Source: Deltaproteobacteria bacterium (lineage in GTDB: Bacteria > Desulfobacterota > Desulfuromonadia > Geobacterales > Pseudopelobacteraceae). Taken from it: a DNA stretch of 48,781 bases. A program made the position numbers and the translations under genes. The notes under the pieces were generated by a model. That model was given only the letters and a program-made list of their open reading frames with translations. It did no database searches and was not told the origin of the DNA. Numbering within the stretch: position 1 is the first letter of the stretch; each line of letters starts with the position of its first letter. The stretch covers positions 1 to 48,781 of the forward strand of contig JAJYCS010000008.1 of the NCBI GenBank assembly GCA_021778115.1, read 5' to 3'. This document shows, piece after piece, positions 1-48,781 of the stretch.

Positions 1-732
1 CGCAGGATCGTTGAGCAGATCGCCGCCGGGCTCAAAACCGATGCTGTTGAAACCTGCGACCTCACGCACCGACCGGATGGTATCAGCGCCTGCCTGAGTG
101 ACGGCATTGCCATCATCGGTGTGCCGGTCTATGCCGGCCGGGTGCCGGAGGTCTGCCTGCAGCGCCTGCACGGTCTTTCAGCGGTCAATGTCCCCGCCGT
201 TATCGTGGTGCTGTACGGCAACCGGGAGTTCGAGGACGCATTGGTTGAGCTGCGGGACGTGGTGACGCAAAAGGGGTTCCAGGTGATTGCCGCCGGGGCT
301 TTTATCGGTGAGCACTCCTACTCGACACCACAACAGCCGATTGCTGCAAACCGGCCCGACCAGGCTGATCTGCAACAGGCGTTTGCGTTTGGCGAAGCGA
401 TCGCACAACGGCTGCGCGACGGCAACCCGGCACTCCCCGCCATTCCTGGCAATCTGCCCTATAAGGAACGGCCGCCCTTGGGCGGCATAGCACCGGAAAC
501 CGACCCGGAGCGCTGTAGCCTGTGCGGCGCCTGTGCCAAGGCCTGCCCGACCTCCGTGATTACCATACAGGATACGGTCGTAACCGATGCCGCACACTGC
601 ATCCTCTGCTGCGCCTGCACCCGTAGCTGCCCAACTGAGGCCCGCTTTGTCAACCACCCGATGGTGGCGGTCCGGCGTGAGATGCTGGCACAGAACTACA
701 GCGCCCGCAAGGAACCATCACTTTTTCTCTGA
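1..732 (+). CDS. EFR1-like flavodoxin/2[4Fe-4S] ferredoxin protein, 5' end missing
   Basis: The frame is open from the first base of the window, so the start lies upstream; 243 codons are present. The N-terminal part reads like the second half of a flavodoxin fold (IIGVPVYAGRVPE, then VPAVIVVLYGNREFEDAL). The C-terminal part holds two ferredoxin cysteine clusters, CSLCGACAKACP and CILCCACTRSCP, each able to bind one [4Fe-4S] cluster. This order matches EFR1-type ferrodoxins of anaerobes, which are soluble electron carriers of unknown partner. The GTG at 121 is internal and not a real start. No partner oxidoreductase is visible in the window. The family assignment is good; the physiological role is unknown. 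Confidence 0.8.
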   Translation, partial: RRIVEQIAAGLKTDAVETCDLTHRPDGISACLSDGIAIIGVPVYAGRVPEVCLQRLHGLSAVNVPAVIVVLYGNREFEDALVELRDVVTQKGFQVIAAGAFIGEHSYSTPQQPIAANRPDQADLQQAFAFGEAIAQRLRDGNPALPAIPGNLPYKERPPLGGIAPETDPERCSLCGACAKACPTSVITIQDTVVTDAAHCILCCACTRSCPTEARFVNHPMVAVRREMLAQNYSARKEPSLFL

Positions 733-965
733 GGGGGCATGGCCAAGGGATGTCAGGCAAACGAGGAACGCCAGGAAGAGCTGCAGAGCTTCGGTACCTC
801 TATCCGCGCAGTCAGCCTGTTGGGATGTAGGGGATTAGTCTGTCGAACCGGTATGAGCATGGAGGGCTGAGTGAAATTTTGTTAATGGAGGGACTTTTTT
901 CTTTCGAGGATATGGGCTAGTATGCCCTGCAAATTTGCTTGATTTTCGCTTTGTGAGGTCATGAC

Positions 966-2339
966 GTGATATCCAAGAAGCAACGGATCTGTCTGTTTGG
1001 CGCATTGCTGCCGATGCTCTGTCTGTCTGCCTGTGCCGGGGGAGCTGCCCATACCGGCTCCCTCGTTGCAGAAAAACCACCGGAAGAGCCATTTCGTACG
1101 GCATTGAAGCAGGAACCCTCTCACCTGAACGTCACCCTGGAGGCCTCTGATCGTGAGTTGAGTGATACCCTGAATCGGCTCACCCCTCATGAATTGTACC
1201 GGGGATCAACAGGCACCAACGGGTTGACTGCGGTTGTCCTGCGGAATGGTCCGTTGCAGGTCGTTGCCGCCGATAACTTTATCCACCTCACGGTGCCGAT
1301 CGCCCTTACCCTCCGCTACGGGATCTTTGAGGCTCCTCCTCTTACCGCTAAACTGAGCTTCAAGATAACCGCCAGTGTAACCCCGGACTGGAAGGTGCAT
1401 GCTCTGGTCTATTACACCGGATTGAGCGATCTTTTGGCTGAAGAGGTGCGTATCGGCCCCTTTTCCTTCAGGCCTCGCCATATTGTCGACGGCATTACCC
1501 AGCCGGTACAGCGGGTGCTCGCCGATCTGATCGCCTGGCGGCTCAATGAACGTTTTCCCCTCCGTCCTGAGGTCCTAAAGATCTGGAATGCCGCGCAGCG
1601 TCCTATTTTGCTTGACCGTCAGTACCGTGCCTGGCTTACCCTGACCCCGCATGAGGCGTTGCTCTATCCCCTGTATGCCCAGCATCATCTGATCCGTTTG
1701 GGGGTGGGGTTGACGACCTTCGCCGATCTCGTGGTGGGGCCTGAGCCGGCCGCCCATCCGCCGGTGCCGTTGCCTAACCTGCTGCAGGAGCGAGGTGGCG
1801 ATCGGACCTTCCGGGTTGCACTGCAGACCGATCTCTACTACAAGGATCTCCTGGCCGTGGCGGCCCCATTGCTTCTGAACAAGGAGTTTAGCAGCGATGG
1901 GCGGCATGTTGTCCTGAAGCGGATGGAGCTGTACGGCAGCGGCAATCATCTGGTGATCAGGCTGGAGACCACCGGCTCCCTTGATGGTGTACTCTACCTG
2001 ACCTGTCGACCGGCCTTCAATCCACGAACCAACATCTTTTCCGTTGAAGACCTGGAGTTTGACCTACAGACGCGGAGTATGTTGCTGAAAACGGCTGACT
2101 GGTTTCTCCATGGCGCCATACGGCGTGCGATCCAGGAACGGTTGAATCTTGACCTGAGCCAGCGACTTGAACAGGCCCGTGCCATGGCCAACAAGGCGTT
2201 GACGCGGGTGAGCCTGGGGGGGAACCTGTTTTTGAACGGGACGGTCACCTCCATCAGCCTGCACGATGTGCTGGTGCAGCGAGACAAGCTCTCCATCCAG
2301 CTTTACACGGAGGGGACAAGCGGTATTGTATTGCATTGA
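966..2339 (+). CDS. DUF4403 family lipoprotein
   Basis: A 457-residue protein with a lipoprotein signal peptide: a basic start (MISKKQR), a hydrophobic stretch, and a lipobox LSAC near residue 23, so it is probably anchored in a membrane facing the periplasm. The mature part resembles DUF4403, with repeated beta-rich segments (VPIALTLRYGIFEAPPL, DLEFDLQTRSMLLKTADW) and a helical segment with QERLNLDLSQRLEQ. DUF4403 has no firm biochemical role; its build recalls lipid-binding tubular folds, but that is inference. It stands alone, separated from the ferredoxin gene by 233 bases in which I see no confident element, and is closed by a perfect 19-bp inverted repeat shared with the convergent HU gene. 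Confidence 0.75.
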   Translation: MISKKQRICLFGALLPMLCLSACAGGAAHTGSLVAEKPPEEPFRTALKQEPSHLNVTLEASDRELSDTLNRLTPHELYRGSTGTNGLTAVVLRNGPLQVVAADNFIHLTVPIALTLRYGIFEAPPLTAKLSFKITASVTPDWKVHALVYYTGLSDLLAEEVRIGPFSFRPRHIVDGITQPVQRVLADLIAWRLNERFPLRPEVLKIWNAAQRPILLDRQYRAWLTLTPHEALLYPLYAQHHLIRLGVGLTTFADLVVGPEPAAHPPVPLPNLLQERGGDRTFRVALQTDLYYKDLLAVAAPLLLNKEFSSDGRHVVLKRMELYGSGNHLVIRLETTGSLDGVLYLTCRPAFNPRTNIFSVEDLEFDLQTRSMLLKTADWFLHGAIRRAIQERLNLDLSQRLEQARAMANKALTRVSLGGNLFLNGTVTSISLHDVLVQRDKLSIQLYTEGTSGIVLH

Positions 2340-2360
2340 CCCGTGGCTTCATGTTGGCGG

Positions 2361-2403
2361 TACGAAGAGAGGCCTGCGGAAGAACCGCAGGCCTCTCTTC
2401 GTA
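2361..2403. terminator. Perfect 19-bp inverted repeat between convergent genes
   Basis: Arms 2361-2379 and 2385-2403 are exact reverse complements (ending GGCCTGCGG / CCGCAGGCC) around a 5-base loop. It lies 21 bases after the DUF4403 stop and 20 bases past the HU stop on the other strand. Neither side has a clear T-tract, so a bidirectional terminator or transcript-protecting hairpin is the likely role, not a textbook intrinsic terminator. Confidence 0.6.
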
Positions 2404-2423
2404 ACGGTATGGCCGTGAATGGG

Positions 2424-2714
2424 TTACTTCTTCTTGGCAGCCTTGACTTTCAGGTCTTTCAGGCCTTTACCCGGGGAGAACTTAGCCGATGTCTTGGCCG
2501 GGATCTTGATCTCTTTGCCGGTTTGGGGATTGCGGCCGGTACGGGCCTTGCGGGTTACGGTGCTGAAGGTGCCGAAGCCGACCAGGGTCAGCTTGTCGCC
2601 GGCTTTCATGGCTGCCTCGGTTGACGCCATGAAGGCGCTGAGGGCCTTTTCGGCCTGGGTCTTGGTGATGCCTGCGCCTGCCGCCATCTTTGCAACGAGA
2701 TCTGCCTTCTTCAT
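2424..2714 (-). CDS. hup: HU-family DNA-binding protein
   Basis: A 96-residue histone-like protein. It begins MKKADLVAKMA and carries the HU/IHF signature around residues 46-65 (GFGTFSTVTRKARTGRNPQT) with the beta-arm sequence GRNPQTGKEIKIPA. The lysine-rich tail KVKAAKKK is typical of HU, and length matches the family (90-99). HU binds and bends DNA with little sequence preference and helps compact the nucleoid. An AGGGGG ribosome-binding site lies about 6 bases before the ATG, and a good sigma-70-type promoter lies 66 bases upstream. The gene is single, divergent from ilvE. It is most likely HU, not IHF, because it lacks an obvious ihfA/ihfB context. Confidence 0.93.
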   Translation of the reverse strand: MKKADLVAKMAAGAGITKTQAEKALSAFMASTEAAMKAGDKLTLVGFGTFSTVTRKARTGRNPQTGKEIKIPAKTSAKFSPGKGLKDLKVKAAKKK

Positions 2715-2779
2715 TCGGGTCCCCCTTGGTTTTTTTTACGCTGTCTGGACGTCTCCAACAGCGTTGAATCTGGCCTCTG

Positions 2780-2807
2780 ATCGTAGCACGTGATTGAGGA
2801 GTTGCAA
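2780..2807 (-). promoter_or_regulatory. Sigma-70-type promoter for the HU gene
   Basis: On the minus strand TTGCAA (2802-2807) and TACGAT (2780-2785) are spaced by 16 bases, giving a transcript start about 60 bases before the HU start codon. Found by eye only. Confidence 0.5.
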
Positions 2808-2927
2808 TCTGATCCAGCATTTTTTCTGCTTCTAGCACACTTCCTTTTCGATAGCGAGTGTTCTTTCGGTTTTTAATCAGATTTTAAGATCACGGCGAGA
2901 AGCCCCGGAGGCCGTTACAGGAAGTGG

Positions 2928-2956
2928 TTGACAGCTGCGCGGAGGTGGCGGTACCT
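2928..2956 (+). promoter_or_regulatory. Candidate promoter of ilvE
   Basis: A perfect TTGACA (2928-2933) is followed by a weak -10 (GTACCT after 17 bases or TACCTT after 18). The transcript would have a leader of about 100 bases. Inside that leader GCGGC (3004-3008) can pair with GCCGC (3014-3018), followed by TTTGTT, a weak hairpin of uncertain meaning. I saw no T-box or leader peptide rich in branched-chain codons. Confidence 0.35.
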
Positions 2957-3064
2957 TTGAAATCCCGGATCGGTCCGGGGCACAAACGGTGGCAAACGGT
3001 GCGGCGGCTTGGAGCCGCTTTGTTCGTTACACCGTCTCAACATTTGGAGAACGGGAGGTTGCAG

Positions 3065-4138
3065 ATGGATATTTCAGTACTCCCCCTGGCAGCGGGGCAG
3101 ATGAAGGCGAAGGTGGCCGATGAATCGAAGCTTGGCTTTGGCCGTATCTTTACCGACAGGATGCTGTTGATTGAATGGACCGCGGAGCACGGCTGGCATA
3201 ACGCCCGGATCAAACCGTACGAGCCGTTTGTGTTGGACCCCTCCGCCCAGGTGTTCCATTATGCCCAGGAGATCTTTGAGGGATTAAAGGCTTATAAATG
3301 GGCCGATGGCCGGGTTGCACTGTTCCGTCCGGATAAGAACGCCCGACGTTTCAATCTCTCCGCCAGCCGTTTGTGTATGCCTGAACTGCCGGAAGAACTC
3401 TTTATCACGGGGATCAAGCAACTGGTCAACCTGGAAAAGGAGTGGATTCCCACCGCTTCGGGCACTTCGCTCTATATCCGTCCGGCCATGATTGGTGTTC
3501 AACCAGTTTTGGGGGTCAACCCATCTGATCACTTCTACTTTTTCGTGATCCTTTCGCCGGTGGGGGCCTACTACGCAGCCGGATTCAAGCCGGTCAGCAT
3601 CATGGTGGAAGACCATTATGTCAGGGCGGTCCCCGGGGGGACCGGCGAGGCCAAGACCGGCGGCAACTATGCCTCTTCGCTTAAGGCAGGTCTGGAGGCC
3701 AAGAAGAAGGGGTTCGACCAGGTGCTGTGGCTGGATGGCCGTGAGCAGCGCTATATCGAAGAGGTGGGGGCGATGAACATGTTCTTCGTCTATGGCAACC
3801 GCGTGGTCACCTCTGCCCTGAACGGTTCAATTCTAGCCGGAGTGACCCGTGACTCGGTGTTGACCCTGGCCCAGCAGGCGGGGTGTACGGTTGAAGAAGC
3901 GAAGATTGATGTGAATGTACTGATGGCCGATATCAAGGCCGGTAGGGTAACCGAGGCCTTTGGCAGCGGCACCGCTGCGGTGATTACGCCGGTGGGGACG
4001 TTGCACTACAAGGGAGAGACCGTACCGCTGGGTGGCGGCGGCGTGGGCAGTCTCACCCAGCGGCTGTACGACACCCTGACCGGCATTCAGACCGGCGGCA
4101 TCCCCGATCAGTTCGGCTGGATCACCTTTGTGGCTTAA
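3065..4138 (+). CDS. ilvE: Branched-chain amino acid aminotransferase (BCAT type II)
   Basis: A 357-residue PLP enzyme that transfers amino groups between glutamate and the keto acids of leucine, isoleucine and valine, the last step of their synthesis. Fold-type IV features are visible: YAQEIFEGLKAYK, RPDKNARRFNLSA, YIRPAMIG, GGTGEAKTGGNYA with the catalytic lysine, and FGSGTAAVITPVG near the C terminus. The start at 3065 is chosen because GGGAGG lies 7 bases upstream and the protein then has the usual BCAT length. The frame stays open to a GTG at 2924, but that extension has no family likeness and would overlap the -35 element. It is a single gene divergent from HU. Confidence 0.93.
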   Translation: MDISVLPLAAGQMKAKVADESKLGFGRIFTDRMLLIEWTAEHGWHNARIKPYEPFVLDPSAQVFHYAQEIFEGLKAYKWADGRVALFRPDKNARRFNLSASRLCMPELPEELFITGIKQLVNLEKEWIPTASGTSLYIRPAMIGVQPVLGVNPSDHFYFFVILSPVGAYYAAGFKPVSIMVEDHYVRAVPGGTGEAKTGGNYASSLKAGLEAKKKGFDQVLWLDGREQRYIEEVGAMNMFFVYGNRVVTSALNGSILAGVTRDSVLTLAQQAGCTVEEAKIDVNVLMADIKAGRVTEAFGSGTAAVITPVGTLHYKGETVPLGGGGVGSLTQRLYDTLTGIQTGGIPDQFGWITFVA

Positions 4139-4143
4139 TGGCA

Positions 4144-4172
4144 CACGCAGGCCGGACCTCCCGTCCTGCGTG
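4144..4172. terminator. Hairpin between convergent ilvE and regulator gene
   Basis: CACGCAGG (4144-4151) pairs with CCTGCGTG (4165-4172) around a 13-base loop. It starts 5 bases after the ilvE stop. The T-tract is poor, so terminator strength is uncertain. Confidence 0.4.
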
Positions 4173-4204
4173 ACTCTCGATCCTTTGCAACGTAACGGTA
4201 GGGG

Positions 4205-5605
4205 CTAGCCGTTGTATTCTTCCTTTTTTAGGCCGTATTTCTTGATCTTGCGGTAGAGGGTAGCCATATTCATCCCGGCCTCTCTGGCCGCCAGGTCTAC
4301 CGCTCCGCTGTGTTTTTGCAGCAGATCCCGCAGCAGATCCCGCTCGAACCGTTCTAGGGCTGCGGTGAACGGAACGTTGCCGGTGAGGGAGGGGTGCCCC
4401 TGGATGCTGGCCGGTAGCGGTCCATCCGGCAGTTCGATCACCTGTCCCAGGGTCTCAAGGGCGATATAGTCGCTCCCCTCCATTGCCATGCAGGCCTCAA
4501 TGACATTCTTTAGTTGGCGGATGTTGCCGGGCCACGGGAAGGAGCAGAATACCTGCATGGCATCTCTCTCAAACCCCTTGATGGTGGTGCCGAATTTGAT
4601 GTTCTGCAGGTGGGTGAAGTGGGCCGCCAGCAGGGGAATATCCTCAACCCGCTCCCGTAGGGGCGGCAGGTGCAGGTTTACCACGTTCAGGCGGTAGTAG
4701 AGATCCTCCCGGAACTCTCCCTTCCTGACCGCCTCCTTCAGATCGGCATTGGTTGCGGAAAGTACCCGTACATCCACCCGGGTGGGGGTTGTCTCCCCCA
4801 CACGGGTAAACTCCTGTTCCTGCAGGAAACGGAGGAGGGTCTTCTGGACGTTCATCGGCAGGTTGCCCACCTCATCCAGGAACAGGGTGCCGCCGTCGGC
4901 CGCTTCAAGGAGCCCCTGCCGGTTCGTGGTGGCGCCGGTGAAGGCCCCTTTCCGGCAGCCGAACAGTTCACTCTCCAGGATGCTTTCCGGCAGGCCACCG
5001 CAGTTGATGGCGATGAATTTTTTCTCCTTGCGTGCCGAATGGTAGTGGATCGCCTGGGCGATCAGTTCCTTGCCGGTGCCGGATTCGCCGGTGATCAGCA
5101 CCGAGGTGTCACGTCCCGCCACCTTCCCCACCTTGTCCAGCACGTTGCGCAGTGCCCCGGAGGCGCCGATGATGCTGTCAAATTGGAGTTTTTCCTCAAT
5201 CTCGCGCCGCAGTTCCCGGTTTTCCTCCTGCAGGAGCGCCTGTTGCAGGGCGTTCTTGACCCGGTAGACCAGCTCTTCCGGCTCGAACGGCTTGGTCAGC
5301 ATGTCGTAGGCCCCCCGTCTCATGGCCTGGATCGACATCTCCACCGTGGCATAGGCGGTGATGATAATCACCGGCAGGTCCCTCGCCTGTTCCTTGACCT
5401 TCTGCAGAACCTCCAGGCCGGTCATGCCCGGCATCTTGATGTCGGTAATCACCAGATCGCAACCGCCAGGGACAAAGGATTCGACGGCCTTCAGCGGGTT
5501 GGTGTAGGCCCGCACCAGATAGCCGCTGTCCAGCAGCACCTGTTCCATCATCCGGCAGAGACCTTCCTCGTTATCGATCAGCAGTATCCGTTGCTTGTCG
5601 GTCAT
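4205..5605 (-). CDS. Sigma-54-dependent response regulator, NtrC family
   Basis: A 466-residue regulator. Domains in order: receiver (about 1-120, phosphoacceptor D55 in VITDIKMPG), AAA+ sigma-54 activation domain (about 140-375) with Walker A GESGTGKE, the sigma-54 contact loop GAFTGA and Walker B GGTLFLDEVG, and a Fis-type helix-turn-helix at the C terminus (AAREAGMNMATLYRKIKKYG). It would activate sigma-54 promoters after phosphorylation. Its start overlaps the stop of the upstream histidine kinase by 4 bases (ATGA), so the two form a translationally coupled two-component pair. Targets cannot be named from the sequence. Confidence 0.93.
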   Translation of the reverse strand: MTDKQRILLIDNEEGLCRMMEQVLLDSGYLVRAYTNPLKAVESFVPGGCDLVITDIKMPGMTGLEVLQKVKEQARDLPVIIITAYATVEMSIQAMRRGAYDMLTKPFEPEELVYRVKNALQQALLQEENRELRREIEEKLQFDSIIGASGALRNVLDKVGKVAGRDTSVLITGESGTGKELIAQAIHYHSARKEKKFIAINCGGLPESILESELFGCRKGAFTGATTNRQGLLEAADGGTLFLDEVGNLPMNVQKTLLRFLQEQEFTRVGETTPTRVDVRVLSATNADLKEAVRKGEFREDLYYRLNVVNLHLPPLRERVEDIPLLAAHFTHLQNIKFGTTIKGFERDAMQVFCSFPWPGNIRQLKNVIEACMAMEGSDYIALETLGQVIELPDGPLPASIQGHPSLTGNVPFTAALERFERDLLRDLLQKHSGAVDLAAREAGMNMATLYRKIKKYGLKKEEYNG

Positions 5606-7134
5606 ACCAACCCCTCGTGATCGATCGGCAGGGTCAGGGTGACGGTGGTGCCGTGGCCCGACTCGCTCTCGATATCGATCTCGCCATGGTGCATTTCGAT
5701 GATCTGGCGGGTGATGGCCAACCCCAGGCCGGTACCGCGCGCCTTGGTGGTGTAGAACGGTTCGAAAATCTTTTCCAGATTTTCAGGGGGGATGCCGGAA
5801 CCGGTATCGCGAAAGATGGCCCGTACGGTCTGCTCAGGGCCCGGCGTGGTGGCGATCAGCAGCTCGCCGCCGTCGGGCATTGCCCCCCCGGCGTTCAGAA
5901 TCAGGTTTATGGCCACCTGGCGCAGCTGGTCACCATCCAGCGGCACGTTGGGCAGGGTGTTGTCGAAGCTGGTGCGGATGGTGACGCCCCGCATATCGGT
6001 ATGGTTGGAGGAAAATTCAACGATCTCGGTCAGAAGCTCGTTCAGATTGGTCAGGGCCAGCGTGGGACGCGGGGTGCGGGCGTAGGAGAGCAGGTCCTGC
6101 ACGATCTTCTTGCATCGTTTGCTCTCCCGTTTGATCTCGTGGATATACTTGTAATGGGGGTCATCTTCGCTGAGTTTTCCCTCCAGATAGCCGGCATAGC
6201 CCAGGATGACCCCCAGCGGATTGTTGATCTCATGGGCCACACCGGAGGAGAGCACCCCCAGGGAGGCCATCTTCCCCTGCTGGGCCAGGGATGCCTCCAT
6301 CTCTTGGTTCCGTTTGATGATCTCGGTCATCTGGTTGAACGCTCCCGCCATCTCGGCCAACTCGTTGCTGCCGGAGACGGTCATCCGAGCATCCATATCC
6401 CCTTTCCGGATCTGTCGGATCACCTCAATCATATGGCTGATCGGCCGGGTGGCCAGATTGGAGACGTAGAACACGAGCAGGGTGGCAAGGCAGCCTACCA
6501 GTACCAGCAGGACGATGGTGCTCCAGAAGATACGGCTCTTGATGAGATTGGCCTCGTGATAGAACTCATCTTCATAGGAACCAACCGCCACGATCCAGTC
6601 CCAGGGTGGGAAGTATTCGTAGCGGACGATCTTCATCCGGGGCTCGCTGTCGGTGGCGTTCTGCCAGGGGTAGCGGATCCAGCCGGTCTTTTTGGCGATC
6701 ATCTCGCGGATAAAGAGATGGCCGTTGGAATCCCGGGCATCGCTGATATCCTTCCCCTCCGCCTCGGGATGGATCTGCAGGACCCCTTTACGGTCGATGC
6801 AGTAGATGTAGCCGGTCTTGCCGACCCGTTTGTTTTTGATCTTGGCCTTCAAGGCGGCAAAGGAGTCGGAGTGAAATTCGGTCTCTAGGTTCCCGGTGAT
6901 GCTCTGGCGGTAGTCCTGAAACTGCTGGTCGTAGGAGCGGAGGAGGTCGATGGTAAAATCGGCCATATGCTGCAGGTCGTCCTTGCTGGTCTGAGTCACC
7001 CCCAGATAGGCCTGCTGATTGGCGATGAAGCCGGTTACCAGCGCCACCACCACGATCGGTACGATCACCAGGGGGAGTACCAGCAGCAGTAGCTTGCTGC
7101 GCAGTTTCATCCGTTCGAACAGGGGGCTCATCAT
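5602..7134 (-). CDS. Cache-domain sensor histidine kinase
   Basis: About 510 residues. An N-terminal membrane helix (LLLLVLPLVIVPIVVVALV) is followed by a periplasmic single-Cache domain (GKTGYIYCIDRKGVLQIHP, then YFPPWDWIVAVGSY), a second helix, a HAMP linker, a dimerisation domain with the phosphorylated histidine in GVAHEINNPLG, and an ATPase domain (LNAGGAMPDGG, DTGSGIPPENL, GTGLGLAI). It would sense a small extracellular molecule and phosphorylate the regulator encoded directly downstream, with a 4-base overlap. No start has a good ribosome-binding site; ATG at 7134 or 7131 is preferred because it sits just before the membrane helix. An ATG at 7203 would add a proline-rich 23-residue tail. 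Confidence 0.9.
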   Translation of the reverse strand: MMSPLFERMKLRSKLLLLVLPLVIVPIVVVALVTGFIANQQAYLGVTQTSKDDLQHMADFTIDLLRSYDQQFQDYRQSITGNLETEFHSDSFAALKAKIKNKRVGKTGYIYCIDRKGVLQIHPEAEGKDISDARDSNGHLFIREMIAKKTGWIRYPWQNATDSEPRMKIVRYEYFPPWDWIVAVGSYEDEFYHEANLIKSRIFWSTIVLLVLVGCLATLLVFYVSNLATRPISHMIEVIRQIRKGDMDARMTVSGSNELAEMAGAFNQMTEIIKRNQEMEASLAQQGKMASLGVLSSGVAHEINNPLGVILGYAGYLEGKLSEDDPHYKYIHEIKRESKRCKKIVQDLLSYARTPRPTLALTNLNELLTEIVEFSSNHTDMRGVTIRTSFDNTLPNVPLDGDQLRQVAINLILNAGGAMPDGGELLIATTPGPEQTVRAIFRDTGSGIPPENLEKIFEPFYTTKARGTGLGLAITRQIIEMHHGEIDIESESGHGTTVTLTLPIDHEGLV

Positions 7135-7234
7135 AGCGCTGGTATAGCCTGAAACCGGGGGGGAATCAAGGGGGCTGCCGCTTTGCGGATGCACCCTTGT
7201 CATGTTTCTGCTATCGTGTGGTAATCTGGCTGGC

Positions 7235-7948
7235 CTAACGGGGGCGTAGCGGGGTCATCAACTCCTCCAGTTGACGGGATTGGCTCTCGCTGATCCGTTC
7301 AAAGGTGACCCCGATACCGGGCATCTGATTGACGCTGCCCCAGGGGCGTACCCACCGGATGATGGCGATGATCGGTGTTGGGTCATCCATACCGATAAAG
7401 CGGATGCTGATCTCCTGCCCTGTCTGGTTTTCGGTGCAGGTGCTGAAGAGGAAACAGCCCTGCCGCGACAGGTTCAGGCTGACGGTCTGTTCGGGTTCCT
7501 GATCCCGCCCCTGGTGGGAGACCAGCGCATTCAGGTGCAGCGGCACCCGATCATTGGGACGGACCAGCCGCGGGGTGAACTGTCCGCAGGCAGTGAGGAA
7601 CTCGTTGAGCGATCGGGCCGTCCCGTAGAGTTGGTTGGCCGGCAGCAGCTTGATGGTATCGGTGGCCGGGGCGATGTTGAGATAGGCACTGGGCAAGGCC
7701 TGCAGGATATCCGCCACCAGGGCCTTGTCTCCCGGAGATGCCTTGGTTATGATCGGCATATCCAGCAGGATGCCGTGAAAGAGTTGACGACAGGTGCAGG
7801 CGGGAAGTTCCCTGAGTTCCGTTACCGGATGGCAGGCAAATCCGCGCAGCTCCAATGCCTCCCGGTAGGTGTTGATCCGTGTCTCACTGCGGGCCACCAG
7901 GATCAGGACCGGTGCGCAGGTCGGCGGTTGTTCGGGTGAGGTAGTCAT
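7235..7948 (-). CDS. PilZ-domain protein
   Basis: A 237-residue cytosolic protein. The C-terminal part (about 125-230) looks like a PilZ cyclic-di-GMP-binding domain: RPNDRVPLHLNALVS, the DxSxxG-like SLNLSRQGCFLFS, then IRFIGMDDPTPIIAIIRWVRPWG and PGIGVTFERIS. The N-terminal half starts like a receiver-type fold (PVLILVARSETRINTYREAL) but without clear acidic pocket residues. The RxxxR motif is imperfect (RPNDR), so ligand binding needs testing. The gene lies 100 bases upstream of the Cache kinase and regulator on the same strand and may share their transcript. Its ATG overlaps the start of the divergent radical SAM gene; an alternative ATG at 7987 would increase that overlap. Confidence 0.75.
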   Translation of the reverse strand: MTTSPEQPPTCAPVLILVARSETRINTYREALELRGFACHPVTELRELPACTCRQLFHGILLDMPIITKASPGDKALVADILQALPSAYLNIAPATDTIKLLPANQLYGTARSLNEFLTACGQFTPRLVRPNDRVPLHLNALVSHQGRDQEPEQTVSLNLSRQGCFLFSTCTENQTGQEISIRFIGMDDPTPIIAIIRWVRPWGSVNQMPGIGVTFERISESQSRQLEELMTPLRPR

Positions 7949-9170
7949 GATGGACGCATTGTATCGTGAAAAGATGAAGAATGCCAATAGCCGTGAGTAT
8001 GGTCACGCCTATAACCTGCTCCGTTTTGTGAATCAGGAGACGGCGGCAGCGGCAGGTGAGGAGCGGGAAGACCTGCTGGCCTGGCTTGCTGGGCACGGAA
8101 CCTTCGGCTATGCCGCTACCAAGGTGGACTGCACCCGGCTTTCCCCGGGATGCCGGCGCTGCGGCGAAGGGAGTTGGTCCTGCCTGTTCATCAACGGCCG
8201 CTGCAACGGCCGCTGTTTTTACTGTCCCACCCCGCAGGATGATGACGGCCCGCCGGTTACCAACGGTCTGGCCTTCAGTACACCGCAGGAGTATGCCGCC
8301 TATGTGGAACGGTTCGGTTTCCGGGGGGTCAGCATCAGTGGTGGAGAACCGTTACTGACGCCGGAGCTGACCCTGGACTATCTGCGGGAGGTCCGTAGGC
8401 GTTGCGGTGAGGGGGTTCATCTCTGGCTCTACAGTAACGGGACCCTGCTCACCCCAGACCTCTGCCGCCGTCTGCGGGATGCCGGGCTTGATGAACTCCG
8501 TTTCGACCTCGGGGCGGTCCGCTATCACCTGAAAAAGTTGCGGCTGGCCGTGGGGGTGATACCGACGGTGACGGTGGAGATACCGGCGGTGCCCGAGGAT
8601 GAGCCGCTCCTGCGGCACAAGATGCATGAACTAGTCGACGCCGGCTGCGCCTATCTTAATCTCCACCAGCTGCGGTTGACCCCCCACAACCTGCCCCATC
8701 TGCTGGAACGTGACTATACCTTTGTCCACGGCGAAAAGGTGACGGTGCTGGAATCGGAACTGACGGCTCTGCGGCTGGTGCGTTACAGTATCGAGCACGG
8801 GGTGGGGTTACCGGTCAATTACTGTTCCTTCCCCTACAAACGGCGTTTTCAGCATGCGGCGGCCCGTAGACGGGCAGCCGGCATCCTTTGCGGCGACGGT
8901 GAGCAGATAACCTCGTGCGGCTATCTGCGGGTGCGCCAGGGGACCAGCCTGCAGTATTGCGAAGCGGCCATCCTGCAGCGTCCGTCGCTGCGTGGCCCTT
9001 TTGAAAAGATCACCCTTGACGGAGGGCGGCAGCTCTACCTCGAACGTCAGCCGATTACCCCGCCTCTTGAGATGTCTCCCCAGGAGTGTGCGGCGCTGAC
9101 AGCAGGTGGTATCCCTTCCCGTCTGGCACCGTGGGAGCGGATAGCCGACGGCCTGGCCCCCTATTTCTGA
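7947..9170 (+). CDS. Radical SAM protein of unknown function
   Basis: A 407-residue protein. CxxxCxxC at C86, C90 and C93 (CNGRCFYC) binds the [4Fe-4S] cluster that cleaves S-adenosylmethionine, and SISGGEPLLTPE is the usual GGEP motif. Just before the cluster three further cysteines (C69, C72, C79, in PGCRRCGEGSWSC) suggest a second metal site. More cysteines lie in the C-terminal part (NYCSFPYK, ILCGDGEQITSCGY). I cannot name a substrate. GTGAGG lies 5 bases before the first ATG and 8 before the second, so 7947 or 7950 is the start. It is divergent from the PilZ gene with overlapping start codons and lies 95 bases before the kinase/ATPase gene. Confidence 0.8.
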   Translation: MMDALYREKMKNANSREYGHAYNLLRFVNQETAAAAGEEREDLLAWLAGHGTFGYAATKVDCTRLSPGCRRCGEGSWSCLFINGRCNGRCFYCPTPQDDDGPPVTNGLAFSTPQEYAAYVERFGFRGVSISGGEPLLTPELTLDYLREVRRRCGEGVHLWLYSNGTLLTPDLCRRLRDAGLDELRFDLGAVRYHLKKLRLAVGVIPTVTVEIPAVPEDEPLLRHKMHELVDAGCAYLNLHQLRLTPHNLPHLLERDYTFVHGEKVTVLESELTALRLVRYSIEHGVGLPVNYCSFPYKRRFQHAAARRRAAGILCGDGEQITSCGYLRVRQGTSLQYCEAAILQRPSLRGPFEKITLDGGRQLYLERQPITPPLEMSPQECAALTAGGIPSRLAPWERIADGLAPYF

Positions 9171-9265
9171 GCCGGATGACGGCGTCTTGACCTGGCGTGT
9201 GGTGATGGTGGAACCCCCCGGCGTTGAACAACCATCCCGGGATCTGTCTGCGAAGGGGATGTCGT

Positions 9266-10819
9266 ATGGACCTCGATCGTCTTGAGAGCCTGTTGCAACC
9301 GGCATCGTATCCGGAACCAACCGGTACGGTGCAGCACTTGCAGACCCATATCTCCCATCTTTTTCTCACTGACCAGTATGTCTATAAGTTGAAAAAAACG
9401 GTTGATTTCGGCTTCCTTGACTTCACTACCCTGGAAAAGCGTCGCCATTTTTGTCATGAAGAGGTCCGCCTTAACCGACGACTCTCGCCGGATATCTACC
9501 TGGGGGTGGTGGAACTGCGCGACGATGGCCATGGGGGGCTTTGTTTCACGGGTGAGGGGGAGGTGCGCGAGTATGCGGTGAAGATGCGCCGCCTGCCTGG
9601 CGAGAGGATGCTTGATCATCTGCTGGATACCGGAGGGGTCAGCCGGGCTGATATGGAGGCGATTGCCGCGGTGCTGGCCCGTTTTCACGCCGGTGCGGTC
9701 ACGGGTCCCCGGATTGCCGCCTTCGGCGCCCCGGCCGCACTGCGCGCTAACTGGCTGGAGGACCTGCGGCAGACCGAACAGTACCGTGGTATCACCCTTT
9801 CAGTGGATGATCACCGTTTGATTGGCGATTGGGCGCTGGCTACGCTCACCCACGATGGAGCGCTGTTTGAACGGCGCATCGCCGGAGGTTTCATCCGCGA
9901 GTGCGACGGCGATCTGCACAGCGGAAACATCTGTCTGGATGGCCAGGTCCATATCTTTGATGGGATAGAATTCAACGAGCAGTTTAGGTTCAGCGACACC
10001 GCCGCCGACGTGGCCTTTCTGGCCATGGATCTGGAAAACCATGGCAGGCGGGATCTGGCCGAGGCGTTTGTGGCTGATTACCGTGTTGCCAGTGGTGATG
10101 ACGGTGTCGCATCGGTGCTGCCGTTTTATCTGCTGAATCGTGCCTTTATCCGCGGTAAGGTGGAGAGCTTTCGGCTTTCCGCTCTGGAGATCCCCAGAGC
10201 GGAGCAAGAGGCCGCCGCAGATCGTGCCCGACGTTTCTTCCGTCTGTCACGGGGGTATCTGCTCCGCTGCCGTCTGCCGGCAACCCTCTTCATCACCTGT
10301 GGGCCCACCGGTTGCGGCAAGAGTTCACTGGCGGAGGAATTGGCCTTCCAGCTGGGGTTCTGCCATATCCAGGCCGATCAGGTGCGGAAACGGTTGGCTG
10401 GGGTTGCCGTCACGGCGCGTGGGGCGCCCATCTATACACCTGCCTGGAACCGAGCCACGTATTCACGGCTCGCTGAACTGGCTGGCCGTGAGCTGTCAGT
10501 AGGCCGGAGTGTGCTGGTTGACGCCACGTTTCAACGTCGTTCGGATCGTCGGAAGTGCGCCGCACTGGCCCTGCAGTACGGGGTGCGGTTGGTAATCCTG
10601 GTTGTAGCCGCTCCTGCTCAGCTGATCCGGGAACGTCTGGAACGGCGTAGCCGTGAGGGGGGCAGTGTCTCAGATGGCACCTGGCAGGTGTATCAGCGTC
10701 AGATAGCCTCGTTTGAGCCCCCTCAACCGGATGAGGGGCTGCTGGTTTCGGTGGATGCGCGGCAAAATCTGGTGACGCAGGTGGAACAGGTGCTGGCCGG
10801 TATCGGACTGTTTTCCTGA
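9266..10819 (+). CDS. Bifunctional aminoglycoside phosphotransferase-like / P-loop ATPase protein
   Basis: A 517-residue two-domain protein. The N-terminal part (about 1-330) resembles the APH/choline-kinase fold of the COG2187 type: VYKLKKTVDFGFLDF, the catalytic-loop-like ECDGDLHSGNICLDG, and the metal-binding-like IFDGIEFNEQFR. The C-terminal part (about 345-515) is a zeta-toxin/shikimate-kinase-like P-loop domain with Walker A GPTGCGKSS and the DATFQRRSDR segment. Such fusions are widespread and their substrates are not known; drug resistance should not be assumed. ATG at 9266 has AAGGGG 7 bases upstream; the upstream ATG at 9224 has no such site. It follows the radical SAM gene and may be co-transcribed. 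Confidence 0.82.
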   Translation: MDLDRLESLLQPASYPEPTGTVQHLQTHISHLFLTDQYVYKLKKTVDFGFLDFTTLEKRRHFCHEEVRLNRRLSPDIYLGVVELRDDGHGGLCFTGEGEVREYAVKMRRLPGERMLDHLLDTGGVSRADMEAIAAVLARFHAGAVTGPRIAAFGAPAALRANWLEDLRQTEQYRGITLSVDDHRLIGDWALATLTHDGALFERRIAGGFIRECDGDLHSGNICLDGQVHIFDGIEFNEQFRFSDTAADVAFLAMDLENHGRRDLAEAFVADYRVASGDDGVASVLPFYLLNRAFIRGKVESFRLSALEIPRAEQEAAADRARRFFRLSRGYLLRCRLPATLFITCGPTGCGKSSLAEELAFQLGFCHIQADQVRKRLAGVAVTARGAPIYTPAWNRATYSRLAELAGRELSVGRSVLVDATFQRRSDRRKCAALALQYGVRLVILVVAAPAQLIRERLERRSREGGSVSDGTWQVYQRQIASFEPPQPDEGLLVSVDARQNLVTQVEQVLAGIGLFS

Positions 10820-10887
10820 AGGGCCCCGTGGGCTACGGGTAAAAGTTGCCTTAGAGTGATTTTTTTAGATACATACGCGAAAGAGTG

Positions 10888-10951
10888 TGATAGGCTGTAT
10901 CAACTTTTGAAGTTTATGACCCTGGAACTTTGGAAGATTCCGGGGTTTTTT
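10888..10951 (+). terminator. Structured leader with intrinsic terminator upstream of the cold-shock gene
   Basis: CCCTGGAA (10920-10927) pairs with TTCCGGGG (10938-10945) and is followed directly by six T residues, an intrinsic terminator shape with one G-T pair. A small hairpin TGATA-GGCTG-TATCA (10888-10902) lies just before it. The terminator ends 67 bases before the csp start codon and 100 bases after the preceding stop. It either ends the upstream transcript or acts as an attenuator in the csp leader. Confidence 0.55.
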
Positions 10952-11018
10952 ATAGGTTTCAAACACCACGCCAGCGCGGGTGCATCACACAAGCAGGTTT
11001 CAGAAGGAGAAGTACGGT

Positions 11019-11219
11019 ATGACAACAGGTAGGGTTAAGTGGTTCAATGACAGCAAGGGGTTCGGTTTTCTGGAGCAGGAGAATGGTGAGGATGTGTTTG
11101 TCCATTTCTCCGCTATCAACGCCAATGGCTTCAAATCCCTTGCTGAAGGGGATGCAGTCCAGTTTGAGGTGGTAAAAGGGCCTAAGGGACTGCAGGCCGC
11201 CAACGTGACCCGCATTTAA
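11019..11219 (+). CDS. csp: Cold-shock domain protein
   Basis: A 66-residue single-domain OB-fold protein. Both RNA-binding motifs are visible: RNP1 KGFGFLEQ near residue 14 and RNP2 DVFVHFSAI near residue 26. It begins [11 protein letters not shown] as CspA-type proteins do. Such proteins bind single-stranded RNA and melt secondary structure; some act as antiterminators. A strong GAAGGAGA ribosome-binding site lies 8 bases before the ATG. The gene stands alone between two hairpins, with a long leader, which is usual for cold-inducible csp genes, but cold induction itself is inferred. Confidence 0.95.
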
Positions 11220-11243
11220 AGCAGGTTTTTTGTGTAGTATCCG

Positions 11244-11270
11244 AAAGCCCTGGCTCTGCCGGGGCTTTTT
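11244..11270 (+). terminator. Intrinsic terminator of the cold-shock gene
   Basis: AGCCCTGGC (11246-11254) pairs with GCCGGGGCT (11258-11266) around a 3-base loop, with one G-T pair, and is followed by a T-run. It lies 25 bases after the csp stop. Confidence 0.8.
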
Positions 11271-11493
11271 GATTTTAATGACTGCATTATCAGCAGTAGG
11301 GTGAGAGTACCTGTCAACGCCCCCCCCCAGCACTGATCGAAAAATTCCTGTTTTTGACGCACTGCCGCCAAGCGTGTATCATGTGACATAGTCGTCGTTC
11401 TCCCGCGGCTGATCGTACGCCAGGGGGACTACAGCGCAATTCCGCACCTGTTGACTACGTGCGGTGACCGTCTGACCTGGGAAGGAGCAACCC

Positions 11494-12462
11494 ATGCAAC
11501 AGGGCTATTATGTGCCGGTCGGTATCGAAAGCATCGAGCCGGCCATGTTTCCCGATGTGGCACTCTACCTCCGTAGTGGCGGCAATTACGTACTCTACAA
11601 GAGCAATGGCCGGACATTTTCCCGGCAGGACGCCCATCGGTTGATGGCGAATAATATTGACTTTCTGTTCGTCAGCCCGGCGGACATGGAGGTGATCAAC
11701 CAGTATATGGAGGCCAATGCCGAGCGGTTTCTGGCCAGTGAAACCTTTGATGGCCGTACCAAGGGTAAAATCATCTACCAGACCTCGATCAATTTCGTGG
11801 GGGATATCTTTCAGAACCCCGGCAAGGCCGGCGATCTGAACCGGAGCAAGCGCCTGATCGAAAACCTGATGACCTACCTCTCCACTGACCGTGATGCCCT
11901 CACGTCGCTGGAGACCGTTATGACCAAAAACTACTACACCTTTGTCCACTCGTTGCAGGTCACGGCGCTCTCCCTGCTGGTGCATGCCGAGGCCTACATG
12001 CTGGCCCATGATGAAATGGTGGATGTGGGGATCGGTACCCTGCTGCATGACTTCGGCAAGATCTTTATCCCGCAGGAGATCCTCAACAAGACCGGCAAAC
12101 TGACTGATGAAGAGCTGGCGGCTATCCGGCGCCATCCTATGGAAGGTTATGACTATCTCAAGGAGCAAACCAGTTTGAACTCCATCTGTCTTGGGATTGT
12201 GCGGGACCACCATGAACGGATCAACGGCAACGGGTATCCGCAGGGGCTTAAGAAAGAGGCTATCTCCCGCAGTGCCCAGGTTGGCGGACTGTGCGACGTC
12301 TACTGCACCCTCACCATTGACCGTAGCGGCCGTACCGCCCTGCCTCCCTATCTCACGATGCAGGTCATGCGGCAGGAGATGAAGGATGCCTTTGACGTGC
12401 GGCTGCTGGATATTCTCGAGGGATTGACCTGCACCGAGGAGGTGCAACAGGTTGTGCTGTAA
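11494..12462 (+). CDS. HD-GYP domain protein, probable cyclic-di-GMP phosphodiesterase
   Basis: A 322-residue protein. The N-terminal part (about 1-120) is a variable region of the kind often found before HD-GYP domains. The HD-GYP domain follows: HSLQV, LLHDFGKIFIPQEILNK with the HD pair, IRRHPMEGYDYL, the signature DHHERINGNGYPQGL, and AQVGGLCDVYCTLTIDR. The HHE..GxGYP signature is intact, so hydrolysis of cyclic di-GMP is likely. GAAGGAG lies 7 bases before the ATG. The CBS pyrophosphatase gene begins 8 bases after the stop, indicating one operon. A run of nine C residues (11320-11328) lies in the 220-base upstream gap, in which no confident promoter was seen. Confidence 0.88.
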   Translation: MQQGYYVPVGIESIEPAMFPDVALYLRSGGNYVLYKSNGRTFSRQDAHRLMANNIDFLFVSPADMEVINQYMEANAERFLASETFDGRTKGKIIYQTSINFVGDIFQNPGKAGDLNRSKRLIENLMTYLSTDRDALTSLETVMTKNYYTFVHSLQVTALSLLVHAEAYMLAHDEMVDVGIGTLLHDFGKIFIPQEILNKTGKLTDEELAAIRRHPMEGYDYLKEQTSLNSICLGIVRDHHERINGNGYPQGLKKEAISRSAQVGGLCDVYCTLTIDRSGRTALPPYLTMQVMRQEMKDAFDVRLLDILEGLTCTEEVQQVVL

Positions 12463-12470
12463 GGAGTGTT

Positions 12471-14117
12471 ATGAATAAGCAGGTATTCGTGATCGGGCAT
12501 CGTAACCCCGATACCGACTCAATTGCATCGGCCATAGCCTACGCGGCCTTCAAGCGCAAGCTGGGGTATGACAACGTCACCGCCGCCATGGCCGGCGCAC
12601 CAAATCCCCAGACTAGCTATATCTTGAAGCGTCTCGGCGTAGAACCGCCGCTGTATCTGGCGGATGTTCATCCCAAAGTACGGGATCTCCTTGCCCGGCG
12701 TCCTGTTACCGCTGCTGCCGGGATGCCGCTTAAGGAGGCCCTGGAACTCTTGCATCGTTATGCCATCCGGGTGCTGCCGGTGGTTGACGGGGCAGGGGCA
12801 CCACAGGGGGTGGTATCGCTGCTCAAGCTGTCGGAGAAGTATCTGGTGGCCGGCAGCGACCGGCGCCGCGGGGTGGACAGCTCGCTGTGCAACCTTTCCC
12901 GCTCTCTTGAAGCTACGCTTTTGACCGGCACGTTGAGCGAGCAGGTGGAACACCTGCATCTGTTCATAGGTGCCATGACCAGACAGTCGTTCAGCGACCG
13001 CATTGCCGGCTACGATACGGCTAACCTCCTGGTGTTGACCGGGGACCGGCCATCGATCCAAGAGGCCGCCATCGAGGCTGGGGTGCGTCTGCTGGTGGTG
13101 ACCGGCGGTTTTACGCTCACCGACGATCTGCTGTCGCAGGCCCGCAGTAAGGGGGTGACGGTGATATCAACCCCGCACGATACCGCTTCATCCGCCTGGC
13201 TTGCCCGCCTTTCCACCCCGATCTCCTGCTTCATGGAGCAGAAATTCGAGCGGATCGGCGTGGCTGAACCGCTGGAGCATCTGCGGCTCAAGCTGTTGCA
13301 TTCCGGCGAACCGGCCGTAGTGGCAGTGGAGGAAGACGGTTCCATTGCCGGAATCGCCACTAAATCATCCCTGCTTGCTCCGATCCCCTACGCCCTGATC
13401 CTGGTTGATCACAACGAGCTTTCCCAGGCGGTCCCTGGCGCCGAATCGGTGGAGATCCTGGAGGTGATCGACCATCACAAGCTGGGCAACCCGACAACCC
13501 ATCAGCCGATCACCTTTATGGCCGCCCCGGTGGGCAGCACCTGTTCCATCGTTGCTTCGCTCTATCGCGAACGCGGCCTGGAGCCGGAGCAACCGATTGC
13601 CGCCTTGCTCTTGGCCGGTATCATGTCCGACACCATTATCCTTAAATCTCCCACCACCACCTCGCGCGACCGTGAACTGGTGGCCTGGCTTGAACCGTTG
13701 GCCGGGTTCGATCATACCTCCTTTGGCAGGGACATCTTCGCCTCCTGTAGCGGGTTCTCCACCCATGGTAGCCTTGAAAAGGCGATCCGCTCCGATTTTA
13801 AGCAGTTCACCGCCGGTGAGACGGTCTTTGGGGTAGGGCAGGTGGAGGTAGTGGGCTTTGATGAGTTCTACGAGTTGAAGGAACAGCTGCGTGAGCTGTT
13901 GCGGCAGGTCAAACAGAGCGACAAGCTGGATATGGCTGGACTGATGGTGACCGACATCTATAGTGAAACCACGCTTTTTCTGGCCGAAGGGAAGAACGAG
14001 CTGGCCCATCTAATGGGGTATCCGCAGTTGGAACCGCATCTGTATGAACTGAAAGGGGTCATGTCCCGTAAAAAACAGATGCTACCGCATCTGTTGAAGG
14101 TCCTGGGGGCGCTGTAA
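12471..14117 (+). CDS. Manganese-dependent inorganic pyrophosphatase, family II with CBS and DRTGG domains
   Basis: A 548-residue protein of the CBS-PPase type. The N-terminal DHH part starts VIGHRNPDTDSIASA, with metal ligands H10, D14 and D16. It is split by an insert holding two CBS motifs (RRPVTAAAGMPLKEALELL; KFERIGVAEPLEHLRLK) around a DRTGG-like segment (residues about 180-250, VVTGGF). The catalytic part resumes with LVDHNE, EVIDHHKLGN, SDTIILKSPTTT, and ends in a DHHA2 domain. Family II enzymes hydrolyse pyrophosphate; the CBS pair usually makes activity respond to adenine nucleotides. A GTAAGGAG site precedes the ATG. It is cotranscribed with the HD-GYP gene. A GC hairpin (14131-14155) without T-tract follows the stop. 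Confidence 0.9.
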   Translation: MNKQVFVIGHRNPDTDSIASAIAYAAFKRKLGYDNVTAAMAGAPNPQTSYILKRLGVEPPLYLADVHPKVRDLLARRPVTAAAGMPLKEALELLHRYAIRVLPVVDGAGAPQGVVSLLKLSEKYLVAGSDRRRGVDSSLCNLSRSLEATLLTGTLSEQVEHLHLFIGAMTRQSFSDRIAGYDTANLLVLTGDRPSIQEAAIEAGVRLLVVTGGFTLTDDLLSQARSKGVTVISTPHDTASSAWLARLSTPISCFMEQKFERIGVAEPLEHLRLKLLHSGEPAVVAVEEDGSIAGIATKSSLLAPIPYALILVDHNELSQAVPGAESVEILEVIDHHKLGNPTTHQPITFMAAPVGSTCSIVASLYRERGLEPEQPIAALLLAGIMSDTIILKSPTTTSRDRELVAWLEPLAGFDHTSFGRDIFASCSGFSTHGSLEKAIRSDFKQFTAGETVFGVGQVEVVGFDEFYELKEQLRELLRQVKQSDKLDMAGLMVTDIYSETTLFLAEGKNELAHLMGYPQLEPHLYELKGVMSRKKQMLPHLLKVLGAL

Positions 14118-14246
14118 CGGTTATGAGTTTGACCGGCCGGGCTTTAGGGCCGGTCGTGCCGAAAGTTGGGATCATCTCTTTTTTGTCGTATCAAAACGGT
14201 CAAGACACATGACCTGCTTCCCAAAGTTTTATCTCTGAAATTTCCC

Positions 14247-14286
14247 TTGCAAATCTGAATATAAGTATATACTTTAAATATATATT
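14247..14286 (+). promoter_or_regulatory. Promoter and palindromic operator region of vapBC
   Basis: TTGCAA (14247-14252) is followed after 15 bases by TATACT (14268-14273). Two palindromes overlap or flank this -10: AAGTATATACTT (14263-14274) and AATATATATT (14277-14286). Paired palindromes at the promoter are the usual binding sites for VapBC-type complexes that repress their own operon. The region is much more AT-rich than its neighbours. Confidence 0.5.
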
Positions 14287-14300
14287 CAATGGGGGCGATC

Positions 14301-14528
14301 ATGAAAACTGCAAAATTATTTCAAAATGGGCAAAGCCAAGCTGTCAGACTGCCTAAAGAGTTTCGTTTTGACGACAGTGAAGTGTTCATTAAAAAGACCG
14401 GCAATATTGTTCAGCTGATTCCCCGCAGCGATTCGTGGAATTCCCTGTTTGGGAGTCTTAAAAAGTTTTCCCGTGATTTCATGGTTGAACGTGTACAGCC
14501 AGAGCTGGACAAGCGGGAGATTTTCTGA
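14301..14528 (+). CDS. vapB: VapB-type antitoxin (AbrB/MazE fold)
   Basis: A 75-residue protein. The N-terminal part MKTAKLFQNGQSQAVRLPKE is the standard swapped-hairpin DNA-binding motif of VapB/MazE antitoxins, and the C-terminal segment after residue 45 would wrap the toxin. GGGGGCG lies just before the ATG at 14301; an ATG at 14289 lacks a ribosome-binding site. The stop overlaps the vapC start by one base (TGATG), as in many coupled toxin-antitoxin pairs. Base composition is clearly AT-richer than the flanking genes, a sign of recent acquisition. Confidence 0.9.
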   Translation: MKTAKLFQNGQSQAVRLPKEFRFDDSEVFIKKTGNIVQLIPRSDSWNSLFGSLKKFSRDFMVERVQPELDKREIF

Positions 14529-14929
14529 TGAAGCTGATGCTCGACACCAATATCTGTATTTATATTATTAAGCAACAGCCAGTTGCTGTGCTGAAACGTT
14601 TCATTGAGTATCAGATAGGCGACATAGGCATTTCTTCAATTACACTTTCTGAATTACGCTATGGAGTTGCCAAGAGTACACACCAAGATAAAAATGCCAA
14701 AGCCCTTGATGCGTTTATTGCTCCTTTAGAAGTTGTCTCTTTTGATGAAGAGTCCGCTCATGTTTATGGTGAAATTCGAGCAACTCTTGAAAAGGCTGGC
14801 ACTCTAATTGGTGCTATGGATATGCTGATTGCTGCACATGCCGTTTCGTTAGGAATTCCTCTGGTAACTAATAACACTCGCGAATTCTCACGTATAACAT
14901 CCCTTAATGTTATTGATTGGATAAATTAG
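14528..14929 (+). CDS. vapC: VapC-type PIN-domain toxin ribonuclease
   Basis: A 133-residue PIN-domain protein. The acidic metal-binding residues are in place: D6 (MLDTNICIYI), E42 (TLSELRYGVA), D98 (IGAMDMLIAAHA), and the NNTREF motif at 115-120. Family members are Mg-dependent endoribonucleases, often cutting initiator tRNA or rRNA, held inactive by VapB. It is complete and of normal length, so the pair is probably functional. Codon use is AT-rich like vapB. The stop codon lies 12 bases before the attC-like element, the spacing seen in integron gene cassettes. Confidence 0.92.
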   Translation: MKLMLDTNICIYIIKQQPVAVLKRFIEYQIGDIGISSITLSELRYGVAKSTHQDKNAKALDAFIAPLEVVSFDEESAHVYGEIRATLEKAGTLIGAMDMLIAAHAVSLGIPLVTNNTREFSRITSLNVIDWIN

Positions 14930-14941
14930 TCTTTCTCTCCT

Positions 14942-15048
14942 GACTAACGGGGGCGGCCTCTGAGCCGCCCCCGCAGGGGTCGGTTCCAGAGGTTGGTTCG
15001 CCCGCCTGCGGGCGGATCAACCGACGGCTCAGAGGCCGATTGTTGGAC
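14942..15048 (+). repeat. attC: attC-like integron recombination site following vapC
   Basis: A 107-base imperfect palindrome. The outer boxes are GACTAAC (14942-14948; one mismatch to RYYYAAC) and GTTGGAC (15042-15048; perfect GTTRRRY). Inside them, 14954-14967 (CGGCCTCTGAGCCG) is the exact reverse complement of 15025-15038. The centre holds a 15-bp hairpin with two G-T pairs (14991-15005 with 15008-15022). The unequal spacers between outer and inner boxes (5 versus 3 bases) fit attC architecture, where asymmetry sets strand choice. Size is within the known attC range and orientation relative to vapC is correct. A competing hairpin (14949-14957 with 14964-14972) could act as a terminator. 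No integrase gene is present in the window. Confidence 0.62.
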
Positions 15049-15376
15049 GCTCCTTCTTCTTTCCGCCTAATGCGCCATTCTCTGCAAAGCGCTGTCAATT
15101 GCGGCTTCACAGGTTTTTTACTTTTTCAGCTTTTTCTGATTTTTTTGCCTATTATTCGCTTTTTTCGATTGTTACTGTCCGTCGTTCTGCTTCACCAGTT
15201 TCCTACTATACCCACTTTGTACCGATCAGGACGGTGAAAGAACCAAAGAGTCCGCGGGATTTTCAAGAGTGACAACAACAGAAAGGTAGTATTTAGTTTG
15301 ACCTCTGTCGACCTACCTGGTATCTTAACAACCATTACATGCTGTTCCAGGAAGATCACGAGTTTACGATACTTGT
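15049..15376. other. Gene-free stretch with T-rich block and helicase leader
   Basis: No supportable gene was found. The part 15114-15180 is strikingly T-rich on the plus strand, with five runs of five or more T residues. Further on, AGGTAG (15284-15289) can pair with CTACCT (15313-15318), which probably belongs to the structured leader of the downstream helicase gene. A candidate promoter TTCTGC-N16-TATACC lies just after the T-rich block but is weak. Confidence 0.4.
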
Positions 15377-15404
15377 AGCCCCGGACGAATTTCGGGGCTT
15401 TTTT
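15377..15404 (+). terminator. Intrinsic terminator in the leader of the DEAD-box helicase gene
   Basis: AGCCCCG (15377-15383) pairs with CGGGGCT (15393-15399), followed by six T residues. It ends only 27 bases before the helicase start codon and just before its ribosome-binding site. No gene lies upstream within about 440 bases for it to serve, so conditional termination of the helicase transcript is the simplest reading. Confidence 0.7.
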
Positions 15405-15431
15405 CTTGAGTACACAGAAAGAAGGAAGTAC

Positions 15432-16724
15432 ATGCCGTTTCAATCATTTAGTCTTCATCCAAGGGTCATGGCAGGCGTTACGGCTGCCGGTTATACCACC
15501 CCCACGCCGATCCAGGCCCAGGCTATCCCCAAAATCATGGCTGGTCACGATATCATGGGCCTGGCCCAGACCGGCACTGGCAAGACCGCTGCCTTTGCCC
15601 TGCCGATCCTGCACCGCCTGATGCAGGGGACGCGTAAGCAGGTGCGGGCCCTGGTGGTCGCCCCCACCCGGGAGCTGGCCGAGCAGATCAACGATGCCAT
15701 GCAGGAGCTTGGCCGCCAGACCCGCCTTAAGAGCATCACCGTCTACGGCGGGGTAGGGGTGAACCCACAGATCGAGAAGCTTAAAAACGGCGTTGAGATC
15801 GTGGTGGCCTGCCCCGGCCGGCTGCTGGATCATATCAACCAGGGGACCATCGATCTCACCAATCTTGAGCTGCTGGTGCTGGATGAGGCCGACCAGATGT
15901 TCGACATGGGGTTTCTACCCGATATCCGCCGGATATTGCAGCATCTGCCCAGCCAGCGCCAAACCTTGCTGTTTTCCGCCACCATGCCGCCGGAGATTCG
16001 CGGTCTGGCCCGCGAGATCCTGCGCGATCCTACCTTGGTGCAGGTGGACACCGTGGCGCCGGCCGCCACGGTCAGCCACGTCCTCTACCCGGTGGCTCAG
16101 CATCTGAAGACCGGGTTGCTGATGCAGTTGCTCAAACAGACCGACACGGAATCGGTCTTGATCTTCACCCGCACTAAGCACCGGGCCAAGCGGGTGGGGG
16201 AACAGCTGGAAAAGGCCGGTTACACCGCAGCCTCGCTGCAGGGTAATCTTTCGCAGAACCGCCGTCAGGCCGCCATGGAAGGTTTTCGCAGTGGGACGTT
16301 TCAGATTCTGGTGGCCACCGACATCGCGGCCCGAGGGATTGACGTTTCCCAGGTTTCCCATGTGATCAACTACGACATCCCCGACACTACCGAGGCCTAT
16401 ATCCACCGGATCGGCCGTACCGGCCGGGCTGCCAAGAGCGGCGATGCCTTTACCTTGGTGACCGATGAGGATGGGGCGATGGTGCGGGCCATTGAAAAGA
16501 CCCTGGGCGCTGCCATAGAACGCCGCAGGGTTGAGGGGTTTGACTACGCGGTACCTGCGCCTCGCAAGGATGATGAGTTTGCCCGGCCGCCAAGGCAGCC
16601 CAATCAACGGCGTAAGGTTGCGGTTGAGCCAGGCAAGGGGATGAGGGGACACCACGTTGCTGGCGCTGACCGTGGGGCGGCGAGACCGGCCGGTCGTACG
16701 CCGCAACCGCGAGCGGGTCGTTAG
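15432..16724 (+). CDS. rhlE: DEAD-box ATP-dependent RNA helicase, RhlE-like
   Basis: A 430-residue helicase. Motifs in order: the Q motif with TPTPIQAQAIP, motif I AQTGTGKT, Ia PTRELAEQ, Ib CPGRL, II LDEAD, III SAT, IV LIFTRTK, V ATDIAARGID, VI YIHRIGRTGRA. A basic, arginine- and proline-rich tail follows (about 395-430), as in RhlE/CsdA-type enzymes that unwind RNA in ribosome assembly and decay, often in the cold. The ATG at 15432 is chosen because AGAAGGAAG lies just upstream; the frame opens at 15339, but that stretch contains the leader terminator. Single gene, closed by a strong hairpin. Confidence 0.92.
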   Translation: MPFQSFSLHPRVMAGVTAAGYTTPTPIQAQAIPKIMAGHDIMGLAQTGTGKTAAFALPILHRLMQGTRKQVRALVVAPTRELAEQINDAMQELGRQTRLKSITVYGGVGVNPQIEKLKNGVEIVVACPGRLLDHINQGTIDLTNLELLVLDEADQMFDMGFLPDIRRILQHLPSQRQTLLFSATMPPEIRGLAREILRDPTLVQVDTVAPAATVSHVLYPVAQHLKTGLLMQLLKQTDTESVLIFTRTKHRAKRVGEQLEKAGYTAASLQGNLSQNRRQAAMEGFRSGTFQILVATDIAARGIDVSQVSHVINYDIPDTTEAYIHRIGRTGRAAKSGDAFTLVTDEDGAMVRAIEKTLGAAIERRRVEGFDYAVPAPRKDDEFARPPRQPNQRRKVAVEPGKGMRGHHVAGADRGAARPAGRTPQPRAGR

Positions 16725-16755
16725 GCACTACGCTAGCAGCAGGTTCCAAAAGTTA

Positions 16756-16789
16756 AAACGCCCCGCCAGAGTGAACTGGTGGGGCGTTT
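16756..16789 (+). terminator. Terminator hairpin after the helicase gene
   Basis: AAACGCCCCGCCAG (16756-16769) pairs with CTGGTGGGGCGTTT (16776-16789), with one G-T pair and a 6-base loop, 31 bases after the stop. The T-rich end of the stem serves as the tract. Confidence 0.75.
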
Positions 16790-16860
16790 CAGCACCGTGG
16801 AAGGGTTATCGGTTGTGTCCTCTTCCCCTGCCGGGGCCGAACTCATCATTTCCTATGCTG

Positions 16861-17049
16861 TCAGCATGGTGGCGGCCTGCACGGTGTCACGGCTCCAAGC
16901 GCCTCGTGCGCCTTGACTATATCGCCGAAAACTTCCTTCAGTCCGAGTGTGCGGGGGGCGGGAGGGGGTACGAGTGCGAAAGCACCCGGATACTCCTTCA
17001 GGGGAACAAGCAGTTTTTGTCGGTCGGGGCTCAAATCTGAAGTTTTCAT
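16861..17049 (-). pseudogene. Possible Fic-family N-terminal remnant
   Basis: A 62-residue reading frame with its own AAGGGA ribosome-binding site 8 bases before the ATG at 17049. Its middle, AFALVPPPAPRTLGLKEVF followed by DIVKAHEALGAV, resembles the start of the Fic_N region (pattern ALVPPPLPP, then a helix ending in ALG) that precedes Fic AMP-transferase domains. After ALGAV the likeness stops and a stop codon follows within 9 residues. No Fic catalytic motif (HPFxxGNGR) appears in any frame nearby, so it would be a truncated relic. A promoter-like TTGCTT-N16-TTATCT lies upstream. It could instead be a small unrelated protein. Confidence 0.35.
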
Positions 17050-17294
17050 GGTCACTATCCCTTAACAATGCTTGAAGCTATTAAGAGATAATCTTAGTGC
17101 CTTTAATAAGCAAGCGTATCATTAAAGAATCGGTCTCAGAGTGGACAAGGCGGGAGGTCTTGTTGAGCCAGGCTGGGCATTGGTTTCAGTGACCAAGCAT
17201 GGTTTCTCGGGTTCTTTTCTCGGCTAACGGAGCCGCGAGCTGAGCTGCCTCTCGTTTGTCGGACAGCTTTACATCTTGAACGATCTCAAACATC
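17050..17294. other. Intergenic stretch between Fic-like remnant and fumarase terminator
   Basis: The first 80 bases are AT-rich and could hold the promoter of the remnant. No other gene, RNA or repeat was recognised in the rest. Confidence 0.3.
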
Positions 17295-17325
17295 AACGCC
17301 CCCGACGGATTCCGTCGAGGGCGTT
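17295..17325 (-). terminator. Terminator hairpin of the fumarase gene
   Basis: Arms 17295-17308 and 17312-17325 pair over 14 positions with a single C/A mismatch, around a 3-base loop. On the minus strand a short T-containing tract (GTTGATGTTTG) follows. It lies 22 bases past the fumarase stop. Confidence 0.65.
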
Positions 17326-17347
17326 GGTACGTCATCTGTAAACCGGT

Positions 17348-18973
17348 TTACAGGCCGAGCTGTTTGAAGAAGTCGTTGCCCTTGTCATCCACCAGAATGA
17401 AGGCCGGGAAGTCTTCCACCTCGATCTTCCAGACCGCCTCCATGCCAAGTTCGGGGAAGTCGATGCACTCCACCTTCTTGATGTTCTCCTCGGCCAGCAC
17501 CGCTGCCGGGCCGCCGATGGAGCCCAGGTAGAAGCCGCCGTGCTTCTGGCAGGCGTCGGTCACCTGTTGGGAACGGTTCCCCTTGGCGATCATGATCATC
17601 GAACCACCATTGGCCTGCAGCAGGTCGACATAGGAGTCCATCCGGCCTGCTGTCGTCGGGCCGAAGGAACCGGAGGCCTTGCCGGTGGGAGTCTTGGCCG
17701 GGCCGGCGTAGTAGATCGGGTGGTTTTTCAGGTAGTCGGGCAGCGGCTTGCCGCTGTCCAGGATCTCCTTGAACTTGGCGTGGGCGATGTCGCGGCCCAC
17801 CACGATGGTGCCGGAGAGTAAGAGTGGGGTGGAAACCGGGTGTTTGGACAGTTCGGCCAGCACCTCCGGCATCGGCCGGTTGAGGTCGATCTTGACGCCG
17901 TGGCCGTGCTTGCCGCGGTACTGCTCGGGGATCAGACGGCCTGGGTTGCGGTCCATCTCCTCCACGAACAGGCCCTCTTTCGTAATCTTGGCCTTGATGT
18001 TGCGGTCGGCCGAGCAGGAGACCGCCATCCCCACCGGGCAGGAGGCACCGTGGCGGGGCAGGCGGATCACGCGGACGTCATGGGCGAAGTACTTGCCGCC
18101 GAACTGGGCGCCGATGCCGAGCTTGTAGGCCTCCTCCAACAGTTGTTGCTCCAGTGCCAGGTCACGGAAGGCCTGGCCATGCTCGTTGCCTTGGGTGGGC
18201 AGCTCATCCAGGTATTTTGCGGAGGCCAGTTTTACCGTCTTCATGCAGGCGTCGGCCGAGGTGCCGCCGATGACCACGGCGATGTGGTAGGGGGGGCAGG
18301 CGGCGGTGCCCAGGTATTTCATCTTGGCCACCAGGAATTTGACCAGCGTTTCGGGGGTGAGCAGCGCCTTGGTCTCTTGGTACAGCATGGTCTTGTTGGC
18401 GGAACCGCCCCCCTTGGCCATGAACAGAAACTTGTAGTAGTCGCCGTCAACGGCCTGGATGTCGATCTGGGCCGGCAGATTGGTGCCGGTGTTGACCTCC
18501 TTGTACATGTCCAGGGCTACGGTCTGGGAGTAGCGGAGGTTTTGCTCGGTGTAGGTCTTGTAGACCCCCTTGGCGAGGTACTCCTCGTCCTTGCCGCCGG
18601 TCCAGACCTGCTGGCCCTTCTTGGCCACGACGGTGGCGGTGCCGGTGTCCTGGCAGAGGGGGAGCTCAAAGTTGGCGCTGATCTCGGCGTTCCGCAGAAA
18701 GGCCATGGCAACCCCCTTGTCGTTCATGGATGCTTCCGGGTCGCGCAGGATATTGGCCACTGATTCGTTGTGTTCGGGGCGCAGCAGAAAGGAGACATCG
18801 CGCATCGCCTCATTGGCAAGGATGGCCAAGGCCTCGGGGCAGACCCGCAGTACATCCTTGCCGACAAACTGATCAACGGTCACGTACTGCTCAGACCCTT
18901 CTATCTTGCGGTATCTGGTCTGGTCTTTGCCAAGGGGGAACGGATCCTGATAGACAAACGGTTTGGTTGACAT
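17348..18973 (-). CDS. fumA: Fumarate hydratase, class I ([4Fe-4S], FumA/FumB type)
   Basis: A 541-residue single-chain class I fumarase, interconverting fumarate and malate in the TCA cycle. The alpha part (to about residue 330) carries the cluster cysteines at C107 ([10 protein letters not shown]), C226 (GTAACPPYH) and C320 (AVSCSADRN), equivalent to C105, C224 and C318 of E. coli FumA. The beta part follows with [14 protein letters not shown] and [10 protein letters not shown] near residues 380-440. The labile cluster makes the enzyme oxygen-sensitive, which fits an anaerobe. AAGGAG lies 7 bases before the ATG. The gene is transcribed alone, divergent from cysE, and the family assignment is very firm. 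Confidence 0.96.
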
Positions 18974-19019
18974 CGTTGCGACTCCTTTCAGACTGACGGT
19001 ACGGAACGAGCTCCGGTAG

Positions 19020-19049
19020 TGTATACAAAATATTCGGCATAGTATGCAA
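19020..19049 (-). promoter_or_regulatory. Candidate promoter of the fumarase gene
   Basis: On the minus strand a -10 TATACA (19020-19025) lies 18 bases downstream of TTGCAT (19044-19049). The -10 is good and the -35 is weak. Confidence 0.4.
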
Positions 19050-19090
19050 AACCGCTAGTCTTGTCGAGTGCTAAGTTATAAAGCGCTCAT

Positions 19091-19119
19091 TTGACCGGCA
19101 ATCGCGGCTGTGCTACGGT
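19091..19119 (+). promoter_or_regulatory. Sigma-70-type promoter of cysE-lpxC
   Basis: TTGACC (19091-19096) and TACGGT (19114-19119) are spaced by exactly 17 bases, 32 bases before the cysE start. Confidence 0.5.
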
Positions 19120-19151
19120 GTCATTACAAACTGAATTGGTGGGGGAATCCC

Positions 19152-19841
19152 ATGTTCAAGCAGATACGTGACGACATCAGGTCGGTCTTCGATCGGGACC
19201 CGGCCGCCCGCAGCTCGCTGGAGGTCTTTTTCTGCTACCCCGGTCTGCATGCGGTCTGGTTTCATCGGCTCGCCCACTGGTGCTGGACCCATGCCCTCTA
19301 TTTCCTCGGCCGCCTGATCTCCCATCTTGGCCGTTTTTTGACCGGGATAGAGATCCACCCCGGAGCGAAGATCGGCAAGCGGTTTTTCATCGACCATGGC
19401 ATGGGGGTGGTGATCGGTGAGACCGCCGAGATCGGCGACGATGTCACCCTGTATCATGGTGTGACCCTGGGTGGGGTGACCTGGGATAAGGTGAAGCGTC
19501 ACCCCACCCTGGAAGACAAGGTGGTGATCGGTTCAGGTGCCAAGGTGCTGGGTCCGTTTACCGTGGGGCGGGGGGCCAAGATCGGCTCCAACTCGGTGGT
19601 GGTTAAGGAGGTGCCGCCCAATGCCACGGTGGTGGGGATTCCGGGCAAGATCGTCATGGCCGTCGAGGGCAGCAAGGATGGTCGTCCTGATCTGGAACAT
19701 GGCAGATTGCCCGATCCGTCGGCCACCGCCATCGCCTGCCTGTTTGAGCAGCTAAGGGGGTTGGAGGAAAAATACACTACCCTGCAGCATGAGCATGAAA
19801 TCCTGAAAAAACAGCTGGTTGACGCAACCTCAAAATCATGA
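19152..19841 (+). CDS. cysE: Serine O-acetyltransferase
   Basis: A 229-residue enzyme making O-acetylserine from serine and acetyl-CoA, the first step of cysteine synthesis. It starts [21 protein letters not shown], then shows the left-handed beta-helix hexapeptide repeats (about 65-175): [69 protein letters not shown]. The C-terminal end is a short coiled coil ([18 protein letters not shown]). It belongs to the short (EpsC-like) class that lacks the long N-terminal helical domain of E. coli CysE. ATG at 19152 follows GGGGGA; an upstream ATG at 19110 lies inside the promoter. lpxC starts 12 bases later. Confidence 0.95.
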
Positions 19842-19853
19842 GATAACCCAGGC

Positions 19854-20681
19854 ATGATCAAACGCCAGACCACCATCAACCGTATCTTTAAACTGTCCGG
19901 TATCGGCCTGCATTCGGGGCATCCGGTCAATCTGGAGTTTCTGCCCCGTCGGGAGCAGGGGATCGCCTTTGTCCTAAACGGGGTGCAGATACCGGCCCGT
20001 TTTGATCAGGTCGCCGATACCCGCCTCTCCACCCTGATTGCCAAGGAGGGGGCCGCGGTCTCCACCGTTGAGCATCTGATGGCCGCCTTTTATTTTGCCG
20101 GCATCACCAACTGTCTGGTCTATATCGACGGCCCCGAAGTACCGATCCTGGACGGCTCTGCCTGGGAGTTCTACCAGGGGATGTGGAAGGCCGGGGTCTA
20201 TGAGTTTCCGGAGGAGAAGGTCTACCTGAAGGTGCTCCAGCCGGTTGAGGTGCAGCACCATGACGCCTGGGTCCGGATCAGGCCGCTCAATACCCTTGAT
20301 ATCACCATGACCATTGAGTTCCGCCAGCCGGTGGGCCTGCAGCGCCGTCGGGTCTCCGATGTGGAGAACGCCTTTTCAATCCTGAATTCCCGCACCTTTA
20401 CCCTCCAGGAAGAGATCGAGGCGATCAAGAAGATGGGTTTGGCCAAGGGCGGTTCTCTGGACAATGCCGTGGTGGTGGGTGAGGATGAGATCCTTAATCC
20501 GCAGGGGTTGCGCTACCGTAAGGAACTGGTCAACCACAAGATCCTGGACCTGATCGGCGATCTCTACACCAGCGGCTATCGTATCCTGGGAAAGGTTGAG
20601 GCCCACAAGACCGGACACCACCTGAACAATCTACTGCTGAAGCAACTCTTTTCAGATCCTGCAACCTATCAGATCTACTGA
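19854..20681 (+). CDS. lpxC: UDP-3-O-acyl-N-acetylglucosamine deacetylase
   Basis: A 275-residue zinc enzyme that commits UDP-acyl-GlcNAc to lipid A synthesis. Visible features: GIGLHSG at 16-22, STVEHLMAAFY with zinc ligand H74, YIDGPEVPILDGSA, the long loop FTLQEEIEAIKKMGLAKGG, and VNHKILDLIGDL supplying the second histidine and aspartate. The catalytic histidine is in AHKTGHHLNN. It is about 30 residues shorter than E. coli LpxC but keeps every motif, so a working enzyme is likely; I cannot tell whether another copy exists. It is coupled with cysE in an unusual pair and converges on the AsmA-like gene with only 8 bases between the stop codons. Confidence 0.93.
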   Translation: MIKRQTTINRIFKLSGIGLHSGHPVNLEFLPRREQGIAFVLNGVQIPARFDQVADTRLSTLIAKEGAAVSTVEHLMAAFYFAGITNCLVYIDGPEVPILDGSAWEFYQGMWKAGVYEFPEEKVYLKVLQPVEVQHHDAWVRIRPLNTLDITMTIEFRQPVGLQRRRVSDVENAFSILNSRTFTLQEEIEAIKKMGLAKGGSLDNAVVVGEDEILNPQGLRYRKELVNHKILDLIGDLYTSGYRILGKVEAHKTGHHLNNLLLKQLFSDPATYQIY

Positions 20682-20689
20682 TTTCTCTC

Positions 20690-23600
20690 CTATTCCTGCC
20701 GCGCCTTGGGGCGCTCCTTCTGATTACCCAGAATCACCTCGCCGCTATCGGTAAAAAGACGCACCGGCAGTTCAAAGAGACGACGGAAGATGTCAAAGGT
20801 GCCCTTGGCCATGCTCTTGACCGGTATGGCGGTGACCTGCGGGTCTGCCCAGCCTCCCTGTGCCTCAAAGTAGGTGGTTATCAGACTGCCGTTGCCGCCG
20901 GTCAGGATCCAGCCTACCACCGGTATCCGGCTGATCACCTTGTCAACGGTCTGCAGCGGTTGAACGCCGATCAGAAGGTTCAGCGTCTCCCTGGCGATAT
21001 CCAGCGATCCGACCATGGAGATATGCATGGCGTTGCTGTTGATGAAGAAGTCCCTGCTGGTCATGACTCCATCCTTGATCCCGATGGTGGCGGTGATCTG
21101 ATTGAACGGCATGCCGTTTTCGGCCATGTCCGGCAGGCGGAAACTGAGCAGCTGGGAGACGTTGAGCAACGAGAAGACCTTGGAGAGGGTGTTGAAGTGG
21201 CGCAATACCCCCCGTTCGACCTTGAGTGCCAGGTTGCCGGTGAGGCTCTGTTTCAGCTCGGGCAGGGTCGCGCCTTGAGCACGCAGATGACCGTTGAGGG
21301 TCATCAGACCCTTGGTCTCCCGATCGATCCCCAGGCTGTGCAGCAGTTCGTTGGATTTGACCCGTTCCAGGGCCAGCTTCAGATTCCACTGTGGGGGATG
21401 CCCGGTGCTCCGGATTAGCTGCCCGCCAGCAACGAGGTGTCCGCCGAAGATCCCGGCCTCAACATCCTGAAGTTGGAGCAGGGGGCCGTCATTCTGGAAT
21501 CTCGCTTTCAGTCTGTTGAAGGAAATATCATGGTAGGCGCCCCGTTCCGCCGTCAGGGTCATATTGAGCTGGATCGGGGGTGTCTGCGGGGCACCGGTAG
21601 CCGGTGCGGTCTGTTGGGGGACGAGTAGCGGGAGCAATTCGTCAAGGTCGAGATAGCTGGAGGCCACCCGGAGGGTGACCTGCGGGGTTGGGGCCGGTCT
21701 GATGGCGCCGGCGGCGCTGAAGATCGTTTTGGGAAGCCTGCCCGAGAGATTGCGGATGGTATAGAGCCCTTTGCGAAAGCCCAGATCGGCGCTGAAACGG
21801 CGGATCGGTAGGGATACCGCTGTCGCGATACCGAAATCTGCCGGGTGGAGCTCGGGGGAGGTGACGAACAGCTCCGCCTCAGGGGTGTTCAGCGCGGCAA
21901 TACGACCCCGCAGGTGCAGGTCGGTGCTGCCGTAACGGACCGCTATGTTGGAGGTGCTCAGGCTGTTTCCCTTGAAGGCCACGAGGCCGTTTATGGCGCT
22001 TAGCGGCGGGTGACCAGCCACCGGACGGCAGGAAAAACCGGCAAGGTTGATGGTGCCGTGGTACTGCATGGCGCTGAAATCCCGCGGGTCGCCGGCGCCG
22101 AACAGATGGGCCTTGATCGTCCCCCTGGGCTGGTACTGTTGCCAGTCCGGCAGGAGGGGGAGATGGGGGGGCAGGGCAAAGCTGTTGCTCTGGAGTTCAA
22201 AGGTGAGGTGTGGCCTGAGGGGATCGTGTCGCAGGGTGGCCATGGCAGAGAGCTGCAGGGGGGGCAGGCCGAAGGAGAGAGCGGTCAAGCGGGTCTCTCC
22301 CGGGGTGAGGAGACTGCTGAAACTCAGGTTGTTGACCATGCCGGCCGGTTTGCGGATAACACCGGGGAACTCATAGGATGCCTGCGTCAGACGCCAGTCG
22401 CCGGAGAGGCGGTATCCCCGGATCGGCCCTTCACCGTTCAGATGCAGGGTTGAGGGACCGGCAAACCGAAGTCTTTCGGCGCCTGCCAGACGGGCCAGCC
22501 AGACGGCTTCAGCCGGATGGGGAGTGATCGCCATCGTGAACGGGTAGCGTGAGGTGACCTTTTGGGTGCAGTAGTCGAGAATGCCGCCTTCCAGCGTGAA
22601 GGGGGAACTGCCGAAATAGCCGCTCATCCGCTGGAGATTGAAGTTGTGGCCTTTCAGTTCAAGGGTGCCGCTGATTTGATTAAAGGTAGGGATCCGGGAA
22701 CCGTAGCTGACCACTGCCTGCTGCGCCGTGCCGCTTATGAAGAGGGCATTTATGTTATCCCCCTCTGTAAGATGCCGCAGGGTGGAGAGACGTCCCGCCA
22801 GGGTGCCGGCGTTGAGTTTGAACCTGCCGGCCTTGATCTTGTGTTCGATAAAATGTGCCGCATCATCGGCGATAATGCCGAAGGGGATATAGGAACGGAC
22901 CGCACGATAGTCGAAGGGGTCGGTCTCTCCCCGGGCCGAGAGGTAGGGATCGTGGCTCTGCAGGTCGGTAAGCTTCAGGCTGCCGCGGAATGCAAAACCG
23001 TCGGCATGCAGCCGGATCATCGGCAAATCGAGGCTGGTTGGGGTCCGCCGCAGTTCAAACCGTACCTTGGCGTTCTTGGGTGCCACCTGACCGTGGAAGA
23101 CTGCAGGCCAGCTTACCCGGGCATTTTGCAGCTGTACGACGCCGTTGGCGGTGAATGCGGCCGGCGTCCCTTTCAGTTGTATCTGCAGGTCCAGGGTGCC
23201 GCCGGGAGGTCCGAAGGGGATATAGCGGGCGTAGTAGGGCCAGAGGCTTCCGTAATTCAGCTGCTGTAGGATGAGGGCACCGTTTACCTGCAGGTCGGTG
23301 TTGAGCGGTTCACCGGCCTTGGGCAGCCGAATGGTGCCTGCACCGCTGATGGTGCCGCGACCGAGGGTAGCCGAGAGTTTATAGGTCGTCTTGGCGCCGC
23401 GCTGCAGGTGGCTGAGGGTGAGGTTAAGGCCGGTCAGGGTGGTCTGCTGGGGGCCTGCGGGAGAGGCGTAGTCACGCCAGATGATGGTCGCCTGATGGAG
23501 CTGGATGCCGTTTACCCGCAGGTTGATGCTCCCGGCCTCCGGTTCCAGGAGGTCGGAGATATTCAGGGCCCCGTGAGCATCACGGACGATCTCTGCCGTG

Positions 23601-23944
23601 AGGCCGTCCACTACCACGGTACGCAACGCGATCTGGTGGCGCAGGAGCGGCAGGATACCCAGGTGGATGGTGACCCTTCTGGCGTTCAGGAATTCATCGT
23701 TGGAACGCCGTTCTCGGAGATGCAGATCGTTGATGACAAATTCAGGGCCGAAGCGCCAGACAAAGCGTATCCCACCGAGGCTGATCTTCCGGTGCAGGGT
23801 CTCTTCCAGTATGGTCACGATCTGCTGCTGGTAGGTGCTGATATCGATCAGACGGGGGAGCAGGGGGCCGATCACCAGAAAAGCAATGGTGCCGAAAATC
23901 AGCAGCAGGCCGGCTAGTTTGAGGTAGAAACGTCTACCGGTCAT
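20690..23944 (-). CDS. AsmA/YhdP-like large envelope protein
   Basis: A 1084-residue protein with one N-terminal membrane helix (LKLAGLLLIFGTIAFLVIGPLL) and a long periplasmic part rich in beta strands. Features match the AsmA/DUF3971 group: LEETLHRKISLGGIRF near residue 50, NISDLL near 130, many strand repeats, and a C-terminal AsmA-like segment (NLALKVERGVLRHFNTLSK; SLDIARETLNLLIGVQPLQ; ISRIPVVGWILTGG). In enteric bacteria related proteins form bridge-like grooves that move phospholipids between membranes; applying this here is inference. Its start overlaps the stop of the upstream CNNM/CorC gene by 4 bases, so the pair is coupled. Confidence 0.8.
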   Translation of the reverse strand: MTGRRFYLKLAGLLLIFGTIAFLVIGPLLPRLIDISTYQQQIVTILEETLHRKISLGGIRFVWRFGPEFVINDLHLRERRSNDEFLNARRVTIHLGILPLLRHQIALRTVVVDGLTAEIVRDAHGALNISDLLEPEAGSINLRVNGIQLHQATIIWRDYASPAGPQQTTLTGLNLTLSHLQRGAKTTYKLSATLGRGTISGAGTIRLPKAGEPLNTDLQVNGALILQQLNYGSLWPYYARYIPFGPPGGTLDLQIQLKGTPAAFTANGVVQLQNARVSWPAVFHGQVAPKNAKVRFELRRTPTSLDLPMIRLHADGFAFRGSLKLTDLQSHDPYLSARGETDPFDYRAVRSYIPFGIIADDAAHFIEHKIKAGRFKLNAGTLAGRLSTLRHLTEGDNINALFISGTAQQAVVSYGSRIPTFNQISGTLELKGHNFNLQRMSGYFGSSPFTLEGGILDYCTQKVTSRYPFTMAITPHPAEAVWLARLAGAERLRFAGPSTLHLNGEGPIRGYRLSGDWRLTQASYEFPGVIRKPAGMVNNLSFSSLLTPGETRLTALSFGLPPLQLSAMATLRHDPLRPHLTFELQSNSFALPPHLPLLPDWQQYQPRGTIKAHLFGAGDPRDFSAMQYHGTINLAGFSCRPVAGHPPLSAINGLVAFKGNSLSTSNIAVRYGSTDLHLRGRIAALNTPEAELFVTSPELHPADFGIATAVSLPIRRFSADLGFRKGLYTIRNLSGRLPKTIFSAAGAIRPAPTPQVTLRVASSYLDLDELLPLLVPQQTAPATGAPQTPPIQLNMTLTAERGAYHDISFNRLKARFQNDGPLLQLQDVEAGIFGGHLVAGGQLIRSTGHPPQWNLKLALERVKSNELLHSLGIDRETKGLMTLNGHLRAQGATLPELKQSLTGNLALKVERGVLRHFNTLSKVFSLLNVSQLLSFRLPDMAENGMPFNQITATIGIKDGVMTSRDFFINSNAMHISMVGSLDIARETLNLLIGVQPLQTVDKVISRIPVVGWILTGGNGSLITTYFEAQGGWADPQVTAIPVKSMAKGTFDIFRRLFELPVRLFTDSGEVILGNQKERPKARQE

Positions 23945-25257
23945 GAGTCCGTGTCTCCCGGCGGCAGGGGGGCGATCCGCACCCGCAGTACGGCGGTACG
24001 GGTTACCGTGTCGCAGACCAGCCGATACCCATGCCAGACCGTCGATTCACCCTGTTCCGGCAGGTGCCCAAGTTCATGCAGCACTAGGCCGGCCACGGTG
24101 TCATAGGGGAGGTCATCGTCCAGTTTGATCCCCAGCAGCTCTTGCAGATCGAAGACCGGAAGCAGGCCGTCCATGAGCCAGCTGCCGTCAGCGAGTTGCT
24201 GCAACTTGCCCGGCTCACCGGCATCATGTTCATCTTCGATCTCGCCCACCAGTTCCTCAAGCAGATCCTCGGTGGTGACCAAGCCGGCCAGCCCCCCGTA
24301 TTCATCAACCACCAGGGCCATATGGTTACGGGTGCGCTGCATCTCCTTCAGCAGGTCGTTGACCTTTTTCCCCTCCGGCACAAAGACCGGCGGCCGCAGC
24401 ACCTCGGCCAGGGGGAGCGTTTCCTGCCGCACCAGGCGTCCCAGCAGGTCTTTGCCGTGCACTACCCCCACAATCTCCTCGATGCTCCCCCGATAGACCG
24501 GGTAACGTGAATACTGGTTCTCCAGCACGATCCGCAGCAGTTCGTCGCGGGGGGTGTCAATGGCAAGGGCCACCATCCGGGTCCGAGGGACCATCACCTC
24601 CCGGACACAGGTGTGGGTGAATTCAAAGATGTTGCGGATGTATTCATGCTCGTCCTCGCTGAACACGCCGCTCTCATGGCCTTCGGCTACGATATGCTGC
24701 ACCTCTTCCCTGGTCACGAAGGTTACCCGTGAGGTCTGAAAGCCCAGCAGGCGTACGATCGCCTTGCTGGAAAGGGTCAGGAAGGTGACACCGAGACCGA
24801 CGGCGCGGGAGATGAGCTGCAACGGGCGGGCCACCTTGAGGGCGACCGGTTCGGCATAGCGCAACCCCAGGGCCTTGGGGGCTAATTCACCCAGCACCAG
24901 GAGGAGGTAGGAGATCAGCAGTACCATGCTGGTGGCGGCGATCGGTTCAGCCGTGTTACGGATGAAGGGGATCTGCTGCTGGTGGAGCCAGGGGCGGAGG
25001 TTGTTTACGGCGATGATCCCCCCCAGGGTGGAGGCGGTGGCCCCGGTCAGGGTCATGCCGATCTGGACGGTGGCCAGCAGGCGGTGGGGGTCCTGTTGGA
25101 ATTTTTCAATGATGGCGGCCTGTTCATCCTCCTCGGTAGCCAGCTGTATGATTCGGCTCTTACGGACCGAGATGATGGCAAGCTCTGACATGGCGAAAAA
25201 ACCGTTCAGGCCGATCATCAGCAGGATTACCAGCAGTTCGAGGGTGACAGTGTCCAT
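23941..25257 (-). CDS. Hemolysin-family CNNM/CorC transporter with CBS domains
   Basis: A 438-residue membrane protein. The N-terminal CNNM/DUF21 domain (about 1-190) has four hydrophobic segments and typical motifs ([50 protein letters not shown]). A CBS pair follows ([45 protein letters not shown]) and then a CorC_HlyC domain ([18 protein letters not shown]). The family is linked to divalent-cation, mainly magnesium, efflux; the hemolysin label is historical. ATG at 25257 is chosen because the protein then starts just before the first helix; no clear ribosome-binding site is seen. It begins 59 bases after the rplI terminator. Confidence 0.88.
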
Positions 25258-25315
25258 GGGAGGTATTGTCGCGCCAGGGGGTGGGCTTGTCAACAGGGCA
25301 GCGGGAAAGGAGGAG

Positions 25316-25347
25316 AAAAAACCCGCCATGCCACGGCATGGCGGGTT
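25316..25347 (-). terminator. Intrinsic terminator of the rpsF-rplI operon
   Basis: On the minus strand a 13-base arm AACCCGCCATGCC and its exact complement (25320-25332 with 25335-25347) form a tight hairpin followed by TTTTT. It lies 24 bases past the rplI stop. Confidence 0.88.
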
Positions 25348-25371
25348 ACCTGCGGGAGAAGGGGCACAGGA

Positions 25372-25815
25372 TCAGGCGGCAGAGACCTGCACCTTCAGGT
25401 TGGCGGTTACCTCGGGGTGGAGCTTCACCGGCACGGTGTACTCACCCAGCTGTTTGATCGGCTCGGCCAGCGCCATCTTCTTGCGTTCAATCTCAACACC
25501 CTGCTCTTTGAGGAAGGCGGCGATCTCCATGGTGGTTACCGAACCGAAGAGTTTGCCTTCGTCACCGGCCTGGTGGGTCAGGGACACTGTAATGGCCTCC
25601 AGCTTGGCGGCAAGCAGTTTGGCAGCCTCGAGGACCTTGTTCTTCTTGTAGGCCAGTTGGCGCTTGGCATGTTCGAGGGCCTTGGCGTTTTTCTCGGTGG
25701 CCTCGATGGCATAGCCTTTGGGGAGCAGGTAGTTACGGGCATAGCCCGGGGCCACCTTGACGATGTCGCCGATCTGGCCAAGGGTATCGATCTGTTCCTG
25801 AAGAATGACTTTCAT
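25372..25815 (-). CDS. rplI: 50S ribosomal protein L9
   Basis: A 147-residue protein with the L9 signature near the N terminus: MKVILQEQIDTLGQIGDIVKV, then PGYARNYLLPKGYAIEAT. A long connecting helix follows (about 40-75, KNAKALEHAKRQLAYKKNK) and a C-terminal domain ending KLHPEVTANLKVQV. L9 binds 23S rRNA at the base of the L1 stalk. GAAAGGAG precedes the ATG. It is the last gene of the rpsF-rpsR-DUF2232-rplI operon. Confidence 0.97.
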   Translation of the reverse strand: MKVILQEQIDTLGQIGDIVKVAPGYARNYLLPKGYAIEATEKNAKALEHAKRQLAYKKNKVLEAAKLLAAKLEAITVSLTHQAGDEGKLFGSVTTMEIAAFLKEQGVEIERKKMALAEPIKQLGEYTVPVKLHPEVTANLKVQVSAA

Positions 25816-25842
25816 TGTGTTGTTTCTCCTTTCAAGCCTGGT

Positions 25843-26814
25843 TTACAGGTTTTCTTCCTGCTTGGTGCGTGGGGTGCGAAAATCTCCCCACAGATCAAAA
25901 ATTCCCAGAATAACAACCACCGGTAGCAGATAGGGCTGCACAAGCAACAGGAAGGTGAGCATCACCTTCAGCATGCCGGGGTAGGAGGTGCGGTCAGTCA
26001 GGGTGAGCAGTACGGCCAGGCCCTGGCAGAAATAGAGTATCAGCAGCACGGCGAGCAGATTCATCGCAGGTGTGGTGATCAGCGTCTGACTGCTCAGGAG
26101 GCTGAAGCCCGCTACAATCAGGATCCAGATCAGGGGTTCAGGCACCCGGAACGAGCGAAAGGGGGCGATCGAGAGCGGGAGCCCCCGGATGATGGCCATC
26201 CGCTGGCAGAAGAGCAGGCTGACGCTGCTCACCAGCAGCAGGTTCAGGGTGCCCAAGGCCGGAAATATCCGCATCAGCAGGGCGCCGGCCTGGCGCATCC
26301 CATCCTTGATGGTTGCCAGATCCTGGGGGCTCAGGCCCTGCTGCTGTTCGTAGAGGTGCCGCGCCTGGTCCATGCCGGCGGTGATCTCCTGCTGCGCCAT
26401 GGTAAAGATGTCCTGGCCGGCGGTCATGGCCATGGCGAAGGCCAGCAGTACCGTGGCCAGGGTTGCGACGGCGGTGGTCCAGAGGAGGGCGCGAGAACCG
26501 CGCATCCCTCGCGTCAGGAACTCCGGCAGCAGGAAGCCGATCAAACCGCACTGGGCGAGAAACCAGAGAGCGGTTGACGGCGCAAAGGCGGTTCCGATCA
26601 GCAGGGTGGCGATCAGGACGGCCGGCAGCGCGGCTCGACGGCCACCGGTCAGGCGGGTGTGACACAACGGCACCGCCGCCAGGAACCCTGCGACAAAACC
26701 GATGAACGGCACTGCAAGACTGGCGGCGAAGAGGACGCCGGAACCAGCGGCGCCGAGCAGTATCGTACGCAGGTACCGCCAGGCGCCGCTTTGTGGTTCA
26801 GAGGGGGTGTTCAA
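25843..26814 (-). CDS. DUF2232 (YybS-like) membrane protein
   Basis: A 323-residue hydrophobic protein with about eight membrane helices (for example LLGAAGSGVLFAASLAVPFIGFV, LLIGTAFAPSTALWFLAQCG, AGFSLLSS, LLAVLLILYFCQGLAVLL). It fits the DUF2232/YybS group in size and topology and by its place between rpsR and rplI, where such genes are common in Geobacter-type genomes. No function is known; an S-component-like transport role has been suggested for relatives. The reading frame begins with TTG at 26814; the frame is closed by a stop at 26830-26832, so no ATG start is available upstream, and no ribosome-binding site is evident. Translation may depend on coupling to rpsR, which ends 16 bases before. 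Confidence 0.75.
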   Translation of the reverse strand: MNTPSEPQSGAWRYLRTILLGAAGSGVLFAASLAVPFIGFVAGFLAAVPLCHTRLTGGRRAALPAVLIATLLIGTAFAPSTALWFLAQCGLIGFLLPEFLTRGMRGSRALLWTTAVATLATVLLAFAMAMTAGQDIFTMAQQEITAGMDQARHLYEQQQGLSPQDLATIKDGMRQAGALLMRIFPALGTLNLLLVSSVSLLFCQRMAIIRGLPLSIAPFRSFRVPEPLIWILIVAGFSLLSSQTLITTPAMNLLAVLLILYFCQGLAVLLTLTDRTSYPGMLKVMLTFLLLVQPYLLPVVVILGIFDLWGDFRTPRTKQEENL

Positions 26815-26829
26815 GGTGCCGATACGTCG

Positions 26830-27162
26830 CTAAGGGAGCGCATGTCCCGCTGCCAGCGGCAGCAGGGCCAGGTTGCGGGCCCGCTTGATCGCCTCGGTGA
26901 TATCACGCTGATGTTTCGAGCAGTTGCCGGAGATCCTGCGTGGCACGATCTTGCCCCGTTCGGTGATGTAGTAGCGGAGGGTGCGGGGGTCCTTGTAGTC
27001 GATGGTCATCTCTTTTTCCGCGCAGAAGCGGCAGACCTTACGGCGTTGGAACGGCCGTTTCTTGCGGGGGCCGCCGGGGGCACGGTCTGGACGGGGGCCG
27101 CCGGGGCGCGGAGCGGACGGACGGGTGGTCTCAGGTGTGGCAGTTGTTGTGGTCTCACTCAT
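26830..27162 (-). CDS. rpsR: 30S ribosomal protein S18
   Basis: A 110-residue S18. The conserved core starts near residue 40 ([19 protein letters not shown]) and runs through [35 protein letters not shown]. CxxC and CxxH pairs are kept, as in zinc-ribbon forms of S18. The first 38 residues are a threonine-, proline- and arginine-rich extension, which makes it longer than the usual 70-90 residues. Start choice: GGAGG directly abuts the ATG at 27171 but is 9 bases from the ATG at 27162, so 27162 is preferred. S18 pairs with S6, encoded just upstream. Confidence 0.95.
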
Positions 27163-27183
27163 GGGTGTCATCCTCCAGGAAGG

Positions 27184-27543
27184 TTATTCAGCCGCAGCTT
27201 CAGCAGGTTCGGTCGTCTCGGCGGCCGGCTTCCGCTCGGCAACCTTTCGCTCCGGCTCATCGGTGATGTTGACGCTCAAGTAGCGCAGCACCTTTTCGTC
27301 AAGCCGCAGACGACGCTCCAGTTCTGCAACCAGGGCGGCCCCGCCATCAAAGCGCAGATAGAAATAGCGCCCACGGGGGAACTTCCGGATCGGGTAGGCC
27401 AGCTTGCGCGCCCCCCAGTCGTCCAGCCGGTGGAAGGCACCCTGATAGGATGCAACCACATCTTGAACCTTGTCGGTGACGCTCTTCACATCTTCCTCAC
27501 CAAGGTCCGGCTGGAGGATGAAGATGGTCTCGTACTTCCTCAT
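27184..27543 (-). CDS. rpsF: 30S ribosomal protein S6
   Basis: A 119-residue S6 with the typical start MRKYETIFILQPDL, the core GAFHRLDDWGARKLAYPIRKF and GRYFYLRFDGG, and the closing strand LRLDEKVLRYLSVN. An alanine- and glutamate-rich tail of about 25 residues follows, common in S6. GAGGAGG lies 7 bases before the ATG. It is the first gene of the operon, with a promoter about 120 bases upstream, leaving a leader long enough for S6-S18 autoregulation; I did not find a confident match to the known S6-S18 leader motif. Confidence 0.97.
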   Translation of the reverse strand: MRKYETIFILQPDLGEEDVKSVTDKVQDVVASYQGAFHRLDDWGARKLAYPIRKFPRGRYFYLRFDGGAALVAELERRLRLDEKVLRYLSVNITDEPERKVAERKPAAETTEPAEAAAE

Positions 27544-27661
27544 GATGAATCCTCCTCACGGATTTTTAATAGCCCCGGTCTGGCCGGAGCAAGGAGTTGG
27601 CGGCCATGGCCGCTTTTGACGAACGATCTGTATAGTCGTAATACCGGATGATTGCAACAAA

Positions 27662-27691
27662 ATTATACCGCTATGCGGAAAATGTTGACAG
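27662..27691 (-). promoter_or_regulatory. Promoter of the rpsF operon
   Basis: On the minus strand a perfect TATAAT (27662-27667) lies 18 bases downstream of CTGTCA (27686-27691). The same bases carry TTGACA on the plus strand (27685-27690), which could be the -35 of the divergent lipoprotein gene. Confidence 0.65.
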
Positions 27692-27772
27692 ACCGGGGGA
27701 GGAAGCCCTACTGATAGAGCGTCTGCAGGACTGATCACGTAACGTACCATTCACCCCAAGGAGGAACAGTCG

Positions 27773-28387
27773 ATGAAGCTATGGTCACGCGGTATCCTAC
27801 TGTGTTGTCTGCCTGTTGCATTGCTGTTGCTGGCGGCCTGTGCCCCCACCGACCTGGTGCTGAAGCCCACCTACCTGCCGGTAGGGGACAGCAAGGGCGC
27901 TGGCGGTCCGCTGGTGTTGGCCACTGTTCTGACTGCACCGTCAAAGGCCGATGGCGCTGAGCAGCTCAAGTACGTCTATGGTGAGATCAAGGATAGCGAT
28001 GGCAAGGTGATCGGCAACGTGGAGAGTCTGACCTCTCCGGCGGTCTTGGTCCGTGATGCCCTGCAGATGGAGCTTTTGAAGGCCGGCTACATGGTGCAGC
28101 TCGCCACTGAGTTGCCCAAGGGGGTGCCCCAGGGGGTGCAGCTGTCGGTGGCCTCGGTCACCATGGATGAGGTGAACTCCCTGGTCAGGATGGAGGCCCA
28201 ATGTAAGGTGCAGGTGACCCTTGACCTCTGGAAGAACGGGGCGCTGGTCCGTAAGCTGACCTACGGCAAGAATGTCTCCGACTTTGCGGTCAGGGATCGG
28301 GAAAAACTGCACCGGGAGCTTCTGCAAAAGGCGTTGGGGACGGTGATGAAGGACGCCGTTGCCGATCTGGTGACCTATCTCAAGTAA
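27773..28387 (+). CDS. Lipoprotein, YajG-like (tentative)
   Basis: A 204-residue protein with a lipoprotein signal peptide (MKLWSRGILLCCLPVALLLL and lipobox LAAC, lipidated Cys near residue 23). The mature part starts APTDLVLKPTYLP and has the layout of YajG-like lipoproteins: a paired helix before GYMVQLAT, then strands and a long C-terminal helix ending DAVADLVTYLK. No enzymatic motif is visible. AAGGAGG lies 8 bases before the ATG. The aminotransferase gene starts 33 bases after the stop, so the two may share a transcript, though no functional link is evident. Confidence 0.6.
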   Translation: MKLWSRGILLCCLPVALLLLAACAPTDLVLKPTYLPVGDSKGAGGPLVLATVLTAPSKADGAEQLKYVYGEIKDSDGKVIGNVESLTSPAVLVRDALQMELLKAGYMVQLATELPKGVPQGVQLSVASVTMDEVNSLVRMEAQCKVQVTLDLWKNGALVRKLTYGKNVSDFAVRDREKLHRELLQKALGTVMKDAVADLVTYLK

Positions 28388-28420
28388 GCGACTGCCGTCG
28401 CTGTGTAAAAGGAGTTGCAG

Positions 28421-29608
28421 ATGGCCATAGCAACCAAGATCGCCGCCCATATCTCCCGTTCATCCTGGATTCGCAAGATGTTCGAGGAGGGTGAGCGACT
28501 GCGGCAGCAGTACGGCGGTGAAAACGTCTACGACTTTACCTTGGGCAATCCCGAGGTTGAACCGCCAGCCGCCTTTGGCGAGGCGCTGCGGCAGGTGGCC
28601 AATCATCCGCTGCCGGGGATGCACCGGTACATGAACAACGCCGGTTATCCGGAGACCCGGGCTGCTGTGGCGGCCAGGCTCTCCCGCGATGCCGGCCTGA
28701 CCGTGGCCGCCGAACAGGTGGTGATGACCTGTGGCGCCGGCGGGGCACTGAACGTGGTCTTGAAGACCATTCTGAACCCCGGTGAGGAGGTCATCATCCT
28801 GGCCCCCTACTTTGTCGAGTACAAGTTTTACCTCGACAACCACGGGGGGGTGCCGGTGGAGGTCTGGACTGACCGGGAGACCTTCCATCTGGACCTGGGG
28901 GCCATCGAGGCCGCCATCACCCCCCGGACCCGGGCCATCATCATCAATACCCCCAACAACCCCACCGGCGTGATCTACCGCGCCGATGAGCTGATCGCCC
29001 TGGGAGCGCTGGTGCAGCGGGTGCAGCAGCGCAGCAGCCATCAGATCTACGTGATCTCCGATGAACCCTATGCGCGACTGGTCTACGACGGTCAGGAGGT
29101 GCCCAACATCTTCCCTCTGATCGAGAACAGCGTGATCGTGACCTCCCATAGCAAGGATCTGGCGCTGCCCGGTGAGCGGATCGGCTATCTGGCCGTGAAC
29201 CCCCGTTCGAGGAGCGCGGCCCAGTTCATCGAAGGGGCGGTGTTTTGCAACCGCACCCTCGGTTTTGTGAACGCCCCGGCCTTGATGCAGAGGCTGGTTA
29301 CCACACTCCAGGACTGTTCGGTGGATACCGCCGCCTATCAGGAGAAGCGGGATCTGCTCTACGATAACCTGACCGGGTTCGGTTTCCGCATGGTCAAGCC
29401 GGATGGCGCCTTTTACCTCTTTCCCCGGTCGCCTCTGCAGGATGATGTGGCCTTTGTCAAACAGGCCCAGCGGTTGCGTATTCTGCTGGTGCCCGGCTCC
29501 GGGTTCGGTGCGCCGGGCCATTTCCGGATCGCCTATTGCGTGGACCGGGGGATGATCGAACGGAGTCTGCCGGCCTGGGAACAGCTGGCCAGGGAGACTA
29601 TCGGATAG
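28421..29608 (+). CDS. PLP-dependent class I aminotransferase
   Basis: A 395-residue fold-type I aminotransferase. Features: YDFTLGNPEVEPP near residue 37, a helix after GMHRYMNNAGYPETR, TCGAGGALNVVLK, the cofactor-binding INTPNNPTGVIY, SDEPYARLVYDG, the Schiff-base lysine in SHSKDLALPGERIGY, and a C-terminal FRIAYCVD with the substrate arginine. Substrate cannot be fixed from sequence; aspartate- or alanine-type is possible. ATG at 28421 has GGAG 6 bases upstream, better than the TTG at 28415. It lies between the lipoprotein and a terminator facing the agu operon. Confidence 0.9.
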   Translation: MAIATKIAAHISRSSWIRKMFEEGERLRQQYGGENVYDFTLGNPEVEPPAAFGEALRQVANHPLPGMHRYMNNAGYPETRAAVAARLSRDAGLTVAAEQVVMTCGAGGALNVVLKTILNPGEEVIILAPYFVEYKFYLDNHGGVPVEVWTDRETFHLDLGAIEAAITPRTRAIIINTPNNPTGVIYRADELIALGALVQRVQQRSSHQIYVISDEPYARLVYDGQEVPNIFPLIENSVIVTSHSKDLALPGERIGYLAVNPRSRSAAQFIEGAVFCNRTLGFVNAPALMQRLVTTLQDCSVDTAAYQEKRDLLYDNLTGFGFRMVKPDGAFYLFPRSPLQDDVAFVKQAQRLRILLVPGSGFGAPGHFRIAYCVDRGMIERSLPAWEQLARETIG

Positions 29609-29634
29609 CGGTTGGGTCACCAACTGATCGGCAG

Positions 29635-29667
29635 ACGGGGTCGCCCAGGCAAACGGGGCGGCCCCGT
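29635..29667. terminator. Hairpin between convergent aminotransferase and Hpt genes
   Basis: ACGGGGTCGCCC (29635-29646) pairs over 12 positions, with one G-T pair, with 29656-29667. It is 26 bases after the aminotransferase stop and lacks a strong T-tract. Confidence 0.55.
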
Positions 29668-29707
29668 GTCATATCGAGGTATGCTGGCTGGGAAGTTTCG
29701 GAGAACA

Positions 29708-30094
29708 TCAACGGTTGGTCCCGCTACCCGACCGGTCCGGCGCTGTCAGTTCAGCGGCGATAGCCGCCTGGGTCCGGGCAACGGTTCGTGCCAGCTGCGC
29801 TACCAGGGGGGCGATAACCGTCATATCACCCGACGGCGCCACCTCCTCAAGCTGTTCGGCCTCGGCTGCCAGCAGGTTGGCCCCCACCGAACCGGCCGAG
29901 CCTTTCAGGCTGTGGCCCTGTTCAGCCAGCGTGGCCCAGTCCCGGTGTGCAAGGGCATCCTGGATGGCGGCCAGGTTCGTACCGGCTTGCTGGTTGAGCA
30001 TGGCCAGGACATCCCGTAGCAGGGCGCCGAACCCCACGGCGAGGTAGTTGTCCCGCATGTAGGCATGATCAAGCAGCGTATCGTCGTCCGTCAT
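29708..30094 (-). CDS. Hpt-domain histidine phosphotransfer protein
   Basis: A 128-residue protein consisting of one Hpt four-helix bundle. The phosphorylated histidine is H61 in GHSLKGSAGSVGAN, followed by the typical LLAAEAEQLEE helix. Such proteins relay phosphate between hybrid kinases and response regulators. No hybrid kinase lies next to it; partners may be elsewhere. ATG at 30094 is chosen because the longer frame runs antisense-like into the amidase gene without family likeness. It follows aguB by 19 bases on the same strand, an odd partner for an agmatine operon. Confidence 0.82.
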   Translation of the reverse strand: MTDDDTLLDHAYMRDNYLAVGFGALLRDVLAMLNQQAGTNLAAIQDALAHRDWATLAEQGHSLKGSAGSVGANLLAAEAEQLEEVAPSGDMTVIAPLVAQLARTVARTQAAIAAELTAPDRSGSGTNR

Positions 30095-30113
30095 GGCAGC
30101 GCGCCTTTGTCGG

Positions 30114-30998
30114 TCAGTCCCGGAAGCGTTTGACAAGATCCTGGTAGGCATCGATACGGCGGTCCCGCAGGAAGGGCCAGACCCGGCGGACCTGTTCGCT
30201 TCTGACCATATCAAGCTCGACGGACAGAATCTCATCCCGGTCCGGGGAGGCAACGGCAAGTATCTCCCCCTGCGGGCCGGCCGCAAAACTGTTTCCCCAG
30301 AACTGGATGCCACGGGCCGCAGGGTCCGGCGATGCCTCAAAACCGACCCGGTTGACGGCCAGCACCGGGAGGCCGTTGGCCACGGCATGCCCCCGTTGTA
30401 CCGTTTCCCAGGCCGTCTGTTGCCGCTCCCGTTCCGCAGAGGTATCGCCAGGGTCCCAGCCGATGGCGGTCGGGTAGATCAGGATATCCGCTCCGGCCAG
30501 GGCCATCAGTCGGGCCGCCTCCGGGTACCACTGATCCCAGCAGACCAACACTCCGAGACAGCCCACCGAGGTCTGGACAGGCGTGAACCCCAGATCACCG
30601 GGGGTAAAGTAGAACTTCTCGTAGAAACCGGGGTCGTCGGGGATATGCATCTTGCGGTAACGGCCGGCAATGACGCCGTCGGCCTCAAACACCACGGCGG
30701 TGTTGTGATACAGGCCCGCAGCGCGCCGCTCGAACAGGGATGCCACCAGGACAATCCCCAATTCGCCGGCAAGGGCCCCCAGCCGGTCGGTGGTGGGGCC
30801 GGGGATCGGCTCGGCACGGTCGAACAGCTCCGTCTCCTCAGTCTGACAGAAATAGGGACCGGTATGCAGCTCCTGCAGTGCCACCAGACGGGCGCCGGCG
30901 GTGGCGGCCTGACGTATCATGTCGCAGGTATGGGCCAGGGTAGCTGCAGTATCACGGTTGCAGCTCTGCTGGATCAGGGCAACGGGCAGACGGCTCAT
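30114..30998 (-). CDS. aguB: N-carbamoylputrescine amidase
   Basis: A 294-residue nitrilase-family hydrolase turning N-carbamoylputrescine into putrescine, CO2 and ammonia. The catalytic triad is visible: E43 (LQELHTGPYF), K116 (YRKMHIPDDP) and C153 (LVCWDQWYPE). The motifs GFYEKFYFTPGD and DILIYPTAIGWD are characteristic of AguB-type enzymes. ATG at 30998 overlaps the aguA stop by 4 bases (ATGA), giving translational coupling, and both genes act in the same pathway. The length equals that of known family members. Confidence 0.94.
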   Translation of the reverse strand: MSRLPVALIQQSCNRDTAATLAHTCDMIRQAATAGARLVALQELHTGPYFCQTEETELFDRAEPIPGPTTDRLGALAGELGIVLVASLFERRAAGLYHNTAVVFEADGVIAGRYRKMHIPDDPGFYEKFYFTPGDLGFTPVQTSVGCLGVLVCWDQWYPEAARLMALAGADILIYPTAIGWDPGDTSAERERQQTAWETVQRGHAVANGLPVLAVNRVGFEASPDPAARGIQFWGNSFAAGPQGEILAVASPDRDEILSVELDMVRSEQVRRVWPFLRDRRIDAYQDLVKRFRD

Positions 30999-32023
30999 GG
31001 CAGCACCCCCGCAGGCAGCTGCATGGTGATACAGTGCAGCGAACCGTGCTGTTCGATCAGCGGCAGACAATCGATGCCGATCACCTCGCGGCCGGGGAAC
31101 GCCAGGCCGATCATGGCCAAGGCCCCGTTGTCGGTGGGCTGACCGTAGGTGGGTACCAGCACCGCCCCGTTGATCACCAGGAAGTTGGCGTAGGTGGCCG
31201 GCAGGCGGTGGCCGGCATGGTTGAGGCAGGGGGCCGGCAAGGGGAGCGGCAGCAGGCGGTATGGCCTGCCTGTCTGGTCCCGCAGTCCCTGCAGTTCAGC
31301 TGCCATCCGGTTGAGTGGCTGGTAGTGCTCATCGCCGGGGTCGTCACAGACGGTGTAGAGCAGGGTGTTGTCAGGGCAGAGTCGAGCCAGGGTGTCGATA
31401 TGGGCGTCGGTATCATCTCCGGCAAGCTGACCATGTTCCAGCCAGTGTACCCTGCGGGCCCCCAAAAGCGACTGCAGCGCCCCTTCCAGTTCGTGACGGT
31501 CCAGCTGCGGGTTGCGGTTCGGGGAGAGCAGGCAGCCGCTGGTGGTGAGGATGGTGCCGGCGCCATCGCTTTCGATGCTGCCCCCCTCCAGGATCAGGCC
31601 GATGGTGTTGAGCCGTGGAATGAGGAGGCCCTGGGCCTTCAGGCGGCGTGTGAGCTGGTTGTCCTGGTCGGCGGCGAACTTGAGCCCCCACCCGTTGAAG
31701 CCGAAATCAAGCAGCACCGGTTGCTGATTGACCTGTACCGTCACCGGCCCGCAGTCACGGGTCCAGGTATCGTTGGTGGGGGCTGCGGCGAAGATAACCC
31801 GCTCCGTCGGCACGCCGGCCTGCAGCAGCCAACTCCGTGCCTCATCGGGATCGGGTGTGGTCAGCAGGACCTTCTCAAAACGGCTGATGGCGGTGATCAG
31901 GTCGGCGTAGACCCGACGCACCTCCGGCAGCTGGTCGGCCCAGTCGGTCGCTCCGTGGGGCCAGGCCAGCAGGACGCCATCCTGTGGTTCCCATTCAGCG
32001 GGGAGGCGGATAGCCATGGACAT
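30995..32023 (-). CDS. aguA: Agmatine deiminase
   Basis: A 342-residue member of the agmatine deiminase (PAD-like) family, converting agmatine to N-carbamoylputrescine and ammonia. Motifs: MPAEWEPQ-like start (LPAEWEPQDGVLLAWPH), PTNDTWTRDCGPV with substrate-binding acids, FNGWGLKF, LEGGSIESDGAGTILTT, and the catalytic cysteine near residue 331 in GSLHCITMQLP. GGAG lies 8 bases before the ATG, with a good promoter about 50 bases upstream. Together with aguB it gives a full arginine-decarboxylase-side route to putrescine; the decarboxylase itself is not in the window. Confidence 0.95.
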   Translation of the reverse strand: MSMAIRLPAEWEPQDGVLLAWPHGATDWADQLPEVRRVYADLITAISRFEKVLLTTPDPDEARSWLLQAGVPTERVIFAAAPTNDTWTRDCGPVTVQVNQQPVLLDFGFNGWGLKFAADQDNQLTRRLKAQGLLIPRLNTIGLILEGGSIESDGAGTILTTSGCLLSPNRNPQLDRHELEGALQSLLGARRVHWLEHGQLAGDDTDAHIDTLARLCPDNTLLYTVCDDPGDEHYQPLNRMAAELQGLRDQTGRPYRLLPLPLPAPCLNHAGHRLPATYANFLVINGAVLVPTYGQPTDNGALAMIGLAFPGREVIGIDCLPLIEQHGSLHCITMQLPAGVLP

Positions 32024-32066
32024 GGAACAGACTCCTTTGCAGGCTTAAAAAGTACGAACTCTTCAA

Positions 32067-32095
32067 AGTATATCGGTGAATATCACACTCTGCAA
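32067..32095 (-). promoter_or_regulatory. Sigma-70-type promoter of aguA-aguB
   Basis: On the minus strand TTGCAG (32090-32095) and TATACT (32067-32072) are separated by exactly 17 bases, about 40 bases before aguA. Its -35 overlaps the palindrome at 32092-32110. Confidence 0.65.
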
Positions 32096-32110
32096 GGTCT
32101 TTGACCTTGC
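32092..32110. promoter_or_regulatory. Palindrome in the aguA/ispE divergent region
   Basis: GCAAGGTC (32092-32099) and GACCTTGC (32103-32110) are exact inverted repeats around TTT. It overlaps the -35 of the aguA promoter, so it could be an operator. As RNA toward ispE it could form a hairpin that competes with pairing of 32095-32103 to 32133-32141. Confidence 0.45.
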
Positions 32111-32192
32111 GTTCCACGACCCGTTTCAGGTACAAAGACCTATTTCGCCACAGGATAATTCCTTTCATGCCAAACTACCGGAGAACGACATA

Positions 32193-33038
32193 ATGGTGCA
32201 GACCATCGTGATGCAGGCCCCTGCCAAGATAAACTACCGTTTGGATGTGGTGGGGCGCCGCCCCAACGGTTATCATGACCTGCGGATGATCATGCAACGG
32301 GTCAATCTCTGTGACGAGGTTACCATCCGCCTGAAATCGCAGCCGGGGATCCGGGTCAGCTGCGGTCGAGAGGGGGTGCCGGAGGGGGCGGGGAATATCG
32401 CCTGGAAGGCTGCCGCCGCCCTGCTGGAACTGGCCGGTTCCAATCAGGGGATCGAGATAGCCATAGTCAAGAATATCCCGGTGGCAGCCGGGTTGGGGGG
32501 GGGGAGCAGCGACTGTGCGGCGGTGCTCCTCGGGTTGAACGAACTCTTGGGGCTGGGGCTCTCCCGTGAACGCCTGATGGAGATCGGCGTCAGGTTGGGG
32601 GCCGATGTGCCGTTCTTCCTCTTTGAGCAGACTGCACTGGCGGAAGGGATTGGCGAACTTCTGACCCCCCTGGCGCAGGTGCCTGCGGTCTGGGTGGTGC
32701 TGGTAAATCCCAATCTGCCGGTCTCCACCGCCTGGGTCTACCAAAATTTGCAGTTGACACAACGGGATCGGCTGGCTACACTTCCAAACTCTTTCGGAAC
32801 GGTGGCCGAGCTGTGCGATATCATGGCTAACGATCTTGAATCAGTAACTATTCCTGCCTTTCCGGTGATAGCCGAGATCAAGAGCTCACTGGTGGGGCTT
32901 GGTGCGGTCGGCGCCCTGATGTCGGGCAGCGGACCGACGGTGTTCGGCCTGTTTGACGACGAGGCCACCGCACGTCAGGCCGGTGCGGCCTTACAGCGCC
33001 GGCAGGACTGGTTTGTGGCGGTGGTTGAGACCGTTTGA
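32193..33038 (+). CDS. ispE: 4-diphosphocytidyl-2-C-methyl-D-erythritol kinase
   Basis: A 281-residue GHMP kinase of the non-mevalonate isoprenoid pathway. It begins with [22 protein letters not shown], and the ATP-binding loop [20 protein letters not shown] lies near residue 90-110. A third GHMP motif, [12 protein letters not shown], lies near the C terminus. GGAG precedes the ATG at 32193 by 9 bases; the open frame extends to 32076 but without family likeness. The ATP loop is encoded by a run of ten G residues (32495-32504). prs follows 54 bases later, a gene order common in Proteobacteria. Confidence 0.95.
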
Positions 33039-33092
33039 CCGATTCATCTCCGCTTGGGGATTGTACGAAAAGCAAGAAAGGTACGTTGCCTC

Positions 33093-34037
33093 ATGTACGA
33101 CAAGATCAGGGTCTTCACCGGCAATTCAAACCCCTCACTGGCGCAGAAGATCTGTGGCGCGTTGGGGGTCCCCCTGGGGACGGCCCGGGTCAAGACCTTT
33201 TCCGATGGTGAGGTGATGGTGGAGATCGGCGAGAACGTCCGTGGACGTGACGTTTACGTGGTGCAGTCCACCTGCGCCCCCACCAACAACAACCTGATGG
33301 AACTTCTGGTGATGACCGACGCCCTGAAGCGGGCCTCGGCCGCCACCATTACCGCAGTTATCCCCTACTACGGCTACGCCCGTCAGGATCGCAAGGCCGC
33401 ACCCCGCACCCCCATTTCCGCCAAGCTGGTGGCCGATCTGGTGACCACCGCCGGCGCCGACCGTGTGGTGACTATCGATCTTCATGCCGCCCAGATTCAG
33501 GGTTTCTTCAATATCCCGGTGGACAATCTCTATGCCGCGCCGGTGATCCTCGCCCACCTCAAGGAACGTTTTGTCGGCCAGAATCTGGTGATGGTAACCC
33601 CGGACGCTGGCGGTACTGAACGGGCCCGCGCCTTTGCCAAGCGCCTTGAATGTCCCATGGCGTTGATCGACAAGCGTCGCACCGGCCCCAACGTGGCTGA
33701 GGTGATGCACCTGATCGGGGATGTGAAAGACAAGATCGCCATCATCCTGGACGACATGATCGATACCGCCGGCACCTTGACCCAGGCGGCCGGTGCGCTG
33801 AAGCAGAACGGCGCCGCCGCCATCTATGCCGCCGCCACCCATGCCGTCCTGTCCGGTCCGGCCATCGACCGGATCAACGGTTCGGTGATTGAAGAGATCC
33901 TGTTGACCGATACCATCCCCCTCGGCGAAAAGGCGGAACGGACCGGCAAGATCAAGGTCCTTACCGTGGCCGGTCTGCTGGCGGAGGCGATCCGCCGGAT
34001 CCACGAGGATGAATCGGTCAGTTCACTGTTTATCTAG
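33093..34037 (+). CDS. prs: Ribose-phosphate pyrophosphokinase
   Basis: A 314-residue class I PRPP synthase, making phosphoribosyl pyrophosphate from ribose 5-phosphate and ATP for purines, pyrimidines, histidine and NAD. Motifs: KIRVFTGNSNPSLAQKI at the start, FSDGEVMVEIGENVRGRDV, the ATP-binding loop YYGYARQDRK, DLHAAQIQGFF, and the PRPP motif LDDMIDTAGTLTQAA. Length is standard. ATG at 33093 is preceded by AAAGG at a rather long distance of 12 bases, which is weak but the alignment of the N terminus supports it. It sits between ispE and rplY. Confidence 0.96.
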   Translation: MYDKIRVFTGNSNPSLAQKICGALGVPLGTARVKTFSDGEVMVEIGENVRGRDVYVVQSTCAPTNNNLMELLVMTDALKRASAATITAVIPYYGYARQDRKAAPRTPISAKLVADLVTTAGADRVVTIDLHAAQIQGFFNIPVDNLYAAPVILAHLKERFVGQNLVMVTPDAGGTERARAFAKRLECPMALIDKRRTGPNVAEVMHLIGDVKDKIAIILDDMIDTAGTLTQAAGALKQNGAAAIYAAATHAVLSGPAIDRINGSVIEEILLTDTIPLGEKAERTGKIKVLTVAGLLAEAIRRIHEDESVSSLFI

Positions 34038-34101
34038 CCTATAAGCCAGGACTATAAACTTCGTGGCCCAGAAGGAACCGCTGCGAATTGGAGGAGAACA
34101 A

Positions 34102-34689
34102 ATGCAACAGACCCAGATGAAAATTGAAGCCCGCACCAGCACCGGTAAGGGGATCAGCCGCAAGCTGCGCGCCGCCGGCCGTATACCCGGCGTTGTCTAT
34201 GGCCGCGGCATGGAGCCGTTACCGATCAGTCTTGAGCCCAAGGCATTATCCGCCGCCATTGCCGGCGAGGGGGGGCTGAACAACCTGATAACCCTGCAGG
34301 GGGGGGGGAGCCTGGACCAGACTGTGGTCATTGTGGCCGACATTCAGCGCGACGCCATCAAGGGCACGCCCGAACATGTGGACCTTCACCGGGTGAATAT
34401 GAACGAGAAGGTGCGGGTGAACGTCCCGGTCTCGCTGCAAGGGACCGCTGCCGGCGTCAAGGAGGGGGGGCTTCTGGATTTCGCCCACCACAGCCTGCAT
34501 ATCGAGTGTCTCCCCGGTTGCATCCCTGAGCATATCGAGCTGGATATCACCGCTGTCAAGATCGGCCAGTCGATCCATGTCCAGGACCTCTGTCTTCCGG
34601 ACGGGGTCAAGTGCCTGGATAACCCCAAGGCTGCCATTGTCGGTGTGCTGGGTAAGATAAAGGATGAAGAAGCCCCGGCCCCGGCCTGA
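34102..34689 (+). CDS. rplY: 50S ribosomal protein L25 (general stress protein Ctc type)
   Basis: A 195-residue protein with the L25 5S-rRNA-binding domain (about 1-95; [22 protein letters not shown]) and the C-terminal TL5/CTC beta domain (about 100-190; [19 protein letters not shown]). This long form is typical outside the enteric group, where L25 is about 95 residues. GGAGGAG lies 6 bases before the ATG at 34102; an earlier GTG at 34063 is rejected. A run of ten G residues (34299-34308) lies inside the gene. The prs-rplY-pth-ychF order is widely conserved. Confidence 0.94.
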
Positions 34690-34705
34690 GAGGTCATGCC
34701 GCGCA

Positions 34706-34740
34706 ACGGTAGTCGCGTCGAGCGCTGACGCGACTACCGT
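34706..34740 (+). repeat. Perfect 14-bp inverted repeat between rplY and pth
   Basis: ACGGTAGTCGCGTC (34706-34719) and GACGCGACTACCGT (34727-34740) pair fully around a 7-base loop, 13 bases before the pth start. There is no T-tract. It may set the ratio of rplY to pth mRNA, or fold over the pth start region. Confidence 0.55.
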
Positions 34741-34753
34741 GCCGTGAGACGCC

Positions 34754-35335
34754 ATGGAAACACTCATCATTGCAGGGCTGGGTAATCCCGGCCCACAGTA
34801 TCAATGGACCCGCCATAACGCGGGTTTTCTGTTTCTGGACCGGTTGGCCCACCTTGAGGGGCTTGCCCTGACCAGGAAGCAGTTCGGCGGTCTGACCGCC
34901 GAATGGGAGCGGAAGGGGAAACGCCTGGTGCTCCTGAAACCCCAGACCTTTATGAACCTCTCCGGCCGCTCGGTCATACCGGCCCTCCAGTTTTACAAGC
35001 TGAAGCCGGAGCAGCTGGTGGTGGTGCATGATGAGATCGACCTTCCCCTGGGGACCGCCCGTCTGAAGCAGGGTGGCGGACATGGCGGCCAGAACGGTCT
35101 GCGTTCCATTATGGAACAGCTGGGACGGGGCGATTTTCTTCGTCTGCGCCTGGGGACCGGCCGTCCGCTCCACGGCGACGTCAGCAGTCATGTCCTCTCC
35201 CCCTTTGCCCCGGCGGAGATGGAACAGTTCGCCCGGGTCCTTGACGGCGCGCTGGAGATGCTGGAGACCGCCCTTGACGAGGGGGTCCCCAAGGCTATGA
35301 GTCTCTACAACAACAGGAATTTCCTGGAGGGATAA
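34754..35335 (+). CDS. pth: Peptidyl-tRNA hydrolase
   Basis: A 193-residue enzyme that frees tRNA from peptidyl-tRNA dropped by ribosomes. Key parts: GLGNPGPQYQWTRHNAGF with catalytic H21, KPQTFMNLSG, HDEIDLPLGTARLKQGGGHGGQNGLRS with D93 activating the histidine, and LRLGTGRP. Length is typical. The start lacks a strong ribosome-binding site (only GTGAGA), and a stable 14-bp hairpin ends 13 bases before it, which may limit translation. ychF follows 6 bases after the stop. Confidence 0.95.
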   Translation: METLIIAGLGNPGPQYQWTRHNAGFLFLDRLAHLEGLALTRKQFGGLTAEWERKGKRLVLLKPQTFMNLSGRSVIPALQFYKLKPEQLVVVHDEIDLPLGTARLKQGGGHGGQNGLRSIMEQLGRGDFLRLRLGTGRPLHGDVSSHVLSPFAPAEMEQFARVLDGALEMLETALDEGVPKAMSLYNNRNFLEG

Positions 35336-35341
35336 CGGATC

Positions 35342-36436
35342 ATGGGCTTTAATTGCGGTATCGTCGGTCTTCCCAATGTGGGCAAGTCCACCATCTTTAA
35401 CGCCATCACCAGCGCCGGCGCCGAATCGGCCAACTATCCGTTCTGCACCATCGATCCGAACGTGGGGATCGTGCAGGTGCCTGACCCGCGCATCGATCGG
35501 CTTGCCGTCATCGTCAACCCACAAAGGTGTCAGTATACCACCATCGAGTTTGTGGATATCGCCGGACTGGTGAAGGGGGCCAGCGCAGGCGAGGGTTTGG
35601 GCAACCAGTTTCTGGGCCATATCCGTGCCGTTGATGCGGTACTCCATGTGGTGCGTTGCTTTGACGATGATAACGTGGTCCATGTGGCCGGCAAGGTCTC
35701 GCCGGCGGATGATATTGAGATTATCAATACCGAGTTGGCCCTTGCCGACCTCGACACGCTGGAGAAGAAGCTGCTCCGCGCTGAAAAGCTCGCCCGCAGC
35801 GGCGACAAGAAGGCCAAGGATGAGGTGGCGCTGTACGAGCGGATCAAGGAGCTCCTGGAACAGGGGAAGAAGGTCGGGGATTGCGCCGAGACCGACGAGG
35901 AGCGCCTCTGGCTCCGGGATCTGCACCTGTTGTCGGCCAAGCCGGTCTTGTACGTGGCCAATGTGGCGGAGGACGACCTGGACGGCAGTCACCCCTTTGT
36001 GACCTGCGTCCGAGAGATCGCCGGCCGCGAGGGGGCGGGCGTGGTGGTGATCTGCGGCGCCCTTGAGGCCGAGATCGCCGAGTTGGACCCTGCAGAGAAA
36101 CAGGCGTTCCTGCAGGGGATGGGGCTGGCCCAGTCAGGGCTTGACCGTTTGATCCAGGCCGGTTATGACCTGTTGGGGTTGATCACCTATTTCACCGCGG
36201 GGGTCAAGGAGGTGCGGGCCTGGACCATCGCCCGGGGGACCAAGGCCCCCCAGGCGGCGGGGGTGATCCACACCGACTTTGAAAAGGGGTTCATCCGGGC
36301 CGAGGTGATCGGTTTCAACGACTATATCGCCTGTAACGGCGAAGCGGGGGCGAAGGAGAAGGGGCTGATGCGGTTGGAGGGGAAGGAGTACGTCGTGAAG
36401 GATGGCGACGTGATGCACTTCAGATTCAACGTCTAG
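35342..36436 (+). CDS. ychF: Redox-regulated ribosome-binding ATPase YchF
   Basis: A 364-residue Obg-family P-loop protein. G-motif [10 protein letters not shown] is near the N terminus, [11 protein letters not shown] follows, then the switch [21 protein letters not shown] coiled-coil insertion lies about 130-190, and the C-terminal TGS domain ([22 protein letters not shown]) ends the protein. YchF/OLA1 proteins prefer ATP to GTP and bind ribosomes. GGAGG lies near the end of pth, about 14 bases before the ATG, so coupling to pth is likely. It closes the ispE-prs-rplY-pth-ychF gene series. Confidence 0.96.
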
Positions 36437-36466
36437 CCTCCCCACCGCGGGATATTTGTGACAAAC

Positions 36467-36483
36467 AAGATAATATTTATCTT
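36467..36483 (+). promoter_or_regulatory. Palindromic operator candidate upstream of desulfoferrodoxin
   Basis: AAGATAA-TAT-TTATCTT is a perfect 17-base palindrome, 90 bases before the start codon. The half-site GATAA recalls Fur/PerR-family boxes. A possible promoter TTGCAA-N16-TAGAGT lies about 10 bases downstream (36492-36519), so the site would be upstream of the -35. The regulator is inferred only. Confidence 0.45.
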
Positions 36484-36573
36484 TTTTGCTTGCAATACAT
36501 GGAAATTGGGGTAGAGTGATGTAATGTTTACACCGGCCTTGCGCCGTACCCAGTCCCCAAGGAGGAGCGTGCC

Positions 36574-36948
36574 ATGCCCAAGCGTCTTGAAGTTTACAAG
36601 TGTCCCCATTGCGGTAACATCATCGAAGTCATGCACGGCGGCGGCGCCAGCATCGTCTGCTGCGGCGAGCCGATGCAGTTGCAGGAGGAGAACACCGTCG
36701 ATGCGGCCAAGGAGAAACATCTCCCGGTGATCGAGCGGGGGAACGGCAGCATTACCGTCAAGGTGGGGAGTGTTGCCCATCCGATGGATGAGAAGCATTA
36801 CATCGAGTGGATCGAGCTGATTGCCGACGGCGCGGTCTATCGGCAGTTCCTGGAGCCTGGGCAGGCCCCCGAGGCCACCTTCTGCGTCACCGCCTCCACC
36901 GTTACCGCCCGTGAATACTGCACACTGCATGGCCAGTGGAAGGCCTGA
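36574..36948 (+). CDS. dfx: Desulfoferrodoxin (2Fe superoxide reductase)
   Basis: A 124-residue enzyme that reduces superoxide to hydrogen peroxide without making oxygen, typical of anaerobes. The N-terminal rubredoxin-like Fe site has C10, C13, C29 and C30. The catalytic Fe site has H49, H69, H75, C116 and H119, with E47 and K48 beside it. These residues are in the same order and nearly the same positions as in Desulfovibrio desulfoferrodoxin, each shifted by one. AAGGAGGAG precedes the ATG. It is transcribed alone, with a palindromic operator candidate upstream and a strong terminator downstream. Confidence 0.96.
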
Positions 36949-36976
36949 CAGCGTCTTTATCCCCATGAGCACACTC

Positions 36977-37009
36977 AAACGCCCCTCTGGCCTAACCAGA
37001 GGGGCGTTT
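36977..37009. terminator. Bidirectional terminator between dfx and the GGDEF-EAL regulator
   Basis: AAACGCCCCTCTGG (36977-36990) pairs perfectly with 36996-37009 around a 5-base loop; GTTGTT follows on the plus strand. The A- and T-rich ends suit both directions, and the opposing gene ends 6 bases later. Confidence 0.85.
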
Positions 37010-37014
37010 GTTGT

Positions 37015-38754
37015 TCAGGGCTGAAGGGAGAGGAGTTGGAGAAACTGTGGGGGGAGGAGCGGCCGGCTGAAGTGGAACCCCTGCAGCTCGTGGCACCCCT
37101 GCGCGGCCAGCAGCGCTGCCTGTTCGGGGGTTTCAACCCCCTCGGCCACCACGGTCAGGCCCAGATTTGTCGCCAGGGAAAGCACTGACTGCACGATGGC
37201 CAGGGCGTTTTTGCCCTGGGGCAGCTCTTTGACAAAGGAACGGTCGATCTTCAATTCGGAGAGCGGCATCCGCTGAAGATAGTTCAAGGATGCGTAGCCG
37301 GTGCCGAAGTCATCGATGGAGAGGCGAACGCCCAGTTTTTGGAGGTCGTGCAGGGTCGCCATGGTCTGGGGGATCTCCTGCATCACCACGCTTTCGGTCA
37401 GTTCCAGGCAGAGGCAGTCCGGCGTAATGCCGGTCTGTGCGATGATCCGTGCGACGGTGGCCGGCAGATCGCCGGCGTTGAACTGAATGGCTGATATGTT
37501 GACCGAGACCTGGGGCAGCGGGCGGAACAGCCCTTGCCAGGCCATGAACTGGCGGCAGGCGGTCTCCAGCACCCATCGTCCCACCTCTACGATCATGCCG
37601 GTCTCCTCCAGGATCGGGATGAAATCTGCCGGTGAGACCAGCTCGGGCTGATGGAACGGCTGCCAGCGCAACAGCGCCTCCATGCCACAGATGGCGCTGC
37701 TTTTGGCAAGGACCTTCGGTTGGTACTCCAGAAAGAATTCGTTTCGTTCCAAGGCCCGGTGCAGACCGGCCTCCCGTGTCATCCGGGTCCGGAGGCGATC
37801 GCCCAGTTCCGAAGAGTAGAAGGCATAGCGGTTGCTGCCCAGCAGTTTGGCCTGGGACAGGGCTGCGTTGGCGTGCTGCAGCAGGCTGTCCAGCGATTCG
37901 CCGTCGTGGGGGAAGACGGCAACCCCCAGGCAGGCCGTGATAAACAGCTCGCTCCCCTGGAGTGTGAACGGTGGCGCCAGCAGCTGGCGTAAGGCCTGAA
38001 TACAGGTATGCACCTCCCGGCAGTCGGTCATCATGATCACAAAATGGTCGGCGCCCAAACGGCCCACCGTTGCGGTTGGCGGCTTATGTTGCCTGAGGCG
38101 CTCGGCCACTGCTACGAGCAGCTGATCCCCGGCTTCATGCCCGAGGGTCTTGTTGACCGATTTGAGGTTATCCAGATCCATCAGTATGATGAACAGGTCG
38201 CAGGCGTGGTCGGCACTCCGCACGAAGCCGTCGAACAGCTCCCGCAGCTGTTGGCGCATCGGCAGCCCGGTCAGCGGATCAAGGCGTTCCATCTGCTGCA
38301 GGCGGTGGCCCTGATCGGCAACGGTTTGTTCAAGGGCCTCCTGGCGCCGCCGGGTGGTCAGCAGTTCAGCGGCCCGTTCGTTGACCTTGGCGATCACCTG
38401 CTCCAGGACGGCAAAGTCGTGAATCGGCTTGGTGATGTAGTCCCACGCCCCTTTGCGCACCGTCTCTATGGCATAGCTGACCGAACCGTTGCCGGAGATG
38501 ATCACCACCGGTGTCTCCGGTGAGCGGGCGTGGATGGCGGTGACCACCCCCAGGCCGTCCAGACCCGGCATCATCAGGTCGGTCAAGACGAGATCGGGTC
38601 TCGCCGCGTCGAACTGCCGCAGCCCTGCCTCGCCGCTGTCCGCTTCGTGAACCTGGAAGCCCGAATCCTGCAGATAGGCCACAATGCTGCGCCGCAGGGC
38701 GGCATCGTCGTCAATCACCAGTATGGATTGTGGGTGGTGGGGTGGGATGGTCAT
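37015..38754 (-). CDS. REC-GGDEF-EAL response regulator, cyclic-di-GMP turnover
   Basis: A 579-residue protein. Receiver (about 1-125) with phosphoacceptor D59 in LVLTDLMMPG; GGDEF-type domain (about 155-310) starting LDPLTGLPMR; EAL domain (about 325-575). The active-site GGDEF is replaced by LGADHF, so cyclase activity is unlikely. The EAL domain keeps EALLRW, NISAIQF, ELTESVV, DDFGTGYASLNYL, KIDRSFVKEL, AEGVET and QGFHFSRP, so it is probably an active phosphodiesterase controlled by phosphorylation. It overlaps the upstream histidine kinase by 4 bases and is the last gene of the sigma-54-promoted operon. Confidence 0.9.
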   Translation of the reverse strand: MTIPPHHPQSILVIDDDAALRRSIVAYLQDSGFQVHEADSGEAGLRQFDAARPDLVLTDLMMPGLDGLGVVTAIHARSPETPVVIISGNGSVSYAIETVRKGAWDYITKPIHDFAVLEQVIAKVNERAAELLTTRRRQEALEQTVADQGHRLQQMERLDPLTGLPMRQQLRELFDGFVRSADHACDLFIILMDLDNLKSVNKTLGHEAGDQLLVAVAERLRQHKPPTATVGRLGADHFVIMMTDCREVHTCIQALRQLLAPPFTLQGSELFITACLGVAVFPHDGESLDSLLQHANAALSQAKLLGSNRYAFYSSELGDRLRTRMTREAGLHRALERNEFFLEYQPKVLAKSSAICGMEALLRWQPFHQPELVSPADFIPILEETGMIVEVGRWVLETACRQFMAWQGLFRPLPQVSVNISAIQFNAGDLPATVARIIAQTGITPDCLCLELTESVVMQEIPQTMATLHDLQKLGVRLSIDDFGTGYASLNYLQRMPLSELKIDRSFVKELPQGKNALAIVQSVLSLATNLGLTVVAEGVETPEQAALLAAQGCHELQGFHFSRPLLPPQFLQLLSLQP

Positions 38755-41700
38755 GTGCCGATATCCTGTTTCAGGGGGAGTTGTATGCTGAAGCAGCAGC
38801 CCTGGCCGGGACTCGAGGTTACCGAGATGCTGCCTCGATGGTTCTGGGTGATGATGGCGTGGGAGACGGAGAGCCCCAGGCCGGTGCCGGAGCCCACCGG
38901 TTTGGTGGTGAAGAAGGGGTCGAAGATCCGGAGCCGCACCTCCTCGCTCATGCCGGGGCCGTTATCGCACAGCTCCAGAAGGGCATGGTCGCCGTCCCGG
39001 CGGGTGCTAATCCTGATGTGGCGTTCGCCGGAGGTAGTCGCCATGGCCTGGGCGGCGTTTTTGAACAGGTTGATCAGGACCTGCTCGATCTCGGTCACCT
39101 TCATCGGCACGGTGGGTAGGTCGAGGTCGTAGGCGCAGTGCACGGCGATCCCCTGGACATCATAACTCTTGCGTAACGCGTAATCGCCACGAGCTAGCTC
39201 CAGGGCATGGTTCACCACCTCATGCAGCGGCGCCAGCTGGAAGCCGATACTGCTCTGGCGGCTGAACTGCAGCATGTTGTCGATGATGTAGGAGGTGCGC
39301 CGGACGGCAGCCCGGATGCTGGTCAGATAGCTGGGGATCTCCCGCGCTTTCAGATACTGCTGCAGGAGGTCAAGATTCATCCCCAGCCCCGCCGCCACCT
39401 GACTGTTTTTGGGGAGGGCCGGTGAGAGGCGCCGTTCCAGGTTCTGCAGATCCTGGGCGATGATCCCCAGGGGGTTGTTGATCTCGTGGGCCATGCCGGC
39501 CGCCAGACCCCCGATCATCACCATCTTCTCGTTCTGGATCAGCAGGTCCCGCTGCCGTGTCTGCTCGGTCAGGTCCTGGAAGAAGATCAAGAGCCGCGGC
39601 TCGTTCTCCCGGTAGATCCGCACCACCGAGACCTGCATCGGAAACAGGGTGCCGTCCCGACGCAGTCCTTCCGATTCGTAGCTGCTGGGGACCGCTTCCC
39701 CCCGTATCCGGCGGGAGGACCGTTCGGTCACCTCCGCCTGCCAGGCGGGAGAGAAGTAGCCGAAGATGGTCTGCCCCTGCGCCAGGGCGGCGTCTTCAAG
39801 CCCCACCATCCGGGCAAAGGCGTCGTTGGCGTAGCGGATGGTGCTGCCGTCGGTCATGGCGATCCCCAGGGGGGCACGGTCGATCAGTTGGAGCAGCTGG
39901 CTCTCGGTTTCCTTCAGAGCTGCTTCAGTACGCTTCAGATCGGTGATGTCCTGGATCACGGTCAGGTTGCACGGCCTTCCGCCGATCCGGACGATCCGGC
40001 AGGAGATCAGTGCGAACCGCTCCTCGCCGTCGGCCCGCTGGATGGTGATGTTCTGCAGCTCCACCAAGCCGTGTTCCTTCAACAGGGCGGCGATCCGAAC
40101 ATGCTCATCAGGCGTGATGAAGCTGCCGATCTCCGTGGGCCGCTTGCCGAGCACCTCCTCCCGTGGCACCTGGTTGAACTGGCAGTAGGCCCGGTTGACA
40201 TCCAGATAGGCGGCGGTCTGGAGGTCTTTCAGGGTGATGATGAACGGCGCCTCGTCGAAGATGGCACGGAAACGCCGCTCGCTGTCGTGGAGTTCCTGGA
40301 GCATCCGGTGACGATCGCTGACATCGATGTTCATCCCGAAGATGGCGGTGATGACGTTGTCCTGGAACACCGGAACAACGATCTTCCGCAGAATCCGTTC
40401 CCCTTCCCGCGCCTCAAGGTCCACCGTCTCACCGGAAAATGCCTGGTCATAGTAGAGATCCCACACCTTGGCGATATCCTCGGCCAGCCCTGCCTCACGG
40501 GCGGTCTTCCCCAGCTGGGTCCGGTACTGTTCCTCGTTGATCCGGTTCTGCATGATGAGGCGGGTCTGGTTGTCCCGTACCCAGATGCCAAACGGGATGC
40601 TTTCCAGGATGGTGTTGAGGAAGACGCTCTTCTGCTGCAGCTCCGTCTCGGCCTGCTTCAGTTCAGTGATGTCCCTCCCCTCGGGGATCAGGTAGAGCAG
40701 GTCGCCTGCCTCGTTCTGCAGCGGTTTGAGGCTGAAGTCGATGACCCGCAGGTGTCCGTGGCGGTCGGTGTGGGTCGCCTCCATCCGGATGGTCTCACCG
40801 CCGGCGCAGCGGTCGATCATCTCCCGCAGCTTTTTTTGTCCCGCTGGGTCATGGCACCACCACGGGGTGTCCCAGAACTTCTTCCCCACCACCTCCTGTT
40901 CCTCCACGCCGATAAACGCCAGGCTCGCCCGGTTTGCCTGCAGGAGGGTGCCGTCGGTGGCCAAGAGCCCCTGCAGGTGGAAGGTGCTGTTGAAGATCGA
41001 CCTGAACAGCTGCTGGCTGGCAGCCAGGGTGGCGGTCTGACGGGCCACGGCTCGACGCAGCAGACGGTTGGTGATGATCATGGTTATGAGCAGGACTAGG
41101 GCCGTGCCGATCACCATCTCCAGCCATAACGGCAGTGTAACGGGTGTGCGGTGGTGCAGCCAGCGCTGCACCGATTGATGGAAGGCCGAGTTGGGGGTGG
41201 TCTTCTGGAGAGTGATCCCCTGGTTGATGGCCGCCACCACCTGGGGGGCAAGCCCCGGCGCCATGGCCAGGTGGACATGGATCGGGTTGAAGATGATCGG
41301 CGTGGCCTCAACCCGGTAGTTGTGGGCGCGCTGCATGGCAAAGAAGCGGCCCACCGCCGCCGCGTTCACCTCGCCCCGCTGCAGGGCGGCAAAGGCGGCG
41401 TCAAAGGTGGGGTAGGACCGATACACCACCGTGACACCAAATTTGTCCAGGAGTTCGCGCAGCTTCAGGTAATGGATGTCGTCGGGTACCACCCCGATGG
41501 TGCGTCCCTGCAGATCGAGGAAGGAGTTGATCCGGTTGTTGGGAGGGCCGTAGATGACCCCCCAGTTGCTGACCACCTCGTCACGGGAAAATCGGAACCG
41601 TTTGGCCCGCTCCGGCGTCCAGGCCAGGGGAGCCATCAGATCAATCCGGTGGTTGGCCAGCATATCAAGGCAGTTGTCCAGGGTGCAGGAGAAGTAGTCG

Positions 41701-41918
41701 ATCCGCCACCCCTGCTGACGGGCCACCGCATCCATCAGGTCCACGAACAGCCCCTCAGGCTTCCCTGCCGGGGAGACCCCGGACAGGGGCGGGTTCTGCT
41801 CCAGCCCCATCCGCAGGGTGAGGGGGGCAGCCCAAAGTGACGCCGCTGTCAGGAACAGCAGGGCGAAGGCGCAGCAGAGCAACCGTACCGGGCGACGCAA
41901 GGTAATCGTCAGGATCAT
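38751..41918 (-). CDS. Hybrid solute-binding / multi-PAS sensor histidine kinase
   Basis: About 1055 residues. A signal-type helix leads to a periplasmic SBP_bac_3 domain (about 30-265; RMGLEQNPPLSGV, GRTIGVVPDDIHYLKLREL, AALQRGEVNAAAVG), then a membrane helix (MVIGTALVLLITMII), four PAS-type domains (about 300-810), and a kinase core with phosphorylated histidine in GGLAAGMAHEINNPLG plus ATPase motifs NLFKNAAQAM, DNGPGM and GTGLGLSVSH. It would bind an amino acid-like ligand and phosphorylate the REC-GGDEF-EAL protein encoded downstream, and perhaps the sigma-54 regulator. ATG at 41918 follows AAGGAG; longer frames reach into the chemoreceptor gene. Confidence 0.9.
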   Translation of the reverse strand: MILTITLRRPVRLLCCAFALLFLTAASLWAAPLTLRMGLEQNPPLSGVSPAGKPEGLFVDLMDAVARQQGWRIDYFSCTLDNCLDMLANHRIDLMAPLAWTPERAKRFRFSRDEVVSNWGVIYGPPNNRINSFLDLQGRTIGVVPDDIHYLKLRELLDKFGVTVVYRSYPTFDAAFAALQRGEVNAAAVGRFFAMQRAHNYRVEATPIIFNPIHVHLAMAPGLAPQVVAAINQGITLQKTTPNSAFHQSVQRWLHHRTPVTLPLWLEMVIGTALVLLITMIITNRLLRRAVARQTATLAASQQLFRSIFNSTFHLQGLLATDGTLLQANRASLAFIGVEEQEVVGKKFWDTPWWCHDPAGQKKLREMIDRCAGGETIRMEATHTDRHGHLRVIDFSLKPLQNEAGDLLYLIPEGRDITELKQAETELQQKSVFLNTILESIPFGIWVRDNQTRLIMQNRINEEQYRTQLGKTAREAGLAEDIAKVWDLYYDQAFSGETVDLEAREGERILRKIVVPVFQDNVITAIFGMNIDVSDRHRMLQELHDSERRFRAIFDEAPFIITLKDLQTAAYLDVNRAYCQFNQVPREEVLGKRPTEIGSFITPDEHVRIAALLKEHGLVELQNITIQRADGEERFALISCRIVRIGGRPCNLTVIQDITDLKRTEAALKETESQLLQLIDRAPLGIAMTDGSTIRYANDAFARMVGLEDAALAQGQTIFGYFSPAWQAEVTERSSRRIRGEAVPSSYESEGLRRDGTLFPMQVSVVRIYRENEPRLLIFFQDLTEQTRQRDLLIQNEKMVMIGGLAAGMAHEINNPLGIIAQDLQNLERRLSPALPKNSQVAAGLGMNLDLLQQYLKAREIPSYLTSIRAAVRRTSYIIDNMLQFSRQSSIGFQLAPLHEVVNHALELARGDYALRKSYDVQGIAVHCAYDLDLPTVPMKVTEIEQVLINLFKNAAQAMATTSGERHIRISTRRDGDHALLELCDNGPGMSEEVRLRIFDPFFTTKPVGSGTGLGLSVSHAIITQNHRGSISVTSSPGQGCCFSIQLPLKQDIGT

Positions 41919-41970
41919 CAGGGCGTTTGCTCCTTTGCCGGGCGGGTGACGGCCCGTCCCTAACCGGGGG

Positions 41971-43617
41971 TTATAATCTGAACTGTCCCACCAGTCGTTG
42001 CAGCTCTTCCGCCTGCTGTGAGACATTGCCGGCAGCTATGGCGGTTTCCTGGATGCCGCGGCTGTTCTGGTGGGCCAGATCGTTCAGATTCAGCACGTTG
42101 TGGCTGATCTCACGGGTGGTCGAGGTCTGTTCTTCAGCCGCTGTGGCGATCTGGTTGATCTGATCGGTAACGGCATTCACCTGGTCCAGTATCCCCTGGA
42201 GTGAGATCTCCAACTGGGCCGCCTCGCCGGCGCCCCGTTCGGTCCCCTTGACCCCTTCTTCCATGGAGGCTATGGCGGCCTTTGTTTCCTGCTGAATCCC
42301 CCGGATCATCGTGCCGATCTCCTTGGTGGCTCGGGTGGTCCGCTCAGCCAGGGCCCGCACTTCATCGGCCACCACGGCAAAACCTCGACCCTGTTCGCCA
42401 GCCCGGGCCGCCTCGATAGCGGCGTTTAAGGCCAGCAGATTGGTCTGGTCGGCGATATCTTCGATGGTACCAACAATGTCGCCGATCTGTTCGGAACGTT
42501 CCCCCAGAGAGGCCACCAGCTGGGCATTTTCCCGTGTTTTTTCTCCGCGGAACCGGATGCCGGCCACCGTGTTGGTCACCACCTCAAACCCCTGCCGGGT
42601 GGTGTCCGCTGCCTGCTGGGCATTGGTGGCGGCATGGTGGCAGTTGCCGGCGATGTCGTTGCTGGTGGCAGCCATCTCCTCCCCTGCCGTGGCCAGGGTG
42701 GTGGATTGGGAAGAGAGCTGGCTTACGCTCTCACTCATCTCCCGGGAGGTAGATTGCAGTTCAGTCGCGGCAGAGGCCAGCTGCAGGGCGTTGCCGGCCA
42801 CCTGGCTAATGATGCCGTGGAGCTTTCCGACAAAGGTGTTGAACCATTCGGAGAGTTCTCCTATCTCGTTGCGGCCGTGGATTGGCAGACGTATGGTCAG
42901 ATCTCCCTCTCCTTGGGCGATATCCTTGATGCTGTCCACCACCGCCTTCACCGGCAAGGTGACGGTGCGGGCCACCAGCCAGGAGGAGAATACGATCAGA
43001 CCAAGCAGCAGGAGGAGCGCAGCGCCAATGGTCAGCTGGATCTTCCGGATATGGGCATCCACATCATCGACATAGATACCGGTGCCGATCACCCAGCCCC
43101 AGGGGCGGTACAGCTGCACGTAAGAAAGTTTGGGAACCGGTTTGCTACTGCCGGCCCTCGGCCAGGAGTACCTCACAAAACCGTGTCCCTTCGCCGTGCA
43201 GGTTTCGGCCATGGCCGCAAAGAGCGCCTTACCGTTGGGGTCTTTTACCTGGCTTACGTCGGTGCCGTCAAGTTCCGGTTTGATCGGGTGCATGATCATC
43301 CGTGGGGTAAGGTCGGTGATCCAGAGGTAGTTGCTGCCCCCGTCATAGCGAATACTGCTGATCCGCTCTGCGGCCCGTTTCCGGGCCTCGTCCGCCGTAA
43401 CGGCGCCACGGTCTACCTGTTTCTGATAGTCCCCCAGCAGACTGGTTACCTGCTGGACCAGGGCGCTGGTTGCCGCCTCTTTTTCACTGACGATCAGGGT
43501 GCGGATGAACGGGATGAGCAGTCCGTAGGCGGCCACCGCCAGGATCAGCCAGGTGGTGAGTGAAAGTCCCATGATCTTGGTGAAGATACTTAAATCACGA
43601 TACCTTTTTATTGTCAT
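41971..43617 (-). CDS. Cache-domain methyl-accepting chemotaxis protein
   Basis: A 548-residue chemoreceptor. A membrane helix (IMGLSLTTWLILAVAAYGLL), a single-Cache periplasmic domain (GGSNYLWITDLTPRMIMHPIKP; LYRPWGWVIGTGIYVDDVD), a second helix, HAMP, and the cytoplasmic four-helix coil with hairpin tip DQTNLLALNAAIEAARAGEQ-GRGFAVVADEVRALAERT. AAGGAA lies before the ATG. It starts the operon behind a sigma-54 promoter and is followed 52 bases later by the solute-binding kinase, so receptor and kinase may sense related ligands. There is no visible C-terminal pentapeptide for CheR tethering (it ends LVGQFRL). Confidence 0.93.
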   Translation of the reverse strand: MTIKRYRDLSIFTKIMGLSLTTWLILAVAAYGLLIPFIRTLIVSEKEAATSALVQQVTSLLGDYQKQVDRGAVTADEARKRAAERISSIRYDGGSNYLWITDLTPRMIMHPIKPELDGTDVSQVKDPNGKALFAAMAETCTAKGHGFVRYSWPRAGSSKPVPKLSYVQLYRPWGWVIGTGIYVDDVDAHIRKIQLTIGAALLLLLGLIVFSSWLVARTVTLPVKAVVDSIKDIAQGEGDLTIRLPIHGRNEIGELSEWFNTFVGKLHGIISQVAGNALQLASAATELQSTSREMSESVSQLSSQSTTLATAGEEMAATSNDIAGNCHHAATNAQQAADTTRQGFEVVTNTVAGIRFRGEKTRENAQLVASLGERSEQIGDIVGTIEDIADQTNLLALNAAIEAARAGEQGRGFAVVADEVRALAERTTRATKEIGTMIRGIQQETKAAIASMEEGVKGTERGAGEAAQLEISLQGILDQVNAVTDQINQIATAAEEQTSTTREISHNVLNLNDLAHQNSRGIQETAIAAGNVSQQAEELQRLVGQFRL

Positions 43618-43681
43618 GACGCGTTCCTTGCCGTTTGCTCCGTCAGGGTCGGCGGAGTTTGTTAGTAAACCGGTATACGGT

Positions 43682-43698
43682 AAGCAAGGGGGGTGCCA
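43682..43698 (-). promoter_or_regulatory. Sigma-54 (-24/-12) promoter of the chemoreceptor operon
   Basis: On the minus strand TGGCAC (43693-43698), five C residues, then TTGC (43684-43687) match the sigma-54 consensus TGGCAC-N5-TTGC exactly in sequence and spacing. The promoter lies about 65 bases before the chemoreceptor start and about 170 bases after the stop of a gene for a sigma-54 activator on the same strand. No other sigma-54 promoter of this quality was seen in the window. Confidence 0.8.
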
Positions 43699-43869
43699 AG
43701 TGATAGCATAGTGTCATATCAGCTGGTTGTATTTCAGATCACCCTGCGGGTGGGTGGGACGTCGGTCATCGCCTGCAGCTTGTCAGAGAGCAGAACGTCT
43801 GATGTATGGCCTGTTATCCCGCTAGCGTGATGCCACAGGTCTGTGCGGAATGTCGCAGGGGTTGGGAGC

Positions 43870-45288
43870 TCAGTCAGCAGTCTGTCGTTGCCGGGCCAGT
43901 CGTTTGTTCAGGGCCGAGCGCTGTATCCCTAGATAGCTGGCGGCCAGCCCTTGATTGCCGTTGGCCATCTTCAGCGCCTGGGCAATCAGGGACTTTTCAG
44001 CCTCTTTCAGCGTCGGTATCCGTTCGCCGGTAGCGTCGCGGATGATTACACCGGTGGCACCGGGTGAGGCTGTCTGCGGGAGCTCGGCGGGGGCACCGAT
44101 GGCGCTGTGGAAGCTCGTAAGCGACAGTACCCCCCGGGTGTGACGCGCCACAGCATCAAAGACCATGGCCTGCAATTCACGGACATTACCGGGAAAGGGG
44201 TAGGCCCCCAGGTAGCTGAACAGTTCCGGTGGCGGTGTGGGTACCATCTTTTGCAGGGCCTGGGCCGCTTCGTGGAGAAAATGGCGTACCAGGATCGGCA
44301 GGTCCTCACGCCGGCAGCGCAGGGGGGGGATCTGTACCTGATGGGTGGCGAGTCGGTAGTAGAGGTCCTGTCGGAAGGAACCGTTTCGGACCATATCCTT
44401 GAGATTCCGGTGGGTGGCAAGAACAAAGCGGGCATCGGTTCTTGCGGGAAAATCGGTGCCCAGCGGATAGTATTCCCCCTCCTGCAACAGACGTAGGAGC
44501 TTGATCTGGGATGTCTCCGACAGATCGCCGATTTCATCAAGCACCATGGTGCCGCCGGCGGCCTGGACAAGCAGCCCCTCACGGGACCTGTCGGCGCCGG
44601 TGAAGGCACCCCGGGCATGGCCGAACAGGGTGTCGGCGAACATCTGGTCATCGAGTCCGGCCAGGTTTACGGTCACCATTCTGCCGCTCCGGCCGCTTGC
44701 AGCGTGAATCGCCCGGCAGAAGAGTTCTTTGCCGGTTCCGGTCTCGCCGGTGATCAACACCGGCTGACAGGTCTGGGCAACCACCTCAAGGTAACGGAAC
44801 AGGGAGAGCATGGCCGGTGACTGGGTGAGGATTGCCGCAAACACCTCGGGATGCTGGATGGCGCCGTTTAGCAGCTTCTGTTTCAGCCCCTCCACCTCCA
44901 GGCGCAGGCAGGTGGTTTCCAGGGCTCGTCGTGCCAAGTGTTCCAGTGCGGTCAGATCGTGGATCGGTTTGACCACGTACTCCCAGGCTCCCCGGCGGAG
45001 CGCCTCCACCGCGTCGTTGATCACACCGATACCGGAGATCACGATAACCGGTATCTGCGGTGCAACGCGGCTCATCTCGGTGATAAATTCTAGTCCACCC
45101 ATGACCGGCATCAGCAGATCGGTGAAGACCAGATCGATCTGTTCCCGTTGCAGCACCGTCAGCCCCTCCTGTCCGTTAGCGGCGCAGAAGACTCGGTATC
45201 CGCTGTCTTCAAAGTACGTGGCGATGCCGCGTCGCAGTGCATCTTCATCTTCAAGGAGTAAAATGGTGGGGTTGGTGGAGGTGGTCAT
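43870..45288 (-). CDS. Sigma-54-dependent response regulator, NtrC family (second)
   Basis: A 472-residue regulator. Receiver (about 1-125) with D57 in LVFTDLLMPVMGG; AAA+ domain with Walker A GETGTGKE, GAFTGADRSREG as the sigma-54 contact loop, and Walker B GGTMVLDEIG; C-terminal Fis-type helix-turn-helix (ASYLGIQRSALNKRLARQRQ). Its receiver shares the stretch GAWEYVVKPIHDLTALE with GAWDYITKPIHDFAVLE of the REC-GGDEF-EAL protein, suggesting a common origin. AAGGGA precedes the ATG. It lies just upstream of the sigma-54 promoter of the chemoreceptor operon, so it is the obvious candidate activator. Confidence 0.93.
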   Translation of the reverse strand: MTTSTNPTILLLEDEDALRRGIATYFEDSGYRVFCAANGQEGLTVLQREQIDLVFTDLLMPVMGGLEFITEMSRVAPQIPVIVISGIGVINDAVEALRRGAWEYVVKPIHDLTALEHLARRALETTCLRLEVEGLKQKLLNGAIQHPEVFAAILTQSPAMLSLFRYLEVVAQTCQPVLITGETGTGKELFCRAIHAASGRSGRMVTVNLAGLDDQMFADTLFGHARGAFTGADRSREGLLVQAAGGTMVLDEIGDLSETSQIKLLRLLQEGEYYPLGTDFPARTDARFVLATHRNLKDMVRNGSFRQDLYYRLATHQVQIPPLRCRREDLPILVRHFLHEAAQALQKMVPTPPPELFSYLGAYPFPGNVRELQAMVFDAVARHTRGVLSLTSFHSAIGAPAELPQTASPGATGVIIRDATGERIPTLKEAEKSLIAQALKMANGNQGLAASYLGIQRSALNKRLARQRQTAD

Positions 45289-45450
45289 GGTGTCTGCGTC
45301 CCTTGAGGTAACGTTGCAGGTGGAGTATGCCCTGATCGGGGGAAAAAGTATACGGTGACCATTCGGGTGAAAGCAAAATGAAAGCAGCCCCTCCGGGCCC
45401 CAGTCGGCCCGCCTTTACAGCGGCGGCGCACTCATGTATCATGCCGCCCC

Positions 45451-46581
45451 ATGAAAAACCGGATTATCAGCTTCTATCTGATGCGGGAGATCGGCGGTAT
45501 CTTTCTGCTGGGTCTCGCCGTGTTTACCCTGGTCCTCCTGATGGGGCGGATGGTGAAGCTGATGGAGATGGTGGTGGGTGGCGGGGTGCCGGCCATGGAG
45601 GTGCTGCGGCTCATCGGCTATCTGCTCCCCTCCTTTCTGGTGTTGACCATCCCGATGGCGCTGCTTTTGTCCGTATTACTGACCTTTGGCCGACTCTCCG
45701 CCGATAACGAGATCACCGTTCTCAGGTCCTCCGGTCTCAGTCTGGCCTCCCTGTTGCCGCCGGTGCTGCTCTGCGCCCTGGCGGCGGCCCTCATCACCCT
45801 CTTCATCAGCCTGGTGGCGGTGCCGTGGGGTAATACCAGCTTCAAGCGTTTTTCCCTTGAGGTGGTGCGCAAATACGCGGCTGCCGCCATCAAGGAGCGG
45901 ATCTTTCGTGATGACCTGCCGGGGATCGTGATGTATGTGGACCGTTATGACGAGGCGACCCACCGGATGCAGCGGGTCATGATCGAGGACGAACGGGACC
46001 CTGCCCGCCCCCTCACGATCTTCGCCCGTGACGGTGTCATAAGCTCGGAGGATGCCGACGGCTCCCTGCGGATCCTCCTGCGTAACGGCAGCGTACACAG
46101 CCAGGACAACAAGGGGGGATATCGTCTGGTCTCTTTTGCCGAATACCTTTTGGTGGCGAGACCGGGTAAAAGCCCTCCGTTGGTCAGGAGTGAGCAGGAT
46201 ATGACCTTGCCTGAGTTGCTGCAGGCCGCGCGCGATCAGCAGGGGGGGGGGCAGAGCCGCAACAAGGCGCTGACTGAGTTGCACAGCAGGTTTGCCTTCC
46301 CGGTGGCGGCTGTGGTGTTTGCCATCCTGGCGGTGCCGTTGGGGGTCTCCAACCGTCGCTCCGGTAAAGGGGCCGGATTTACCGCCAGCATCCTGATCCT
46401 GCTGGTGTACTACGTGTTACTCTCTTTTCTCCGTACCCTGGCTGAAAAAGGTGGGCTGCCACCGGCCGTTGCCCTCTGGCTGCCGAACCTGCTGTTTCTG
46501 CTGGTCGGCCTGCTGCTCTTCCGGCTTGCGGTGCAGGAACGATCGCTGCGGGAACTGCTGTATCGCCGGAGGAGAGCCTGA
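45451..46581 (+). CDS. lptF: LPS export permease LptF (YjgP/YjgQ family)
   Basis: A 376-residue inner-membrane protein with six helices arranged as three, a periplasmic jellyroll domain (about 125-260), and three more. It has the family motifs FYLMREIGGIFLLGL at the start, ADNEITVLRSSGLS in the cytoplasmic coupling helix, and LHSRFAFPVAAVVFAILAVPLGV. With LptG and LptB it lifts LPS out of the inner membrane. A run of ten G residues (46242-46251) lies inside. The stop overlaps the lptG start by one base, so the pair is coupled. It is divergent from the sigma-54 regulator gene. Confidence 0.92.
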   Translation: MKNRIISFYLMREIGGIFLLGLAVFTLVLLMGRMVKLMEMVVGGGVPAMEVLRLIGYLLPSFLVLTIPMALLLSVLLTFGRLSADNEITVLRSSGLSLASLLPPVLLCALAAALITLFISLVAVPWGNTSFKRFSLEVVRKYAAAAIKERIFRDDLPGIVMYVDRYDEATHRMQRVMIEDERDPARPLTIFARDGVISSEDADGSLRILLRNGSVHSQDNKGGYRLVSFAEYLLVARPGKSPPLVRSEQDMTLPELLQAARDQQGGGQSRNKALTELHSRFAFPVAAVVFAILAVPLGVSNRRSGKGAGFTASILILLVYYVLLSFLRTLAEKGGLPPAVALWLPNLLFLLVGLLLFRLAVQERSLRELLYRRRRA

Positions 46582-47657
46582 TGAGGATCATGGACCGGTA
46601 CCTCGCCGCCACCTGGCTGCGCCTGCTGCTGCTCTGTCAGGCAGGGTTTCTGGCGGTCTATCTGATCCTCGATCTGATGGACAAGTTTGGCCGGTTCATG
46701 CGGGCCGGCGCACCATTACCGGCGGTTTTTGAGTTTTTTTTCTTCAAGATGCCCGAGATGCTGGGGCAGACCATGCCGTTTGCCGTGCTGATGGCCACCC
46801 TGTTGGCCCTGGGGGCCCTCTCCCGCAGCAGCGAACTGACCGCCCTGCGCAGTTGCGGACTCAGTCTCCCCCGGATCGTTGCCCCGCTCCTGGTGTTGGG
46901 GTTCTTCTGCAGCCTTCTGCTGCTCCTGAATGCCGAACTGCTGGTGCCCAACAGTTATCAGCGGATGGATTACGTGGAGAAGGTGCTGATAAAGAAACAG
47001 AACCGGGACACCTTCTTTCGTCTCAACAACATCTGGTTCCGCTCAAACAACCTGATTCTCCAGGCCAAGGCCTTTGACCCGGACGCGGTGATGTTGAAAG
47101 GGGTGACCCTCTGGGACCTCTCCCCGGAGATGGAACCGCTGCAGCGGATGGATGCCCAGCGTGCGGTTTACGGCCCCCGGGGGTGGATACTGGAGCAGGC
47201 GCGGTTACGGAGTTTTACTGGCCCGGGTGGGGTGCGGACGCTGTCGCAGCTACCGGTGAGCCTCACCCTCAAGGTGGATGACCTGCGGCTTCTGGACAAC
47301 AACGCCGATAATTTGAGCTTCCGTAAGCTGCGTTCATATGCCCGGAGTCTGCAGCGTGGTGGGTATGACGCCAGCCGCTACCTGACCATGATGCATGCAA
47401 AACTGGCCTCGCCCTTCGCGGCCCTGGTGATGGTGGTGCTGGGTATCCCGTTCGCCCTCAGGACAGGCCGGACCGCCGGCGTGGCCAGGGGGGTGGGGGT
47501 GGGGGTGGCCCTGGGCTTTGTCTATTTTGTGGTCAACGCTGCGGTACAGTCCTACGGCCGCAGCGGGGTGTTGCCCCCCCTCCTCGCCGCCTGGGGCGCC
47601 AACGTTATCTTTATCCTGTCCGGTATCTGGCTGGCGATGACGGTCAAACAGCAGTGA
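46581..47657 (+). CDS. lptG: LPS export permease LptG
   Basis: A 358-residue partner of LptF with the same layout. Motifs: MDRYLAATWLRLLLLC at the start, KMPEMLGQTMPFAVLMATLLALG, the coupling helix SRSSELTALRSCGLSLPRI, a periplasmic domain (about 110-260), and HAKLASPFAALVMVVLGIPFALR near the C terminus. It forms the transmembrane pair of the LptB2FG ABC transporter. Its ATG overlaps the lptF stop and its own stop overlaps the GTG start of the lipid-kinase gene by 4 bases, so three genes form one coupled unit. Confidence 0.92.
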   Translation: MRIMDRYLAATWLRLLLLCQAGFLAVYLILDLMDKFGRFMRAGAPLPAVFEFFFFKMPEMLGQTMPFAVLMATLLALGALSRSSELTALRSCGLSLPRIVAPLLVLGFFCSLLLLLNAELLVPNSYQRMDYVEKVLIKKQNRDTFFRLNNIWFRSNNLILQAKAFDPDAVMLKGVTLWDLSPEMEPLQRMDAQRAVYGPRGWILEQARLRSFTGPGGVRTLSQLPVSLTLKVDDLRLLDNNADNLSFRKLRSYARSLQRGGYDASRYLTMMHAKLASPFAALVMVVLGIPFALRTGRTAGVARGVGVGVALGFVYFVVNAAVQSYGRSGVLPPLLAAWGANVIFILSGIWLAMTVKQQ

Positions 47658-48553
47658 TCCTCACGCCTGCCGGGAATCCCAGAGGGACCATCCACCTCTT
47701 CTTTAATCCCGCTTCAGGCGGTTTTACCCCTGCCAGGGCAGAACGGCTGCTGATCCGCCTGCGTGCTGCCGGCCTTACCGTCCACCCCTACTATCCCCAT
47801 GCCCAAGACGAGGCGCAGCAGACCATTGCCGCGCTCTGCGCCCAGGCAACAACGCCTCCCACCGTTATCGCCGTCGGCGGCGACGGCACCGTTAACACGG
47901 TGATCAACAGCATGCCGCAGGGGAAGGCCACGCTGGGGGTCATCCCGCTGGGCACCGCCAACGTCACCGCCCGTGAACTGGGGATCAGATCTCTGCGGGA
48001 CGCCGTCAATCGGATCGTCCGCGGCGCCCACCGCCCCTTTGCGGTGGGGGAGGCAACCTCATCCGTCGGGACCAGACGGTTTATCCTGATGGCCGGCATC
48101 GGCTGTGATGCCGCCGCCGTGGCCGCTGTCCGCCCCTCTGAGAAACGGCTCTTCGGCAAGGGGGCCTATATCCTGGCCGGCCTGCGCCAGTACCTCCAGT
48201 GGGACCGTAGCCCGCTCACCATCACCGTTGCCGGTCATGCCATCACCTGTACCAGCGCCATCATCGCCAATGCCGCCCACTACGCCGGCCCCTACCGTTT
48301 GGCCCCCCAGGCCGGCCTGTTGAACGATCAGCTGCAGATCGTACCAATCACCTTTAACCGTTCCCTTGATCTGATCCGTTTTACCCTGTCAGTCCTGGCG
48401 CGGAGGCGTTTTGAAACGTCGGCGTCACTGCTGGTGCAGCAGGAGACCATCACCGTTTCCGGGGGGAAACCGGTCCAGCTTGACGGTGATCCCTTTGGCA
48501 GCACACCGCTCACCATCCGGCTGCTGCCGGCATTCAACAATCTGATCGTCTGA
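47654..48553 (+). CDS. Diacylglycerol-kinase-family lipid kinase
   Basis: A 299-residue protein of the DAGK_cat family (YegS/BmrU/DgkB type), phosphorylating a lipid alcohol with ATP. Motifs: LFFNPASGGF near the start, AVGGDGTVNTVINSM as the nucleotide loop, GVIPLGTANVTARELGI, the central MAGIGCDAAAVAAV, and a C-terminal beta domain with VQLDGDPFGSTPL. The substrate cannot be told: diacylglycerol, phosphatidylglycerol or a lipid carrier are possible. The GTG start at 47654 overlaps the lptG stop, which suggests a job in envelope lipid handling. Confidence 0.88.
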   Translation: MILTPAGNPRGTIHLFFNPASGGFTPARAERLLIRLRAAGLTVHPYYPHAQDEAQQTIAALCAQATTPPTVIAVGGDGTVNTVINSMPQGKATLGVIPLGTANVTARELGIRSLRDAVNRIVRGAHRPFAVGEATSSVGTRRFILMAGIGCDAAAVAAVRPSEKRLFGKGAYILAGLRQYLQWDRSPLTITVAGHAITCTSAIIANAAHYAGPYRLAPQAGLLNDQLQIVPITFNRSLDLIRFTLSVLARRRFETSASLLVQQETITVSGGKPVQLDGDPFGSTPLTIRLLPAFNNLIV

Positions 48554-48656
48554 CCGTCTCCGTTCTGGTGATGGGTGGCGTCGGTGAAACCGCTTGCCTT
48601 GTGCCCGCCACTCCGCTATCAGGGAGTACGATCCTGCCCTGTGACGAGGTTTCCGT

Positions 48657-48781
48657 ATGCTGAAGAAAGAGTTGTTCATACACCACCCCCGTCTGATGTT
48701 GACGCTGCTGCTTGCCCTCTCTGGTTTGATCTACCTGACGGACTATCTGCTGGACGGCAGTATCACGTCTGTCGCTACCAG
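48657..48781 (+). CDS. Membrane protein start, cut by the window edge
   Basis: ATG at 48657 has GAGG 8 bases upstream and opens a frame that runs to the last base: 41 codons. The visible part is a short basic start (MLKKELFIHHPRL) and a hydrophobic helix (MLTLLLALSGLIYLTDYLL). A single-pass or multi-pass membrane protein is likely, but the family cannot be judged from this piece. It is separated from the lipid kinase by 103 bases. Confidence 0.55.
   Translation, partial: MLKKELFIHHPRLMLTLLLALSGLIYLTDYLLDGSITSVAT

Follow-up and report, generated by a model that had tools for sequence, protein, structure and literature searches.

A vapBC gene cassette as the probable remnant of a decayed chromosomal integron in a Geobacterales genome

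The vapBC toxin-antitoxin pair next to the pyrophosphatase gene ppaC is very probably the surviving cassette of a decayed chromosomal integron, with both genes lying antisense within the cassette (a probability of about 0.9 for the reading as a whole). Positions 14112-15272 of the window, the complete stretch of 48,781 nucleotides analysed here, would be what is left of a canonical chromosomal integron formerly located between ppaC and a DEAD-box helicase gene. The integrase gene intI would have occupied the right end, reading rightwards on the plus strand, and the cassette array would have extended leftwards on the minus strand as far as the ppaC stop codon. A deletion would have taken attI, the first cassettes and all of intI save its last 21 codons. 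Followed along the minus strand, the remnant would consist of the attC site of a lost neighbour (R' box at 14942-14948), the vapBC cassette (14118-14947) and the cassette's own attC site (14171-14112). The window is contig C4 of a 2.29-Mb draft genome in 107 contigs, with an estimated completeness of 99%.

The vapBC genes and their flanking attC sites

The reading frames of vapB and vapC are both intact and follow the type II VapBC order, an AbrB/MazE antitoxin and then a PIN toxin. The cassette that holds them is AT-richer than its surroundings, as the original prediction had noted, with a GC content of about 39% in 14250-14749 against 55-63% around it. Its coding and upstream features are as follows.

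14263-14287, plus strand: AT-rich element ahead of vapB that hardly varies among four aligned vapBC cassettes
14301-14528, plus strand: vapB, antitoxin with a MazE/AbrB-type DNA-binding domain; translation might begin earlier, at 14289
14528-14929, plus strand: vapC, PIN-domain toxin, assigned by sequence to the tRNA(fMet)-specific endonuclease group

Profile and structure matches agree with these assignments. The vapB product matches PF04014 (28.7 bits) and, above cut-off in both cases, NF047862 (105.3 bits) and NF040493 (89.7 bits). The vapC product matches PF01850 (74.5 bits) and NF047863 (179 bits, cut-off 140), and aligns over its full length with the solved VapC 3tnd (E 1.4e-30). A plasmid collection yielded weak vapB matches in Acinetobacter and nothing else. 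The AT-rich element is probably the cassette's own promoter and operator. Because the pair would be expressed autonomously from this putative promoter, its orientation and its distance from an integron promoter would be immaterial.

The attC sites were sought with R1, a covariance model derived from 32 attC sites that lie next to long integron integrases, with no vapBC locus included, and run across the whole window without filters. In the alignment of the 32 sites, the R'' box ends in AAC, the R' box starts with GTT, and the L arms form seven pairs that bracket a single extrahelical base of the 5' arm; six of the seven pairs show compensatory changes. The two best R1 matches in the window lie on the minus strand, one on each side of vapBC.

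14112-14171, minus strand: attC of the vapBC cassette itself, R'' TCCCAAC, R' GTTACAG; best R1 match
14942-15048, minus strand: attC of a lost neighbour cassette, R' GTTAGTC at 14942-14948, R'' uncertain; second-best R1 match
14118-14947, minus strand: vapBC gene cassette, 830 bp from crossover to crossover, genes antisense to the cassette direction

Over the whole 48.8 kb, the left site scores 31.8 bits (E 2.2e-5) and the right site, matched at 14942-15002, scores 25.1 bits (E 7.2e-4), and the third-best match reaches 14.4 bits. The best R1 score over 571 kb from other loci without such integrons is 12.1 bits, and ppaC loci that lack an integron give no R1 match. The score of the right site is modest. 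In a whole-genome R1 scan, the left site is listed and the right site absent among the 150 of 2167 candidates that were scored. A generic attC model, R2, was drawn from classic and phylum-wide arrays of other integrons and finds no significant match in the window, at neither of the two flanks. This silence is uninformative, since R2 also misses almost all array-supported attC sites of the long-integrase family. The covariance search suggested with the original prediction is thus significant with the family-specific model and silent with the generic one.

The palindrome that follows vapC is real and not a product of chance. It had been described as a 107-base structure with exact inner arms, and this description stands: GACTAAC starts 12 bases past the vapC stop codon, GTTGGAC ends at 15048, and the 14-nt arms CGGCCTCTGAGCCG and CGGCTCAGAGGCCG at 14954-14967 and 15025-15038 match exactly. 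For 14942-15048, the folding energy of the minus strand is -37.8 kcal/mol (z -7.8), a value equalled by none of 200 shuffles. In a scan for boxes plus stem, the palindrome scores 20.3; the highest score among 60 dinucleotide shuffles of the entire window was 17.4. Together, the R1 match and the fold bear out its identification as an attC site. Its R'' box might be either GTCCAAC at 15042-15048, for a site of 107 bp, or an inner box near 14992-15002, for a site of 57-61 bp. A position-weight test leaves the two R'' arms tied (7.1 against 7.0); R1 chooses the inner box, and the 107-bp version folds far better.

On the other side of the pair, the motif GTTGGGA at 14164-14170 had been offered as a weak left boundary that could be chance. 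It is instead the R'' end of a second and stronger attC site. The R' box of this left site overlaps the ppaC stop codon and agrees with the consensus at four of seven positions, being degenerate past GTT. The predicted G|TT crossover is present in the R' boxes of both sites. By analogy with integron biology, a working integrase would have bound the folded bottom strand of attC and cut it between G and TT, and the cassette would have moved as a circle.

That the palindromes are transcription terminators, or members of an unrelated repeat family with attC-like boxes, is extremely unlikely. A GC-rich local hairpin also forms just past vapC, and attC sites have been discussed as weak terminators (PMC9892861), both of which would suit such an explanation. 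Against it, the hairpin has no T-run behind it, no second copy of the palindrome was found in the genome, the two same-strand attC-model matches fall exactly at the cassette limits, and an integrase stub adjoins. An Rfam search of the window gave no match.

The integrase stub and the locus in congeners

The end of an integron integrase gene lies a short distance to the right of the second attC site.

15207-15272, plus strand: last 21 codons and stop codon of an integron integrase gene (3' stub), YTHFVPIRTVKEPKSPRDFQE

In a search with 300 nt, the stub proved 85.7% identical to residues 458-478 of an intact integrase in a congener, G009 (E 5.7e-11), and the sequence downstream of the stub is the same leader as in that genome. 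Integrase 3' ends at unrelated loci in two other genomes (G004 and G017) match this tail too, so the stub match does not depend on the helicase context. The original prediction had found no integrase in 48 kb; this holds for an intact gene and fails for the stub. The right palindrome and the stub are just 158 bp apart, suggesting that attI was probably deleted.

The congener G009 preserves an intact version of the locus. Its ppaC and DEAD-box genes enclose an intact long integrase of 478 aa, which reads towards the helicase gene, and the same interval, as far as the end of ppaC, holds attC sites scoring 47.8 and 26.1 bits. The left attC of the window is homologous to the left end of this integron, the 26.1-bit site. 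The G009 integron also holds a segment of about 5 kb between two attC sites (L058:4002-9068), unusually large for a cassette; as read from translations, it carries emrAB-like efflux genes and, towards the integrase, an old-yellow-enzyme-like gene. Three further congeners (G011, G005 and G007) supply the empty site that the original prediction had proposed to look for: the integron is missing entirely, and a gap of about 50 bp is all that separates the DEAD-box leader from the ppaC end. In another three (G003, G008 and G010), an unrelated stretch of about 1.1 kb takes that position.

These comparisons bear on the explanation put forward originally, in which a lone vapBC cassette was captured at a secondary (non-attI) site beside ppaC, in sense direction and with its own attC downstream of vapC. 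The window has no intact integrase, and where the array ends, at the ppaC stop codon, the R' box (GTTACAG) is degenerate in a way that could suit a secondary site. Secondary-site capture would leave the locus free of integron-platform traces; here the integrase stub sits to the right in canonical orientation, and in G009 the same position, between the same gene neighbours, is taken by a complete integron of this type with a homologous left attC. In addition, the attC inherited with the cassette is the one upstream of vapB and not the one downstream of vapC. Capture of a lone cassette is contradicted by this evidence and is very unlikely. The locus, with its 21-codon 3' stub, lacks the functional intI of a complete integron, and its two same-strand attC sites, 0.77 kb apart and accompanied by no functional integrase, correspond to a CALIN (at least two attC sites, no integrase).

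Decay of the integron need not by itself have immobilised the cassette, and an integrase encoded elsewhere in the genome might still move it in trans. The genome does contain other integron integrase genes (a long one on C15, a classic one on C36 and a remnant on C19), and the stems and the GTT/AAC boxes are kept in both vapBC attC sites. All of these genes are damaged, however. The C36 integrase is split by a frameshift, the C15 integrase lacks the residues that match 172-266 of an intact homologue, which make up most of the core-binding domain, and C19 holds integrase fragments only. Remobilisation in trans is therefore unlikely, given that no intact integrase was found in the 107-contig draft, from which a copy could be missing. 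The loss of intI, attI and the other cassettes would have left the vapBC pair stranded at ppaC.

Some of these loci retain cassette material. The C15 locus has two attC sites, and two toxin-antitoxin cassettes with attC sites lie to the left of the C36 integrase. The C36 cassettes (L049 1600-4320) encode an RHH/PIN-like pair and a BrnTA-like pair, and the end of the array carries a transposase-like gene, all identified from translations.

The long integrases of Geobacteraceae have features of their own. They carry about 150 extra N-terminal residues (L058:668-2101 and others). The G009 protein contains two Phage_int_SAM_4 stretches (Pfam), which might reflect a duplicated core-binding domain. 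In 16 of 27 long-integrase loci (L058:2132-2494, L050, L108, L109, L110, L112, L117, L247-L250, L255-L257, L259 and L261), the start of the integrase gene has as its divergent neighbour a conserved gene of about 120 aa that matches DUF5710 only weakly; none of the classic integrases tested has such a neighbour. This gene may be a fixed part of the long-integrase integron platform.

Direction and limits of the cassette

The direction of a cassette must be taken from its attC site and not from the gene that it carries. The long integrases, at 455-500 aa, score above the TIGR02249 cut-off, and cassette arrays sit on their 5' side. Beside intact integrases, most cassette ORFs point away from intI, which is the canonical layout and fixes the direction of the array. 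Both attC sites of the window lie on the strand opposite the vapBC genes, which is the arrangement that a plus-strand intI on the right-hand side predicts. The extrahelical base, the arrays beside intact integrases, and the points at which homology starts and stops all indicate that vapBC is antisense in its cassette. An inverted layout, with cassettes pointing towards intI, was considered and rejected: it had come from taking the attC direction from vapBC, and the ORFs beside intact integrases disproved it.

Relatives of the pair reveal the limits of the cassette. Related vapC genes turned up at 80 loci when bacterial genomes were searched. In eight Geobacterales loci (L146, L148, L153, L156, L158, L159, L160 and L163), an attC on the antisense strand starts 7-14 nt past the vapC stop codon. 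In a contig labelled Nitrospirae (L157), the attC starts 29 nt past it, and two loci (L151 and L165) have weak attC matches at the same place. Other vapC relatives of similar identity have no such attC after vapC. In L148, L160 and L163, a minus-strand attC site flanks the pair on each side. The L156 locus aligns to window positions 14114-14950 at 79.7% identity, a span that covers the whole cassette and nothing more, with the crossovers within 4 bp.

The same comparison assigns each attC to its cassette. The left attC has a clear homologue in L148, namely the attC that precedes vapB there, and the sequence beyond the right crossover differs among relatives. A shared left attC and a variable right flank imply that the left site belongs to the vapBC cassette and the right site to its neighbour, placing the cassette at 14118-14947. 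The palindrome after vapC is accordingly not the pair's own attC, as had been proposed; that role falls to 14112-14171, upstream of vapB. The broader proposal that vapBC forms an integron-type gene cassette is upheld by R1 matches at both flanks and by cassette limits that recur in relatives. The closest relative of the pair (L061/L158, G004:C62, about 25313) is 90-96% identical. This copy has lost about 60 bp spanning the end of vapB and the start of vapC, and on that account looks broken.

A probable decay series and comparison with known systems

The locus is found intact in one congener, ruined in the window and absent in three congeners, offering material on the persistence of toxin-antitoxin cassettes during decay. 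A single attC-like palindrome can in this way be traced to a vanished integron rather than to a stray capture. What the locus contributes is a clear series of states at one place and the corrected direction of the cassette.

Toxin-antitoxin cassettes might outlive their integrons because their loss harms the cell, in which case vapBC would have held its attC-bounded piece in place. This idea is tentative, with the odds leaning somewhat against it. A contig labelled Desulfobulbaceae (L150:2258-4060) carries a vapBC pair together with another that is vapBC-like, attC-like sites and an integrase 3' stub of 28 codons, and is an independent case of the same kind of integron ruin. The two other broken integrons of classic type in the present genome, the C36 and C19 relics, keep mainly toxin-antitoxin cassettes. 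As pointers, these three relics suggest that toxin-antitoxin cassettes are the last to go.

Clusters of attC sites without an integrase, termed CALIN in IntegronFinder, are regarded as degraded integrons (PMC9024848). The present locus resembles such a degraded sedentary chromosomal integron in having an attC cluster, two sites within 0.9 kb, and no functional integrase. It differs in that one whole cassette is left and its origin can be read directly, since the locus retains an integrase 3' stub and survives intact in a congener.

Integron integrases have been described in Geobacter before. At least two intI genes are reported from each of G. metallireducens and G. lovleyi (Nemergut et al. 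2008, PMC2426708), one of the Geobacter genes falling near a betaproteobacterial clade and the others in a Deltaproteobacteria clade (PMC2426708). The long integrases considered here may belong to that Deltaproteobacteria clade. The earlier study covers intI genes, to which the attC family, the antisense vapBC cassette and the relic locus are added here.

Toxin-antitoxin cassettes are familiar from the superintegrons of Vibrio (reviewed in PMC8876359), with parD/E3 as an example (PMC11014356). In contrast to those systems, the cassette described here resides in a Geobacterales host, encodes a VapC of predicted tRNA(fMet) type, and remains where the integron has otherwise vanished.
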